Assembly: GCF_014145325.1 (NCBI RefSeq)
Contig: NZ_JACHTF010000001.1
Coordinates: 124,001-188,000 of the forward strand
Direction: 5' to 3'
Source of the DNA: Marilutibacter spongiae
Lineage (GTDB): Bacteria > Pseudomonadota > Gammaproteobacteria > Xanthomonadales > Xanthomonadaceae
Length of the DNA: 64,000 nt
This document shows positions 1 through 64,000 of the stretch, piece after piece (the stretch's first letter is position 1; the number at the start of each line of letters is the position of its first letter). The position numbers and the translations under genes are program-made. The notes under the pieces were generated by a model that had not been told where the DNA came from, made no database searches, and was given only the letters and a program-made list of their open reading frames with translations.

Positions 1-600
1 CCAGCGCGCTGCGCTGGGCAGGGGTGAGGGGACGCGGCTTGCGAACCACCGGTTCGCGCGTCCACGAACGCCCGGGCGCTGGCGCCCGGGCCGGGGATAG
101 AAACCAGCGCGAAGCGCGAGCCCGCAACGGCCCCAGAGGCGAAGCCGATGGGCGACCGCTTGCGCGGCACAGCCGCGCGGTCTTGCCGAACGCCCAGCGC
201 GCTGCGCTGGGCAGGGGTGAGGGGACGCGGCTTGCGAACCACCGGTTCGCGCGTCCACGAACGCCCGGGCGCTGGCGCCCGGGCCGGGGATAGAAACCAG
301 CGCGAAGCGCGAGCCCGCAACGGCCCCAGAGGCGAAGCCGATGGGCGACCGCTTGCGCGGCACAGCCGCGCGGTCTTGCCGAACGCCCAGCGCGCTGCGC
401 TGGGCCGGGGTGAGGGGGCGCGGCTTGCGAACCACCGGTTCGCGCGTCCACGAACGCCCGGGCGCTGGCGCCCGGGCCGGGGGTAGAAACCAGCGCGAAG
501 CGCGAGCCCGCAACGGCCCCGGAGGCGAAGCCGATGGAAGACCGCTTGCGCGGCACTGCCGCGCGGTCCTGCCGAACGCCCAGCGCTGGCTCCGGGACCG
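1..600. repeat. 193-bp tandem repeat array (three units plus a fragment)
   Basis: Three nearly identical units lie at 1-193, 194-386 and 387-579. A fragment of a fourth starts at 580 and diverges at about 597. The array may extend beyond the left edge of the window. Each unit holds several short inverted repeats, including a perfect 10-bp stem at 70-79/82-91 with a 2-nt loop, and a 7-bp stem of the form GCGAACC/GGTTCGC. The period is not a multiple of three, so open frames that cross it change frame in each unit and are not credible proteins. The near identity suggests recent amplification. I see no gene here. Confidence 0.9.
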
Positions 601-1075
601 GGGTAGGACTCCCAGCCTTGCCAAACGCTGGATCCCAGCGTTCGCTGGGAAGACGATTCGTGGGGTCGCCGGATGGGGGCGGCTGCACCATCACCGTAGG
701 GTGGGTAGAGCCAAAGGCGAAACCCACCGTCGCGAAATTTCATGCAAGACGCATGATGGGTTTTGCTTCGCGCTACCCATCCTACAGCGCTACCCATCCT
801 ACGATCGCGCCCAAGCTGTCATCCAAGCGAACGCTGGGATCCAGCCTTTGCCATGCCGTAGAGCCAAAGGCGAAACCCACCGTCGCGAAATTTCATGCAA
901 GACGCATGATGGGTTTTGCTTCGCGCTACCCATCCTGCGGCGCTACCCATCCTACGATCGCGCCAAGCCGTCATCCCAGCGAACGCTGGGATCCAGCCTT
1001 TGCCATGTCGCCTTCGTAGGTGGGTAGAGCCGAAGGCGAAACCCGCCATCGCTCACGGCCACGACGCACGATGGA
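601..1075. repeat. Dispersed palindromic elements with a 154-bp tandem duplication
   Basis: Two kinds of element alternate. One is an inverted repeat with arms of the type GTGGGTAGAGCC and GGGTTTTGCTTCGCGCTACC (first full copy 696-786). The other is a short palindrome around CCAGCGAACGCTGG (near 621-650, 825-845 and 970-995). A block carrying one of each is duplicated in tandem with a period of about 154 bp (about 709-1011). A truncated third copy starts near 1016. Related copies occur at 43857-43948 and 44391-44478. From 1076 to 1255 I see only a short palindromic motif at 1189-1218 and no gene. Confidence 0.8.
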
Positions 1076-1255
1076 ATGTTCTTCGCGCGACCTTTCTGCG
1101 GTGTTCGAAGCGACCCCGCCGATTGACTGCGATCGCATGCGGCGACGCGGTGAAAGCCGACATTGGCCGACGCGCGATCTTGCGCGGTGCAATGCGCTTC
1201 GCTTGTCGCACCCTGCGGATCAGGCTGTCGCCGAGGCGGCGCACGTTGCCGCGTT

Positions 1256-2254
1256 TCAACCGCGGGGATGGTGCCGGGCGTGGAGTTGCTTGAGCTGTTC
1301 GCGTGCGACCAGGGTGTAGATCTGGGTGGTGGAAAGCGAGCTGTGGCCCAGCAGCATCTGCAGCGAGCGCAGGTCGGCGCCGTGGTTGAGCAGGTGGGTC
1401 GCGAAGCTGTGGCGCAAGCCGTGCGGGCTGATCCGCGCGGGGTCGATGCCCGCCGCCGCCGCGTAGCGCTTCACCAGTTGCCAGAACTGCTGGCGCGAAG
1501 GCGGCTCGCCGCCATGACCGACGAAGAGGGCCGGCGAGGCATGGCGGCCCGCGAGCGCCGGCCGGGCGCCCGCCAGGTAGCGCTCGAGCCAGTGCCGGGC
1601 CTCTTCGCCCAAAGGCACCAGGCGCTCCTTGCTGCCCTTGCCGGTGACCCTGAGCACCCCCTGTCGGAGATTGACCCCGGTGGCAGGCAGGTTCACCAGC
1701 TCGCTCACCCGCAGGCCGCAGGCATACATCAACTCCAGCATGGCGCGGTCGCGCAGGCCCAGGGGCGAGGCGGTGTCGGGCGCCTTGAGCAGGGCGTCGA
1801 CCTGGCTTTCGGTGATCGCCTTGGGCAGCGAGCGCGGCAGCCGTGGCGGCTCCAGCAGCGCGGTCGGGTCGTCGCGTCGATCGCCCCGGCGAAGGCTCCA
1901 GCCGAAGAAAGCGCGCCAGGCCGACAGCAGGCGCGCGTTGCTGCGCGGCGAGTACCCCTCGCGCATGCGCCAGGCCAGGTAGTCGAACAACGCCGCGCGA
2001 TCCGCGCCGGCCAGCCCGCCCGCGCGGCCGTCGCGCCAGCGGGCGAACCCGGCCAGGTCGCGGCGGTAGCTGTCGAGGGTGGGCCGCGCCAGGCCGCTCT
2101 CGGCCCAGATGGCATCGATGAAGGCATCGATCCGCAGCGCATCGGCGTCCGGCAGGGCGGGCAGGGCCATCATCGCGGCGCGGCGATCGGCCGGCGACCG
2201 CGCTCGCCGCGCTGCGCGCGCGGGCGCGTCGTGATCGGGGGCGTCGGGCGTCAT
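1256..2254 (-). CDS. xerD: Tyrosine recombinase XerD
   Basis: XerD works with XerC at dif to resolve chromosome dimers at the division septum. The 332-residue frame has an N-terminal SAM-like core-binding domain (about 38-125) and a C-terminal catalytic domain. The catalytic set is visible: R182 in CGLRVSEL, K206 in GKGSKERL, H278 and R281 in [12 protein letters not shown]304 in [10 protein letters not shown] and the nucleophile Y313. The C-terminus HARHHPRG resembles E. coli XerD closely. The first 27 residues are Arg/Ala-rich and absent from typical XerD (about 298 residues), so a start at Met28 or Met29 (2173 or 2170) is possible. It is divergent from the RDD gene. Confidence 0.93.
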
Positions 2255-2283
2255 GGGTGCAGCTTAACGATTATGATTTCGCG
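2255..2283. promoter_or_regulatory. Possible divergent promoter between xerD and the RDD gene
   Basis: This short AT-richer gap carries a minus-strand CATAAT (2275-2270) pointing at xerD and a plus-strand TATGAT (2272-2277) pointing at the RDD gene. Neither has a clear -35 box. If used, both transcripts would have very short leaders. Confidence 0.3.
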
Positions 2284-2781
2284 ATGGCATCCGCCCCCGC
2301 AACCCAAGATCCCGGCGTCCCGCCGCCGCGTCCCCTGATCGGCTGGCGCCTGCTGGCCCTGTTCTACGACTTCTGGCCGGTGCTGGCGCTGTGGATGCTG
2401 GCCTCGACGGTGTTCACGGTGGGCTACTACCTGTCGGGGCATGGCGCCCGCGAGAACATCGCGCCGTTCAGTGCGCTGCAGTGGCTGCTGTGGGGCGTGT
2501 GCTGGGGCTTGTCGGGGCTGTACGCGGTGGTCAGCTGGCGCCGTGGCGGACAGACCCTGGGCATGCGCCCCTGGCGGCTGCGGCTGGTCTCGGCCGGGGG
2601 CGGGTCGCCCGACCCACGCGCGCTGTGGCGACGCTACGCGGTCGGCAGTCTGTCGCTGCTGGCGGGTGGCCTGGGCTTCTGGTGGGCCTGGTTCGATCGC
2701 GACCGCCTGACCTGGCACGACCGTGCCAGCGGCACCCGCCTGCTTCGCGAACCGCCCCGCGAGCGCCGCTCGCGCGACTGA
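2284..2781 (+). CDS. RDD family membrane protein
   Basis: The 165-residue product has three hydrophobic segments near residues 20-45, 62-85 and 115-135. An Arg and two acidic residues sit in the first and last segments (FYDFWPVL, WFDRDRLTWHDRASGT), as in the RDD family. RDD proteins are small integral membrane proteins of mostly unknown role; some have been linked to ion transport. An earlier in-frame ATG at 2257 would overlap the xerD promoter region, so the Met at 2284 is preferred. The stop lies two bases before the GTG of the next gene, so the two are probably co-transcribed. Confidence 0.75.
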   Translation: MASAPATQDPGVPPPRPLIGWRLLALFYDFWPVLALWMLASTVFTVGYYLSGHGARENIAPFSALQWLLWGVCWGLSGLYAVVSWRRGGQTLGMRPWRLRLVSAGGGSPDPRALWRRYAVGSLSLLAGGLGFWWAWFDRDRLTWHDRASGTRLLREPPRERRSRD

Positions 2782-2782
2782 C

Positions 2783-3124
2783 GTGCCGTTCAAGGTCCTC
2801 TTCGTCTGCGGCAAGAACCGGCTGCGCAGTCCGACCGCGGAGCAGGTGTTCGCCGACTGGCCGGGCGTGGAGACCGCGTCGGCGGGGATCGGCGCGGATG
2901 CCGACACGCCGGTGACGCCGGAGCTGCTGGCCTGGGCCGACATCGTGCTGGTGATGGAGCGCCGGCACCGGAGCCGGCTCTCGACGCGGTTCCGGCCCTG
3001 GCCGGGGCGGGCCCGCGTGGCCTGCCTCGACATCCCCGACCGCTGCGACTTCATGGCCCCCGCCCTGGTCGAGCTGTTGATGGCGAAGGTGCCGCGCCAC
3101 CTGCCTGCGCGACGCGCAACCTGA
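2783..3124 (+). CDS. Small low-molecular-weight protein tyrosine phosphatase family protein
   Basis: The 113-residue product starts with a GTG right after the RDD stop. Its N-terminal strand VLFVCGKNRLRSPTAEQ holds a CX5R(S/T) loop (Cys, GKNRL, Arg-Ser), the phosphatase P-loop of the low-molecular-weight tyrosine phosphatase family. It is shorter than classical members (about 150 residues). The usual DPY-type aspartate motif is not evident; D-I-P-D-R near residue 84 may take its place. The function is unproven: phosphatase or an inactive relative. The start could also be upstream inside the RDD gene, but the GTG gives the best match to the family N-terminus. Confidence 0.65.
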   Translation: MPFKVLFVCGKNRLRSPTAEQVFADWPGVETASAGIGADADTPVTPELLAWADIVLVMERRHRSRLSTRFRPWPGRARVACLDIPDRCDFMAPALVELLMAKVPRHLPARRAT

Positions 3125-3157
3125 ACGCAGGGCACGGCCGGCCGCGGCGCGCCATGC

Positions 3158-3163
3158 CACAAT
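3158..3163 (+). promoter_or_regulatory. Candidate -10 box for dsbC
   Basis: CACAAT sits 52 bases before the dsbC start, in a gap of 90 bases. No convincing -35 box is seen. Confidence 0.3.
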
Positions 3164-3214
3164 CGAGGCCTTGCCCTCGGTGCATGAGGGGCCCACAGCC
3201 AGTCAGGACGTCAC

Positions 3215-4066
3215 ATGAAGCGCACCCTCCTCGCCGTGCTCGGCGCCATCAGCCTCTCCGCCTGCGCACAGGCCCCAGACGCCGATGCCGGCGCCGCCGC
3301 GAACGGCAAGACCCCCATGGTGTCCAACACCGTGCCGGCCGCCCCCGAGCCCGCCGCCGGCACCCCCGAGGCGCGCGCGGTGGCCGCCGTGCGCACGCTG
3401 AGCGAGAACCTCAAGCCCGAGCACGTCGGCGCCGCGCCGCTGCCGGGTTTCCGCGAGGTCATCGTCAGCGGCCAGATCGTCTACGTGAGCGACGACGGCC
3501 GCTACATGTTCCTGCCGGGTCAGGGGGGCGCGCTGTACGACACCACCACGCAGACCAACCTGAGCGAGGAAACCTTCGCCCACCTGCGCCGCGACCTGCT
3601 CAAGACGATCCCGGCCAGCGAGCGCATCGTGTTCGCGCCCAAGGACCCCAAATACACCGTCACCGTGTTCACCGACGTGGAATGCGGTTACTGCCGCAAG
3701 CTGCACAGCGAGATCGCCGAGTACAACCGGCAGGGCATCGCGATCGAGTACCTGGCATTCCCGCGCATGGGACTGGGCAGCGAGGACTACAAGAAGATGG
3801 TCTCGATCTGGTGCGCGAGCGATCGCAAGCAGGCGCTGACCGCGGCCAAGAGCGACAAGCCCGTCCCCAGCCTGGACTGCAAGAACACCGTCAACATGCA
3901 GTACAGCGTCGGCCAGCGCGCCGGCCTCACCGGCACCCCGATGATCCTCACCGAGGACGGCGTGCAGGTCGGTGGCTATGTCCCGCCGGAAGCCCTGCGG
4001 CAGACCCTCGACAAGCTGGCCGCCGATCGCGCCGGCCAGCCGGCGGCCCCGGCGGGCGGCGCCTGA
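3215..4066 (+). CDS. dsbC: Thiol:disulfide interchange protein DsbC
   Basis: This is a periplasmic disulfide isomerase that reshuffles wrong disulfides in exported proteins. The 283-residue product has an N-terminal export signal, a DsbC-type dimerisation domain (about 55-130) and a thioredoxin-fold domain with the active site CGYC at 157-160. The cis-proline loop is TGTP at 239-242. A second cysteine pair is at 200 and 222. The signal ends LSAC with Cys17 in a lipobox position, so the protein may be a lipoprotein; E. coli DsbC is soluble. The last 15 residues are Ala/Pro/Gly-rich. Its proximity to the Xps operon is suggestive, since type II substrates fold in the periplasm, but purL intervenes. 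Confidence 0.88.
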   Translation: MKRTLLAVLGAISLSACAQAPDADAGAAANGKTPMVSNTVPAAPEPAAGTPEARAVAAVRTLSENLKPEHVGAAPLPGFREVIVSGQIVYVSDDGRYMFLPGQGGALYDTTTQTNLSEETFAHLRRDLLKTIPASERIVFAPKDPKYTVTVFTDVECGYCRKLHSEIAEYNRQGIAIEYLAFPRMGLGSEDYKKMVSIWCASDRKQALTAAKSDKPVPSLDCKNTVNMQYSVGQRAGLTGTPMILTEDGVQVGGYVPPEALRQTLDKLAADRAGQPAAPAGGA

Positions 4067-4157
4067 GGTCGCACCCCGGCCCCGCCGCCGCTTTCCGGCG
4101 GCGGTAGCCCGGCCGGGCCATTCAGCCCCCCGCTCGGCGCGGAGGCGGGGGCTTGGG

Positions 4158-4163
4158 TACAAT
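4158..4163 (+). promoter_or_regulatory. Candidate -10 box for purL
   Basis: TACAAT lies 31 bases before the ATG at 4195, giving a leader of roughly 25 bases. Its position argues against the earlier in-frame ATG at 4153. No clear -35 box is seen. Confidence 0.45.
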
Positions 4164-4194
4164 CTGCGCCCCGACGCAGCACGGTTCCCCGGAC

Positions 4195-7100
4195 ATGATC
4201 GTCCTCGAGGGCCCCCAGGCCCTGTCCTCGTTCCGCCGCGAACGCCTCCAAGCCCGCCTCCAGGCCGTCCACCCCGAACTCCGCCTGCTGGGCGCGTGGC
4301 CGGTCTACTGGGTCCAGCCCGAGGTCGGCGCCGAGCCCGACATCGACACCCTCTGCCGCATCCTCCAGGCCGGTCGCCAGGCCGAGCCGCACGCCGAGGG
4401 TGCGACCGCGCGCTTCGTGACCCCGCGCCTGGGGACGCTGTCGCCATGGTCCAGCAAGGCCACCGAACTGCTGCACGGTGCCGAGTTGCCGATCCAGCGG
4501 GTGGAGCGCGGCCTGCGCTACGACCTGGCCGGCTGGCCCGCCGATCCGGACACGCGCGCCGCGGTGGCGCGTGCGCTGCACGACCCGATGACCCAGTCGC
4601 TGCTGGAGACGCGCGAGGCCGGCGAGGCCCTGTTCACCGCACCCGGCCGGGGCGAGCTGGAGCGGATCCCGCTGGCGGGCATGGACGCGGCCAATGCGCG
4701 CCTGGGCTTGGCGCTGGCCGACGACGAGATCGCCTACCTGCGCGAGCGCTACGGCGTCCTCGACCGCGAGCCGTCCGACATCGAGCTGATGATGTTCGCG
4801 CAGGCCAATTCCGAGCACTGCCGGCACAAGATATTCAACGCCTCGTGGACCATCGACGGTCGCGAGATGTCGTCCAATGGCGGCCCTGCGTCGCTGTTCC
4901 GGATGATCAAGAACACCCACGCGCATACCCCCGAACACACCCTGTCGGCCTACAGCGACAACGCGGCGGTGGTGGCCGGCTACATGAGCGCCCGCTTTCG
5001 CCCGGATCCGGCCAGCGGCGGCTACGTCACCGAGCCGGAGGCCGAGTCGGCCTTCTGCATCAAGGTCGAGACCCACAACCATCCGACCGCGATCGCCCCG
5101 TTCCCCGGCGCGAGCACCGGCAACGGCGGCGAGATCCGCGACGAGGGCGCGACCGGACGCGGCGGCAAGCCCAAGGCCGGCCTGTGCGGCTTCAGCGTCT
5201 CGCACCTGCGCATCCCGACCCTGCCGCAGCCCTGGGAGCGCCCGCGCGCGCTGAACCCGCGCATGGCGCCGGCCCTGGACATCATGCTCGAGGGCCCGAT
5301 CGGCGCGGCCGCGTTCAACAACGAATTCGGACGGCCCAACCTCGCCGGCTACTTCCGCAGTTTCGAGCTCGACGAAGGCCAGCCCGACGGCAGCGTGCTG
5401 ACCCGTGGCTACGACAAGCCGATCATGCTGGCCGGTGGCCTCGGCGCGATCGACCGCGTCCAGGTCCAGAAGCACGGCCTGGCCCCGGGACACGCGGTGA
5501 TCGTGCTGGGCGGTCCGGCGATGCTGATCGGCCTGGGTGGCGGCGCCGCCAGTTCGGTCGCCTCCGGCACCAGTTCCGAAGACCTCGATTTCGCCAGCGT
5601 GCAGCGCGACAACCCGGAAATGGAGCGCCGCTGCCAGGAAGTGATCGACCGCTGCGTCGCACTGGGCGAGGCCAATCCGATCTCGAGCGCACACGACGTC
5701 GGCGCGGGCGGCCTGTCCAATGCGATCCCGGAGTTGCTGCACGACTCCAGCGTCGGTGGCGTGATCGACCTCGACAAGGTGCCCAGCGACGATCCGTCGC
5801 TGAGCCCGATGCAGCTGTGGTGCAACGAATCCCAGGAGCGCTACGTCCTCGGCCTGCCGGCCGACCGCGTGGCCGAGTTCGCCGCGCTGTGCGAACGCGA
5901 GCGCTGCCCCTTCGCGGTGGTCGGTTACGCGACGGCGGAAGAGCGCCTGGTCGTGGGTCATGGCGCCACGGTCGAGAATGCCGGCGAAGCCGGCCGCGAC
6001 TGGGCGATCGACCTGCCGATGGACGTGCTGTTCGGCAAGGCGCCGAAGATGCACCGCGATGCCACCCGCCCGGGCGACGCGCCCTGGCCCTCGCTCGACT
6101 GGAGCGGCCTGGACCTGCGCGAGGCCGCGCTGCGCATCCTGGCGCACCCCACGGTGGCCTCGAAGAACTTCCTGGTCACCATCGGCGACCGCACCGTCGG
6201 CGGCCTGACCGCGCGCGACCAGATGGTCGGCCCCTGGCAGCTGCCGCTGGCCGACTGCGCGATCACCCTGGCCGGCTTCGACAGCCATGTCGGCGAGGCG
6301 ATGTCGATCGGCGAGCGCACGCCGCTCGCGCTGCTCGACGCCCCCGCCGCGGCACGCATGGCGGTCGGCGAGGCGATCACCAACCTGTGCGCGGCACCGG
6401 TGGAAGCGCTCAACCGGATCAAGCTGTCGGCCAACTGGATGGCCGCGGCCTCCCACGACGGCGAGGACGCCCGCCTGTTCGACGCGGTGCGTGCGGTCGG
6501 CATGGAACTGTGCCCCGAACTCGAACTCAGCATCCCCGTCGGCAAGGACTCGTTGTCGATGCAGGCCGTCTGGACGACGGCCGGGAATGGCGAATCGGGA
6601 ATAGGGAGTGGTGAAGGCCGGATGGCGGAAGGCGATGTGGATCCTGCTGCATCGATTCCCCATTCCCCATCCCCCATTCCCGTGGAACACAAAAGCGTCT
6701 CCCCCGTCTCCTTGATCGTCAGCGCGTTCGCGCCGGTGCTGGACGTGCGCGCGCAGTTGACGCCCGTCATGGACCGCGAGGAGGAGTCGGAGCTGTGGCT
6801 GATCGGCCTGGGCGCGGGCAAGCAGCGCCTGGGCGGTTCGGTGCTGGCGCAATGCCATCCCGATGCCACGCTGGCGGGTCCGCATGGCGAGGGCCTGCCG
6901 GCGTTCGCCGGGCAGCCGTCGGAAGACGGTCGCCGCAATGCCGGCGTGCCCGACCTGGACAACCCGCAGCGCCTGCGCGACTTCTTCGAGCTGATCCGCG
7001 AAGCGCGCGAGGCCGGCCTGCTCAAGGCCTATCACGACCGGTCCGACGGCGGCGCCTTCGCGACCCTGTGCGAAATGGCGTTCTGTTCGCGGCTGGGCCT

Positions 7101-8262
7101 GGACATCAACCTCGATGGCTGGGGCGACGATGCCTTCCGCACGCTCTTCAACGAAGAGCTGGGCGCGGTGGTCCAGATCGCCAGCGAGGACCGCGCCGCG
7201 TTCGCCGACCTGGTCGCGCGCCACGGCCTGATCGATTGCGCGCAGCGCATCGCGCGCCCGACGACGGCGCCGGTGGTGCGTGTCTACGAGGACGGCGACA
7301 CCCTGGCCGAATGGCGTTGGGACGAGCTGTTCGACGCCTGGTGGTCGACCACGCACGCCATGCAGCGCCTGCGCGACAACCCCGAGTGCGCCGACGAGGA
7401 ACGCGAGGAGGCGCGCCAGTTCGCCGCGCCTGGGCTGAAGCCGAAGCTCGCCTTCGACCCGGCCGAAGACATCGCCGCGCCCTTCGTCAATACCGGAGCG
7501 CGGCCGCGGGTGGCCATCCTGCGCGAGCAGGGTGTCAACGGCCAGGTCGAGATGGCGCGTGCCTTCGACCGTGCCGGCTTCCAGGCCTTCGACGTCCACA
7601 TGAGCGACCTGATCGCCGGTCGCTTCGCGCTCGACGACTTCATCGGCCTGGCCGCCTGCGGTGGCTTCAGCTACGGCGACGTGCTCGGTGCCGGTCGCGG
7701 CTGGGCGACGTCGGTCCTGGAGCGGCCCGCCCTGCGCGATGCGTTCGCCGCCTTCTTCGCGCGCCAGGAGACCTTCGCCCTGGGCGTGTGCAACGGCTGC
7801 CAGATGCTCAGCCAGCTCAAGCCGATCATCCCCGGGGCGGGCCATTGGCCGGAATTCCTGCGCAACGCCAGCGAGCAGTACGAAGCGCGCCTGGCCCAGG
7901 TCGAGGTGCTCGAGTCGCCGTCGGTGCTGCTGCGCGGCATGGCCGGCTCGAGGCTGCCGGTGGTGGTCGCGCATGGCGAAGGCCGCGCCGCGTTCGGCGA
8001 GGCGATCGATCCCGCCGCCGTGTCGGTGGCCCTGCGCTTCGTCGACGGCAACGGCGAGGTCGCGCAACGCTATCCGCTCAACCCCAACGGGTCGCCGGGG
8101 GGCATCACCGGCCTGAGCAGCGACGACGGCCGCGTCACGATCATGATGCCGCATCCCGAACGCACCCTGCTGAGTGCCAACCTCAGCTGGGCGCCGCGCG
8201 ACTGGGGCGTCGACGCGCCCTGGCTGCGCATGTTCCGCAACGCGCGGGTGTTCGTCGGCTGA
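4195..8262 (+). CDS. purL: Phosphoribosylformylglycinamidine synthase (FGAM synthase)
   Basis: The enzyme converts FGAR, glutamine and ATP to FGAM in purine synthesis. The 1355-residue product is the large single-chain form (E. coli about 1295). It has an N-terminal PurS-like region, two AIRS-type synthase halves ([20 protein letters not shown] near 295; VGKDSLSM near 782) and a C-terminal glutaminase (from about 1100). The glutaminase has nucleophile Cys1199 in GVCNGCQML and the later HGEGRAAF and PHPERT motifs. Residues about 796-832 form an extra Gly/Ser/Pro-rich insert encoded by a palindromic repeat (see the separate entry). The start at 4195 is chosen for the TACAAT box and the family N-terminus. 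It is a single gene followed by a terminator. Confidence 0.97.
6583..6690 (+). repeat. Palindromic repeat element inserted in frame within purL
   Basis: The left arm (6583-6612) has the form GGGAATGGCGAATCGGGAAT. The right arm (6653-6682) is its imperfect inverse (GATTCCCCATTCCCC...). The same family lies between gspE and gspF at 10330-10433. Here it is translated as about 36 extra residues without breaking the purL frame. Confidence 0.8.
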
Positions 8263-8304
8263 GGCCCGTCCCGCGCCCGTGGGCCGGGTGCATGGCTGTA
8301 ACAA

Positions 8305-8340
8305 GGGGGCACGCGGGTTTTCGCGTGCCCCCTCGTCGTT
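8305..8340 (+). terminator. Rho-independent-like terminator after purL
   Basis: A perfect 11-bp GC-rich stem (8305-8315 with 8322-8332) and a 6-nt loop GGTTTT lie 42 bases after the purL stop. The stem is followed by a weak T-rich tail. Confidence 0.7.
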
Positions 8341-8406
8341 TCGCGGGACCCGGACCGGCGTGGCGCGGAGGCGAGCGGAGCGTCGGATGTGTGATGCGTA
8401 TCGCGG

Positions 8407-8435
8407 TTTGCTGCGACCGGCGGCGGCCGGATAAT
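8407..8435 (+). promoter_or_regulatory. Candidate promoter of the xps operon
   Basis: TTTGCT (8407-8412), a 17-base spacer and GATAAT (8430-8435) lie about 110 bases before the gspE start. The -10 box is good and the -35 box is weak. The rest of the gap, 8341-8542, shows no gene. Confidence 0.45.
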
Positions 8436-8542
8436 CCGTTCTCTCCTGATAGAGTCAGGTCCCGTCCGGCTGCGTGGCATGCGTGTCCGGACGGCCCTGC
8501 GGGCCGCGCGCGCCTTGTGCGGCGCGGTCCTTGGAGAGAAGC

Positions 8543-10324
8543 GTGAACGCACCCAGCGAAGAGGCAGACCCCGAAGGTATGGATACCGCGACATCCGGCA
8601 ACCCGGCCGCCAGCGAGGCCGCCACGGGCACGGTCGCCCCCAGCGTCGACGAGCGCATCGTCGAGGCCCTGGTGCAGAAGGGGCGGCTGAAGGACGCCGA
8701 CCTGGCCCGTGCGCGACGCCTGCAGGAGGAAACCGGCGGCAGCCTGCTGTCCCTGCTCGGTCGCCTGGGCCTGGTCTCCGAGCGCGACCATGCCGAGACC
8801 GTGTCCGCGGTGACCGGCCTGTCGCTGGTGGCGGCCAAGGACGCCCCGGACCTGCCCCCGGAGGACGTCGCCCTGAGCGTGAAGTTCATGAAGCAGTTCC
8901 ATGTCTGCCCGCGCAACGTCACCGCGCATGCGGTGGAGCTTCTGATGGCCGACCCGCACGACGCCTACTGCGTGGATGCCGTGCGCCTGGCGCTGCAGCG
9001 GCCGCTGATCCTCAAGGTGGGCCTGCGTTCGGAAATCGACGCCCTCATCGAGCGCTGGTACGGCCAGGGCCGCAGCGCGATGGGCGCGATCATCGAGACC
9101 GCCGAGGGCGAGGGCAGCGGCGACATGGACGATGTCGAGCACCTGCGCGACCTGGCGTCCGAGGCGCCGGTGATCCGCCTGGTCAACCTGGTGATCCAGC
9201 GCGCCGTCGAACTGCGCGCCTCCGACATCCACATCGAACCCTTCGAGAACCGCCTCAAGGTCCGTTACCGCGTCGATGGCGTGCTGCAGGAAGGCGAGAG
9301 CCCGCCGCCCAACCTCACCGCGGCGGTGATCAGCCGCATCAAGATCATGGCCAAGCTCAACATCGCCGAGCGGCGCCTGCCGCAGGACGGCCGGATCATG
9401 CTGCGCGTGCAGGGCAAGGAGCTGGACCTGCGCGTGAGCACCGTGCCCACCGCGCACGGCGAGAGCGTGGTGATGCGCCTGCTCGACCGCGAAACGGTCG
9501 TCTTCGACTTCAAGAAACTGGGTTTCACCGACCATTTCCTGCCGCAGTTCCAGAAGGTGCTCGACCAGCCGCACGGGATCCTGCTGGTGACCGGCCCGAC
9601 CGGCTCGGGCAAGACCACCACGCTCTACACCGCGCTGAGCAAGCTCAACACGCCCGACGTCAAGATCATCACCGTCGAGGACCCGGTCGAATACCAGATC
9701 GAGGGGATCAACCAGATCCAGGCCAAGCCGCAGATCGGTCTGGACTTCGCCCAGGCCCTGCGCTCGATCGTCCGCCAGGACCCGGACACGATCATGATCG
9801 GCGAGATGCGCGACCTGGAGACCTGCCGCATCGCGATCCAGTCGGCGCTGACCGGCCACCTGGTGCTTTCGACCCTGCACACCAACAACGCCGCCGGCGG
9901 CATCACCCGCCTGCTCGACATGGGCGTGGAAGACTACCTGCTCACCTCGACGATCAACGGCATCCTTGCCCAGCGCCTGGTCCGCCGCCTCGAACAGCGG
10001 CATGCCGAGAAGTACCTCGCCAGCGTCGAGGAGATCGAGAAGTTCGACCTGCGGCGCTACCAGCCCGAGGGCGAGATCCACCTGTACCGGCCGCGGCCTT
10101 CGGCGGTGTCGCCGACCGGCTACTCGGGTCGCACCACGATCATGGAATTCCTGGTCATGAACGACGCCCTTCGGCGCGCGGTGATGCGCCATGCGGGCAT
10201 GGGCGAGCTGGAGCAGATCGCCCGCGAGTCGGGCATGCGCACCATGTACGAGGACGGCATCGCCAAGGCCCTGGCCGGCGAGACGACGATCGAGGAAGTG
10301 CTGCGGGTGACCGAGGATGCGTGA
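8543..10324 (+). CDS. gspE: Type II secretion ATPase GspE (XpsE)
   Basis: This cytoplasmic hexameric ATPase powers pseudopilus assembly and docks on GspL. The 593-residue product has an N-terminal GspE/MshE-type domain (about 30-150), a second N domain, Walker A GPTGSGKT at 351-358, an Asp box and a Walker B region (IMIGEMRD), and the His box STLHTNNAAGG. The zinc-binding region of classical GspE, with two CxxC pairs after the His box, has no cysteine here (EQRHAEKYLASVEEIEKF). The GTG start at 8543 is preceded by GGAGAG; upstream in-frame starts lack a site. It is the first gene of the eleven-gene operon. Confidence 0.95.
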   Translation: MNAPSEEADPEGMDTATSGNPAASEAATGTVAPSVDERIVEALVQKGRLKDADLARARRLQEETGGSLLSLLGRLGLVSERDHAETVSAVTGLSLVAAKDAPDLPPEDVALSVKFMKQFHVCPRNVTAHAVELLMADPHDAYCVDAVRLALQRPLILKVGLRSEIDALIERWYGQGRSAMGAIIETAEGEGSGDMDDVEHLRDLASEAPVIRLVNLVIQRAVELRASDIHIEPFENRLKVRYRVDGVLQEGESPPPNLTAAVISRIKIMAKLNIAERRLPQDGRIMLRVQGKELDLRVSTVPTAHGESVVMRLLDRETVVFDFKKLGFTDHFLPQFQKVLDQPHGILLVTGPTGSGKTTTLYTALSKLNTPDVKIITVEDPVEYQIEGINQIQAKPQIGLDFAQALRSIVRQDPDTIMIGEMRDLETCRIAIQSALTGHLVLSTLHTNNAAGGITRLLDMGVEDYLLTSTINGILAQRLVRRLEQRHAEKYLASVEEIEKFDLRRYQPEGEIHLYRPRPSAVSPTGYSGRTTIMEFLVMNDALRRAVMRHAGMGELEQIARESGMRTMYEDGIAKALAGETTIEEVLRVTEDA

Positions 10325-10329
10325 GTACT

Positions 10330-10433
10330 GGCCGGGAATGGGGAATCGGGAATGGGCAACCGGCAGAGCCGGTTCTACGTGTCCTGAGCCGCGCTTTTGC
10401 CACTCCCGATTCCCGATTCCCCATTCCCGGCAC
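10330..10433. repeat. Palindromic element between gspE and gspF
   Basis: Inverted arms GGGAATGGGGAATCGGGAAT (starting about 10335) and ATTCCCGATTCCCCATTCCC-type (about 10405-10431) enclose a small internal hairpin, ACCGGCAGAGCCGGT. It fills almost the whole 117-base gap in an otherwise compact operon, and is the same family as the element inside purL. Confidence 0.85.
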
Positions 10434-10441
10434 CGTGTCTG

Positions 10442-11659
10442 ATGCCCCTGTTCAACTACAAAGCCCTCAACGCGCGCGGCGAGATGCTGGAAGGGCAGAT
10501 GGAAGCCGCCAGCCGCGACGAGGTCGCGCTGCGCCTGCAGGAACAGGGACACCTGCCGGTGGAAGCGCGACCGGCGAGCGAGGGCGGTGGCGGGTCACTG
10601 TTCAAGGGCCTGCTCAAGCCCAGGAGCTTCTCGGGCGAGCGTCTGGTCCAGTTCACCCAGCAGCTGTCCACGCTGCTGGGCGCGGGCCAGCCCCTGGACC
10701 GCGCACTGAGCATCCTGCTGGAGCTGCCCGAGGACGAGGCCGCCAAGCGCACCCTCACCGACGTGCGCGACGCGGTGCGCGGCGGCACGTCGCTGTCGAC
10801 GGCCCTGGAGCGCCAGCACGGCACCTTCTCGCGCCTGTACATCAACATGGTGCGTGCCGGAGAGGCCGGCGGCAGCATGCAGGAGACCCTCGCGCGCCTG
10901 GCCGACTACCTCGAACGCAGCCGCGCACTGCAGGGCCGCGTCATCAACGCGCTGATCTATCCCGCCATCCTGCTGGTGATGGTCGGGCTGAGCCTGCTGT
11001 TCCTGCTGGGCTACGTCGTCCCGCAGTTCGCGCAGATGTACGAGAACCTCGACGCCGAGCTGCCGCTGTTCACCCAGGTCGTGCTGGGCGTCGGCCTGTT
11101 CGTGCGCGACTGGTGGATCGTGTTGCTGGTGGTGCCCGCGCTGGCGCTGTGGTGGTTCGACCGCAAGCGCCGCGACCCGGTGTTCCGCGAGGCGCTGGAC
11201 GGCTGGCTGCTGCGCCGGCGCTTCGCCGGTTCGCTGGTGGCGAAGGTCGAGACCGCGCGACTGGCGCGCACCCTGGGGACCCTGGTGCGCAACGGCGTGC
11301 CGCTGATGGCCGCGCTGGGCATCGGTCGCAACGTCATGAACAACCGGGTCCTGGCCGACGACGTCGAGAAAGCGGCGACCGACGTCAAGAACGGCGTGTC
11401 GTTGTCGGTGGCGCTCTCCAAGGGCAAGCGCTTTCCGCGGCTGGCGCTGCAGATGATCCAGGTCGGCGAGGAGTCGGGCGCGCTCGACACCATGCTGGTC
11501 AAGACCGCCGAGACATTCGAGCACCAGACCTCCCTGGCGCTGGACCGCATGCTCGCCGCGCTGGTGCCGCTGGTGACCGTGGTACTGGCGGGGGTCGTGG
11601 GCATGGTGGTGCTGGCGGTGCTGACGCCGCTGTACGACCTGACCAACGCCATCGGGTGA
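10442..11659 (+). CDS. gspF: Type II secretion inner-membrane platform protein GspF (XpsF)
   Basis: This is the polytopic platform protein that couples the GspE motor to pseudopilin insertion. The 405-residue product has two repeated cytoplasmic four-helix domains (about 70-170 and 270-375) and three membrane segments (about 170-195, 220-240 and 375-400). Family signatures include AGEAGGSM and GEESGAL. The ATG at 10442 is chosen because the protein then starts MPLFNYKALNARGEMLEG, the family N-terminus; the longer frame begins inside the repeat element. Confidence 0.95.
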   Translation: MPLFNYKALNARGEMLEGQMEAASRDEVALRLQEQGHLPVEARPASEGGGGSLFKGLLKPRSFSGERLVQFTQQLSTLLGAGQPLDRALSILLELPEDEAAKRTLTDVRDAVRGGTSLSTALERQHGTFSRLYINMVRAGEAGGSMQETLARLADYLERSRALQGRVINALIYPAILLVMVGLSLLFLLGYVVPQFAQMYENLDAELPLFTQVVLGVGLFVRDWWIVLLVVPALALWWFDRKRRDPVFREALDGWLLRRRFAGSLVAKVETARLARTLGTLVRNGVPLMAALGIGRNVMNNRVLADDVEKAATDVKNGVSLSVALSKGKRFPRLALQMIQVGEESGALDTMLVKTAETFEHQTSLALDRMLAALVPLVTVVLAGVVGMVVLAVLTPLYDLTNAIG

Positions 11660-11849
11660 TGCGGCCCGGATGCGTTATGACAATCTGAACGCTCGTCACG
11701 CGACGGACGGACGGGGGCGGCGGGAACGTCCCAAGTGCGGTACACATCGAAGGGCGTTCCATTCCGTCCTTGACGCCCGGTCGCCGCCATCGACGCCTTG
11801 ATCCATCGCTCCACTTCGAACGACTTACGCACAACACGAGGATGCTGCC

Positions 11850-12284
11850 ATGACCCACCGACGTTCACTGACCCGTTCCCCGTCCCCGGCCCGACAGGCC
11901 GGCATGAGCCTGATCGAGATCATCATCGTCATCGTGCTGATCGGCGCGGTGCTGACCTTCGTCGGCAGCCGCGTGCTGGGCGGCGCGGACCGCGCCAAGG
12001 CCAACCTGGCGAAGTCCCAGGTCACCACGCTGGCGCAGAAGGTCGAGTCCTTCCAGATGGATACCGGCCGCCTGCCGGGCAGCCTGGACGAGCTGGTCAC
12101 CGATCCGGGCAACGCCCCGGGCTGGCTGGGGCCCTACGCCAAGGCGCAGGAACTCAACGACCCGTGGGGCCACCCGGTCGAGTACCGCACCCCCGGCGAG
12201 AGCGGTCCCTTCGACCTGGTGATCCTGGGCAAGGACGGCAAGGCCGGCGGCACCAGCGTCGACGGCGACGTGCGCTACGAATAA
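11850..12284 (+). CDS. gspG: Major pseudopilin GspG (XpsG)
   Basis: This is the main subunit of the periplasmic pseudopilus. The 144-residue precursor has a prepilin peptidase site after Gly18, then MSLIEIIIVIVLIG with Glu at +5. The C-terminal domain has the GspG calcium-loop region (LNDPWGHPVEYRTPGESGPFD). A 190-base gap precedes it, larger than any other in the operon, with a possible -10 (TATGAC, 11676-11681). This would fit an extra promoter or RNA processing to raise expression of the major subunit; that is inference. Confidence 0.95.
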   Translation: MTHRRSLTRSPSPARQAGMSLIEIIIVIVLIGAVLTFVGSRVLGGADRAKANLAKSQVTTLAQKVESFQMDTGRLPGSLDELVTDPGNAPGWLGPYAKAQELNDPWGHPVEYRTPGESGPFDLVILGKDGKAGGTSVDGDVRYE

Positions 12285-12307
12285 GCGCCGCGAGCGACCG
12301 CACCCTG

Positions 12308-12799
12308 ATGCGCATGGCCTGCCACTCCCGGGCCCGCCCGGCGTCGGCGGGCCGCCAGCATGGCGTTTCGTTGATCGAGATGCTGCTGGTGGTCGCCCTG
12401 TTCGCGATCGCCAGCCTGCTGGCCGCGTCGGTGCTCACCGGCGGCATCAAGGGCATGCAGCTGCGATCGGCGGCCAAGGAGGTCGCCGCGCAACTGCGCT
12501 ACACGCGTGCCCAGGCACTGGCGACCGGCGAAGCGCAGCGCTTCGTGGTCGATCCGCGCGCCCATACCTGGGAAGCGCCCAACGGCCGCCATGGCGAGAT
12601 CCCCAGGGACGTGGCGATCCACTTCACCGGCGCGCGCCAGGCGCAGCCGGCCGACGGGCTGGGCGCGGTGATGTTCTTCAAGGACGGGGCGGCGACCGGT
12701 GGGCGGGTGGCGCTCAGCGTCGACAACGCGGCGTGGCACATCGACATCGCCTGGCTGACCGGCGAGATCCGCATGCGGCGCGCCGAGGTCGAGCCATGA
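12308..12799 (+). CDS. gspH: Minor pseudopilin GspH (XpsH)
   Basis: This minor pseudopilin forms part of the pseudopilus tip complex. The 163-residue precursor is cleaved after Gly19 (RQHG, then VSLIEMLLVVALF) and has Glu at +5. The globular domain includes AKEVAAQLRYTRAQALATGE, typical of the GspH/FimT family. A second start at 12314 is possible. It overlaps gspI by 4 bases (ATGA). Confidence 0.9.
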   Translation: MRMACHSRARPASAGRQHGVSLIEMLLVVALFAIASLLAASVLTGGIKGMQLRSAAKEVAAQLRYTRAQALATGEAQRFVVDPRAHTWEAPNGRHGEIPRDVAIHFTGARQAQPADGLGAVMFFKDGAATGGRVALSVDNAAWHIDIAWLTGEIRMRRAEVEP

Positions 12800-13242
12800 G
12801 GCATCCGCCGCGCCACCCGTCGCGCCGACAGCGCGGCTATACCCTGATCGAGGTCATCGTCGCCTTCGCCCTGCTGGCGCTGGCGCTGGGCCTCCTGCTG
12901 GGCACCCTCTCCGGGGCGACGCGCCAGGTGCGCTGGTCGGGCGACGCCGGCCGCGCGGCGTTGCACGCGCAGTCGCTGATCGACCAGATGGGCATCGCCG
13001 CGCCGATTCGCGCGGGCCGGGACGCCGGCGACTTCGAGGACGGCCGCTACCGCTGGACGATGGAAATCACCCCCTGGGAAGATCCCGATGTCCCGCCCGA
13101 CACGCCGTTGCCGGTGAACAACAACGGCAACCGCCTTTACGAGATCGCCCTTGCGGTGGAGTGGGGCGAGGGCGGTTCGGGCGAGCACCTGCGGCTGCGC
13201 ACCCTGCGCCTGGTGCAGGGCGGACTGGAGGAGGCGCCATGA
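12796..13242 (+). CDS. gspI: Minor pseudopilin GspI (XpsI)
   Basis: This 148-residue precursor has a short basic leader cleaved after Gly14 (RRQRG, then YTLIEVIVAFALLALA), with Glu at +5. GspI starts assembly of the tip complex with J and K. The small beta domain ends in a strand RLRTLRLVQGG. The start is fixed by the 4-base overlap with gspH, and the stop overlaps gspJ in the same way. Confidence 0.9.
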   Translation: MRHPPRHPSRRQRGYTLIEVIVAFALLALALGLLLGTLSGATRQVRWSGDAGRAALHAQSLIDQMGIAAPIRAGRDAGDFEDGRYRWTMEITPWEDPDVPPDTPLPVNNNGNRLYEIALAVEWGEGGSGEHLRLRTLRLVQGGLEEAP

Positions 13243-13898
13243 GCCGCGTCCCGCATCGCCGCGCCGCGGGCTTCACCCTGATCGAGGTGCTGCTGGCGAC
13301 CGTGCTGCTCGCCGCCGGCCTGGCGCTGGCGTTCGCCACCCTGACCGCGGCCACCCGCACCGTGAACCGCGGCGAGGCGATGGCCCAGCGCGGCGAGCGC
13401 GAACGCGCGGTGCTGGGCTTCCTGCGCAAACGCATCGCCGCCGCGCGTCCGGTGGCGTTCGGCGTCGACGAACAGACCACCCTGCCGATGCGCTTCGTCG
13501 GCCAACCCGACCGCATGGCCTTCGTGGCCGACCTGCCGGACTACCTGGGCCAGGGCGGCCCCTACCTCCACGCCTTCAGCATCGAAGGCAATGGCGACGA
13601 CAAGCGTGTGGTGCTGGACCTGCAGGTGGTGCAGGCCGGGCAGGCTTACGAAGACCTGCAGCCGCGACCGCCGGAGCTGCTGGTCGGCGAGCTTGCCGAC
13701 GCCCGTTTCCGTTACCGCGCGCTGGACGGCAACGGCGAGCTGACGCCCTGGCTGGATCGCTGGGACACCAGCGAGCAACTGCCGCTCCTGGTCGAGGTCA
13801 GCCTGGTCGATGCCAACGGCCGACCCTGGCCGACCCTGGTGGTGTCGCTGCCGCAGGCCGGCAACCTGGCCGGCGGTGCGTTCGTGGGGGGGCTGTGA
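13239..13898 (+). CDS. gspJ: Minor pseudopilin GspJ (XpsJ)
   Basis: This 219-residue precursor is cleaved after Gly11 (RRAAG, then FTLIEVLLATVLLAAG) with Glu at +5. It is longer than H and I, as usual for GspJ, and has the extended beta domain. GspJ forms the tip with I and K. Its stop overlaps the gspK ATG by one base (13898). Confidence 0.9.
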   Translation: MSRVPHRRAAGFTLIEVLLATVLLAAGLALAFATLTAATRTVNRGEAMAQRGERERAVLGFLRKRIAAARPVAFGVDEQTTLPMRFVGQPDRMAFVADLPDYLGQGGPYLHAFSIEGNGDDKRVVLDLQVVQAGQAYEDLQPRPPELLVGELADARFRYRALDGNGELTPWLDRWDTSEQLPLLVEVSLVDANGRPWPTLVVSLPQAGNLAGGAFVGGL

Positions 13899-14797
13899 TG
13901 CCGGGCCGTCACCCGCAGCCGGCGCGCGCGCGCGGCGCCGCGCTGCTGCTGGTGCTGTGGCTGATCACCCTGCTCACCGCACTGGTGGGCGGCTTCGCCC
14001 TGGCAGCGAAGGTCGAGGCGATGCAGGGCCGCGTGCTGGTGAGTGGACTGGTTGCCGAGAACGCGGCGCGTGCCGGCATCGAGTACGCGATGACGCGGGT
14101 GGACCTCAACGACCCCAAGCGCCAGTGGCGTCCCGACGGCCAGGGCCATGCGTGGCAGTACGGTGGCGCCGAGGTCGAGGTGAAGATCGTCGACGAGAAC
14201 GGCAAGGTCGATCTCAACCAGGCCGATGCCGGCCTGCTCACCCGCCTGCTGCAGGTCCTGGGAAGCGACCCGCAGGAGGCCGCGCAGCTTGCCGCGGCGA
14301 TCATCGACTGGCGCGACCTGGATATCCTGACCCAGGTCGCCGGCGGTGCCGAGGATCCGGACTACGCCTCCGCCGGGCGGCCCTACGGTGCCAAGGACGG
14401 CGAGTTCGAAAGCGTCGCGGAGCTGGAGCAGGTGCTGGGCTTCACGCCGGAGATTTATGCACGAATTGAGCCGCACGTCACGGTTTTCAGCGGCCTCGCG
14501 CGGCCGGAGGCTGCGTTTGCTTCATCACAGGTATTGACCGCGATGGGCATGGACGGCGAAGCGATCATCGAACAGCGCCGCCAGCTCGACCCGGTGACCG
14601 GCCTGCCGGTGGGTACCACCCCCGACGGTCTGTCGCTCGTGGGCAGCAGGAGCGGAACGTATAGTATCGACAGTCGCGCGCGGCTGACGGATGGCCGCGA
14701 AACGGTGGTGCGCGCGGTGATCCGGGCAGGGGGGAGCGCCGTGCCGGGCATGGCCTACACCGTGTTGCGCTGGGAGGAGGGAGTTTCACCGCGATGA
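13898..14797 (+). CDS. gspK: Minor pseudopilin GspK (XpsK)
   Basis: GspK caps the pseudopilus tip. The 299-residue product has a basic leader ending ARARG, then a hydrophobic segment AALLLVLWLITLLTALVGG without Glu at +5, as is usual for GspK. The large insert domain includes VDENGKVDLNQADAGLLTRL and DWRDLD, typical of the family. The C-terminal part (FASSQVLTAMGMDG onward) is also family-like. It overlaps gspL by 4 bases. Confidence 0.92.
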   Translation: MPGRHPQPARARGAALLLVLWLITLLTALVGGFALAAKVEAMQGRVLVSGLVAENAARAGIEYAMTRVDLNDPKRQWRPDGQGHAWQYGGAEVEVKIVDENGKVDLNQADAGLLTRLLQVLGSDPQEAAQLAAAIIDWRDLDILTQVAGGAEDPDYASAGRPYGAKDGEFESVAELEQVLGFTPEIYARIEPHVTVFSGLARPEAAFASSQVLTAMGMDGEAIIEQRRQLDPVTGLPVGTTPDGLSLVGSRSGTYSIDSRARLTDGRETVVRAVIRAGGSAVPGMAYTVLRWEEGVSPR

Positions 14798-16026
14798 CAG
14801 GATTGCGAGACCGCCTTGGGCCGATCAGGGCCCGGCTGTGGCCGGGTGCGGGCCGTTTTCTGGACTGGTGGGCCCGGGGCCTGGCGGCCTGGCTTCCCGC
14901 CGGCATGCGCCGTGCGCTCGGCGTGGGCCGTGGTCGGCTCACCTTGCAGGCGGTGGCCGGCGAGATCGTCCTGGGCCGCGACCAGGATGGCGCGCTGCGC
15001 GAACTCGGCCGCATACCCGCGCACGACCCCGCCGTCGTCGTGGCGACGCCCGCCATCGCCGGCGACGCCGACCCGCTGGGCCGGCTGCTCGCGCCCCGCC
15101 TGGCCGAGCTGCCTCGCTGGCTGCTGCTGCCGGCCTCGAGCTGCCTGCGTCGCCGGCTCGTCCTGCCCGCGGCCGCCGCCGATCGCCTGCGCGACGTGGT
15201 GGGCTTCGAGGTCGACCGGCAGACGCCGTTCGATGTTGCCGACGTCGCGTACGACGCGCGCCTGCTCGGCCGCCGCGAACGCGATGGCCAACTGGACGTC
15301 GAGCTGGTGGTGGTCCCGCGCAGCGCACTGGCGCCCCAGCTGGCCGCGCTCGGCGCGCTGGCCGACGGACTGGCGGGCATCGACGTGGCTGGCGAGGATG
15401 GCCAACCGATCGGCGTCAATCTGCTGCCGCCGGAGCAGCGTCGCCAGCAACGCGATCCCTGGCGCGTGTGGAACTGGGGCCTGGCGACCCTCGCGGTGCT
15501 CGCCACCGGCCTGATGCTGTGGCAAGTCCTGCAGAACCGGCGTGCCGCCGCGGAGGCCTTCGAGGCCCGCATCGCCGATCAGGCCGCGGCCGGCCGCCAG
15601 GCGGCGGAAAAGCGCCAGCGACTGGTCTCGTTGATCGAAGGCCAGGCCTTCCTGGATGCGACCCGGGCCAAGCGCCCGACCTCGGTCGAGGTCATCGACG
15701 AACTCACCCGTCGCCTGCCCGACAACACCTATCTGGAGAAGTTGTCGCTGGAAGACCAGCGCATGATGCTGATCGGACTGAGCAGCGAGGCCCCCGCCCT
15801 GATCAGCCGCCTGCAGGGCGCGCCCTATTGGCGTTCGCCCGCGCTGGCGGGCGCGCTGCAGCCGGACCCCACCAGTGGCCGCGATCGCTTCACGCTGACC
15901 GCTGAGCTGGCCAACACCGCGCCGCCCGCGGGCGCCGCATCGCCGCCGCCATCGCCGGCCGCGCCCTCCGTACCGGCGCCGGCTCCGGCCCCGACGAAGC
16001 AGGAGGCCGTCGATGACGCCGGATAA
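14794..16026 (+). CDS. gspL: Type II secretion assembly protein GspL (XpsL)
   Basis: GspL is a bitopic inner-membrane protein that recruits GspE through its cytoplasmic domain and binds GspM. The 410-residue product has an actin-like cytoplasmic part (about 45-220), one membrane segment near residues 228-248 (WNWGLATLAVLATGLMLW), a periplasmic coiled coil and a PilN-like ferredoxin fold (about 290-365). The last 40 residues are Pro/Ala-rich. It overlaps gspK by 4 bases and gspM by 14. Confidence 0.9.
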   Translation: MTGLRDRLGPIRARLWPGAGRFLDWWARGLAAWLPAGMRRALGVGRGRLTLQAVAGEIVLGRDQDGALRELGRIPAHDPAVVVATPAIAGDADPLGRLLAPRLAELPRWLLLPASSCLRRRLVLPAAAADRLRDVVGFEVDRQTPFDVADVAYDARLLGRRERDGQLDVELVVVPRSALAPQLAALGALADGLAGIDVAGEDGQPIGVNLLPPEQRRQQRDPWRVWNWGLATLAVLATGLMLWQVLQNRRAAAEAFEARIADQAAAGRQAAEKRQRLVSLIEGQAFLDATRAKRPTSVEVIDELTRRLPDNTYLEKLSLEDQRMMLIGLSSEAPALISRLQGAPYWRSPALAGALQPDPTSGRDRFTLTAELANTAPPAGAASPPPSPAAPSVPAPAPAPTKQEAVDDAG

Positions 16027-16630
16027 GCGCGACCGCTGGTTGGCGCTGGGCCTGCTGGTCGGCCTGTGCGTGCTGGCCTATTTCGTACTCATCCACCCCT
16101 GGTGGACGGTGCCGATGATGGAGGTCGAGCAGCGGATCGAGACCCTGCAGCAGCGCGAGCTGCGCCTGCGGATGCAACTCGAACAGGAGCCGCAGGTCGA
16201 CGCCCGCCTGGCCGAGCTGACCGAGCTGCAGGCCAGCAACCCGGGCTTCATGACCGAGTCCAATCCCGAGCTGGCGACCGCCGCGCTCATTCAGCGGCTG
16301 GAACGGGTGGTCAGCGATGCCAGTCCCGGGAACCGCAGCTGCGGCATCGTCAACCGGTCGCCGCTGGAGCCCAGCAACCGCGAGCCCTACACCCGGGTCA
16401 CCGTGCAGGTGCGCCTGAGCTGCGGCAGCCGCGAGACGGCGGCGGTGCTGCACGCGCTGGAAAGCGGCTCGCCGCGCCTGTTCATCGGCAACCTCAACAT
16501 CCTCGTCCAGCGCCGCTATTTCGCCCCCGGTACCGGCGGCGACACCGGCGAAGGCGGACAGGACGTGACCTTCGATCTCTATGGCTACCTGGTGCCGGCC
16601 GGCAAGGGAGGCATCGATGCGCCTCGATAA
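16013..16630 (+). CDS. gspM: Type II secretion protein GspM (XpsM)
   Basis: This 205-residue bitopic protein has a single N-terminal membrane segment (WLALGLLVGLCVLAYFVLI). It continues with a coiled coil (EVEQRIETLQQRELRLRMQL) and a ferredoxin-like periplasmic domain. GspM binds GspL and, in Xps systems, XpsN. Its start lies 14 bases inside gspL and its end 14 bases inside gspN, suggesting translational coupling. Confidence 0.9.
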   Translation: MTPDKRDRWLALGLLVGLCVLAYFVLIHPWWTVPMMEVEQRIETLQQRELRLRMQLEQEPQVDARLAELTELQASNPGFMTESNPELATAALIQRLERVVSDASPGNRSCGIVNRSPLEPSNREPYTRVTVQVRLSCGSRETAAVLHALESGSPRLFIGNLNILVQRRYFAPGTGGDTGEGGQDVTFDLYGYLVPAGKGGIDAPR

Positions 16631-17420
16631 CGCCGGACCCCGGACCTGGCTGCTGGGCGCCGTCGCCGGCTGGGCGATGATCGCCTTCCTGCTCGCGATC
16701 GTCGGCATGGGTGGCCGGGTGGTGCCCATCGAAGCCGGCGAGGACATGCGCCAGCCGCTGCCACCGGTGCCGCGGACCACCGCGCGCGCGCTGGGACCGA
16801 TGGACCAGTACGCCGAGATATCCACCCGTCCGCTCTTCATCAGCGACCGCAAGCCACGCCCGTTCACCCTGCGCAATGACGACGAGGGCAAGGGCGAGGA
16901 CAGCAGCTTCGACTACGTGCTGACCAGCGTGCTGATCACCCCGCGGCTGAAGATGGCGATCATCCAGCCCGCCGACGGCAGCGAGTCGGTCCGGGTCAAG
17001 CTGGACGAGGCACCCGAGTCGCATCCGGCCTGGCGCCTGGTCGAGCTGGCGGCGCGCTCGGCGGTGTTCGAGGGCCCCGAGGGCCGGCGGAACATGGAGC
17101 TGCGCGTGTTCGATGGCGAGGGCGGCACCGCACCCACCGCGATGAACCCGCCGGGCGGCACGCCGCCGGCGGGCCTGCCCGAGCCGCCGCGCGATCCGCC
17201 CGCCGGCCAGGTCGCCGACGCCGATGGCGGAAAGCCCGAGGCCGAAGCCAAGCCGGCGATGACGCCGGAGTCGCAGATGGAAGCGATCAGGCAGCGCATC
17301 CAGGCGCGCCGCGCCGCGCTTCGCGAGCAGTCCGAGAACCGCCAGACCCCGCCCCGACAGCCGATGCCCCCGGATCCGCCGTCGTCCCCGCCACCCAACC
17401 CGCCCGCCGAGAGCCGGTAG
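16617..17420 (+). CDS. gspN: Type II secretion protein XpsN (GspN/GspC-like)
   Basis: This 267-residue product has one N-terminal membrane segment (about 12-32). A periplasmic segment ISTRPLFISDRKPRPF resembles the homology region of GspC, the part that contacts the secretin. The C-terminal third is Pro-rich with a short charged helix (ESQMEAIRQRIQARRAALRE). The operon has no separate gspC. In Xanthomonas, XpsN is known to bind XpsL/XpsM and XpsD, so it probably does the GspC job here too. The start at 16617 lies inside gspM. Confidence 0.8.
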   Translation: MRLDNAGPRTWLLGAVAGWAMIAFLLAIVGMGGRVVPIEAGEDMRQPLPPVPRTTARALGPMDQYAEISTRPLFISDRKPRPFTLRNDDEGKGEDSSFDYVLTSVLITPRLKMAIIQPADGSESVRVKLDEAPESHPAWRLVELAARSAVFEGPEGRRNMELRVFDGEGGTAPTAMNPPGGTPPAGLPEPPRDPPAGQVADADGGKPEAEAKPAMTPESQMEAIRQRIQARRAALREQSENRQTPPRQPMPPDPPSSPPPNPPAESR

Positions 17421-17421
17421 A

Positions 17422-19716
17422 GTGTCCGCAATGAATCCATCCCCCGAGCTTCGCGACCCGTCGGTCGCCGTGTCCACTGCCCCCACCCGCGCCGTGCCCG
17501 TGGGTGCGCGCGTCCGCGGCGCGACCCGGCAACTGCTGCTCGCCACGGCGATCGTCGCCGTGCTCAATGCCTGCGCGTCGTCGCCCGTGCCGCGGATGAG
17601 CCGCGAAGGCGACATGCGCGCGCAGACGGCAGGTCCGCAGTCCGCCGCGCCCGGCACCGTGGCCGATGTCGCGGCCGAGCCGCTGGAGGACGCCGAGAGC
17701 GGCCCGAAGCCGCAGATCCGGCGCGGCAGCGGCCAGGTCATCAACCAGGCGGCGGCCGCGGCGCCGCCGCCCAACCTCGGCGGCACCACGGGCGAGGCGA
17801 CGTTCAATTTCGAAGGCGAGTCGCTGCATGCGGTCGTCAAGGCGATCCTCGGCGACATGCTCGGCCAGAACTACGTCATCGCGCCGGGCGTCCAGGGCAC
17901 GGTGACCCTGGCCACGCCCAAGGCCGTCAGCCCGGCCAACGCGATGAGCCTGCTGGAAATGGTGCTGGGCTGGAACAACGCCCGCATGGTCTACGCCGAC
18001 GGCCGCTACAACATCGTCCCCGCCGACCAGGCGGTGCCGGGCAACGTCGCCCCGCGCACCGGCAGCGCGACGTCGGCGCGCGGCTTCGAGGTACGCGCGG
18101 TGCCGCTGCGCTACATCTCGGCCGAGGAGATGAAGAAGGTCCTGGAGCCATACGCCCGCCCCAACGCGATCGTCTCCACCGATCCGGCGCGCAACGTCAT
18201 CAGCATCGCCGGCACCCGCGCCGAGCTGGAGAACTACCTGCGCACCATCCAGATCTTCGACGTCGACTGGCTGTCGGGCATGTCGGTGGGCGTGTTCCCG
18301 ATCCAGTCCGGCAAGGCCAGCGACGTGGTCGCGGACCTGGAAAAAGTGTTCGGCGAGCAGAGCAACTCCCCGGTGGCGGGCATGTTCCGATTCATGCCGC
18401 TGGACGGCGCCAATGCGGTGCTGGTGATCACCCCGCAGGCCGATTACCTGGACGACATCCAGGCCTGGCTCGAGCGCATCGACAGCGCGGGCGGCGACAT
18501 GCGCCTGTTCACCTACGAGCTCAAGTACATCGACGCCGGCGAACTGGCCGAGCGCCTGTCCGAGGTCTTCGGCAACAGCAGCCGGGGCGGCGGCCGCAGC
18601 GGCGGCTCGCCGTCGCTGATGCCGGGCCTGGACCCGGTGGAACTGCAATCCACCGACAGCGGCAGCGTCGCCAACATCGGCGGCAAGGGCGGCGGCAGCG
18701 GCAGCGGTGGTGGCAGTGACATCGGCGGCATGTCGCTGGACCAGCGCCAGGGCGGCGGCAACGGCAGCGTCACCCTCGAGGTCGAGGGCGCGCAGGTCGG
18801 TGTGTCGGCGGTGGCCGAGACCAACTCGCTGCTGGTGCGCGGCTCGCCCGCGGCCTGGAAGTCGATCAAGGACGTGATCGAGCGGCTCGACGTGATGCCC
18901 ATGCAGGTGCACATCGAGGCGCAGATCGCGACGGTCACGCTGTCAGGCGACCTGAGTTACGGCGTCAACTGGTACTTCGAGCGCGCGGTCACCGATGCGG
19001 GGCTGCCGAATGCGGTGGGTCGCGACACCTGGAGCACCCTGGCTGGCAGCGTGCAGTCGGCGGCCGGCGGCAGCGGCAATCCGGCCGGCCTGGCATGGAC
19101 CTTCCTCGGCCGCAACGCGGCGGCGGTGATTTCCGCCCTCGACCAGATCACCGACGTGCAGATGCTGCAGTCGCCGTCGCTGTTCGTGCGCAACAACACC
19201 GAAGCGACCTTCAACGTCGGCGCGCGCATCCCGATCTCGTCGGTCACGGTCAATCCGAATGTCGGCGTGGGCGACACCATCAGCCAGGTCCAGTACCTGG
19301 AAACCGGCACCATCCTCAAGGTCCGTCCGCGGATCACCAAGGACGGCATGGTGTTCCTCGACATCGTCCAGGAGATCAGCGCGCCGGGCGACACCCCCGA
19401 CGACAACGGCAACGTGCGCATCGACACCCGCAAGCTGAAGACCCAGGCGGCCGTGCAGAGCGGCGACACCGTGCTGCTGGCGGGCCTGATCAGCGAAGGC
19501 ACCCAGCGCGGCTCCAGCGGCCTTCCGGGCCTGAGCCGGATACCGATCATCGGCGGCCTGTTCGGCCGGCAGACCTCCAGCTCGGGGCGCGAGGAGACGA
19601 TCATCCTGATCACGCCGAAGATCGTGCGCAATCCGCAGGAAGCCCGTAGCCTGACCGACGAATATGGACGCCGTTTCCGAGCGCTGGAGCCGCTCAACCG
19701 CACGCCCAAGCACTGA
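17422..19716 (+). CDS. gspD: Type II secretin GspD (XpsD)
   Basis: This is the outer-membrane secretin channel. The 764-residue precursor has a long N-terminal region, a hydrophobic signal and a lipobox VLNAC (Cys51), so it is probably a lipoprotein. N0 and N1-N3 domains span about 120-470, with a Gly/Ser-rich linker (about 375-440) inside N3. The secretin core follows (VGARIPISSV, ILKVRPRITKDGMV, TVLLAGLISE, PGLSRIPIIGGLFG). The start is GTG at 17422 next to the gspN stop; ATG at 17431 is the alternative. It is the last gene of the Xps operon. Confidence 0.95.
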   Translation: MSAMNPSPELRDPSVAVSTAPTRAVPVGARVRGATRQLLLATAIVAVLNACASSPVPRMSREGDMRAQTAGPQSAAPGTVADVAAEPLEDAESGPKPQIRRGSGQVINQAAAAAPPPNLGGTTGEATFNFEGESLHAVVKAILGDMLGQNYVIAPGVQGTVTLATPKAVSPANAMSLLEMVLGWNNARMVYADGRYNIVPADQAVPGNVAPRTGSATSARGFEVRAVPLRYISAEEMKKVLEPYARPNAIVSTDPARNVISIAGTRAELENYLRTIQIFDVDWLSGMSVGVFPIQSGKASDVVADLEKVFGEQSNSPVAGMFRFMPLDGANAVLVITPQADYLDDIQAWLERIDSAGGDMRLFTYELKYIDAGELAERLSEVFGNSSRGGGRSGGSPSLMPGLDPVELQSTDSGSVANIGGKGGGSGSGGGSDIGGMSLDQRQGGGNGSVTLEVEGAQVGVSAVAETNSLLVRGSPAAWKSIKDVIERLDVMPMQVHIEAQIATVTLSGDLSYGVNWYFERAVTDAGLPNAVGRDTWSTLAGSVQSAAGGSGNPAGLAWTFLGRNAAAVISALDQITDVQMLQSPSLFVRNNTEATFNVGARIPISSVTVNPNVGVGDTISQVQYLETGTILKVRPRITKDGMVFLDIVQEISAPGDTPDDNGNVRIDTRKLKTQAAVQSGDTVLLAGLISEGTQRGSSGLPGLSRIPIIGGLFGRQTSSSGREETIILITPKIVRNPQEARSLTDEYGRRFRALEPLNRTPKH

Positions 19717-19752
19717 TGCCCGACCGCCCCGTCCGTCGCCGCGGACCCGAAC

Positions 19753-20637
19753 ATGGCTGAGTCGCCCATCGTCGTCGTGCCCGTCGGGGCCGACGACGTC
19801 GCGCTCGATGCCTGCCTCGGCGCACTCGAGGCGCATACGCCCGCCGATACGCGGGTGTGGCTTGCAGACGACGCCCAGGTCGGACCGCGGGGGTATGCGG
19901 TGATCGAGCGCTGGATGGCCGGCACCGCCCTGCAGGCCGACTACACGCGGCGCCAGCGCAGCATCGGCGAGGTCGCGCACCTGGACGAGGTCCTGGCCGC
20001 CTGCGGCGATGCCGACGTGGTCGTGCTCGCCGCGGACGTGCGTCCCACGGCGGGTTGGCTGCCCCGCATGCAGGCCTGCCTGCACGCGGACGGCGCGGTG
20101 GCCACCGCCACGCCCTGGTGCAACGCAGGCGAAGCCGCGGCCTGGCCGCGCATCGGCGAGATCAACCCGCTGCAACACGAGCCCGCCCGCCTGTCGCGGG
20201 CCGCCGCGGCCATGCCCGCGCTGTGCCCGGAGCTGCCGGCGGCGATCGCCCACGCGGTCCTCCTGCGCGGCAGTGCGCGCAGCCGCGCCGGCGGGCTCGA
20301 CACCAGCAGCTACGGGGCCTGGTACGCGGCCCTGATCGACCTCTCGCTCCGCCTGGCCGGGCTGGGCTGGCGCAACGTCCTGTGCGACCAGGCCTTCGTC
20401 CTGCGCGAACGCGAGGGCCTGGCCTTCGACGGCGACATGGAACGCCTCGCGGTGCGCTGGCCGGGCTGGCATGCGCGGCTGGCCAACTTCCTCATGCACG
20501 ATCCCCTGCGCGGACCGCGCGCCCGGCTCGAGGCCCTGCTCGCCGAACTCGGCCCGCCCGACCCCCAGCGCGACCTGTTCTGGGACGCCCACGAGGCACC
20601 ACCGGCGGGCGGGGCGAATGGGAGCGGCGCGGCATGA
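19753..20637 (+). CDS. Glycosyltransferase family 2-like protein
   Basis: This 294-residue product begins with a Rossmann-like strand PIVVVPVGADDVALDACLGAL, followed by a segment VVVLAADVRPTAGWLPRM. These match the order of the GT-A fold (nucleotide-binding strand, then a DxD region), but the DxD motif itself is not clear. It may be an inactive or divergent transferase. It overlaps the next gene by 4 bases, so the two are probably made together. It lies 36 bases after gspD and may read through from that operon. The acceptor is unknown. Confidence 0.6.
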   Translation: MAESPIVVVPVGADDVALDACLGALEAHTPADTRVWLADDAQVGPRGYAVIERWMAGTALQADYTRRQRSIGEVAHLDEVLAACGDADVVVLAADVRPTAGWLPRMQACLHADGAVATATPWCNAGEAAAWPRIGEINPLQHEPARLSRAAAAMPALCPELPAAIAHAVLLRGSARSRAGGLDTSSYGAWYAALIDLSLRLAGLGWRNVLCDQAFVLREREGLAFDGDMERLAVRWPGWHARLANFLMHDPLRGPRARLEALLAELGPPDPQRDLFWDAHEAPPAGGANGSGAA

Positions 20638-21503
20638 GCGCAGCGTCGCCCGAGGCCGGGATCGCGGCGGTGGTGGTGACCTACCGCAGCCTCGAAACCA
20701 TCGACGAATGCCTGCAGCGCCTGCGCCGCGCCGATGGCGTGGTGGAGATCCGCGTCGTCGACAACGGCTCGGACGACGGCACCGTCGACATCCTCCAGCG
20801 CCATGCGCTGCATGATCCGCGCGTGCGCTTCATCGCCAATCCCGACAACCCAGGCTTCGCGGTCGCGTGCAACCAGGGCGCCGCCGACAGCCACGAGCCC
20901 TGGCTGGCCTTCGTCAATCCCGACTGCCTGCCCGAACCCGATGCCCTGGCGCGCCTGCGCGCGCTGGCCGCGAGCGTGGATGAGCCCCTGCTGGGTGCCG
21001 ACCTCGTGGACGAGGCGGGCATCCGCGATGCCGCCGCACGCCGCCACGACCCGGATTTCGCCGCCATGCTGCGGGGCCTGCTCAGCGGCCAGGGCCTGCG
21101 CAGCACGGCGCACGCCATGGCCCTGGCACCCGACGACAGCGTCGAACTTCAGCCGGTGGAGGTGGTGTCGGGCGCCCTGATGCTGATGCCGCGGTCGTTG
21201 TTCGAACGCATCGGCGGCTTCGACGAGCGCTACCGCCTGCACGCCGAGGACCTGGACCTGTGCCGTCGCGCGCGCGGGGCCGGCGCCACCCTGGCCGTGG
21301 CCAACCGCGTGCGCGTCGTCCACGTGCGAGGCGTGTCCAGCCGCAGCCGGCCGGTCTTCGTCGAGTGGCACAAGCACCGGGGCCTGTGGCGCTACTTCAG
21401 GACCTTCGAGGCACCGCGCCGCGGCCTGGCGATGCGCGCGGCCGTGTTCGCGACGATCTGGCTGCGCTTCCCCGTCGCCGTGATGCGCGCGCTGCTGCGC
21501 TGA
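20634..21503 (+). CDS. Glycosyltransferase family 2 (rhamnosyltransferase-like)
   Basis: This 289-residue product has clear GT2 features: the nucleotide-binding strand AAVVVTYRSLETIDECL, VVDNGSDDGTV, the DxD-like FVNPDCLPEPDALARL, and GGFDERYRLHAEDLDLCRRA with the catalytic-base region (H-A-E-D). This pattern is typical of WbbL-like rhamnosyltransferases of polysaccharide synthesis. No membrane segments are seen, and the sugar and acceptor are unknown. Confidence 0.8.
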   Translation: MSAASPEAGIAAVVVTYRSLETIDECLQRLRRADGVVEIRVVDNGSDDGTVDILQRHALHDPRVRFIANPDNPGFAVACNQGAADSHEPWLAFVNPDCLPEPDALARLRALAASVDEPLLGADLVDEAGIRDAAARRHDPDFAAMLRGLLSGQGLRSTAHAMALAPDDSVELQPVEVVSGALMLMPRSLFERIGGFDERYRLHAEDLDLCRRARGAGATLAVANRVRVVHVRGVSSRSRPVFVEWHKHRGLWRYFRTFEAPRRGLAMRAAVFATIWLRFPVAVMRALLR

Positions 21504-21539
21504 AACGGCGTCGCGGCGGGCGACACCACCGGGTCCGAA

Positions 21540-21690
21540 GCATCTTGGTGCAATGCGCTTCGCTTATTGCACCCTGCGAAGGCTGATCCGGCCGTTGGCA
21601 GTGTGGCCGTTGACGGGGAGTGCGCCGCATCGCGCCGGCGCGCGCGGACGATGGGTTTCGTTTCGCTCGACCCATCCTGCGGCGACATGG
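21540..21690. repeat. Short palindromic elements downstream of the glycosyltransferases
   Basis: A palindrome near 21548-21577 (GTGCAATGCGCTTCGC ... TTGCACCC) and an inverted element at about 21650-21682 (GGGTTTCGTTTCGC ... ACCCATCC) lie between convergent genes. They resemble elements at 1189 and 44617. No gene is seen in 21504-21741. Confidence 0.6.
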
Positions 21691-21741
21691 GGCAATTGTT
21701 TCGCCCGGCCCGGCCTGCGATCGCGCGAGGGCGCGGGGCGC

Positions 21742-22560
21742 CTATCCGCGGTGCGCGTTCAGGGTGTCGCGCAGGTCCCGGGCGGCCCGGGCGGCCGCTT
21801 CGGCGTAGTCGTCGCCCTTGGAGGCATACAGCACCGCGCGCGAGCTGCTGACGATCAGGCCGGTGCCTTCGGCGTTGCGTGCGTTCTTGACCACCGCCGC
21901 GGCGTCGCCGCCCTGGGCACCGACGCCGGGGACCAGGAACGGGACGGCATCGCCGACGATCGCGCGCACGTCGCGCAACTGTCCGGGCCAGGTGGCGCCG
22001 ACCACGAGGGCGCAGTTGCCGTGGCCGTTCCAGTCGCGCGCGACGGTCTCGGCCACGTGCTGGTACAGCGGGCGGCCGTCGACCATGAGGTCCTGCAGGT
22101 CGCCGGCACCCGGGTTGGAGGTCCGGCACAGGACAACCACGCCCTTGTCGGCATGGTCGAGGAAGGGTTGCACCGAGTCGCGGCCCAGGTAGGGGTTCAC
22201 GGTGACGGCATCGGCGGCGTGGCGCACGAAGGCTTCGTCGGCGTAGTGCCGGGCGGTGCTGCCGATGTCGCCGCGCTTGCTGTCCAGGATCACGGGGATC
22301 CCCGGGTGCCGCGCATGCACGTGCGCGATCAGGCGCGTGAGGGCACTTTCCGCGCCAAGCGCGGCGAAATGCGCGATCTGGGGCTTGAAGCAACACACGT
22401 ATTCGGCGGTGGCGTCGACGATGTCGCGGCAGAAGTGGAACACCGCATCGTCGTCGGCGGCGAACCGCGCCGGGAACTTCGACGGTTCCGGGTCCAGGCC
22501 GACGCAGACCAGCGAGTCGGCCTGTTGCCAGCGGGTGCGAAGGGTATGCATGAAGCTCAT
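21742..22560 (-). CDS. pyrF: Orotidine 5'-phosphate decarboxylase (type 2)
   Basis: The enzyme makes UMP from OMP, the last step of pyrimidine synthesis. The 272-residue product is of the longer type-2 family. It has VCVGLDPEPSKFP near the N-terminus, the catalytic loop ILDSKRGDIGSTA, TVNPYLGRDS and the phosphate-binding end VPGVGAQGGD and IVSSSRAVLYAS. An alternative start is the Met at residue 4. It lies 16 bases after map on the same strand. Confidence 0.95.
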   Translation of the reverse strand: MSFMHTLRTRWQQADSLVCVGLDPEPSKFPARFAADDDAVFHFCRDIVDATAEYVCCFKPQIAHFAALGAESALTRLIAHVHARHPGIPVILDSKRGDIGSTARHYADEAFVRHAADAVTVNPYLGRDSVQPFLDHADKGVVVLCRTSNPGAGDLQDLMVDGRPLYQHVAETVARDWNGHGNCALVVGATWPGQLRDVRAIVGDAVPFLVPGVGAQGGDAAAVVKNARNAEGTGLIVSSSRAVLYASKGDDYAEAAARAARDLRDTLNAHRG

Positions 22561-22576
22561 CGCCAGGCTCCTGGTC

Positions 22577-23314
22577 TCAGGTCACCACGATCGGTGCGTC
22601 GCGCGTGACGATCACGGTGTGTTCGAACTGCGCGGCATGGCCGCGCGGGCAGACCAGCGACCAGCCGTCGTCGGCCTCGATGGTCCGGATGCTGTGGGTG
22701 GCGAGGAAGGGCTCGACGGTGATGACCATGCCGTCGTGCAGGCGGCGCGTGTCGCGCGGATCGTAGTATCCCGGGATGGTGCCGGGCGCCTCGTGCAGGG
22801 CGCGGCCGACGCCATGGCTGCCGAGGTCGCGGAGCACCCGGAAGCCACGCCGCGCGGCCACCGCCTCGACCGTGCGGCCGATGCCGTTGAGCAGGTTCCC
22901 GGCGCGCAACTGCGCGACGGCACGGTCGCGGGCCTCGCGGGCGGCATCGAGCAGCCGCTGTTGTCCAGGACTCGGCGTGCCGACCACGAAGCTGGCGCCG
23001 GTATCGGCGAAGTAGCCATCCAGCTCCGCCGAGACGTCGATGTTGACCAGGTCGCCCTCGCGCAGAACGGTGCCATCGGGGATGCCGTGGGCCGCCACCC
23101 GGCCGATGCTGATGCAGGTCGTGCCCGGGAAGCCATAGGTCAGCGCCGGCGCCGGACGGGCGCCCGCCGCCTGCATGCGCGTCGCGGCGAGCGCGTCGAG
23201 GTCGCGCGACACCGCGCCCGCCACGGCGGCGTCGCGCATCTGCGCGAGGATGCCCGATACCAGGGCGCCGGCACGCCGGAGTCCGTCGATGTCGTCCTGG
23301 TGTTCGATGGTCAA
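22577..23314 (-). CDS. map: Type I methionine aminopeptidase
   Basis: The enzyme removes N-terminal methionine from new proteins. The 245-residue pita-bread-fold product shows metal ligands in NIDVSAELDGYFADTG (two Asp), SHGVGRALHEAPGTIPGY (His), VITVEPFL (Glu) and the final FEHTVIVT (Glu). It is not next to rpsB, the usual place for the essential map, so it may be a second paralogue; that is inference. It is followed closely by pyrF. Confidence 0.92.
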   Translation of the reverse strand: MTIEHQDDIDGLRRAGALVSGILAQMRDAAVAGAVSRDLDALAATRMQAAGARPAPALTYGFPGTTCISIGRVAAHGIPDGTVLREGDLVNIDVSAELDGYFADTGASFVVGTPSPGQQRLLDAAREARDRAVAQLRAGNLLNGIGRTVEAVAARRGFRVLRDLGSHGVGRALHEAPGTIPGYYDPRDTRRLHDGMVITVEPFLATHSIRTIEADDGWSLVCPRGHAAQFEHTVIVTRDAPIVVT

Positions 23315-23377
23315 GCCGTCGTCCTCCGTCCGCCCGCCGGCCCGTGGCGGGCCGGAGGCTCGTGTCGATCCCCGCGC

Positions 23378-25039
<1,662 letters not shown>

Positions 25040-25232
25040 GGGGGTTCTGGGCTCCGCGTGCGGACGGCGGCCGGCTGCTCGCGCAGGGCCGCGGTGATTC
25101 GGTCAGATGACCGCCGATTATCCCGCAAGCCCCCCGCCCGCGCCAGCGGGGCGGGCCCCGGGGCCGCGCTGCCGTTCAACTTTGGCGTAGACTCCGAAGT
25201 CCCCTCCCACCCCGTCCATGACCGGAGTAGCA

Positions 25233-26501
<1,269 letters not shown>

Positions 26502-26507
26502 GGGCCG

Positions 26508-26598
26508 GTGATTCGTGATAAGTGAAGGGTGATGGGCGTGAGCCCGTCCCCCCGTCCGGTCCCGGCAATCACGAATCACGAATCGCCCAATCACCACG
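26508..26598. repeat. Palindromic element between glyA and nrdR
   Basis: Inverted arms (GTGATTCGTGATAAGTGAAG at about 26510-26529; AATCACGAATCACGAATCGC at about 26569-26588) fill nearly the whole gap. It is the same family as the element before ftsZ (59412-59640). Confidence 0.75.
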
Positions 26599-26599
26599 C

Positions 26600-27121
26600 A
26601 TGCACTGCCCCTTCTGCCAGCACACCGACACCCGCGTGATCGACTCGCGGGTGTCCGACGACGGCGCGACGATCCGCCGTCGTCGCGTCTGCGAGGCCTG
26701 CGGCGAGCGTTTCTCCACGCTGGAGACGATCGAGCTGAAGCTGCCGGTCATCATCAAGAGCGATGGCCGGCGCGAAGCCTTCGACGCACGCAAGCTGCGG
26801 GCAGGCTTCGACCGCGCGCTGCAGAAACGGCCGGTGTCCGAGGAGCAGATCGAGGCGGCGGTGCGGGCGGTCGTGCACCAGTTGCGCATGACCGCCGAGC
26901 GCGAGCTCGGCTCGATGCGGGTGGGCGAGTTCGTGATGGCCGAGCTGCGCAAGCTCGACCACGTCGCCTACGTGCGCTTCGCCTCGGTCTACCGGGCCTT
27001 CGAGGACGTGGCCGATTTCCGCGAAGAGCTCGACCGGCTGGAGAGCGACAACTCCGCCGAGGGCCAGCTGCCCCTGCTGGACGAGGCCCTGGCGGCGACG
27101 CGGCGACGCAAGCCCCGGTGA
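26600..27121 (+). CDS. nrdR: Transcriptional repressor NrdR
   Basis: NrdR is an ATP/dATP-sensing repressor of ribonucleotide reductase genes. The 173-residue product starts MHCPFCQH, with zinc ligands C3, C6, C31 and C34 (CEACGERF). An ATP-cone domain follows ([20 protein letters not shown]). The longer frame begins inside the repeat element, so the start at 26600 is clear. As in many gammaproteobacteria it sits just before ribD. Confidence 0.97.
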
Positions 27122-27182
27122 GCCGCTCCGTGGGGCGCGGGCCGGGTCTTTTCTTCCGACAGCCACGAGGACGACACCGAGC

Positions 27183-28286
27183 ATGAGCGGACCGGTTTTC
27201 ACCGCCCAGGACCACCTGATGATGAGCCGCGCGTTGCGGCTGGCCGAACGCGGCGCATTCACCACCAAGCCCAACCCGATGGTCGGCTGCGTGCTGGTCG
27301 ACGGCGACACCGTGGTCGGCGAGGGCTGGCACGAGCGTGCCGGCGGTCCCCATGCCGAGGTCAACGCGTTGGCCGCGGCCGGCGCGCGCGCGCGTGGCGC
27401 GACCGCCTACGTGACCCTGGAGCCGTGCGCCCACACCGGGCGCACCGGCCCCTGCAGCCGGGCCCTGGTGGAGGCGGGCGTCGCGCGCGTGGTCGCGGCG
27501 ATGCGCGACCCGTTCCCGGACGTCTCCGGTCGCGGCTTCGAGGCCCTGCGCGAGGCCGGGATCGAGGTCGTCGATGGCCTGATGGAGGCCGAGGCGCGCC
27601 ACCTCAACCGTGGGTTCCTGTCGCGCATCGAGCGCGGCCGGCCCTGGGTCCGCGTCAAGCTGGCCACCAGCCTGGACGGACGCACCGCCCTGGCCAACGG
27701 CGAGTCGAAGTGGATCACAGGCGAAGCCTCCCGCCTCGACGTGCAGCGCTGGCGCGCGCGCGCCAGCGTGATCCTGACCGGGGCCGGGACGGTGCTGGCC
27801 GACGATCCCATGCTGACCGCCCGGCTGGGCGACGACACCCCCTTCGTGGCGCCCCTGCGCGTCGTGCTCGACCCCGGGCTGGCGACCGTGGCGCGAGGCC
27901 GGGTACGCGAAGGCGACGCGCCGACGCTGTACGTCCATGCCCCGGACGTGAAGCCGCCACGGCAACTGGACGCGCAGGTCGCCCCGGCGCCGGTGAAGGG
28001 CGGCCGCTTCGACCTGGAGGCCGTGCTGGCGCAACTGGCCCGCGACCACCAGGCCAACGAGGTGCACGTCGAGGCCGGCGCCACCCTGGCCGGTGCGCTG
28101 CTCGGGGCCGGGCTCGCCGACGAACTGCTGCTGTACGTTGCGCCCGTCCTGCTGGGCGCGCGCGCGCGGCCGCTGTTCGCCGACCTGGACATTGCCAGCA
28201 TGGCCGAACGCCTGGAGCTCACCCAGGTGGATGCCCGCCGTATCGGCGACGACACCCGCCTGCTGCTGCGGCCGCGGGCCGGATAG
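27183..28286 (+). CDS. ribD: Bifunctional riboflavin biosynthesis deaminase/reductase RibD
   Basis: RibD carries out the second and third steps of riboflavin synthesis. The 367-residue product has an N-terminal deaminase domain with zinc ligands H57 (HAEV, catalytic Glu59), C82 and C91 (EPCAHTGRTGPC). A C-terminal reductase domain follows (VRVKLATSLDGRTALANGES, WITGEASRLDVQRWRA). It lies upstream of the FMN riboswitch, so it is not under that element. Confidence 0.96.
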   Translation: MSGPVFTAQDHLMMSRALRLAERGAFTTKPNPMVGCVLVDGDTVVGEGWHERAGGPHAEVNALAAAGARARGATAYVTLEPCAHTGRTGPCSRALVEAGVARVVAAMRDPFPDVSGRGFEALREAGIEVVDGLMEAEARHLNRGFLSRIERGRPWVRVKLATSLDGRTALANGESKWITGEASRLDVQRWRARASVILTGAGTVLADDPMLTARLGDDTPFVAPLRVVLDPGLATVARGRVREGDAPTLYVHAPDVKPPRQLDAQVAPAPVKGGRFDLEAVLAQLARDHQANEVHVEAGATLAGALLGAGLADELLLYVAPVLLGARARPLFADLDIASMAERLELTQVDARRIGDDTRLLLRPRAG

Positions 28287-28297
28287 GGCGGGGTGGC

Positions 28298-29068
28298 ATG
28301 GGCAGCGGCGGTTTCAAGGACCACTTCTCCGGGGTCGCCGGCCACTACGCGGCGGCCCGGCCGGACTACCCCGACAGCCTGTTCGATGCGCTCGCCGCGG
28401 TGGTCCCGGCGACCGCCCACGTCTGGGAGGCCGGTTGCGGCAGCGGCCAGGCCACGCGCGGGCTGGCAGCGCGCTTCGCACAGGTACACGCCACCGACCC
28501 CAGTGCGGAGCAGCTGGCGCGCCACTGGGCGGCCGCGGTGCCCGCCGGGGGCCGCGTGACGCTCGCGGTCGAGCCGGGGGAGTCGACGGCGCTGGCCGAT
28601 GGCAGCGTTGGGCTGGTGGCGGTGGCGCAGGCCCTGCACTGGTTCGACCGGCCCCGCTTCTTCGCCGAATGCCGCCGCGTGCTGGTGCCCGGCGGGGTGC
28701 TGGCGGCCTGGGGCTATGGCGACTTCCTGCCGCCGGAAGGCATGGTCGACGCCGTGGCGGACTATCGCCGCCAGATCGCGCCGTACTGGCCGCCCGAACG
28801 CGTCGAGGTCGACGCTGGTTATTCGGACTACGACTGGCCGTTCCCGGCCCTGCCCGCGGAGGGCGGCTGGCTGGAGGCCGAATGGAGCCTGCAGCGCTTC
28901 CTGCGTTACCTGGGCAGCAGCTCGGCCAGTGCGCGTTGCCTGCAGGCGACCGGCGACGACCCGGTCGCCCGCCACGCGCCCGCGCTCGCGGCGGCCTGGG
29001 GAGATCCCTCCGACCTGCGGCAGGTCCAGTGGCCCCTGTTCCTGCACCTGCGCCGCAAACCGGCCTGA
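28298..29068 (+). CDS. Class I SAM-dependent methyltransferase
   Basis: This 256-residue product has SAM motif I in VWEAGCGSGQATRGLA, an acidic strand end HATDPSAEQL and motif III-like VLVPGGVLAAWGYG. It belongs to the UbiE/Methyltransf_11 group, and the HWFDRPRFFAECRRVL stretch is common in that group. The substrate is unknown. It starts 11 bases after ribD and precedes the riboswitch, so it is probably co-transcribed with ribD. Confidence 0.8.
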   Translation: MGSGGFKDHFSGVAGHYAAARPDYPDSLFDALAAVVPATAHVWEAGCGSGQATRGLAARFAQVHATDPSAEQLARHWAAAVPAGGRVTLAVEPGESTALADGSVGLVAVAQALHWFDRPRFFAECRRVLVPGGVLAAWGYGDFLPPEGMVDAVADYRRQIAPYWPPERVEVDAGYSDYDWPFPALPAEGGWLEAEWSLQRFLRYLGSSSASARCLQATGDDPVARHAPALAAAWGDPSDLRQVQWPLFLHLRRKPA

Positions 29069-29190
29069 CCGGGCCCGTCGCGCGCGCTGGAACGCTGCAT
29101 CGCGCCAGGGGCCGCGGCGCGTGGGGCCCGGATGCTAGAATTGCCGCGCCGGCCAGGCCCCTTGGGCCCGGACGGCACACTGACACGACG

Positions 29191-29392
29191 TCTTCAGGGC
29201 GGGGTGGAATTCCCCACCGGCGGTAGGCACGGGCAGGCGGTCACGCCGCGTCCGGGCGAGCCCGCGAGCGCCTCCGGCAGGGCCTGAAAGGGCCGGGCGG
29301 GAGGGTCAGCAGATCCGGTCCAATGCCGGAGCCGACGGTCAGGCCTTCCCCGCGCACCGGGGGCGGCCCACAGTCCGGATGGAAGAAGACGG
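29191..29392 (+). ncRNA. FMN riboswitch (RFN element)
   Basis: The conserved RFN blocks are all present in order: TCTTCAGGGCGGGGTGGAAT, the ACCGGCGGT block, GAGCCCGCGAGCGCC, GGTCAGCAGATCCGGT and AGTCCGGATGGAAGAAGA. Part of the variable arm is long (about 29226-29260). FMN binding is expected to turn off the downstream ribE-ribBA-ribH genes. The whole gap 29069-29577 holds this element and its expression platform and no gene. Confidence 0.95.
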
Positions 29393-29435
29393 CAACGCAC
29401 GCTCCCACGGCCTGGCCGCGGGACGGGCGTGCCTC

Positions 29436-29453
29436 ATGCCTTGTGGCGTTTTT
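29436..29453 (+). terminator. Candidate riboswitch-controlled terminator
   Basis: A short hairpin ATGCC-TTGT-GGCGT followed by a run of five T (29449-29453) lies 45 bases after the riboswitch. A larger imperfect hairpin (about 29396-29432, arms GCACGC/GCGTGC) precedes it and could act as the alternate structure. The stem is short, so the call is tentative. Confidence 0.45.
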
Positions 29454-29577
29454 CGCTCATCCATGCGGGAAACCTACACATGCAGAATCCTCTGCCTACG
29501 ATCGCAAGCGCGGCCCCGGCCGTCCCCGGGCGCCCCGGCGCGCCTGCCCGCCCCTCGTTCCCACGGGAGGCATGCTG

Positions 29578-30192
29578 ATGTTCACCGGCATCATCGAAGG
29601 CCTCGGCCGGGTCGCCGCCATCGAACCCCTGGGCGGCGACGTCCGCCTGCACCTGGAGGTCGGCAGCCTGCCGTTCGAAGGCGTGCGGATGGGCGAGAGC
29701 ATCGCCGTCAACGGCGTCTGCCTGACCGTGGTCGCGTTCGACGCGGGGTCCTTCGCCGCCGACGCCTCCAACGAGACGCTGGCCCTGACCACCCTGGGCC
29801 ACCTCGAACCCGGCGCGGTGGTCAACCTGGAACGCGCGATGCGTCCCACCGACCGCCTGGGCGGCCACCTGGTCAGCGGCCACGTCGACGGCCTGGGCCA
29901 GGTGCTGGCGATCAGCGAGGACGCGCGCGCCCAGCGCTGGCGTTTCGCCGCGCCCGCCGACCTGTTGCGATACGTGGCCCGGAAAGGTTCGATCTGCGTC
30001 GACGGGGTCAGCCTGACCGTCAACGCGGTCGACGCGGAGGGCTTCGAGGTCGCGCTCGTGCCCCATACCGTCGCCCATACCGCCTTCGCCCATGCCCGCG
30101 TCGGCAATGCGGTCAACCTCGAGATCGACCTGGTCGCGCGTTATGTCGAGCGCCTGCTGGCCGGGCGCGTGCAGCCGGAGTCGCAGCCATGA
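29578..30192 (+). CDS. ribE: Riboflavin synthase (alpha chain)
   Basis: The enzyme dismutates two 6,7-dimethyl-8-ribityllumazine molecules to riboflavin. The 204-residue product has two lumazine-binding repeats, [10 protein letters not shown] near the start and [10 protein letters not shown] at the domain junction. GGAGG lies 8 bases before the ATG at 29578; an ATG two codons earlier is less well spaced. It is the first gene after the FMN riboswitch and overlaps ribBA by 4 bases. Confidence 0.95.
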
Positions 30193-31316
30193 GTTTCGCC
30201 CCCATCCCCGAACTGCTCGAGGAGATCCGCAACGGCCGCATGGTCGTGATCGTCGACGACGAGGACCGCGAGAACGAGGGCGACCTGATCATGGCCGCCG
30301 AGCTGGTCAAGCCCTCCGACGTCAATTTCATGGTCACCCACGCACGCGGCCTGGTCTGCCTGTCGCTGACGCGCGAGCGCTGCGCCCAACTGGGCCTGCC
30401 GCCGATGGTCCGCGACAACACCTCGCAGCACCACACCAACTTCACCGTCAGCATCGAGGCCGCCGAGGGCGTGACCACCGGCATCAGCGCCTACGACCGC
30501 GCGCACACCGTGCGTACCGCAGTGCGCCCCGACGCGAAGCCCAGCGACCTGCACCAGCCCGGCCACATCTTCCCGCTGCAGGCACAGCCGGGCGGGGTGC
30601 TCAACCGCGCCGGGCACACCGAAGCCGCCGCCGACCTGGCGATGATGGCCGGGCTCGAGCCCGCGGGCGTGCTGGTGGAAATCCTCAATGCCGACGGCAG
30701 CATGGCCCGCCGGCCCCAGCTGGAAGTGTTCGCCGCCGAACACGGCCTGAAGATGGGCTCGATCGAGGCCCTGATCCGTTACCGCCTCGACACCGAACAC
30801 ACGGTCGAGCGCGTCGACGCCCGTCCGATCGAGACCGAGCACGGCGAGTTCCAGCTGGTCACCTACCGCGATCGCCTCAACCACGGCCTGCACTTCGCGT
30901 TGCTGCGCGGCGAGGCGGTCGCTTCCATCCCAACCCTGGTCCGGGTCCACGTCCAGAACCCGCTGTCGGATGCGCTGCACTGGCGGCGCCCCGACTTCGG
31001 CCCGGCGGTCGGCGACGTCCTCGCCGCCATTGCGGCCGAGGAGCGCGGGGCGCTGGTCCTGCTCGGCGACAGCGCCAGCCCCGACGCGCTGCTGCGCCGG
31101 ATCCAGTCCGGCCCGGCGCAGGGCGGGGCGGACGGCGGGTCGCCGGAGCCCTCCGGCGGGCGCGGCCAGGCCCTGGGCGAATGGCGGCGCAATGGCGCCG
31201 GCGGGCAGATCCTGGCCGACCTGGGTCTGGGCAAGCTGCGGGTGCTGGGCACGCCGCGCAAGCAGATCGGCCTGGCCGGATTCGGCCTGGAGGTGGTGGA
31301 GTACGTCGAGCCCTGA
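30189..31316 (+). CDS. ribBA: 3,4-dihydroxy-2-butanone-4-phosphate synthase with degenerate GTP cyclohydrolase II domain
   Basis: The N-terminal half (1-200) is a complete RibB with [38 protein letters not shown] and other active-site motifs. The C-terminal half (about 205-375) resembles GTP cyclohydrolase II in layout ([20 protein letters not shown]). It lacks the three zinc cysteines: the region that should read like SECxTGD...RCDCG reads [16 protein letters not shown]. It also lacks the QEGRGIGL motif. This half is therefore probably inactive, and a separate ribA would be needed. It overlaps ribE by 4 bases. Confidence 0.9.
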
Positions 31317-31399
31317 ACCGGCGTCGCGACGCCGTCACCGCTTGTCATGAACTAGCCGCTAAACTGACATCCTTAGACGAACACGACACGAAACCGCCC

Positions 31400-31912
31400 A
31401 TGTCCCATATCGAAGGCGACCTGCGCAGCCCCCAGGGCGCGCGCTACGCGATCATCGCCAGCCGCTGGAATCCGCGCATCACCGACACCCTGGTGGCCGG
31501 TGCGCGCAAGACCTTCACCGACAACGGCGTCTCCGAGGACGCGGTGGACGTCATCCGCGTGCCCGGCGCCTGGGAGATCGCGGTCACCGCCGAGCGCCTC
31601 GGCGCGGCCGGCGGCCATGCCGCGATCGTGGCCCTGGGCTGCGTAGTCCGTGGCGACACGCGTCATTACGAACAGGTCGCCGACGGCTGCTCGGACGCGC
31701 TGATGCGGGTCTCGCTGGACTACGGCGTGCCGGTCGCCAACGGCGTGCTGGCGGTCGACCGCTTCGAGGATGCCGAGGCCCGCGCCGGCGGCAGCCACGG
31801 CAACAAGGGCGAGGAGGCGGCGCTGGTCGCGATCGAGATGGCGCACCTGCTGTCGCAGTTGCCCGCCGGCTTCGACGTGCCCGCCGACGTGTTGCATGAG
31901 GTGGCATCGTGA
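31400..31912 (+). CDS. ribH: 6,7-dimethyl-8-ribityllumazine synthase
   Basis: The enzyme joins the RibA/RibD and RibB branches to make lumazine. The 170-residue product has [39 protein letters not shown] (catalytic H89) and [15 protein letters not shown]. It is slightly longer than E. coli RibH (156) with a short C-terminal tail. An 83-base gap precedes it, with a possible weak internal promoter (TTGTCA at 31342). It overlaps nusB by 4 bases. Confidence 0.96.
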
Positions 31913-32370
31913 GCCGCCGCCGGGCCGATGGCATCGACCCGGTCGCGAGGACCCGCGCCCGCCGGCGCGCGCTGCAGGCGGTCTACGCCTGGCAGCTGTC
32001 CGGCGCACCGGTGCGCGAGGTGCTGGCGCAGTTCGCCCACGAGCAGGCGCGCGAGCACGCCGACCTGGCCTACTTCGAGGACCTGGTGATCGGCGTCGAC
32101 GCGCACCGCAAGGACATCGACGCCGCGCTGCTGCCCTTCCTCGACCGCAGCGTCGAGGAGGTCGATCCGATCGAGCGCGCCGGGCTGCGCATCGCCGCGT
32201 ACGAGTTGCGCCACCGTCCCGACGTGCCTTACCGGGTGGTCATCAACGAGGCGATCGAGAGCGTCAAGAAATTCGGCACCGAACACGGCCACACCTACGT
32301 CAATGGCGTGCTCGACCACGCGGCCGCCGAGTGGCGCGCGGTCGAGGTGAACGCGCCGCGCGGCGGCTGA
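31909..32370 (+). CDS. nusB: Transcription antitermination factor NusB
   Basis: NusB binds boxA RNA with S10 (NusE) in rRNA antitermination. The 153-residue all-helical product begins with a basic stretch [20 protein letters not shown] and ends with the typical [19 protein letters not shown] and [10 protein letters not shown]. The start is GTG at 31909, fixed by the 4-base overlap with ribH. The ribH-nusB-thiL order is common in proteobacteria. Confidence 0.95.
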
Positions 32371-32423
32371 GGCCCGCCGGTCCCGTGCCGCGCCCGATGG
32401 CGCGGCCCTCCCGGAAACGCCGC

Positions 32424-33476
32424 ATGCACGACGCGCCGCCCGACCCGACCGAGTTCGACCTGATCAGGCGCATCCGACAACGCGCCGCGGGGCGCGACGA
32501 CGTGGTGCTGGGTATTGGCGACGATGCCGCGATCCTCGATGCCGCGCCGGGTCGCCAACTGGTGGTGGCGATGGACACGCTCAACGCCGGCATCCACTTT
32601 CCGCTCGATACCGCGCCGGCCGACATCGGCTGGAAAGCGCTGGCGGTCAACCTGTCCGACCTCGCCGCGATGGGCGCCGAGCCCGCGTGGTGCACCCTTT
32701 CGCTGTCCCTGCCCGAACGCGACGGGCCCTGGCTCGACGGCTTCCTCGACGGCTTCCTCGCGCTGGCGGCGGCGCACGGCGTGGCCCTGGTCGGCGGCGA
32801 CACCACGCGCGGGCCGCTGTCGGTCTGCGTGACCGCCCACGGCTGGGTGACGCCCGCTGCGGCACTGCGCCGATCGGCGGCATGCGTCGGCGACGACGTC
32901 TGGATCTCGGGCAGCCTCGGCGATGCGGCCGCCGGCCTGCGTTTCGCACTCGCCCCGGGCGAGCCGGCGGAGGACGACGAACGCACACGGGCGGCGGTGC
33001 GCGGGCTGCGCGATCGCCTGGACAGGCCGACGCCGCGGGTGGCCCTGGGCCGCGCGCTGGCCGGCCGGGTCCATGCTGCGATCGATGTCTCCGACGGCCT
33101 GTTGGCCGACCTGGACCATGTCTGCGAGGCCAGTGGCGTCGGCATGCGCGTGTGGGCCGGCGCCCTGCCGTGTTCGCCCGCGCTGTCGGAGACCGTGGAG
33201 GCCGACCTGCGTCGCGCGCTGCAACTGGGCGGCGGCGACGACTACGAACTGTGCTTCACCGCGCCCACGGCGCTGCGCGACGCGCTCGGCGAACTGTCGC
33301 TCGCCTTGGCGGTCCCGCTCAGCCGGATCGGCACGGTCGGCGTCGGCGAACGGGTCCGGGTGATCGACGCCGGACTCGACCAGGACGGCCCCGAATGGGT
33401 CCCGCCGCGACGGGGCTATGTCCACTTCGACCCCGACCCCGACCCCACGCCCGACCCGGCCCGCGAGCGCGACTGA
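32424..33476 (+). CDS. thiL: Thiamine-monophosphate kinase
   Basis: The enzyme phosphorylates thiamine monophosphate to thiamine pyrophosphate. The 350-residue product has the N-terminal FDLIRRIRQRA, the ATP/Mg site LGIGDDAAIL, LAVNLSDLAAMGAEP, LVGGDTTRGP, AIDVSDGLLADL and LGGGDDYELCF. The tail is an unusual run of Asp-Pro pairs (DPDPDPTPDPARERD), probably disordered. It follows nusB by 53 bases. Confidence 0.95.
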   Translation: MHDAPPDPTEFDLIRRIRQRAAGRDDVVLGIGDDAAILDAAPGRQLVVAMDTLNAGIHFPLDTAPADIGWKALAVNLSDLAAMGAEPAWCTLSLSLPERDGPWLDGFLDGFLALAAAHGVALVGGDTTRGPLSVCVTAHGWVTPAAALRRSAACVGDDVWISGSLGDAAAGLRFALAPGEPAEDDERTRAAVRGLRDRLDRPTPRVALGRALAGRVHAAIDVSDGLLADLDHVCEASGVGMRVWAGALPCSPALSETVEADLRRALQLGGGDDYELCFTAPTALRDALGELSLALAVPLSRIGTVGVGERVRVIDAGLDQDGPEWVPPRRGYVHFDPDPDPTPDPARERD

Positions 33477-33629
33477 GCGTCGGCAGCGCCGCCGCGGGTG
33501 CATGCGGCATTGCAGCGTGATCGCGTCCGTACCCGCTGGTACGGTCCTCGTCGACGCGTCAATGCGTCAGCGTATGGTCGCCGAGGGGGCGGGACCACCG
33601 GGATATCGGACATTTGGGAGGGTCGATCC

Positions 33630-35201
33630 ATGGGCAGGAACGCAATTCGTCTCGCATGCGCCGTCGTGCTGCTGTGCGCCTCGGCGCTGGCCGCGGCCGG
33701 CGACTTCAGCAAGCGCTATGCCAGCATCCAGAGCTTCGACGGCACCGCGCTGGGCGCATTGGTGCTGGTGCCCGAGGGCGAGGGGCCCTTCCCGCTGCTG
33801 GTCATGCCGGCCAGCTGGGCGCTGCCGAACCTGGAATACCTGGGCCGCGCCCGCCAACTGGCCGCCGATGGCTACGTGGTGGTCAGCTACACCTCGCGCG
33901 GCTTCTGGGACTCGGCCGGGCGCATCGACATCGCCGGGCCGGCGACGGTGGAGGACGTCAGCGCGGTGATCGACTGGGCGCTGGCGAACACGCCGGCGGA
34001 CCCGGCGGCGATCGGCGCCTCGGGCATCTCCTACGGCGCCGGCACCAGCCTGCTCGCGGCCGGCCGAGATCCGCGCATCAAGGCGGTGGCGGCGCTGAGC
34101 GGCTGGTCCGACCTGGAGGCGTCGCTGTATGCCAACCGCACGGTCAGCCAGCAGGGCGTGGGCCTGCTGGTGGCGGCGGGCGCGCTCACCGGCCGGCCCG
34201 GCCCCGAGCTGACGGCGATCACCGCACGCGTGCTGCTGGGCGACTACGACGGCGCGGTGCAGGGCGTGCTGCCGGTCGCGCCCGAACGCGGTGCGCGCAG
34301 CGAGCTGGCGCGGATCAACCTCAACGGCACGGCGGTCCTGCTGGGCAACGCGTTCAACGATGGCCTGTTCCCGCCCAATCCGCTGGTGGACTTCTTCAAC
34401 GGGCTGACCGGCCCCCGTCAGCTGATCCTCGGCCAGGGCGACCACGCCACCGCCGAGCTGCCCGGCGCGCTGGGCCTGCCCAACGAGGTCTACGACGCCG
34501 CGACGCGCTGGTTCGACCACCACCTGCGCGGGCGCGACAACGGCGTGCCGGCCGAGCCGCAGGTGCGCATGGCCAGCCTTTCCGGCGACTGGCAGGCCTT
34601 CGGCGACTGGGACGCGGTGCAGGCCGACGCGACCGACTACGGCCTCTCGCGGCCGGGCGGTTTCGTGCCCACCGGCGGCCTGACCGGCACGCCGAGCAGC
34701 GGCTGGACGCACCGCATCGGCACCGGACTGCCCACCCTCGCCGACTCGGGCGTGGTACTGGTGTCGGGCCTCCTGCAGGGGCTGGGCCTGCCGGCGACCG
34801 CCTCGATCCCGCTGGTGTCGCGGGTGGGCGCGGCGGTATGGGTGGGGCCGGCAATGCCGGCGACGCGCACGCTGGTGGGCTCGCCGGCGCTGCGCATCAC
34901 GGTCACGCCCAGCCAGGCGTCGGTAAGCCTGTTCGCCTACCTGTACCGCATGGATCGCTGGGGCACCGGTCACCTGCTCAGCCACAAGCCGTATTCGCTG
35001 CGCGGCGTGGCGCCGGGCGTCGCCACGCCGGTGGATATCGCGCTGGAAGCCACCGCCGCGGAAATCCGCGCGGGCGAGCGCCTGGTGCTGGTCATCGATA
35101 CCACCGATCCGCGCTACGCCGACGCGACTTCGCTGGGCGGCACGGTCGCCTTCTCGTCGCCGGCCTCGCGACCGGCACGGCTGCGCGTCGCACTGAAATA
35201 G
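33630..35201 (+). CDS. Secreted CocE/NonD (S15)-type alpha/beta hydrolase
   Basis: The 523-residue product has a Sec signal peptide (about 1-23, ending ALAAAG). An alpha/beta hydrolase domain shows the nucleophile elbow GISYG (S134), an acid candidate in AFNDGLFPP and the His in GQGDHAT. A C-terminal jelly-roll like PepX_C follows (RITVTPSQASVSLFAYLY onward). Such proteins are X-prolyl dipeptidyl-peptidases or esterases/amidases; the substrate cannot be told. The ATG at 33630 has GGGAGGG upstream, and the longer frame lacks a site. From 33477 to 33629 nothing is seen. Confidence 0.8.
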   Translation: MGRNAIRLACAVVLLCASALAAAGDFSKRYASIQSFDGTALGALVLVPEGEGPFPLLVMPASWALPNLEYLGRARQLAADGYVVVSYTSRGFWDSAGRIDIAGPATVEDVSAVIDWALANTPADPAAIGASGISYGAGTSLLAAGRDPRIKAVAALSGWSDLEASLYANRTVSQQGVGLLVAAGALTGRPGPELTAITARVLLGDYDGAVQGVLPVAPERGARSELARINLNGTAVLLGNAFNDGLFPPNPLVDFFNGLTGPRQLILGQGDHATAELPGALGLPNEVYDAATRWFDHHLRGRDNGVPAEPQVRMASLSGDWQAFGDWDAVQADATDYGLSRPGGFVPTGGLTGTPSSGWTHRIGTGLPTLADSGVVLVSGLLQGLGLPATASIPLVSRVGAAVWVGPAMPATRTLVGSPALRITVTPSQASVSLFAYLYRMDRWGTGHLLSHKPYSLRGVAPGVATPVDIALEATAAEIRAGERLVLVIDTTDPRYADATSLGGTVAFSSPASRPARLRVALK

Positions 35202-35313
35202 GCCCTGAATCGCGGTCGCGCCGCGATGGCGCGACCCGCGACGTACCGTGCAACTTGAACGTGGCGTTCAGTTGCTCACGGACTCCTCATACCCCCGGTG
35301 GAAGCATCGGGGC

Positions 35314-36162
35314 ATGGATGCCACAGCTTCACCCACCCCGTTCTTCTCCGTGGCCGAGCGTCTCGTCCTCGACGCGCCCGACGACGACTGGGACCTGGTC
35401 CTGGACGAGGGGCCCATCGTCGCCACGGCGATCCACGATGGCCATGCCATGCGCCCGTCGCTCGCGCGCCACCTCGCCGTCGACGAGCCCGGCCGCCGGC
35501 GCGAGGAAGACCCGCTGACCGGTGCGCTGGTCGAGGTCGGCGACGTCCGGCTGCGGGTACGTGCCTCGCGCTTCCAGATCGACCTCAACCGGCCGCGGGA
35601 CCTGGCCCTGTCGACCGATCCGGCCGATACCTGGGGCCTGAAGGTCTGGAAGGGCCCGTTGCCTCCGGGCGAACTGGCGACCTCGCTCGCGGCGCACGAT
35701 CGCTTCTACGCGATGATGACCGAACTGATGGAGCGGCTGATCGCGCGCTGGGGCTGCGTGCTCCTGCTCGACATCCACAGCTACAACCACCGCCGGGACG
35801 GCGCCGCCGTGGCGCCGGCACCGGCGGGCGGCAACCCCGACATCGACGTGGGCGCCACCACCCTCGACCGCAGCCGCTGGGGCCACGCCGTGGAGCGCCT
35901 GGTGGAGGTGCTGCGCGAACATCCGGCCGCGGGGCGCGCGCTCGACGTGCGCGAGAACGTGCGCTACGACGGCGGCGGGCATTTCCCCGAGTGGCTCCAC
36001 GCCACCTATGGCGACAAGGTCTGCGCGGTGTCGCTCGAGTACAAGAAGTTCTACATGGACGAGTGGACCGCCCGCGCCGACATCGCGGTGCTCGACGACC
36101 TGCGCCGTGGACTGGCGGCCGCGGTCGACGCCGTCCGCGGGGAGTTCCACGCATGCCGGTGA
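35314..36162 (+). CDS. N-formylglutamate amidohydrolase family protein
   Basis: The 282-residue product shows FGase-family motifs QIDLNRPRD, LLDIHSYNHRR (likely metal ligands) and a C-terminal GGGHFPEWLHATYGDK followed by VSLEYKKFYMDEW. Classical HutG-type members cleave N-formylglutamate, but there is no histidine-degradation gene nearby. Instead the gene overlaps a QEGLA-motif gene, followed by an ATP-grasp ligase. Its real substrate is probably another amide or acylated amino acid; that is inference. The start at 35314 removes an unlikely N-terminal extension. Confidence 0.8.
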   Translation: MDATASPTPFFSVAERLVLDAPDDDWDLVLDEGPIVATAIHDGHAMRPSLARHLAVDEPGRRREEDPLTGALVEVGDVRLRVRASRFQIDLNRPRDLALSTDPADTWGLKVWKGPLPPGELATSLAAHDRFYAMMTELMERLIARWGCVLLLDIHSYNHRRDGAAVAPAPAGGNPDIDVGATTLDRSRWGHAVERLVEVLREHPAAGRALDVRENVRYDGGGHFPEWLHATYGDKVCAVSLEYKKFYMDEWTARADIAVLDDLRRGLAAAVDAVRGEFHACR

Positions 36163-37352
36163 GCGCGATGCACGCGCCGGCGCGCGCGCTGCCCCCCGTG
36201 GCCGCGCGGATCGACGCCGCCCTGGTCGAGCTCGACCGCCAGATCGACTGGCTGCTGGCGCTCTCGCCGATCGACAACGATGGGGCCTGGCAGGCCTTCG
36301 AGGCCAGCGGTTTCCGCCAGGCGCCGCCGCTGCGCTACATCGACCTGGAGATCGACCTCGACGAGGCGCGTGCGCGCCTGGACGCGCTGCCCCTGGACGA
36401 CATCGAGTCGCCCTTGCTGTCGGGCCTGCTCAGCGAGAAGCAGCGCGAGCTGGAGCGGCACCTGCAACTGGTGCGCCTGCGCGGCACGGAGGGCTTCGTC
36501 AACGCCAGCCTCGATCTGTTCGGGGGTGTCGATGCCGGCCTGCGCGCGCTGGCCGACGAGATCCTCGCGAGCGTGCCCCACGGGGTGCCGCTGGTCGCTG
36601 ACGCCGGCATCGACGAGGTCGTCGAAGCGGTCGAGGCCGAACTGGACTGGTACCGCGGCCAGGCCGGCGACTTCAAGGCCGACGTGGTCGTGGACACCGA
36701 CATCGGCTCGATGATGATGGTTTCGCACGGGACCTTCTACGTCGATGGCGGCATCCGCGTGCCGCGCGCGCGCGTGCAGCCGCTGGTGCAGCACGAGATC
36801 GGCACCCATGTCGTCACCCGCTACAACGGCGGCCACCAGCCCCTGCGCCAGCTCGAAGTGGGCCTGGCGCACTACGACGCCCTGCAGGAAGGCCTGGGCG
36901 TGCTGGCCGAATACCTCGCCGGCTACCTGCCCGGCGACCGCCTGCGCGTGCTGGCCGCCCGCGTCGTGGCGGTGGACATGGCCGTCGCCGGCGAGGGCAT
37001 ACCGCGGATCCACGCCTTCCTGCGCGAGACCCATGGCCTGCCGACCAACGAAGCCTTCGACATCGCGGTGCGCGCGCTGCGCGGCGGCGGCTTGACCAAG
37101 GACGCGGTCTACCTCAGTGGCCTGCGCGACCTGCTCGCCCACCTCCACGCCGGTGGCGAGCTGGGGCCTCTGCTGCGCGGCAAGTTCGCCCTCTCGCACC
37201 TGCCCGTCGTCGACCGGCTGGAAGAAGAGGGGTGGGCGGTGCCGCCGGCGCTGATGCCGCGCTACGCCCACGACGACCGCTTCGCCGATCGCCTGCAACG
37301 CTGCCGCGAAACCGGCATCGCCGACTTCTTCCACATGGAACCACGCGCATGA
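36153..37352 (+). CDS. QEGLA-motif (DUF1704, MATCAP-like) putative peptidase
   Basis: This 399-residue cytoplasmic-looking protein is of the family annotated as flavohemoglobin expression-modulating QEGLA motif protein. It has the metallopeptidase-like motif HEIGTH (214-219, HExxxH) and QEGLG (245-249) with a further Glu at 253. This arrangement is shared with the tyrosine carboxypeptidase (MATCAP) family of eukaryotes. A role in releasing a C-terminal residue, or another hydrolysis, is inferred. It overlaps the amidohydrolase by 10 bases and the ATP-grasp gene by 4. A start at 36168 is also possible. Confidence 0.8.
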   Translation: MPVSAMHAPARALPPVAARIDAALVELDRQIDWLLALSPIDNDGAWQAFEASGFRQAPPLRYIDLEIDLDEARARLDALPLDDIESPLLSGLLSEKQRELERHLQLVRLRGTEGFVNASLDLFGGVDAGLRALADEILASVPHGVPLVADAGIDEVVEAVEAELDWYRGQAGDFKADVVVDTDIGSMMMVSHGTFYVDGGIRVPRARVQPLVQHEIGTHVVTRYNGGHQPLRQLEVGLAHYDALQEGLGVLAEYLAGYLPGDRLRVLAARVVAVDMAVAGEGIPRIHAFLRETHGLPTNEAFDIAVRALRGGGLTKDAVYLSGLRDLLAHLHAGGELGPLLRGKFALSHLPVVDRLEEEGWAVPPALMPRYAHDDRFADRLQRCRETGIADFFHMEPRA

Positions 37353-38419
37353 ACGACCGCACCGCCTCGCCGAACAAGCTGGGCTTCGTCATCAACGACA
37401 TGGCGACCGAGAAGGACAACTTCACCACGATCCGCCTGGCCCGGCGCGCCATCGCACGCGGCCACGAGGTCTCGCTGATCGGGCTGGGCGGCTTCATCTA
37501 CGACAGCAACGGCGTGATCCGCGCGCATGCCCACCGCCCGCGCGGCACCGGCTATGCCGACGATGCCGAACTGCTGGCCGACCTGCAGGGCGACGACGCC
37601 CGGATCGAGCGCATCTCGGTCGAGGCGCTGGACGTGCTCATGTTGCGCAGCGACCCGGCCGACGAGGTGAACGAGCGGCCGTGGGCCCCCAACAGCGGGC
37701 TGCTGTTCGCGCAGTTGGCCGCGCTCAAGCACGTGATCGTGCTCAACGATCCCACCCACCTGACCGACGCCTCCAACAAGACCTATTTCCAGCACTTCCC
37801 CGAGGAGGTGCGGCCGGTCACCTGCATCACCCTGGACGCGGAGGAGATCAAGGCCTTCATCGCCGCGCACGACGGCCATGGCGTGATCAAGCCGCTGCAG
37901 GGTTCGGGCGGGCAGAGCGTGTTCGTGGTGACCCCCGACAGCGGCGGCAACCTCAACCAGATGATCGACGCGGTGACCCGCGACGGCTATGCCATCGTGC
38001 AGGAGTACCTGCCGCGGGCGGTCGACGGCGACCTGCGCCTGCTGACGCTCAACGGCCGCCCCCTGGAAGTGGACGGCACGTACGCCTGCATCCGCCGCTA
38101 CAACGACAGCGGCGACGCGCGCAGCAACATCAGTGCCGGCGGCAAGTACGAGATGGCGGTGCCCGACGAGGATGCCCTGCGCATCGCCAGCATCGTCGCG
38201 CCCAAGCTGATGCGCGACGGCATGTACTTCGCCGGGTTGGACATCGTCGGCGACAAGATGATGGAGATCAACGTCGACACGCCCGGTGGCATCAACATGG
38301 CCGACGACCTCACCGGGCTGGATTTCAGCGGGCACATCATCGCCGACCTGGAACGCAAGGTCGCCATGCGCGACCACTACAACCGCACGCTCAGCAACAC
38401 CGAACTGGCGATGATGTAG
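37349..38419 (+). CDS. ATP-grasp ligase, glutathione synthetase-like
   Basis: This 356-residue product has a pre-ATP-grasp domain (about 10-130), the ATP-binding loop VIKPLQGSGGQSVF and the Mg-binding EINVDTPGGI. Both motifs are very close to GshB (glutathione synthetase). ATP-grasp enzymes of this group join a carboxylate to an amine through an acyl phosphate. With no gshA nearby and the two hydrolases upstream, it may form a different peptide-like bond. It could also be a true gshB paralogue. It starts inside the stop of the upstream gene, so it is tightly coupled. Confidence 0.82.
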   Translation: MNDRTASPNKLGFVINDMATEKDNFTTIRLARRAIARGHEVSLIGLGGFIYDSNGVIRAHAHRPRGTGYADDAELLADLQGDDARIERISVEALDVLMLRSDPADEVNERPWAPNSGLLFAQLAALKHVIVLNDPTHLTDASNKTYFQHFPEEVRPVTCITLDAEEIKAFIAAHDGHGVIKPLQGSGGQSVFVVTPDSGGNLNQMIDAVTRDGYAIVQEYLPRAVDGDLRLLTLNGRPLEVDGTYACIRRYNDSGDARSNISAGGKYEMAVPDEDALRIASIVAPKLMRDGMYFAGLDIVGDKMMEINVDTPGGINMADDLTGLDFSGHIIADLERKVAMRDHYNRTLSNTELAMM

Positions 38420-38428
38420 CCCACCACG

Positions 38429-39019
38429 TCAGTCGCCCAGGGCCTCGCGTACGCGAAGGCGCAGTTCGGGCAGGACGTCGCGCGCGAACCAGGGGTTGGC
38501 CTTGAACCACCCGACGTTGCGCGGGCTCGGGTGCGGCAGCGGCAGCCGGCCCGCGTCCAGGTGCCGCCGCCAGTCGCGCACCGCGCCGGTCAATGTCGCG
38601 GCACCGCGCGTCCCCAGCACATGGGCCTGGGCGTGGCGGCCGACCAGCAGGCTCAGCCGCACGTTCGTCAGCAGGGGCAGCAGCCTCGGGTGCCAGGTGG
38701 CGCGACACTCCGGACGCGGCGGGGCATCGCCCCCGCCACGCTTGCCCGGATAGCAGAAGCCCATCGGCACGAGGGCGACCCGGTCGGCGTCGTAGAACGT
38801 CGGGGTGTCGAGTCCCAGCCATTCGCGCAAGCGCCGGCCGCTGGCATCGTCCCAGGGCACGCCACTGGCATGCACGCGCGCGCCCGGCGCCTGGCCGATG
38901 ACCAGCACGCGCGAGCAGCTGCTGGCCTGCAGCACCGGGCGCGGCCCGAGCGGCAACACCGCCGCGCACTGGGTGCAGGCGCGGATCTCGCACAGCAGCG
39001 CGGGCAGGGCATCGGCCAC
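38429..39019 (-). CDS. Uracil-DNA glycosylase family protein
   Basis: This 196-residue product has the UDG-superfamily water-activating region VIGQAPGARVHASGVPWDD. The C-terminal motif is PLPHPSPRNVGWFKANPWF, in which HPSPRN matches the conserved HPSxxN-type loop. CTQC near the N-terminus recalls the Fe-S type family 4 enzymes, though all four cluster cysteines are not obvious. The lesion specificity is unknown. It lies three bases after the end of the oxidoreductase gene. Confidence 0.75.
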   Translation of the reverse strand: MADALPALLCEIRACTQCAAVLPLGPRPVLQASSCSRVLVIGQAPGARVHASGVPWDDASGRRLREWLGLDTPTFYDADRVALVPMGFCYPGKRGGGDAPPRPECRATWHPRLLPLLTNVRLSLLVGRHAQAHVLGTRGAATLTGAVRDWRRHLDAGRLPLPHPSPRNVGWFKANPWFARDVLPELRLRVREALGD

Positions 39020-39022
39020 GGC

Positions 39023-40417
39023 TCAAGGCGGCAGCAGCTTGCCCGGGTTGAGGATCCCGTCGGGATCGAACTGCGCCTTGATCGCCCGCATGAGCGCGAG
39101 GGTCGGGGCGTCGATCGCGCGTGGGATGAAATCGCGCTTGGCCAGCCCGATCCCGTGCTCGCCCGAGAGCGTGCCGCCGAGCGAGATCGCCAGCGCGAAG
39201 ACCTCCGCCATCGCCGACGTGGCATGTGCGCGTTGCGCGTCGTCGGCGGGGTCGTACATCAGGTTGACGTGCAGGTTGCCGTTGCCGGCATGGCCGAAGC
39301 AGACGATGGGCAGGCGCGAACGTGCGGCCAGGGCCTGTACGCCGTCGACGAGTTCCGGGATGCGCGACACCGGCACCACCACGTCTTCGTTGATCTTGCC
39401 CGGCGCCAGGGTCCGCAGGGCGGGCGACAAGGCCTTGCGCGCCGCCCACAGGCGGGCGCGTGCCGCTTCGTCGCCGGCCGCGTCCAGCGAGACCAGGCCG
39501 TCGCCGCGTGCCGCCTCCATCAGCGCTTCGACGTCGTGGGCGAGCGTGGCGCCGTCGCCGTCCGCCTCGATCATCAGCAGGGCGCCGGCGTCGCCGGGCA
39601 GGTCCGCGCCACCGACGTCGCGCGCCAGGCGCACGGCATGATGGTCCATGAACTCCAGCATCGAGGGCGTCACCGGCTGCGCCATCAGGCGTGCGACCGC
39701 CCGCGCCGCACTGGCGACGTCGCGATAGAGCGCGCGGATCGCGCGGCGCGCGGCGGGGGCCGGCGCCAGGCGCAGGGTCGCCTCCACGATCAGCGCGAGG
39801 GTCCCCTCGCTGCCGACCAGCAGGCGTTGCAGGTCGTAGCCGGTGGCGCCCTTGGTCGTCGCGCTGCCGCAGCGGATGAGATCGCCGGTCCCGGTGACGG
39901 CCGTGAGGGCGAGCACGTTGTCGCGACTGGCGCCGTACTTCACCGCGCGCGGACCGCCGGCGTTGCAGGCGAGGTTGCCGCCCACCGTGCTGTAGCCGGC
40001 ACTGGTGGGGTCGGGGGGCCAGAACAGGCCGTGCGGCGCGAGTGCCGATTGCAGGTCGCCGTTGAGCACCCCGGGTTCGACGACCGCGCAGCGATCCCCC
40101 GCGCGGATGCCGAGGATGCGGTCCATGCGCTCGAACGACACCACGACGCCGCCGGCCACGGGAACCGCCGCGCCGGTCGTGTTGGTGCCGCGGCCGCGCG
40201 CGACGAGCGGCACGCCATGCCGGCGACAGGCCTTGACCAGGGCCTGCACGCAGTCCGCGTCGCGGGGCAGGGCGACGGCATCGGGCAGGGCTTCTCGTCG
40301 CGAGTTGTCGAAGCCATAAGTCAGGCGCTCGCCGGGGTCGGTGCGCCAGCCGTCGCCGAGCAGGGCGGCCATCTCGCGCTGGAGCGCGGCGGGCAGCGCG
40401 GACACGGGCTCAGGCAT
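39023..40417 (-). CDS. FAD-binding oxidoreductase (D-lactate/glycolate dehydrogenase GlcD-like)
   Basis: This 464-residue flavoprotein has a PCMH-type FAD domain ([40 protein letters not shown]). A C-terminal FAD-oxidase cap has [14 protein letters not shown] and the end [11 protein letters not shown] plus [10 protein letters not shown]. These features fit the GlcD/D-lactate or D-2-hydroxy-acid dehydrogenase group; the substrate cannot be assigned. The start at 40417 gives MPEPVSALP and overlaps yraN by 8 bases; the longer frame reads through yraN. Confidence 0.88.
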
Positions 40418-40793
40418 CGTCGGCGCGGAAGGCGTCGCGCAACCACGCCAGGCGCGGGGCGGCGGGATCGCCGCTGGCGTCGACCACGTCGAACCGACAG
40501 GCACGCGAGGCATGCCGCGGATGTTGCTGCAGGAAGATCTGCGCCGCGCGGACCAGCTTGCGACGCTTGTGCACGTCGACCGAAGCCGCGCCGCCGCCGA
40601 AGCCGGCGGTACGCCGGTAGCGCACCTCCACGAACACCAGCGTCTCGCCGTCGAGCATCACCAGGTCGATCTCGCCGACGCGGCTGCCGGCGTTGCTGGC
40701 GACCTCGCGCAGCCCGGAACGGGCGAGCTCGGCGCGGGCCGCGGCTTCCACCGCGGCGCCCCGCCCGCGGGCGTCAGCGGCGGTCGCTGCCAT
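40410..40793 (-). CDS. yraN: YraN family (UPF0102) putative nuclease-fold protein
   Basis: The 127-residue product shows the endonuclease-like pattern [36 protein letters not shown] (E...D...E-x-R, a restriction-endonuclease-like fold) and a C-terminal CRFDVV. The cellular role is not established. The start at 40793 falls 20 bases inside the lpoA end, the usual linkage in gammaproteobacteria (rsmI-lpoA-yraN). Confidence 0.88.
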
Positions 40794-42177
40794 CCGTGAG
40801 CGGCATGACCACGCCGCTGATGAAGGTGGCCCAGGTCGGCGTGCGCTTGATGTTGCCGAAGCCGTCCATACGCAGGGTGCCCGTCGCGCCCGGGATGGAG
40901 GCATCGGTCCCGGTCACCAGGCGCTCCATGTAGGCCGACAACTGCCAGGCATCGAAGCCGAAGGCGAACAGGCGCGCCGCGCCCCCGCGCGCGGTCGGCA
41001 GGGTCTCGGCGGTGAAGGTGGCGGTGGGCAGTCCGCGCGCACCGCGCGCGGTCCAGGTCTCGGTCGGGAAGGCGATGCCGTCGAGGACGCGATCGTCCTC
41101 GGGCTTGCCGGTGCCCGACAGCAGTTGCGAGGTCGCCACCCGCGGCTTGCCGGCGAGCCCGGCAAGCGCCAGCTTGGGCATCAGTTCGCGCACGCTGTTG
41201 CCGCGCATCGACAGGAAGATCGCGTCGATGCCGCCCTCGCGGTTGGCGAATGGCGTCAGGTCGGCAACACCTTCCCCGACCACGTCGGTGACGGTGGCGC
41301 CGCGCGCGGCGAGGTGCTCGCGCAGCGCGTCGACCGCGCGGCGCTGGCTGTCCTCGCTGCCCGACACCACCAGGACCCGCTTGGCCCCCCGCGCGACCAG
41401 GTACTCGGCGGCGGCGGTGCCCTCGTCCTCGGGCGAGAGCGCGAACGCGGCATTGCCGGCGGGCGGCGACTGGCTGCCGCTGTTGAGCGCGAGGATCGAC
41501 ACCGGCAGCGCGCCGCGGGTGAAAAGGGCGTCGACGGCGTTCCGCTCCAGCGGGCCGACGACGAAGTCGTTGCCCTCGGCGACCGCGCGGTCGTAGGCCG
41601 ACAGCGTGCCGGCGATGCTGCCGGTGGTGTCGTAGAAACTGACTTCCGGGCGGCGCCGGTGTTCGCCGTAGTAGCCCGCGAGGAAACCATCGCGCACCGG
41701 CGAGGCGGCGACCGCCATCTCGCCCGAGAGCGGGAGCAGCATGGCCAGCTTGACCGGCGGCCGGTAGCCGTCGGGATCGGCCGCCGGCCGGCCGTTGGCA
41801 TCGAACGTCCAGGCGGTATGGTCGAACGGGCGCGGCAGCGGCAGGCCACGCTCGACCAGGGCCTGGCCCATGTAGTTGTAAAGCGGTTCGCCGGCCGGGA
41901 GGGCAGCGGCCTCGCGTGCCAGCGTGGCATCGTCGAGCTGCGACAGCAGTTCGCGGATCTGGCGCTCGTTGTCCAGGCGCGCCTGGCCCGTCAGCACCGT
42001 GCCGCTCTGCGCCAGCGCGCTTGCCTGCGCGACCACCGGGCTCATCACCACCTTCGAGGTGTCCGTCGAGCGGGTGGACATGCCACCGCAGCCGCCCAGG
42101 ATGAGCATCGCGAGCGCGGGGCCGGCCAGCCAGCGTGCGGCGGGGCGGATCGAACGGGAATTGGACAGTGGGGGCAT
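40774..42177 (-). CDS. lpoA: Penicillin-binding protein activator LpoA (short form)
   Basis: LpoA is an outer-membrane lipoprotein that stimulates PBP1A. The 467-residue product has a signal with lipobox LILGGC (Cys30), a short helical linker and the C-terminal periplasmic-binding-protein-like domain (from [20 protein letters not shown]). E. coli LpoA is about 678 residues with a large N-terminal TPR-like domain that is mostly missing here. It is divergent from rsmI, across 63 bases. Confidence 0.88.
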
Positions 42178-42240
42178 GGGCGATGTCCGCCGCGGCGCGG
42201 CGTTGTTCAGGAACCGGGTACGATTCTAACCGTCCCTTCG

Positions 42241-43080
42241 ATGGAATCACCCGTCATCGCCGCATCGCCCGCCACCCTGCATGTCGTCGCCACGCCGATC
42301 GGCCACCTGGGCGACCTCAGTCCGCGCGCGCTCGAGGTCCTGGGCTCGGTCGCCGCGATATGCGCCGAGGACACCCGGCATACCCGGCAATTGCTGGCGC
42401 ACTTCGGCCTCGAGCGCCCGCTGGTGGCCCTGCACGAGCACAACGAGGACGCGCAGGCCGGCCAGCTCGTCGAGCGCCTGCGTGGCGGCGAATCGCTCGC
42501 CCTGGTGTCCGACGCCGGCACGCCGCTGGTGAGCGACCCGGGTTACCGCCTGGTGCGCGCGGCACGCGCGGCCGGCATGCGGGTGTCGCCGGTCCCCGGC
42601 GCCTGCGCCGCCATCGCCGCGCTGAGCGTCGCCGGCCTGGCGTCCGACCGCTTCGCCTTCGAAGGCTTCCCGCCGGCCAAGGCGGGAGCGCGCCGCGAAC
42701 GCCTGGCGCGCCTGGCATCGGAGACGCGCACCCTGGTCTTCTACGAATCCTCCCATCGCATCGAGGCCTCGCTGGCCGACATGGTCGAAGCCTTCGGGCC
42801 GGCGCGCCCGGCCGTCCTGGCACGCGAGTTGACCAAGCTGTTCGAGACGGTGCTCGATGGCAGCCTCGAAACCCTGCAGGCGGCGGTCTCGGCCGACCCC
42901 AACCAGCGCAAGGGCGAGTTCGTCGTCATCGTCGAAGGCGCGGGCGACGATGCCGACGCGCGGATCGCGGAAGGGCGACGTCTGTACGCCCGGCTGGTCG
43001 CGCACCTGCCGCCTTCGACCGCGGCCAAGCTGGCCGCCGAACTGAGTGGCGCGCCGCGGAAGGCGCTGTACGGCGGCTGA
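42241..43080 (+). CDS. rsmI: 16S rRNA 2'-O-methyltransferase RsmI
   Basis: The enzyme methylates C1402 of 16S rRNA with RsmH, which is also in this window. The 279-residue product has the tetrapyrrole-methylase fold: LHVVATPIGHLGDLSPRAL, CAEDTRHTRQLLAHF, LVSDAGTPLVSDPGYRLV and VPGACAAIAALSVAGLA. The start at 42241 matches the family; the frame extends upstream antisense to lpoA and is ignored. Confidence 0.96.
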   Translation: MESPVIAASPATLHVVATPIGHLGDLSPRALEVLGSVAAICAEDTRHTRQLLAHFGLERPLVALHEHNEDAQAGQLVERLRGGESLALVSDAGTPLVSDPGYRLVRAARAAGMRVSPVPGACAAIAALSVAGLASDRFAFEGFPPAKAGARRERLARLASETRTLVFYESSHRIEASLADMVEAFGPARPAVLARELTKLFETVLDGSLETLQAAVSADPNQRKGEFVVIVEGAGDDADARIAEGRRLYARLVAHLPPSTAAKLAAELSGAPRKALYGG

Positions 43081-43146
43081 GCCGCCGGCCCTGCTTGCCC
43101 CGGGCCTGTCTCGCATCGCCAGCGGCCATGCGGCGCGGCGAAGCGC

Positions 43147-43152
43147 TACAAT
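43147..43152 (+). promoter_or_regulatory. Candidate -10 box of rnpB
   Basis: TACAAT ends 7 bases before the predicted 5' end of RNase P RNA at about 43160. No convincing -35 box is seen in this GC-rich stretch. Confidence 0.55.
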
Positions 43153-43159
43153 GCGCGCG

Positions 43160-43510
43160 GCGGAGTCGGCCAGGCAGTCGCGTCATGCAATGCATGCCGA
43201 GGAAAGTCCGGGCTCCACAGGGCACGGTGCCAGGTAACGCCTGGGCGGCGCGAGCCGACGGAAAGTGCAACAGAGAGCAGACCGCCGATGGCCCGCGAGG
43301 GCACAGGCAAGGGTGAAACGGTGCGGTAAGAGCGCACCGCGAGTCTGGCAACAGACCGGCACGGCAAACCCCACCGGGAGCAAGACCAAATAGGGAGACG
43401 ATGCCGCGGCCCGCGGTGTCTCCGGGTAGGTTGCTCGAGCGTATCGGCGACGATGCGCCTAGAGGAATGACTGTCCACGACAGAACCCGGCTTATCGGCC
43501 GGCTCCGCCG
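43160..43510 (+). ncRNA. rnpB: RNase P RNA (bacterial class A)
   Basis: This is the catalytic RNA that matures tRNA 5' ends. The conserved blocks are clear: GAGGAAAGTCCGGGCTCC, GCCAGGTAACGCCTGGG, AAGGGTGAAACGGTGCGGTA, AGAGCGCACCGCGAGTCTGG, GGCAAACCCCACCGGGAGCA, GACCAAATAGG, GGGTAGG and the 3' segment ACAGAACCCGGCTTATCGGC. The terminal helix P1 pairs GCGGAGTCGGCC at the 5' end with GGCCGGCTCCGC at the 3' end, which sets the borders to within a few bases. Confidence 0.97.
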
Positions 43511-43541
43511 CCTTTCTGGCTCAGTGAGCCAGAAAGGCCCC
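43511..43541 (+). terminator. Hairpin after rnpB
   Basis: A 27-base near-perfect palindrome CCTTTCTGGCTCA/TGAGCCAGAAAGG follows the RNA directly. There is no real T tract (CCCC follows). The same hairpin with one change recurs at 43992-44018 in the duplicated segment. Confidence 0.6.
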
Positions 43542-44880
43542 AAAGTTTGTCGCGACAAACTTCGAGCCCCAGGCTGTCCTCTCCAGACCCCCACTCGCCC
43601 TTTGGGCTCGTCGCCCCCTGGCTCAGGGTGCTGGGCGTCGAGCGCTGAAGAAGGTCATGGGGTGGGTGCGCTTGGGACAGTGGCGGGCGCCTCCACGCTG
43701 CGCGTGGACCTCGCGATGCTTCGCATCCCGGGGTAGGCGACTTCAGGGCTGTGATTGGGGATTGGGAATTGGTGATTCGTGTCGAGTTCCGGCTCGGGGC
43801 CGTGCCCCTGAGGGCTTGAGCGACCGTTCCGGGTGCTTATGCCGTCATCCCAGCCCGTAGGATGGGTAGCGCGAAGCAAAACCCATCGCGCATCGTGCGT
43901 GCAGCTTCGCGACGGTGGGTTTCGCCTTCGGCTCTACCCACCCTACGAGGCCTGTCCACGACAGAACCCGGCTTATCGGCCGGCTCCGCCGCCTTTCTGG
44001 CTCTGTGAGCCAGAAAGGCCCCGAAGTTGGTCGCGACAATCTTCGGGCCCCAGGCTGTCTTCTCCAGCCCTCCACTCGCCCTTTGGGCTCGTCGCCCCCT
44101 GACTCAGGGGGCTGGCCTGAAGGCTGTGATTGGTGATGGGTGATCTGGTGTCGATATCCGGCCCGGGGCTGTGGCGTCGAAAACCTGAACGTCCGATCCA
44201 GCTCTTTACTCTGCGGCATGGGGTCGACCACGGGCGTCGGTGCGGTGGGAATGCCGGACGGGGCCTGGCCGCCGCGTCGCGTGCAACAAGCAAAGCGCAT
44301 TGCACCCATGTCCGAGTCGCCCCGCCGCCGGCAACTGAAAGGCTGGATTCCAGCGTTCGCTGGAATGACGGTGGGGGTGGTGCCAAGCCCGTAGGATGGG
44401 TAGCGCGAAGCAAAACCCATCGCGCGTCGTGCGTGCAGCTTCGCGATGGTGGGTTTCGCCTTCGGCTCTACCCATCCAGATCCGGCTCAGGGCCGTGGCG
44501 TCAATGGCCCGAACGAGCTATCCGGCTGCTTATGCCGTCATCCCAGCGAACGCTGGGATCCAGCTCTTTCCTTGAGGTGGGCGGCGGGGTCCGGGATCGG
44601 CCAGGGGCGTTGGTGCGATGCGCTTCGCATATTGCACCCTACGGGGCCGGGGCTGTGATTGGGGTTGGGGTTGGTCATTGCGCGAGGGCTTCGGTGCCCT
44701 GGCCGTATCGACGCCCCTTGATACCTGTCCGTCTATCGAAACCGGAGACGCGATATGCCGCGCCGATTCGACGCGCCATGTTGCGTCGCAGCAATCCGCG
44801 GCGGGCCTTGCCTGAACCAGTCTTCACACGGCCGCACGAGCCCTCCCAGTCTCAAAATATGAGACGAAACAAGGCTTAGT
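43538..44880. repeat. Repeat mosaic between rnpB and mraZ
   Basis: No gene is seen in this region of about 1.3 kb. It holds the duplicated rnpB end (separate entry), two inverted elements of the GTGGGTAGAGCC/GGGTAGCGCGAAGC type (43857-43948 and 44391-44478) and CCAGCGAACGCTGG palindromes (about 44340-44370 and 44534-44560). It also has recurring stretches of the type CCGGCTCAGGGCCGTGGCGT (near 43787, 44157 and 44482) and TGATTGGGGATTGGG-like runs (near 43749 and 44124). Confidence 0.75.
43952..44110 (+). pseudogene. Duplicated 3' end of rnpB with its terminator
   Basis: This copy repeats 43471-43627 at an offset of 481 bases. It starts inside the conserved 3' part of RNase P RNA (CTGTCCACGACAGAACCCGG), runs through P1 and the hairpin, and continues about 110 bases beyond. 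A few substitutions separate the copies. It lacks the catalytic core and cannot be a working RNase P RNA. Confidence 0.85.
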
Positions 44881-44956
44881 GGGTAAGTCTTGAACAAGTC
44901 TGTGAAGTTCTTCGCAAGCCATTGATGTGCCTAGTGAAAATGCACTGGAAAACTTG

Positions 44957-44985
44957 TTGACAAGCTTTGGGGGCGTGCCTAAGGT
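44957..44985 (+). promoter_or_regulatory. Promoter of mraZ and the dcw cluster
   Basis: TTGACA (44957-44962), a 17-base spacer and TAAGGT (44980-44985) form a good sigma-70-type promoter. It lies about 115 bases before mraZ, in a locally AT-richer stretch. Confidence 0.75.
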
Positions 44986-45027
44986 GGACATCCGAGGGAA
45001 AGCCGGGTTTTTTGTGGTTTTTCGTGG
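44984..45027 (+). promoter_or_regulatory. Probable MraZ operator (five phased GNGG-type boxes)
   Basis: Boxes GTGG, GAGG, CGGG, GTGG and GTGG start at 44984, 44994, 45004, 45014 and 45024, exactly 10 bases apart. E. coli MraZ is known to bind TGGGN repeats separated by 5 bases, the same 10-base period. The array starts at the -10 box and covers the early transcribed region, which suits autorepression. The AT-rich bases between the boxes are also similar to each other. Confidence 0.75.
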
Positions 45028-45102
45028 CCGGAGCCGCCCCGATCGGGCGTTTCCATCGACAGGCAGACCCGCCCGCAGAGGTGGGCGCCAACAGGTGAAT
45101 CG

Positions 45103-45549
45103 ATGTTCCAGGGCGAGACCGCCATCACGATTGACGACAAGGGCCGATTGGCGGTGCCCACCGCCCATCGCGAACTTGTCGCGTCCGAATGCGGCAACCG
45201 CCTGGTCATCACCTACAACCCCTTCGAGTCCGGCTCCCTGTACCTCTACCCGCAAGCCGTCTGGGAGCGCGTGCGCGACCAGGTCAACAAGCTGCCCAAG
45301 GCCAAGAAGGTCAACCGCAACCTGCAACTCAAGCTGGTCGGCGCGGCGACCTTCGTCGAACTGGACGGCAACGGCCGGATCACCGTGCCGGGCAGCCACC
45401 GCGCCGCGGTCGGGATCGAGAAGAAGGCCGTCCTGCTGGGCATGGGCGAGAAATTCGAGCTGTGGAGCGAGCAGGCGCATCACGCGCAGATCCGTCAGAC
45501 GGTGTCCGACGACGATCTGAGCGACGAACTGCTCGACCTGCAGCTATGA
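45103..45549 (+). CDS. mraZ: Transcriptional regulator MraZ
   Basis: MraZ is a DNA-binding protein with two AbrB-like swapped-hairpin domains that represses the division cluster from its own promoter. The 148-residue product starts [20 protein letters not shown] and has the second [13 protein letters not shown] repeat, each with the DxxGRxxxP-type motif. An AGGTG site precedes the ATG. It is the first gene of the dcw cluster. Confidence 0.97.
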
Positions 45550-45560
45550 CGGGAGGTGGC

Positions 45561-46517
45561 ATGGAGCGCGCGACCGCGTCATCCGGCCACCTTCCCGTGA
45601 TGTACGCGCAGGTGCTGGACGGCCTGCGCATTGTCGGGGATGGAGCCTACCTGGACGGCACGTTCGGTCGCGGCGGGCATGCGCGCGGCGTGCTGGCACA
45701 ACTCGGCCCGGGAGGCCGGCTGCTGGTGATGGACAAGGATCCCGAAGCGATTGCCGTGGCCGAACGTGAGTTCGGCGCGGACCCGCGCGTGGCGATCTTC
45801 CGCGGCAGCTTCGCCGCGCTCGCCGGTTGGGAAGCGACCGCGGCCGGGCTCGATGGCGTGCTCTTCGATCTGGGCGTCTCCTCGCCGCAGCTCGACGTGG
45901 CCGAGCGCGGTTTCAGTTTCGGCAAGGACGGCCCGCTGGACATGCGCATGGATCCCGACAGTGGCGAGAGCGCGGCGCAGTGGCTGGCCCGTGCCGACGA
46001 GCGCGAGATCGCCGACGTTTTGTGGACCTACGGGGAGGAGCGGCAGAGCCGACGCATCGCGCGCGCCATCGTGGCCGATCGCGAGGCGACCCCGCTGCTG
46101 CGCACCGCCCAGCTGGCCGAGCTGATCGCCCGGGTGATGCCGCGCGGCGACTCGAAGTCGGACAAGGGCCGGATCCACCCCGCCACGCGCAGCTTCCAGG
46201 CCATCCGCATCTTCATCAACCGCGAACTGGCCGACCTCGAGCTCGGCCTGGAAGCGGCGATGGCGCGGCTCAAGCCCGGTGGGCGCCTGGCGGTGATCAG
46301 CTTCCATTCGCTGGAAGACCGCATCGTCAAGCGCTTCATCGGTGCCCGCGCCAAGGCGCCGCCGGCCAACCGGCGGATGCCGGTCGAGCGGGCCTTCACC
46401 CCGAGCCTGCGGGCCATCGGCGGCGCGATCAAGGCCGGCGACGACGAGACCGCCGCCAACCCGAGGGCCCGCAGCGCGGTACTGCGCGTGGCCGAGAAGC
46501 TGGAGGGCGAGGCATGA
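45561..46517 (+). CDS. rsmH: 16S rRNA N4-methyltransferase RsmH (MraW)
   Basis: The enzyme methylates C1402 of 16S rRNA at N4. The 318-residue product has [64 protein letters not shown] and the [14 protein letters not shown] motif. The ATG at 45561 follows GGAGG, at rather short spacing. An ATG at 45546 overlapping the mraZ stop is the alternative. It overlaps ftsL by 4 bases. Confidence 0.95.
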
Positions 46518-46780
46518 CGCTGCGCCTCGCCCTCGTCGTGCTGGTGGCCGCCAACCTGCTCAGCGCGTTGGCGGTGGTGTATGCCCGCCACGAGAACCGC
46601 CAGCTGTTCGTCCAGCTCACGCGCCTGGAAAAGGCCCGCGACGAGCTCGACATCGAGTTCGGCCGCCTGCAGCTGGAACAGGCCACCTGGGCGGAGAGCA
46701 ACCGCATCGACCAGGTGGCGCGCGACCGCCTGGGCATGAAGTTCCCGGAAGGGCCCGAGATCGTGGTGGTGCGTCCATGA
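46514..46780 (+). CDS. ftsL: Cell division protein FtsL
   Basis: This small bitopic protein forms the FtsQLB complex that activates septal synthesis. The 88-residue product has one N-terminal membrane segment ([20 protein letters not shown]). A periplasmic leucine-zipper-like coiled coil follows (about 28-62) and then a short conserved end ([13 protein letters not shown]). It overlaps both neighbours by 4 bases. Confidence 0.93.
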
Positions 46781-48657
46781 ACCGCCGGCCGATACGCGGC
46801 CAGGGCCTGGGCGAACGCCTGGGCGAGTGGTGGCGCGCGCGTCGCGAGGCCTCGGGCGCCCGCGGTGGCCGGCCGCGCAGCAACCGCGCGCGCTACAACC
46901 CCCGCCACCGCCTCCTGCTCGTCGGCGGCGTGATGGGCCTGTGCGCCGTCGCGCTGGTCGCGCGGGCATTCACCCTGCAGGTCGTCAACAGCGAGTTCTA
47001 CCGCAAGCAGGGCGACGAGCGGATCCTGCGCGAGATCGAGATCCCGACCTCGCGCGGCATGATCACCGACCGCAACGGCGAGCCGCTCGCGGTGTCCACG
47101 CCGGTCGAGTCGGTCTGGGGCAACCCGCAGGAGCTGGTCAAGGTCCCCGACCGCATCCCCGAGCTGGCCGAGGCGCTGGGCGTGCCCGCCGACGAGCTCA
47201 TGCGCCGCATCAGCCAGCGCGCCACGCGCGAGTTCATGTACCTCAAGCGCCGGATCAACCCCGACCAGGCGCAGGCCATCCTCGCCCACGAGGTCCCGGG
47301 GGTGTACTCGCAACGCGAGTTCCGTCGCTTCTACCCGCAGGGCGAAGCGCTGTCGCACGTGCTGGGCTTCACCAACGTCGACGACAACGGGCAGGAAGGC
47401 CTGGAGCTGGCCTTCGACGAGTGGCTCAAGGGCAAGCCGGGCAGCAAGCGGGTGATCCGCGACAGCCGCGGCCGCATCGTCGAGAACGTCGAGCTGATCG
47501 AGGCCGCCCAGCCCGGCCACGACCTCAACCTGACCATCGATCGCCGCATCCAGTACCTGACCTTCCGCGAACTGCGCAAGGCGCTCGAGCGCACCGGTGC
47601 GAGCAGCGGATCGGCGGTCGTGCTGGACGTCGCCACCGGCGAGATCCTGGCGATGGCGAACCTGCCGACCTACAACCCGAACGCACTGGGCGGGCAGGGC
47701 GCGGACACCCGCCGCAACCGCGCGGTGACGGACGTGATCGAGCCGGGCTCGACGATGAAGCCGCTGACGGTGGCGATCGGCCTGGAATCGGGTGCGATCA
47801 CCCCGACGAGCGTGTTCGACACCAACCCGGGCTGGATCCCCAATGGCCGCTACCGCACCACCGACCATCGCAACTACGGCGTGCTCGACACCACCGGCGT
47901 GATCCGCAAGAGCTCGAACGTGGGCGCGGCGAAGATCGTCCATCGCATCGACGACAAGGTCTTCTACGACTTCCTGCGTCGCATGGGCTACGGCAGCAGC
48001 ACGCACAGCGGTTTCCCGGGCGAGTCCTCCGGCGTCCTGCCGGTGCCCGGCAGTGCGAGCTGGTACGGGACGACCAAGCAGGGCATGTCGTACGGGTACG
48101 GCCTGTCGGCCACGCCGTTGCAGATCGCCGCGGCCTACGCCGCGCTCGGCAACGGCGGCCGGCTGATCGCCCCGACCTTCGTCAAGGGCCAGCGCAACGA
48201 GGCCCGTCGGGTGCTGGACCCCACGATCGCCGGCGAAGTGCTGCACATGATGCAGACCGTGACCGAGCCCGGCGGCACCGCCACGCAGGCCGCGATCCTG
48301 GGCTACCACGTCGCCGGCAAGACGGGCACCGCCCGCAAGTACAACGCCAGCGGCGGCTACTCGCGGCGCTACATCTCCTTCTTCGCCGGCCTGGTGCCGG
48401 TGGAGAACCCCCGTTTCTCGATGGTCGTGGTGATCGACGATCCCGATCCCGCCAAGGGCTACTTCGGTGGCCTGGTGTCGGCACCGGTGTTCAAGAACGT
48501 CATGGACGGCGCGCTTCGCCTGATGGACGTGCCCCCGGACGACATCGAGACCTGGCTCGCCGCCCAGGCCGAGGAAGACGCCCGGCGCAGCGGTGCCACG
48601 CCGCCGCTGGCCGCGGCCGCCGTGCCGCGCGCCGGCGCCCAGGGGGGCACGCCATGA
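46777..48657 (+). CDS. ftsI: Septal peptidoglycan transpeptidase FtsI (PBP3)
   Basis: This is the class B penicillin-binding protein that crosslinks septal wall with FtsW. The 626-residue product has a cytoplasmic basic tail, a membrane segment (about 46-68), the pedestal domain starting [19 protein letters not shown] and the transpeptidase domain. Catalytic motifs are STMK (S325, K328), SSN (379-381) and KTG (K515). The last 30 residues are Ala-rich and beyond the usual end. Confidence 0.97.
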
Positions 48658-50123
48658 CGACGATGCGCCTGGCCGAACTGCTGCCCGACATCGACGCCGT
48701 GCCCGCCGGGCTCTCGATCAACGGCCTGGTCATGGACAGCCGCGAACTGTCGCCCGGCAACGCCTTCGTCGCGATCGCCGGCTTCGGTACCCACGGCCTT
48801 GCCTTCGCCGACGACGTCCGCGCCAAGGGGGCCGCGGCGATCCTGTTCGAGCCCCCGGCACCGGACGCGCTGCCGGCGCCCGCGGACGCCATCGCCGTGC
48901 CCGGCCTGCGGGCGCGCCTGGGCGAGATGGGCGACCGTTTCCATGGCCGGCCGAGCGCCGGCATGGACGTGGTCGGCGTGACCGGCACCAATGGCAAGAC
49001 CTCGACCGTCCAGTTGCTGGCCCAGGCGTGGACGCTGCTGGGTACCCGCAGCGCGACCATCGGCACGCTCGGCGCCGGCCTCTACGGCCAGGCCGTGGCG
49101 ACCGGCTTCACCACCCCGCTCGTGCTGCGCCTGCACGGCCTGATCGCCGAGCTGCGCGACGCGGGCGCCGAGGCGCTGGCGATGGAGGTCAGCTCCCACG
49201 CCCTCGACCAGGGGCGCGCGGCGGGCGTGCACTTCGACGTCGGGGTCTTCACCAACCTCACCCGCGACCACCTCGACTACCACGGCGACATGGTCGCCTA
49301 TGGCGCGGCCAAGGCCCGCCTGTTCGAATGGCCGGAACTGAAAGCGGCGGTGATCAACATCGACGACGCCTTCGGGCGCGACCTGATGGCGTCGCTGGGG
49401 ACCGGCGTGAAGGCGCTGGCCTGCAGTTCCCACGGCAACCCCGACGCCGGCATCCGCGCGATCGATCTTCGACTGGATGCGCGCGGGCTGCTGTTCGACC
49501 TGCAGATCGGCGACGAGTCGCACCCGGTGATCTCGTCGCTGCTCGGCCGCTTCAACGTCGACAACCTGCTGGCCGTCGCCGGCGCCCTGAGCGCGTTCGG
49601 CGAGAGCCCGGCGCGCATCGCCGACGTGCTGTCGAGGCTGGAGCCCATCCATGGGCGCATGAACCGGCTGGGCGGCGATGGCCGCCTGCCGCTGGTGGTG
49701 ATCGACTACGCGCACACCCCCGACGCCCTCGAGCAGGCGCTGGTCTCGCTGCGCGGGCACGTGCACGGGCGGCTGGTCTGCGTCTTCGGTTGCGGCGGCG
49801 AGCGCGACACCGGCAAGCGCCCGCAAATGGCGGCGATCGCCGAACGCCATGCCGACGCGGTGTTCGTCACCGACGACAATCCTCGCGGCGAAGACGGCGA
49901 TGCCATCGTCGCCGACATCATGGCCGGCTTCGACCGGCCCGGCGCCGTCCGCGTCGTCCGCGACCGCCGGGCGGCCATCCTGGGCGCCGTCGCCGAGGCC
50001 GGCCGCAGCGACATCGTCCTCGTCGCCGGCAAGGGCCATGAGCCCTACCAGGAGATCGACGGCGTGCGCCACCCCTTCGACGACACCCGCGTCGCGGGCG
50101 AAGCCCTGGAGGCGCGCGCATGA
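48654..50123 (+). CDS. murE: UDP-MurNAc-tripeptide synthetase MurE
   Basis: The enzyme adds meso-diaminopimelate to UDP-MurNAc-dipeptide. The 489-residue product has [56 protein letters not shown] and [17 protein letters not shown] is the signature for meso-DAP rather than lysine specificity. It overlaps ftsI and murF by 4 bases each. Confidence 0.97.
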
Positions 50124-51514
50124 AGCCGATGACGCTGTCGTCCATCGCCCGCGCCACCCATGGCCGCCTGCAGGGCGAGGACCGCGAGGTGGATGTACTG
50201 GCGACCGACACCCGCGCCCTGCCCGGGGCGGGCGCCGCGCTGTTCGTCGCGATCAAGGGCGCCAACTTCGACGGCCATGACCATGTCGAGGTCGCCGCCG
50301 GCGCAGGAGTGTCCGCCGCCCTGGTGTCGCGCGCGCTCGAGATCGCGCTGCCGCAAGTGGTGGTGGCCGACACCGAGCGCGCGCTGGCCGATCTCGCCGG
50401 CTTCGTCCAGGGCCAGCGTCCGGGCCGGGTGATCGCGATCACCGGCAGCAACGGCAAGACCAGCGTCAAGGCGCTGGTGACCTCGATCATGCAGCGCGCC
50501 GCGCCCGGCACGTACGCCACGCCCGGCAACCGCAACAACGAGATCGGACTGCCCCTGGCCGTGCTCGACGCACCCGAGGACGCACCGTTCGCGATCTACG
50601 AAATGGGCGCCGGCAAGCCGGGCGACATCGCTTACCTGGCGCACATCGCGCGCCCGGACGTCGCCCTGGTCAACAACGTCGCCCCCGCGCACCTGGAGCG
50701 CATGGGCAGCCTGCTGGGCATCGCCGACACCAAGGCCGCCATCTACGACGCGCTGCCCGCCGACGGCGTGGCGGTGATCAACGCCGACGACGCCTTCGCC
50801 CCGTACTTCGCCGAACGCGCCCACGGCCGCCGTCTCATCCGCTTCGGCCTGGAGGCCAGCGCCGACGTGCGCGCGCGCGACATCGCGGTGGAAGGCGCGG
50901 GCTCGCGCTTCGTCATCGAGACTCCCCTGGGCGACGCACCGGTGGGGCTGTCCCTGCCGGGGCGCCACAACGTCGCCAATGCCCTGGCCGCCGCGTCCAT
51001 GGCGCTGGGCGCGGGCGCGGACCTCGACACGATCGTCGCGGGACTGGAGGCGGCGCGGCCGGTGCCCGGCCGACTGGTGACGCACCGGCTGCCCGGTGGC
51101 GCGCTGCTCGTCGACGACAGCTACAACGCCAACCCCGGCTCGATGGCCACGGCGATCGACACCCTGGTGTCCCTGGGGGGCGAGGGCTGGCTGGTACTGG
51201 GCGACATGCGCGAGATCGGCGACGACGCCGAGGCCATGCACGCCGAGGTCGGCCGCCGCGCGCGCGCCGCCGGCGTCCGTCGCCTGTTCGCCCTCGGCCC
51301 GATGAGCGCCTGTGCCGCGCGCGCGTTCGGCGAGGGCGCCGAGGTCTTCGACTCGCACGACACCCTCGCCGCGGCCCTTGCCGAGCGCATCGGCGCCGAG
51401 GCGCGGGTACTGGTGAAGGGGTCGCGCGGCAGTGCGATGGACCGGATCGTGGCGGCGCTGGTCCCCGCTTCCGGCGCGAACGCAACACCGACAGGGGATC
51501 CCCATGCTGCTTGA
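50120..51514 (+). CDS. murF: UDP-MurNAc-pentapeptide synthetase MurF
   Basis: The enzyme adds D-Ala-D-Ala to the tripeptide. The 464-residue product has [44 protein letters not shown] and [12 protein letters not shown]. The last 11 bases overlap the mraY start. Ddl, which makes its substrate, is encoded in the same cluster. Confidence 0.97.
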
Positions 51515-52589
51515 ACTCTTCCGCTGGCTCGAGCAACTGCAAGGGCACTTCGCCCTGTTCGGCTACCTCACCTTCCGCGGCATCCTTGCCGCGCTCACCT
51601 CGCTGGGTCTCTCGCTGTGGTGGGGACCGGCGGTGATCCGCCGCCTCGCCCAGCTCAAGGGCGGCCAGCCGATCCGCAAGGACGGCCCGGAGTCGCACTT
51701 CTCCAAGGCCGGCACGCCGACCATGGGCGGTGCGCTGATCCTGCTCACCATCCTCGCCGCGGTGCTGCTGTGGGGCGACCTGCGCAACCGTTACGTGTGG
51801 CTCGTGCTGCTGATCATGGTGGCCTTCGGCTGGATCGGCTGGTGGGACGACTGGATCAAGATCGTCAAGCGCGACCCCAACGGCATGAAGTCGCGCTGGA
51901 AGTACCTGCTGCAGTCCCTGTTCGGCCTCGGTGCCGGTTTGTTCCTGTACTACACCGCCGACGTGCCGGCGGCGACCAACTTCTACGTGCCGTTCTTCAA
52001 GGCGGTCGCGCTGCCGCTGGCGGGCATCAGTTTCGTCGCCATCGCCTACTTCTGGATCGTCGGCTTCTCCAACGCGGTGAACCTGACCGACGGCCTCGAC
52101 GGCCTGGCGATCATGCCCACGGTGCTGGTGGCGTGCGCACTGGGCGTGTTCGCCTATGCGTCCGGCCACGCGCAGTTCGCCGAATACCTGCAGATCCCGC
52201 GCGTGCCCGGGGCGGGCGAGCTGGTGATCATCTGCGCGGCGATCGCCGGCGCGGGCCTGGGCTTCCTGTGGTTCAACACCTACCCGGCGATGGTCTTCAT
52301 GGGCGACATCGGCGCACTGGCGCTGGGCGCGGTCCTGGGCACCATCGCGGTGATCGTCCGCCAGGAGCTGGTGCTCGTGGTCATGGGCGGGGTGTTCGTG
52401 ATCGAGACCCTGTCGGTGATGATCCAGGTCGCGTCGTTCAAGCTCACCGGCAAGCGGGTCTTCCGGATGGCGCCCATCCACCACCACTTCGAGCTCAAGG
52501 GCTGGCCCGAGCCGCGCGTGATCGTGCGCTTCTGGATCATCTCCGTGGTCCTCGTCCTCGTCGGCCTGGCGACGCTGAAGGTGCGCTGA
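51504..52589 (+). CDS. mraY: Phospho-MurNAc-pentapeptide translocase MraY
   Basis: MraY transfers phospho-MurNAc-pentapeptide to undecaprenyl phosphate, making lipid I. The 361-residue polytopic protein has about ten membrane segments. It shows [24 protein letters not shown] (Asp pair), [27 protein letters not shown] and [14 protein letters not shown]. The start at 51504 gives the family N-terminus [11 protein letters not shown]. It ends one base into ftsW; murD, expected here in E. coli-like clusters, is absent. Confidence 0.97.
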
Positions 52590-53893
52590 TGAGCGAACAC
52601 GCGTCCAGGCAGGCCACCCGCATCGACGACATCCAGGGGCGTTTCGACCCCTGGCTGCTGGGCGTCGTGCTGGCGCTGGCGTCGCTGGGCGTGGTGATGG
52701 TGGGCTCGAGCTCGATCTACCAGGACGCCGATCCCTTCCACTACCTCAGCCGCCACCTGATGTTCCTGGGCGCGGGCGGGGTGCTGGCGCTGATGGCCGC
52801 GCGCACGGAACTCAAGACCGTGGAGCGCCACAACCACCTCATGCTGCTGGGCTGCGTGGTCCTGCTGCTGCTGGTGTTCATCCCGGGGCTGGGGGTGAGC
52901 GTCAAGGGCGCGCACCGCTGGATCAACCTGGGCGTCTCGAACTTCCAGGTGGTCGAAGCGGTCAAGGTGCTCTTCATCATCTGGCTGGCCAGCTACCTGG
53001 TGCGCTTCCGCGACGAAGTCAATGCGACCTGGATCGCGATGCTCAAGCCACTGGGCGTCGTCGTGCTGCTGGTGGCGCTGCTGCTGCTGCAACCGGACTT
53101 CGGTTCGTCCTCGCTGCTGTTGGCGATCACCGCGGGCATGCTGGTGCTCGGCGGCGTCAACATGCCGCGGATGTTCGGCCCGGTCCTCGTCGGCTTGCCG
53201 GTCCTGGCCTTCATCGCGGTGCTCGAGCCCTACCGCATGCGCCGCCTGACGTCGTTCATGGATCCGTGGGCGGATCCCTTCGGCAGCGGCTACCAGCTGA
53301 CGAACGCGCTGATGGCGGCCGGTCGCGGCGAGTGGTTCGGCGTGGGCCTGGGCAGTTCGATCCAGAAGCTGTACTACCTGCCCGAGGCGCACACCGACTT
53401 CATCCTCGCGGTGATCGCCGAGGAGCTGGGCTTCGCCGGCGTGTGCACGGTGATCGCCCTCTATGCCCTGCTGGTGGGCCGCGCACTGTGGATCGGCCTC
53501 AAGTGCGTCGAGATGCGCCGGCACTTCTCCGGCTACCTCGCCTTCGGTATCGCGCTCTGGATCGGCCTGCAGAGCTTCGTCTCGATCGGCGTCAACCTGG
53601 GCCTGCTGCCGACCAAGGGCCTGACCCTGCCGTTGATTTCCTCGGGCGGCTCCAGCGTGCTGATGACCTGCCTGGCGATGGGCCTGTTGTTGCGGGTCTC
53701 CTACGAACTCGAACGCGCCCAGCGCCAGGTCGCACGCCTGCGTGGCGAGGACGGGGAGGGCGCATCGCCGCTCTCGCCCGAGCCGGTCCGCACGCCCGGC
53801 GCGCCGCGCAGCTCGCGCGAGGCCGACGCATCGCCGCGCGGCACCAGCCGCCTGCACCAGCGCATCGAGCCGGTGCTCGGGAGGTCCCCATGA
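52589..53893 (+). CDS. ftsW: Septal peptidoglycan glycosyltransferase FtsW
   Basis: This SEDS-family polymerase works with FtsI. The 434-residue product has about ten membrane segments. It shows [10 protein letters not shown], the conserved QPDFGSSSL with the Asp needed in SEDS enzymes, [16 protein letters not shown] and the C-terminal [11 protein letters not shown] hydrophilic Arg/Ser/Pro-rich tail of about 55 residues follows the last segment. The ATG shares one base with the mraY stop. Confidence 0.96.
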
Positions 53894-55002
53894 CCGCCGC
53901 GACCCAGGCGCCCGTGGTGATCCTCGCCGGGGGCACCGGCGGCCACATCTTCCCCGGCCTGTCGGTCGCCACTGCGATCCAGGCCCGCGGCGTGCCCGTG
54001 CGCTGGATCGGCTCGGAAGGCGGCATGGAGACGCGCCTGGTGCCGCAGCACGGCCTTACCATCGACACCCTGCGCGTGAGCGGCATTCGCGGCAAGGGCG
54101 TCAAGGCCAAGCTCGGCGCCCCGCTGCGCCTGTGGCGGGCCGTCAACGAGGCCAAGCGCCTGCTGCGCGGCATGCAGCCGCGTGCGGTGGTCAGTTTCGG
54201 TGGCTTCGCCGCCGGCCCCGGTGGCCTGGCCGCCCGCCAGCTCGGGATTCCGCTCGTCGTGCACGAGCAGAACCGCGCGCCCGGGCTGACCAATCGCGTG
54301 CTCGCGCGCATGGCGCGCGATGTCCTGGTCGGTTTTCCCGGCGCCTTCCCGACGCTCGACGAAAAGTGGGTCGGCAATCCCGTGCGCGAGGCGATCCTCG
54401 CCGTGCCGCCGCCGGAAGAACGCTTTGCCGGTCGTGAAGGCCCGATCCGCGTCCTCGTGCTGGGCGGCAGCCAGGGCGCCCGCGCGCTCAACGAGGCGGT
54501 GCCGCGCGCGATCGCCGCGCTGCCCACGACCGTCCGTTGCGAGGTCCGCCACCAGTCCGGCGAGAAGCTGTTGGACGCAACGCGCAAGGCATACGCCGAG
54601 CATCGCGTGGCCGCGAGCGTCGAGCCATTCATCGCCGACATGGCCCAGGCCTATGCCTGGGCCGACGTGGTGGTCTGCCGCGCCGGCGCGCTCACCCTGG
54701 CCGAGGTCTGCGCCGTCGGCGTGGCCAGCTTCCTGGTGCCATTCCCGGAGGCGGTGGACGACCACCAGACCAAGAATGCCGAATACCTGCGCGTGCGCGG
54801 CGCTTCGATGCTGCTGCCGCAGGGACCCTCGCTGCACGAGCGGCTGTCGGCGACGCTGGAGATCCTCGGCGAACGCGTCGACCTGCTCGGCCTGGCGAAG
54901 GCGGCGCGCGGCATGGCGCGTCCAGACGCTGCCTCGCGCGTGGCCGACGTCGTGCTGCGCGACCCTTCCACGACCCATCCCCAACAGGAGTCGGCCGCAT
55001 GA
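53890..55002 (+). CDS. murG: UDP-GlcNAc transferase MurG
   Basis: MurG adds GlcNAc to lipid I, giving lipid II at the inner face of the membrane. The 370-residue GT-B enzyme has [60 protein letters not shown] and [16 protein letters not shown]. It overlaps ftsW and murC by 4 bases each. Confidence 0.97.
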
Positions 55003-56462
55003 GCGCGACCGTGCGCAGCCGCCGGCTGCAACACCATGGCGACCCCGCGCGCTCCGGCGCCGACGGCCAGCCCTCGCGCGTGCACTTCGTCGGTATCGGC
55101 GGCACCGGCATGAGCGGCATCGCAGAGGTCATGTCGACCCTGGGCTATCGCGTGTCCGGCTCGGACATGGCCGACAACGCCGTCACCCGGCGCCTGCAGT
55201 CGCTGGGCATCACGGTGCATCGCCAGCACATCGCATCGAACGTGCTGGGAGCAGACTGCGTGGTGGTGTCGAGCGCGATCCGCGCCGACAACGCCGAACT
55301 GATGGAGGCGCGCGCGCAGCGCATCCCGGTGGTGCCGCGCGCGGAGATGCTCGCCGAGCTGATGCGCTTCAAGCGCGGCATCGCGGTGGCCGGCACCCAT
55401 GGCAAGACGACCACGACCTCGCTGACGGCGAGCGTGCTCGGCGAGGGTGGGGTGGATCCCACCTTCGTGATCGGCGGCCAGCTGCTGGCCGCCGGCGCCA
55501 ATGCGCGCCTGGGATCGGGCGACTGGCTGGTGGCCGAGGCCGACGAGAGCGACGGCAGCTTCCTGCGCCTGAACCCGCAGGTTGCGGTGGTGACCAACAT
55601 CGACGCCGACCACCTCGAGAACTACGGCGGCGAGTTCGCCCAGGTCCAGGCGGCGTTCGAGGAATTCATGCATCGGCTGCCGTTCTACGGGCTGGCCGTG
55701 CTGTGCATCGACGATCCGGAAGTCGCCGCGCTCGCCGCGAAGACACCCCGTCACGTCATGACCTACGGCACCGACGCCGAGGCCGACGTGCGCGCCGAGG
55801 ACATCCGGCAGCAGGGTCCGAACATGCATTTCACCCTCTGCCTGCCCGACGCCACGCGCACGCCGGTCGAGCTTGCGCTGCCCGGCCGCCACAACGTGCT
55901 CAACGCGCTGGCCGCGGCCGCCGTGGGCTGGCAGCTGGGCGTGGAGCCCGACGCCATCGCCCGGGCCCTGAAGGGCTTCGCCGGCATCGGGCGGCGTTTC
56001 AACCTGCTCGCGGAACTGACCACCCATCGCGGCGCACGGGTCCAGGTGGTGGACGACTACGGCCACCATCCCAAGGAGCTGGAGGCGGTGTTCGCCGCCG
56101 CGCGGGGCGGCTGGCCGGACCGGCGCCTGGTGGTGGCCTTCCAGCCCCACCGCTATTCGCGCACGCGCGACCTGTTCGACGAGTTCGCCGCCGTGCTTTC
56201 CACCGTGGACGCCGCCGTGCTGACCGAAGTCTACCCGGCCGGCGAGGCGCCCATCGTCGGCGCCGATGCCAAGTCGCTGGCGCGCGCGATCCGTACGCGC
56301 GGCAGGATCGACCCGGTCGTGGTGGCCTCCGCCTCGGAGCTCCCGCCCGTCCTGTCCGACGTGCTCGAGGACGGCGACCTGTTGCTGGTCATGGGCGCGG
56401 GCGATATCGGCCACGTCGCCCAGGACCTGCTCGCCCATGGCTTCGGGGAGGGCGGGGCATGA
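54999..56462 (+). CDS. murC: UDP-MurNAc-L-alanine ligase MurC
   Basis: The enzyme adds L-alanine to UDP-MurNAc. The 487-residue product has [55 protein letters not shown] and [11 protein letters not shown]. The first 24 residues are a variable polar extension. It overlaps murG and ddl by 4 bases each. Confidence 0.97.
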
Positions 56463-57430
56463 GCCTGTCGCTGCCCCCGCCGCGCTTCGACGACCCGGCC
56501 GTGTTCGGGCGCGTCGCCGTGCTGATGGGCGGCACCAGCGCCGAGCGCGAGGTCTCGCTCGACTCCGGCCGTAACGTGCTCGAGGCACTGCGCTCGCGCG
56601 GCGTCGACGCCTTCGCGGTCGATGGCATCCCGGCGCTGGTCGACGCGATCCGCGACGGCCGCGTCGACCGCGTGTTCAACATCCTCCACGGCAACCGCGG
56701 CGGCGGCGAGGATGGCGTGCTGCAGGGCCTGCTCGACGCGCTGGGCGTCGCCTACACGGGCCCCGGCGTGCTGGGCTCGGCGCTGACGATGGACAAGATC
56801 CGCACCAAGCAGGTGTGGATGGCCGAGGGCCTGCCGACGCCGCGCTTCGTGCGCCTGGCGCCGGGCGACGACCTGGTGGCCGCTGCGCGCTCGCTCGGCC
56901 TGCCGGTGTTCGTGAAGCCTTCCAACGAGGGTTCGAGCGTCGGCGTGTTCCGCATCCTCGAAGAGGGCGACCTGCGCGCCGCGGCCGAGTTCGCCGCCGG
57001 TTACCGGGGCGAGCTGCTGATGGAACAGATGGTCCAGGGCAAGGAATACACCGTGGCCATCCTGGGTGGCGTGGCATTGCCTTCCATTCGCATCGAGCCC
57101 GCGGGCGAGTGGTACGACTACCATGCCAAGTACGTCGCCGACGACACGCAATACATCTGTCCGGGGCTGGAGGGCGAGGATGAGCTCGCCATCCGCCGGC
57201 TCGCGCTCGCGGCGTTCGTCGCCGCCGGCTGCAGTGGCTGGGGCCGCGTGGACGTGATGCGCGACGAGGCGCTGGGCTTCCAGCTGATCGAAGTGAACAC
57301 CGCGCCGGGCATGACCAGCCATTCGCTGGTGCCCAAGGCGGCCGCGCAGGTGGGCGTCGACTATGCCTCCCTGTGCTGGCGCGTGCTCGAGCAGACCCTG
57401 GGCGCCGACGCGGGAGGTGCGCGCGGATGA
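56459..57430 (+). CDS. ddlB: D-alanine--D-alanine ligase
   Basis: The enzyme makes D-Ala-D-Ala for MurF. The 323-residue ATP-grasp product has [50 protein letters not shown] and the metal site [17 protein letters not shown]. The position murC-ddl-ftsQ is as in E. coli (DdlB). It overlaps both neighbours by 4 bases. Confidence 0.96.
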
Positions 57431-58164
57431 GCGCACTTGCGCGCCTGCTGGGCTGGACCCTCGCGGTGGCACTGGTCGTGTTGCCGGTGGTCGCCGTGCT
57501 CAAGGGCTGGGTGGGGCAGTCGCAATGGCCGCTGACCCGCCTGCGCGCCACCGGCGAGTTCGAGCGCGTGGATCCCGCCCTGCTGCAGCAGACCCTCCTG
57601 CCGTATGCACGGCAGGGGTTCTTCGCCGTCCGCCTCGAGGAGGCACAGCGCGCGGTCTCGCGCCTGCCGTGGGTGGAGACCGCCGAGGTGCGCAAGCGCT
57701 GGCCCGACATCCTCGAAGTGCACGTGGTCGAGCATCGCCCGTTCGCTCGCTGGGGCGAGGAGCGGCTCCTGTCCGAGCAGGGTCGCCTGTTCCCGGCGGG
57801 GGGGATCGAGGTGCCGGCCAACCTGCCCGAACTGGCGGGCCCCGACACCCGCGTCTCCGACGTCGTCCGCTTCTACAACGACACCCGCGAGATGTTCGCG
57901 CCGATGGGCGCCAGCGTGCGTTCGGTCGAACTGGACGCGCGCGGCAGCTGGCAGGTGGTGTTGGCCAGCGGCACCGAGGTGGTGGTCGGCCGCGACCACG
58001 CCGGCGAGCGCCTGCGCCGCTTCGTGCGCGTCGCGCCGCAGCTGCTGATGCATCGCGTCGAGCCGCTCGCGCGCGCTGACCTGCGCTACACCAACGGATT
58101 CTCATTGACGTGGGGCGCCCCCGGGGCCCCTGCGCCGAACCCGCAACCGCAAGGACAATCATGA
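57427..58164 (+). CDS. ftsQ: Cell division protein FtsQ
   Basis: This bitopic division protein scaffolds FtsL and FtsB. The 245-residue product has one N-terminal membrane segment (about 8-26). A POTRA domain starts near [20 protein letters not shown], and a beta domain contains [18 protein letters not shown] and [17 protein letters not shown]. The tail is Pro/Gly-rich. The start at 57427 is fixed by the 4-base overlap with ddl; it overlaps ftsA by 4 bases. Confidence 0.94.
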
Positions 58165-59411
58165 ACCGCAAGGGCGACAAGTCGCTGATCGTTGGCCTCG
58201 ATATCGGCACCTCCAAGGTGGTGGCGCTGGTCGGCGAGTATTCGCCCGACAACAACGGATCGGGCAATCCCATCGAGGTGATCGGGATCGGGTCGCACGA
58301 GTCGCGCGGCCTGCGCAAGGGCGTGGTGGTCGACATCGAGTCCACGGTGCAGTCGATCCAGCGGGCGGTCGAGGAGGCCGAACTGATGGCTGGCTGCGAG
58401 ATCCGTTCCGTCTATGCCTCCATCTCCGGCAGCCACATCCAGTGCCGCAACTCGCAGGGCATCGCCCCGATCCGCGACGGCGAGGTCAGCCACGGCGACC
58501 TCGACCGGGTGCTGGAAGCGGCCAAGGCGGTGGCGATCCCGGCCGACCAGAAGATCCTGCACGCGATCCCGCGCGACTACGTGCTCGACGACTCCCAGGA
58601 AGGCATCCGCAACCCGGTGGGCATGACAGGCGTCCGCCTGGAAGTCCATGCCCACCTGGTCGTCTGCGCACAGTCGGCCGCGGCGAACGTGAGCAAGTGC
58701 GTGCAGCGCTGCGGCCTGCAGGTCGACGACCTGGTGCTCGGCGTGCTCGCCTCCAGCCAGGCGGTGCTGACCAGCGACGAACGCGAGCTCGGCGTCGTGC
58801 TGGTCGACATCGGCGCGGGCACCACCGACATCGCCGTCTTCGTGCATGGCGCGATCGCGCACAGCGCCAGCCTGCCGATCGCCGGCGACAAGGTCACCGA
58901 GGACATCGCGCACATGCTGCGCACGCCCACCCCCGAGGCCGAGCAGATCAAGGTGCGATACGCCTGCGCGCTGGCGCAGATGGCGACCGCCGAGGAATCG
59001 ATCCAGGTCCCGTCGGTGGGCGACCGGCCGCCGCGCCGCATGCCGCGCCACTCGCTGGCCCAGGCCGTGCAGGCGCGCTACGAGGAGCTGTTCGAGATGG
59101 TCCAGGCGGAGCTGCGCCGCAGCGGCTTCGAACAGCACGTCCGCGCCGGCATGGTGCTGACCGGCGGCGCCTCGAAGATGGAGGGCGTCGTCGAGCTGGC
59201 CGAGGAAATGCTGCAGATGCCGGTGCGCGTGGGCATTCCCCAGCACGTCACCGGCCTGGGCGAAGTCGTCGGCAACCCGGTCCATGCCACCGGCGTGGGC
59301 CTGCTGCTGATGGGCAGCCAGATCGAACACCCCCGCCGCCCGGTGATCTCCACCGGCCGCGCGGGCTCGTTCTTCAACAAGTTGAAGAACTGGTACCGGG
59401 GGGAGTTTTGA
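58161..59411 (+). CDS. ftsA: Cell division protein FtsA
   Basis: This actin-like protein tethers FtsZ to the membrane. The 416-residue product has phosphate-1 LIVGLDIGTSKVVALVGEY, phosphate-2 VVLVDIGAGTTDIAVF and the adenosine motif MVLTGGASKMEGV. The C-terminal amphipathic helix FFNKLKNWYRGEF is the membrane anchor. Confidence 0.97.
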   Translation: MNRKGDKSLIVGLDIGTSKVVALVGEYSPDNNGSGNPIEVIGIGSHESRGLRKGVVVDIESTVQSIQRAVEEAELMAGCEIRSVYASISGSHIQCRNSQGIAPIRDGEVSHGDLDRVLEAAKAVAIPADQKILHAIPRDYVLDDSQEGIRNPVGMTGVRLEVHAHLVVCAQSAAANVSKCVQRCGLQVDDLVLGVLASSQAVLTSDERELGVVLVDIGAGTTDIAVFVHGAIAHSASLPIAGDKVTEDIAHMLRTPTPEAEQIKVRYACALAQMATAEESIQVPSVGDRPPRRMPRHSLAQAVQARYEELFEMVQAELRRSGFEQHVRAGMVLTGGASKMEGVVELAEEMLQMPVRVGIPQHVTGLGEVVGNPVHATGVGLLLMGSQIEHPRRPVISTGRAGSFFNKLKNWYRGEF

Positions 59412-59640
<229 letters not shown>

Positions 59641-59653
59641 AGAGGACGAGGAC

Positions 59654-60874
59654 ATGGCACATTTCGAACTGGTAGAGAGCATGGCGCCCAACGCCATCAT
59701 CAAGGTCATTGGCGTGGGCGGTGGCGGCGGCAACGCCGTGGCCCACATGGTCAGCAGCAACGTCGACGGGGTGGAGTTCATCACCGCCAACACCGACTCG
59801 CAGGCGATCAAGAACTGCGGCGCCAAGCTGCAGTTGCAGCTGGGCAGCAACGTCACCAAGGGCCTGGGCGCGGGCGCCAATCCCGAGGTCGGCCGGCAGG
59901 CCGCGCTCGAGGACCGCGAGCGCCTGATGGATGCGATGGAAGGCGCGGACATGGTGTTCATCACCGCCGGCATGGGCGGCGGCACCGGCACCGGCGCGGC
60001 GCCCGTCGTGGCGCAGCTGGCCAAGGAGATGGGCATCCTGACCGTCGCCGTGGTCACCAAGCCGTTCCCGTTCGAGGGGCGCCGCCGCATGCAGGTGGCG
60101 CTGAAGGGCATCGAGGAGCTGAGCCACCACTGCGACTCGCTCATCACGATCCCGAACGAGAAGCTGATCACCGTCCTGGGTCGCAACGCGACGATGATCC
60201 AGGCCTTCCGCGCCGCCAACGACGTGCTGCAGGGCGCGGTGCAGGGCATCGCCGACCTGATCGTCCGCCCGGGCCTGATCAACGTCGACTTCGCCGACGT
60301 GCGCACGGTCATGTCCGAGATGGGCCTGGCCATGATGGGCACCGGTGCCGCACGCGGCGACGACCGCGCGCAGGCCGCCGCCGAGGCCGCGGTGCAGAAC
60401 CCGCTCCTCGACGACGTCAACCTGTCGGGCGCCAATGGCATCCTGGTCAACATCACCGCGGGCCCGGACTTCACCATGGCGGAGTTCGACGAGGTCGGCC
60501 GCACGGTCGAGCAGTTCGCCTCCGAGGACGCCACCGTGGTCATCGGTACCGTGCTCGACCCGGACATGCAGGACGAGGTCAAGGTCACCGTCGTGGCGAC
60601 CGGCCTCAACCGCGCGGTGGCCAAGCAGGGCCGGCCGAACGAGCAGCGCGCGCCGATCCAGCTGGTCCGCAACGGCACCACCGGCCAGCCCGAGTTCAGC
60701 GCCATGGACGACGTGGCCCCGGCCACCGCCCCCAGCTTCGGCGGCAGCCTGCGTCGTGGCGGCGCCGCCGCGCACGAGGCCCCGGCCCCGGCGCCCGCGG
60801 CGGATGTCGCCGATTTCGGCGGCAGCGGCGACTACCTGGACATCCCGGCCTTCCTGCGTCGCCAGGCGGACTGA
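59654..60874 (+). CDS. ftsZ: Cell division protein FtsZ
   Basis: This tubulin-like GTPase forms the division ring. The 406-residue product has [16 protein letters not shown], the tubulin signature GGGTGTG (108-114), [12 protein letters not shown] with the synergy-loop residues, a variable Ala/Pro-rich linker (about 345-390) and the C-terminal peptide [12 protein letters not shown] that binds FtsA and ZipA. The start at 59654 has a good ribosome site; the longer frame begins in the repeat. Confidence 0.98.
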
Positions 60875-60942
60875 GCGTCCCGCCCGGCCCAAAGCCAGGC
60901 ACCCCACGGGCCGGACTCGTCCCCGGCCCCTGGAACATTGGT

Positions 60943-60968
60943 CCCGGACCCCGTGTCCGGGGCGTTTT
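60943..60968 (+). terminator. Terminator after ftsZ
   Basis: A 7-bp stem CCCGGAC/GTCCGGG with a 5-base loop is followed by GCGTTTT. It lies 68 bases after the ftsZ stop and separates the dcw cluster from lpxC. Confidence 0.65.
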
Positions 60969-61041
60969 GACCGTCCCGTCACGGCGGGTCGGTCAGTTTC
61001 GCAACTTCGAGTGACACCCGGGCGACAGGGCCGGCTTTTCG

Positions 61042-61070
61042 TTCAGGTTCAGCTACCTGCATGATATTCT
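61042..61070 (+). promoter_or_regulatory. Possible lpxC promoter
   Basis: TTCAGG (61042-61047), a 17-base spacer and TATTCT (61065-61070) lie about 50 bases before the lpxC start. Both boxes are weak matches. Confidence 0.35.
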
Positions 61071-61122
61071 CGCCGTCACCTGACGCCCCCGCGTCCCCCG
61101 TCACAAGGCTCCCCGACCGACC

Positions 61123-62034
61123 ATGCTGCGCCAGCGCACCCTCAAGAACGTGATCCGCGCCACCGGCGTGGGCCTGCACAGCGGCGAGAAGGTGTTCCTG
61201 ACGCTGCGCCCGGGCCCGGTCGATGGCGGCATCGTGTTCCGGCGCGTCGACCTCGACCCGGTGGTCGAGCTGCCCGCGCACGCGGACCTGGTGACCGAGA
61301 CCATGCTGTGCACCGGCCTCAGCCGTGGCGATGGCAAGGTGATGACCGTCGAGCACCTGATGTCGGCGATGGCCGGGCTGGGCATCGACAACGCGATCGT
61401 CGACCTGTCCGCGCCCGAAGTGCCGATCATGGACGGTTCGGCCGGACCCTTCGTGTTCCTCCTGCAGTCGGCCGGGATCGTCGAGCAGGACGCGCCCAAG
61501 CGCTTCATCCGCATCAAGCACCCGGTGGAAGTGCGCGATGGCGACAAGATCGCCCGCTTCACCCCGCACGACGGCTTCCGGATCGGCTTCACGGTCGAGT
61601 TCGACCATCCGGCCATTCCCTCTTCGCAGTCGCGGGCGGAGGTCGAGTTCTCCACTGCGTCCTATGTCAAGGAAGTCAGCCGCGCGCGTACCTTCGGCTT
61701 CATGCGCGACCTGGAGTTCATGCGCGAGCGCAACCTCGGCCTGGGCGGTTCGATGGACAACGCGATCGTGCTGGACGAGTTCCGCGTCCTCAACGAAGAC
61801 GGCCTGCGATACGCCGACGAGTTCGTACGGCACAAGATCCTCGATGCCGTCGGCGACCTCTACCTCGCCGGCCGGCCGATCATCGGGGCGTACGAGGGCT
61901 TCAAGTCCGGCCACGCCCTGAACAACAAGCTGGTCCGCGCGCTGATGGCCGAGACCTCGGCCTGGGACGAAGTCACCTATGCCGGGGACGAGCCCGAGCC
62001 GGTGGCCTACGCGCCCGCGCCCGCCGGCGCCTGA
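61123..62034 (+). CDS. lpxC: UDP-3-O-acyl-N-acetylglucosamine deacetylase LpxC
   Basis: LpxC carries out the committed step of lipid A synthesis. The 303-residue zinc enzyme has zinc ligands H78 (TVEHLMSA, with catalytic E77), H237 and D241 ([10 protein letters not shown]), and catalytic H264 ([10 protein letters not shown]). The N-terminus [20 protein letters not shown] is typical. The length matches the family. It lies after ftsZ, as in most gammaproteobacteria. Confidence 0.97.
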
Positions 62035-62116
62035 TCCCCCTCGTTCGAAGCATGGCGGCCGGCAGGCCGAGCGGACGCCCACCTGCGGCGCGTCCGTTCA
62101 GTTCGCAGTCACTTTG

Positions 62117-62240
62117 ACGTGGTTCTTGGCACGAAATTAACGTGCCTCCGTCACAGACGTGAATACACGCCCTCGTGTTAACCAATATTTAACAAAATAT
62201 TTCTTATTTGTTATCTATTAGTTAACAAACACGGGCGAAG
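62117..62240. other. AT-rich hairpin island between convergent genes
   Basis: In a window of high GC, 62137-62230 is strongly AT-rich. It holds a small stem GGCACG/CGTGCC (near 62128-62146). A large imperfect palindrome at 62169-62236 has GCCC/GGGC and CGTGTT/AACACG arms, a GTTAAC on the right side and an inner TAACAAA/TTTGTTA stem. It lies between the ends of lpxC and dciA and may be a two-way terminator or a small RNA; no gene is seen in 62035-62317. Confidence 0.6.
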
Positions 62241-62317
62241 CGCTCAGTAGGATTTCACGTCGCTTTGTCATCGACGGTGCAAGTCGGATACCGACCTGCT
62301 CGCGGGGAGAGCACTTT

Positions 62318-62764
62318 TCACGACTCGCCGTCCTCTTCGGGGGCCGGTCGAAGCGTATCGAGTGCCGCCTGCAGGGCTCTCCGGCTTTGCGATGACAGGG
62401 GGATGGCCTGAAGCGGTGCCCGTTCCGGCGGTGCATGGGGGGTCGAGGAGACCTTGACCACCACTTCGGTCGCAACAAGCCCGATGGAGCGGGCCACGTC
62501 GAGCAGTTCCGGGGCCGCAAGCCTCAGTTTGGTCCGCCAGACAGGAGCGTCGACGACAAAAACCAGTGTGCCTTCCTTCACGTTAGCCAAGCGCGCGTGC
62601 GGGGCAAGTGAAGGAGGCAGGTGGGGATGTAGGCGACGGTCGAGTTCGCCCAGCCATTCGGCTCGGCGGATCGGATCGCCGGCAGGTTCCGACAGCAACG
62701 CGCTCAGCGCGTCCTGCGGAGACGACTGGCGGCGGTGCTTCGACTTGGCTTTGGAATCAGACAT
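62318..62764 (-). CDS. DciA-family (DUF721) helicase-loader candidate
   Basis: This 148-residue product has the DUF721 core: LGELDRRLHPHLPPSL, LVFVVDAPVWRTKLRLAAPE and an N-terminal basic linker. DciA is the ancestral loader of the replicative helicase DnaB in bacteria without DnaC. Its place between lpxC and an M23 peptidase is typical of Pseudomonas and Xanthomonas. The start at 62764 leaves 7 bases to the divergent gene; an ATG at 62782 would overlap it. Confidence 0.82.
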   Translation of the reverse strand: MSDSKAKSKHRRQSSPQDALSALLSEPAGDPIRRAEWLGELDRRLHPHLPPSLAPHARLANVKEGTLVFVVDAPVWRTKLRLAAPELLDVARSIGLVATEVVVKVSSTPHAPPERAPLQAIPLSSQSRRALQAALDTLRPAPEEDGES

Positions 62765-62771
62765 CGGACTT

Positions 62772-63680
62772 ATGACCTTCAATACATTTCAATCGCCGCG
62801 ACGTACTGCCACCGGTCTGCTCGACCGCGGGCACCGCCTCGGCGCATCACGCCCCGGCCTCTATGCCTCGGTCCTCCTGGTGGCGGGCCTCGGCCTCGGA
62901 CTGGGTGCCGCGGCCTTCGGCACCGCAACGCTCCGCGCCCAGGTCGCCGACCAGCAGGCGCAGATCGAGGATACCCGTCGCGAGGCGCAGCGCGAGGTGA
63001 ACGCGCTTGCCGCCCGCCTCGGCGAGCTGCAGGCCGAGGCCAATCGCCTCAATGCCCTGGGCGAGCGCCTGACGCGCATCGGCCAGCTGCAGGACGGCGA
63101 GTTCGACTTCGAGAAGCCGGTCGGCGTCGGTGGCGCCGGGCCGGTGGAAGATATCAGCAAGCCCGAGCTCGACGAAGGCCTCGAGCAGCTCGACGCGCAG
63201 TTCGATGCCGCGGGCGAACAGCTCTCGGTGCTCGAGTCGCTGCTGTTCACCCGCCAGCTCGACCTCAACGCGGTGCCCTCGCGTTCGCCGGTCGCGCGCA
63301 GCTACATCACTTCGGGCTTCGGCTATCGCGCCGATCCGTTCCGCGGTGGTCGCGCGCTGCACAAGGGGCTGGATTTCGACGCCAACACCGGCGACGCGGT
63401 CTTCGCCGTCGCCGACGGCGTGGTCAGCTACTCCGGCCTGCGCTCGGGCTACGGCAAGGTGGTCGAGGTCGACCATGGCAACGGCTACGTCACGCGTTAT
63501 GCGCACAATTCGCGCCTGACCCGAAAGGTCGGCGAGCTGGTACGTGCGGGGCAGGAGATCGCCAAGGCCGGTTCGACCGGGCGCTCCACCGGTGCCCACG
63601 TGCACTTCGAGGTCTGGGAGAACGGGCGGGTCGTGAACCCGCGCAACTTCCTCAACCAGCAGTCGCCGCTGAAGGGCTGA
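62772..63680 (+). CDS. M23 family metallopeptidase (LytM domain)
   Basis: This 302-residue product has one membrane or signal segment (about 30-52) and a coiled coil (about 55-105). The C-terminal M23 domain has zinc ligands H197 and D201 (HKGLDF) and HVH at 276-278, so it should be an active peptidoglycan endopeptidase. A regulatory role in secretion or wall hydrolysis near secA is possible but not shown. It is divergent from dciA across 7 bases. Confidence 0.9.
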   Translation: MTFNTFQSPRRTATGLLDRGHRLGASRPGLYASVLLVAGLGLGLGAAAFGTATLRAQVADQQAQIEDTRREAQREVNALAARLGELQAEANRLNALGERLTRIGQLQDGEFDFEKPVGVGGAGPVEDISKPELDEGLEQLDAQFDAAGEQLSVLESLLFTRQLDLNAVPSRSPVARSYITSGFGYRADPFRGGRALHKGLDFDANTGDAVFAVADGVVSYSGLRSGYGKVVEVDHGNGYVTRYAHNSRLTRKVGELVRAGQEIAKAGSTGRSTGAHVHFEVWENGRVVNPRNFLNQQSPLKG

Positions 63681-63706
63681 GCCCGGACGCCAGGTGGCCA
63701 CCGATG

Positions 63707-63738
63707 CGCCGCGCCCCCCGGGGTGCGGCGTCGTCGTT
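63707..63738 (+). terminator. Strong hairpin after the M23 gene
   Basis: An 11-bp stem with one G-U pair (63707-63717 with 63720-63730) and a 2-base loop is followed by TCGTCGTTT. It lies 27 bases after the stop. Confidence 0.6.
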
Positions 63739-63779
63739 TCCGGGCGCGGATATTCGCGTCGCCGCGGATGCACGGTTCT

Positions 63780-64000
63780 GCGGGCAGGCGCCCTCGTTCC
63801 GGCACTCGGCCGCAGCTCCCGCGCGCTCGCCGGCTTGCACGGCATGCCTTGCAGGCAAGCCTCCTCGTTCCGGCCCTTCGCGGCACAGCCGCTACGGGCG
63901 CTCGGAAGCCTACGAGGCAATGCCTTGTAAGCAGGCTTCTTCGTTCCGGCCCTTCGCGGCACAGCCGCTCCGGGCGCTCGGAAGCCTACAAGGCGATCCC
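63780..64000. repeat. Degenerate tandem repeat of about 72-76 bp at the right edge
   Basis: Units begin with CGTTCCGG at 63794, 63866 and 63942. The last two are nearly identical (CGTTCCGGCCCTTCGCGGCA...). They end with GGAAGCCTAC and a GCCTTGTAAGC-like palindrome. The array runs off the window. No gene is seen from 63681 to 64000. Confidence 0.8.

Follow-up and report, generated by a model that had tools for sequence, protein, structure and literature searches.

Gene Layout and Conservation of the Module

The window analyzed here is a 64,000-nucleotide stretch of Marilutibacter spongiae DNA (positions 124,001 to 188,000 of contig NZ_JACHTF010000001.1), in which a Lysobacter trio of forward-strand genes at 35314-38419 encodes an FGase-family amidohydrolase, a QEGLA/MATCAP metallopeptidase and a GshB-like ATP-grasp ligase. 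The FGase gene (35314..36162, + strand; ATG start, TGA stop) specifies a product of 282 aa, the QEGLA/MATCAP gene (36153..37352, +; ATG start, TGA stop) one of 399 aa, and the ATP-grasp gene (37349..38419, +; ATG start, TAG stop) one of 356 aa. The first two genes overlap by 10 bp (36153..36162, +) and the last two by 4 bp, ATGA (37349..37352, +). The coordinates, reading frames and both overlaps of the original prediction were borne out.

With the peptidase as sole query, 80 homologous loci were retrieved, and the order FGase, MATCAP, ATP-grasp was kept in 70 of them, spanning six phyla; this far exceeds chance for peptidase-retrieved loci, with the Bacteroidota and Planctomycetota synteny describing loci chosen by peptidase similarity and not a random sample. 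The overlap between the MATCAP and ATP-grasp genes was exactly 4 bp at 41 of 49 homologous loci, and the distances of the three proteins were congruent (Mantel r 0.92-0.95). Across 299 phylum genomes, strong module-type ATP-grasp genes, copies at contig ends excepted, always lay ~1.1-1.2 kb from a module-type MATCAP gene, and the canonical GshB and canonical QEGLA genes of the same genomes were unpaired. The three genes are thus regular neighbors in other genomes, and the earlier proposal that they form one unit holds on gene order, overlap and congruent distances. Taken together, the unit, its order and coupling, the conserved active sites and the folds described below make the trio a conserved, co-translated enzyme module. 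Some variation was seen: certain Planctomycetota loci carry two or three ATP-grasp copies, and at two loci (L134 and L135) the FGase and MATCAP genes are separated by other genes, which differ between the two.

Predicted Activities of the Three Proteins

The QEGLA protein scored 246 bits against Pfam PF08014 (cut-off 27) and 270 bits against the QEGLA equivalog TIGR02421, under its cut-off of 338.65; it therefore shares superfamily and motif with the "flavohemoglobin expression-modulating QEGLA motif protein" of that profile without reaching its threshold. Its own profile matched human MATCAP (7z5g, E=3.5e-8), and the model of a Pontibacter homolog, ~40% identical to the window protein, matched the same structure with a TM of 0.70 and an E of 1.8e-9. 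The predicted metal-binding and catalytic motif HEIGTH (HExxxH; residues 214-219, positions 36792..36809, +) has H214, E215 and H219 invariant, and the predicted third metal ligand, Glu246 of QEGLG (36888..36890, +), falls in an invariant column that aligns with the glutamate of the human MATCAP EEGL. HExxxH was present in all 98 module-type homolog matches, and the same motif occurs in human TMCP/MATCAP (PMC10499314). The original placement of this protein in the MATCAP peptidase group, made from HEIGTH and a downstream Glu, is thus sustained by the PF08014 score, the 7z5g match and the complete metal motif, and we assign it as a predicted MATCAP-family gluzincin metallopeptidase. In most other phyla the MATCAP protein has an extra N-terminal domain, which the window protein lacks. 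This domain aligned colinearly but weakly with FGase sequences (E 0.0019, probability 14%), and its predicted model matched 2q7s (E 5e-3) with agreeing order of strands and helices; by these comparisons it is probably a degenerate, inactive FGase-like domain.

The FGase protein scored 82 bits against Pfam PF05013 (cut-off 28.9). Its AlphaFold model (pLDDT 89) had the FGase 2q7s as best PDB match (TM 0.69), with M14 carboxypeptidases and the deglutamylase CCP5 among the next-nearest folds. Residues H41, D66, H155, R93 and E242 are conserved, and module FGases bear the signatures AIHDGH, REEDPxT, DLNR, HSYNHRR and EYKKxYMDEW. This protein is accordingly classed, by family profile and model, as an FGase-superfamily member and a predicted zinc amidohydrolase. 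It has PF05013, the fold and the H/DLNR/H residues in common with HutG, but no HutG match was obtained among the NCBIfam profiles, TIGR02017 included. A separate HutG is encoded on C31 (358 bits, cut-off 278.75), and the HutG role was therefore rejected for the window protein.

The ATP-grasp protein matched Pfam GSH-S_ATP (PF02955) with 147 bits (cut-off 23), and its best NCBIfam profile was NF009110 (the PRK12458 group), at 378 bits vs. a curated cut-off of 408 that module homologs from Pontibacter (456) and Vibrionaceae (476) both pass. It stayed under the GshB equivalog cut-offs (TIGR01380, 163 vs. 299; NF003573, 182 vs. 272) and reached only 55 bits with the RimK profile TIGR00768 (cut-off 143.4). 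The nearest solved structure is GshB (1gsa), with which it shares the ATP-grasp fold and the ATP and Mg residues, but the substrate loop differs. The SPTCIRE loop that E. coli GshB shares with the GshB of this genome is replaced by DTPGGIN in the window protein, and the position reads [DF][TS]PG[GNA] in all 83 readable sequences (88 distinct sequences, 5 unread by the pattern). We therefore consider the protein a predicted GshB-like carboxylate-amine ligase. It is also the best conserved of the three, with identity to the window protein down to 77% where that of the FGase is 54-57%.

The gene is annotated as a glutathione synthetase, and together with the GshB structure this would agree with a second glutathione or thiol pathway in which the ATP-grasp protein is a GshB isoenzyme and the hydrolases act in glutathione turnover. 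We judge this very improbable, given the failed curated cut-offs, the replacement of the SPTCIRE loop among homologs, and the presence of a canonical gshB at C11:293406 (457 bits, cut-off 299) and of gshA at C4:96274. The ATP-grasp gene is hence not the only gshB of the genome, and the GshB role was rejected for it. A canonical QEGLA member is likewise encoded on C3 (365 bits), beside rsgA and with neither ligase nor FGase there. Canonical paralogs of all three trio genes thus exist elsewhere in the genome, a point that the original prediction had missed, although it had rightly set the HutG and GshB roles aside. These paralogs weigh most heavily against the textbook roles, which are excluded because HutG, GshA, GshB and an ordinary QEGLA protein are encoded separately and the cut-offs failed; the module is independent of glutathione and histidine metabolism. 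By extension, many NF009110 genes annotated "glutathione synthetase" probably make no glutathione.

Genomic Neighborhood and Salt Response

The gene for a secreted S15-type hydrolase upstream (33630-35201), which had been suggested as a possible member, is real and recurs only in a 96%-identical L. aestuarii locus; with its neighborhood conserved solely there, it was dropped as a fourth component. Outside Vibrionaceae no recurrent partner gene was found by ORF clustering across diverse loci and inspection of the directly flanking genes, and the cross-phylum ORF clusters, not individually checked, appeared to be overlapping-frame ORFs of the trio. In one rival reading the trio would be a peptide-salvage operon, its hydrolases degrading peptides that are formylated or acidic and its ATP-grasp enzyme re-using the products, with shared degradation and no tagging cycle. 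The FGase family consists of catabolic enzymes that remove formyl or acyl groups, and there are two hydrolases per ligase, as salvage would have it. Nevertheless, no uptake system or aminopeptidase was found linked to the module, and a central role is the better fit for the ATP-grasp gene, given its translational coupling and its conservation, the highest in the trio; salvage is in our estimation distinctly unlikely.

In Vibrionaceae the module takes a particular form. The FGase and MATCAP proteins are fused into a single protein in 54 of 150 genomes, and a gene for a DUF413 (MaoP-family) protein precedes the ligase in all 29 uncut loci. This DUF413 protein has a strongly acidic tail (for example ...DDDDTDSGSDSDLDY), and 17 of 30 such tails end in Tyr. 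Next to this DUF413 gene, no conserved LysR regulator was found. In Photobacterium damselae, what is apparently the ligase/peptidase pair was induced 38-fold and 27.5-fold at 1% vs. 3% NaCl (PMC10308900). The pair appears without comment in two published tables, one of them this low-salt induction table (PMC10308900), and no description of the trio module was found in open-licence papers. The trio appears to be a so far undescribed system through which an acidic peptide or protein gains and loses amino acids.

Proposed Function of the Module

From a ligase accompanied by two hydrolases, the original prediction had concluded that an amide-linked metabolite or a peptide tag may be made and turned over, and the composition of the trio agrees with this. 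We tentatively propose, at somewhat less than an even chance, that the module forms and hydrolyses amide bonds at the C-terminus of an acidic, Glu/Asp-rich tail on a peptide or protein. In this scheme the ATP-grasp enzyme would spend ATP to attach an amino acid to a carboxylate, the MATCAP-family metallopeptidase would take C-terminal residues off again, and the FGase/M14-fold amidohydrolase would act on an acidic residue, terminal or in a side chain, by hydrolysing either its amide or an acyl group that it carries. Which way each reaction runs, and that the substrate has an acidic tail, is what we infer. By analogy with RimK-RimB and tubulin-tail processing, a writer-eraser cycle at acidic C-termini would be the best reading of the trio. 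Counting against the acidic-tail reading, the module has no linked partner protein outside Vibrionaceae, so that a dedicated tail-bearing substrate was not seen there. Moreover, DUF413 proteins unlinked to the module have fairly acidic tails too, and the multiple ATP-grasp copies of some Planctomycetota loci might reflect a small peptide that is built up step by step.

Nearly as likely, and in our view quite possible, is a small amide-linked metabolite that is made and recycled, for instance a short acidic peptide, an N-acyl-glutamyl dipeptide or a compound resembling an osmolyte; here the ATP-grasp enzyme would join the parts, the FGase would free the acyl or amino group, and cleavage of the peptide bond would fall to the MATCAP-like peptidase. 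Such a product is suggested by the closeness of the ligase to GshB, whose substrate is a small peptide (a point that also speaks against an acidic tail), by that of the FGase to N-formylglutamate amidohydrolases, which use small molecules, by the absence of a protein partner conserved across phyla and by the several ATP-grasp copies at some loci. The low-salt induction in P. damselae is also compatible with an osmotically controlled metabolite (PMC10308900). On the other hand, the only characterised MATCAP-family members, MATCAP/TMCP, are carboxypeptidases that target protein tails, namely the acidic tails of tubulin (PMC10499314). In Vibrionaceae, moreover, the ligase gene is coupled to that of the acidic-tail DUF413 protein, and neither a transporter nor a further biosynthetic enzyme was found linked to the module.

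The acidic-tail reading is favored by the action of MATCAP/TMCP on tubulin tails, by the M14 carboxypeptidase and CCP5 folds near the FGase model, by the joining of FGase and MATCAP sequences in one protein and by the acidic-tail DUF413 protein of Vibrionaceae. For this reading, too, RimK-RimB and RloC-RloA are precedents of operons combining an ATP-grasp enzyme with a peptidase (PMC11957791, PMC12239564). In Pseudomonas, RimK adds glutamates to the C-terminus of RpsF and RimB takes them off; ligase and peptidase (RimABK) are co-transcribed and hybrid RimB-RimK proteins exist (PMC11957791). The trio likewise places ligase and hydrolase in one translational unit through the 4-bp overlap, but its ligase is GshB-like and not a RimK, and its hydrolases are a PF08014 gluzincin and a PF05013 FGase whereas RimB is a retropepsin-like aspartic endopeptidase. 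The Rlo operon of P. aeruginosa (RloA protease, RloB and the ATP-grasp RloC) is tied to hypo-osmotic tolerance (PMC12239564), and the trio resembles it in joining an ATP-grasp enzyme with a peptidase and in the low-salt response of the Photobacterium pair (PMC10308900). However, Rlo works with a secreted, retropepsin-like protease (RloA) and a transglutaminase-like membrane protein (RloB), and it lacks both MATCAP and FGase.

The eukaryotic tubulin-tail cycle (TTL/TTLL, MATCAP/TMCP and the CCP deglutamylases) draws on the same three fold classes as the trio, TTL being of the ATP-grasp ligase class and CCP of the M14-fold hydrolase class. It differs in that the trio has no tubulin target, its ligase is nearest GshB and not TTL, and its FGase is nearest FGases with only distant resemblance to CCPs. 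A stronger proposal, which we hold to be rather unlikely, would make the module the equivalent, widespread in bacteria, of the cycle at tubulin C-terminal tails: the ATP-grasp ligase would write residues on acidic protein tails, and the MATCAP peptidase and the M14-fold FGase would erase them. In Vibrionaceae the DUF413/MaoP-family protein would be the target, and in other groups a different acidic protein. Should the substrate be a protein tail, the module would join RimK-RimB and Rlo as a third ATP-grasp/peptidase modification system and have a bearing on the origin of the tubulin-tail enzymes. Bacteria commonly encode PF08014 proteins, and the name "flavohemoglobin expression-modulating" is silent on their chemistry; members were recognised as peptidases via human MATCAP/TMCP. 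The three-enzyme partnership in six phyla gives one bacterial PF08014 branch a defined context, apart from the standalone QEGLA proteins.

Conservation of the gene trio

In the window, the FGase (PF05013, 35314-36162), MATCAP (PF08014, 36153-37352) and ATP-grasp (GSH-S_ATP, PF02955, 37349-38419) genes, all on the + strand, match their families well above the Pfam cut-offs and overlap by 10 bases (FGase/MATCAP) and 4 bases (MATCAP/ATP-grasp), confirming the original prediction as to genes, families and overlaps. The peptidase profile, run by itself against genome contigs, picked out 80 loci. Profile searches for the other two families in these loci showed that 70 carry FGase, MATCAP and ATP-grasp in this order on the same strand; co-occurrence and order are thus conserved, as anticipated for a single unit. 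Truncation at a contig end, a frameshift or duplication affects eight of the other 10; in the remaining two (L062 and L104), no ATP-grasp gene adjoins the peptidase gene. Intact trios occur in Pseudomonadota (Lysobacterales, Alphaproteobacteria), Campylobacterota, Bacteroidota, Planctomycetota, Gemmatimonadota and Calditrichota, several of them in MAGs, and the peptidase/ligase overlap is exactly 4 bp in 41 of the 49 loci with a placeable start codon. Pairwise distances of the three proteins are strongly correlated (r 0.92-0.95; 0.92-0.96 outside Lysobacterales), and two members of the same family (genomes G011 and G018, loci L019 and L021) each carry a distant version of all three proteins (36-44% identical), which argues for inheritance or exchange of the trio as a whole.

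The host genome encodes a canonical QEGLA protein (contig C3, TIGR02421, 365 bits), HutG (C31, TIGR02017, 358 bits) and GshB (C11:293406, TIGR01380, 457 bits), all separate from the trio, as well as gshA (C4, PF04107, 315 bits), and the trio proteins fall below, or have no match to, the curated equivalog models TIGR02421, TIGR02017 and TIGR01380. The module thus comes on top of the host's histidine degradation and glutathione synthesis; its ligase is not the host's sole GshB-like enzyme, and the earlier view that HutG and GshB roles do not fit the trio holds. The host's standalone QEGLA gene (L038:6261-7520, on C3) adjoins an rsgA-like GTPase gene.

In a control sample of 299 genomes from the phylum, the ATP-grasp matches listed, which are the stronger ones, fall into two groups: the module type, with 451-680 bits at 9 places, and ordinary GshB, with at most 175 bits. 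A module-type MATCAP lies ~1.1-1.2 kb from eight of these nine, the ninth being at a contig end, and one module-type MATCAP (contig C24 of genome G150) has no ligase nearby among the matches listed. Standalone QEGLA proteins of the sample (at most 106 bits) have no adjoining ligase among the matches listed.

Fusions, active sites and folds

Vibrionaceae-like genomes encode FGase and MATCAP as one protein of ~661 aa, with the ATP-grasp gene directly upstream (locus L132); 54 of 150 Vibrionaceae genomes carry the fusion at nearly full length, and it is independent evidence that FGase and MATCAP are functionally linked. The MATCAP protein of Bacteroidota, Planctomycetota, Campylobacterota and others carries an extra N-terminal domain of 230-250 aa, absent from the Lysobacter protein. 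Its predicted strand/helix order agrees with that of FGase, to which its profile can be aligned colinearly (E 0.0019, at a probability of only 14%), and in the predicted model it matches FGase 2q7s (E 5e-3), but its catalytic His is missing; this is probably a degenerate FGase domain.

All three enzymes are likely active, judging from the residues kept: HExxxH in 98 of 98 MATCAP matches, with the QEGL glutamate aligned to that of human MATCAP; H41, D66, DLNR, H155 and E242 in the FGase, where the Asn-Arg pair of DLNR is presumably akin to the one with which M14 enzymes bind carboxylate; and KPLxGxGG and the metal residues D298, E306 and N308 in the ATP-grasp protein. The SPTCIRE loop of GshB is replaced in the ligase by a [DF][TS]PGG-type sequence, so its substrate is likely other than that of GshB. 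The nearest structures to the model of the window FGase (pLDDT 89) are FGases 2q7s and 2odf, followed by M14 metallocarboxypeptidases, among them bacterial cytosolic carboxypeptidase 4b6z and, as a weak match, deglutamylase CCP5. For a Pontibacter homolog ~40% identical to the window MATCAP protein, the model (pLDDT 90) has human MATCAP as its best match (TM 0.70), with weaker matches to other proteins including M32 carboxypeptidases; together with the conserved motif and glutamate, this supports the proposed likeness to the MATCAP group.

Candidate substrates

That one ligase and two hydrolases are made in a fixed ratio suggests that the trio would perform a reversible modification or turnover cycle. 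We tentatively favor an acidic protein C-terminal tail as the leading substrate candidate, because MATCAP-family enzymes characterised so far trim acidic protein C-termini (PMC10499314). Precedents are RimK-RimB, which adds and removes glutamate on RpsF and of which hybrid proteins exist (PMC11957791), and the ATP-grasp/peptidase operon Rlo, linked to hypo-osmotic tolerance (PMC12239564). The module resembles such known writer-eraser operons in its presumed working and is a member of none tested here; no description of it was found in the open literature searched, against which the combination of these already known families is new.

A small amide metabolite as the product, a somewhat more doubtful possibility, comes close behind, since no protein partner is linked to the module outside Vibrionaceae and both ligase and FGase resemble small-molecule enzymes. 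Within Vibrionaceae, the gene immediately preceding the ligase gene in all 29 loci with enough sequence encodes a DUF413 protein (PF04219, to which E. coli MaoP belongs), giving the order DUF413, ATP-grasp, fused FGase-MATCAP (L132:5423-8798 in genome G298; likewise L136-L165), and is the sole DUF413 gene in most genus-g204 genomes tested. Module-linked DUF413 tails hold 6-9 acidic residues within the last 20 (for example ...GDDDDTDSGSDSDLDY) and mostly end in Tyr (17/30) or Ile (6/30), the Tyr endings coming mostly from one genus and thus not being independent observations; the tails of standalone DUF413 proteins are acidic too, but have D, E or A as the last residue. This linkage and these tails suggest a protein-tail substrate. 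In locus L139, a second copy of the DUF413 gene follows shortly downstream.

In Photobacterium damselae at 1% vs 3% NaCl, 'GshB' (A0J47_RS17020) and 'QEGLA' (A0J47_RS17025), adjacent to judge from their consecutive tags, rose 38.4-fold and 27.5-fold, the former read by the authors as glutathione synthesis, while at low salt RimK (A0J47_RS00405) rose 52-fold and a hypothetical gene near the pair (RS17005) 18.6-fold (PMC10308900). The joint rise of RimK and the module ligase hints at common osmotic control. VV2_1203 (COG3930) and VV2_1204 ('glutathione synthetase') of V. vulnificus are jointly listed as clade-specific genes (PMC3091676).

Neighboring genes and variant loci

The S15/CocE-type hydrolase directly upstream (33630-35201, +), which has an N-terminal signal-like stretch and had been considered a possible member, adjoins the trio elsewhere only in the near-identical locus of L. 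aestuarii (96% identity at the locus), a species near which the host, a Lysobacter, is placed. The other neighboring genes in the window are mostly not common to other loci, even within Lysobacteraceae. A uracil-DNA glycosylase superfamily gene (PF03167, 38429-39019, -; no NCBIfam match) is convergent with the trio.

Two or three tandem module-type ATP-grasp copies follow one MATCAP gene in Gemmatimonadota and Planctomycetota MAGs (L092, L094, L120, L121), and two loci (L093, L101) have two MATCAP/ATP-grasp sets each. Some relatives have a frameshift in the MATCAP gene, and others a break in it at a contig end (L088, Luteimonas sp. 4-12; L020, genome G017; contigs C10 and C12 of genome G001; L086, Lysobacter penaei), which may reflect decay or interruption, or else assembly faults.
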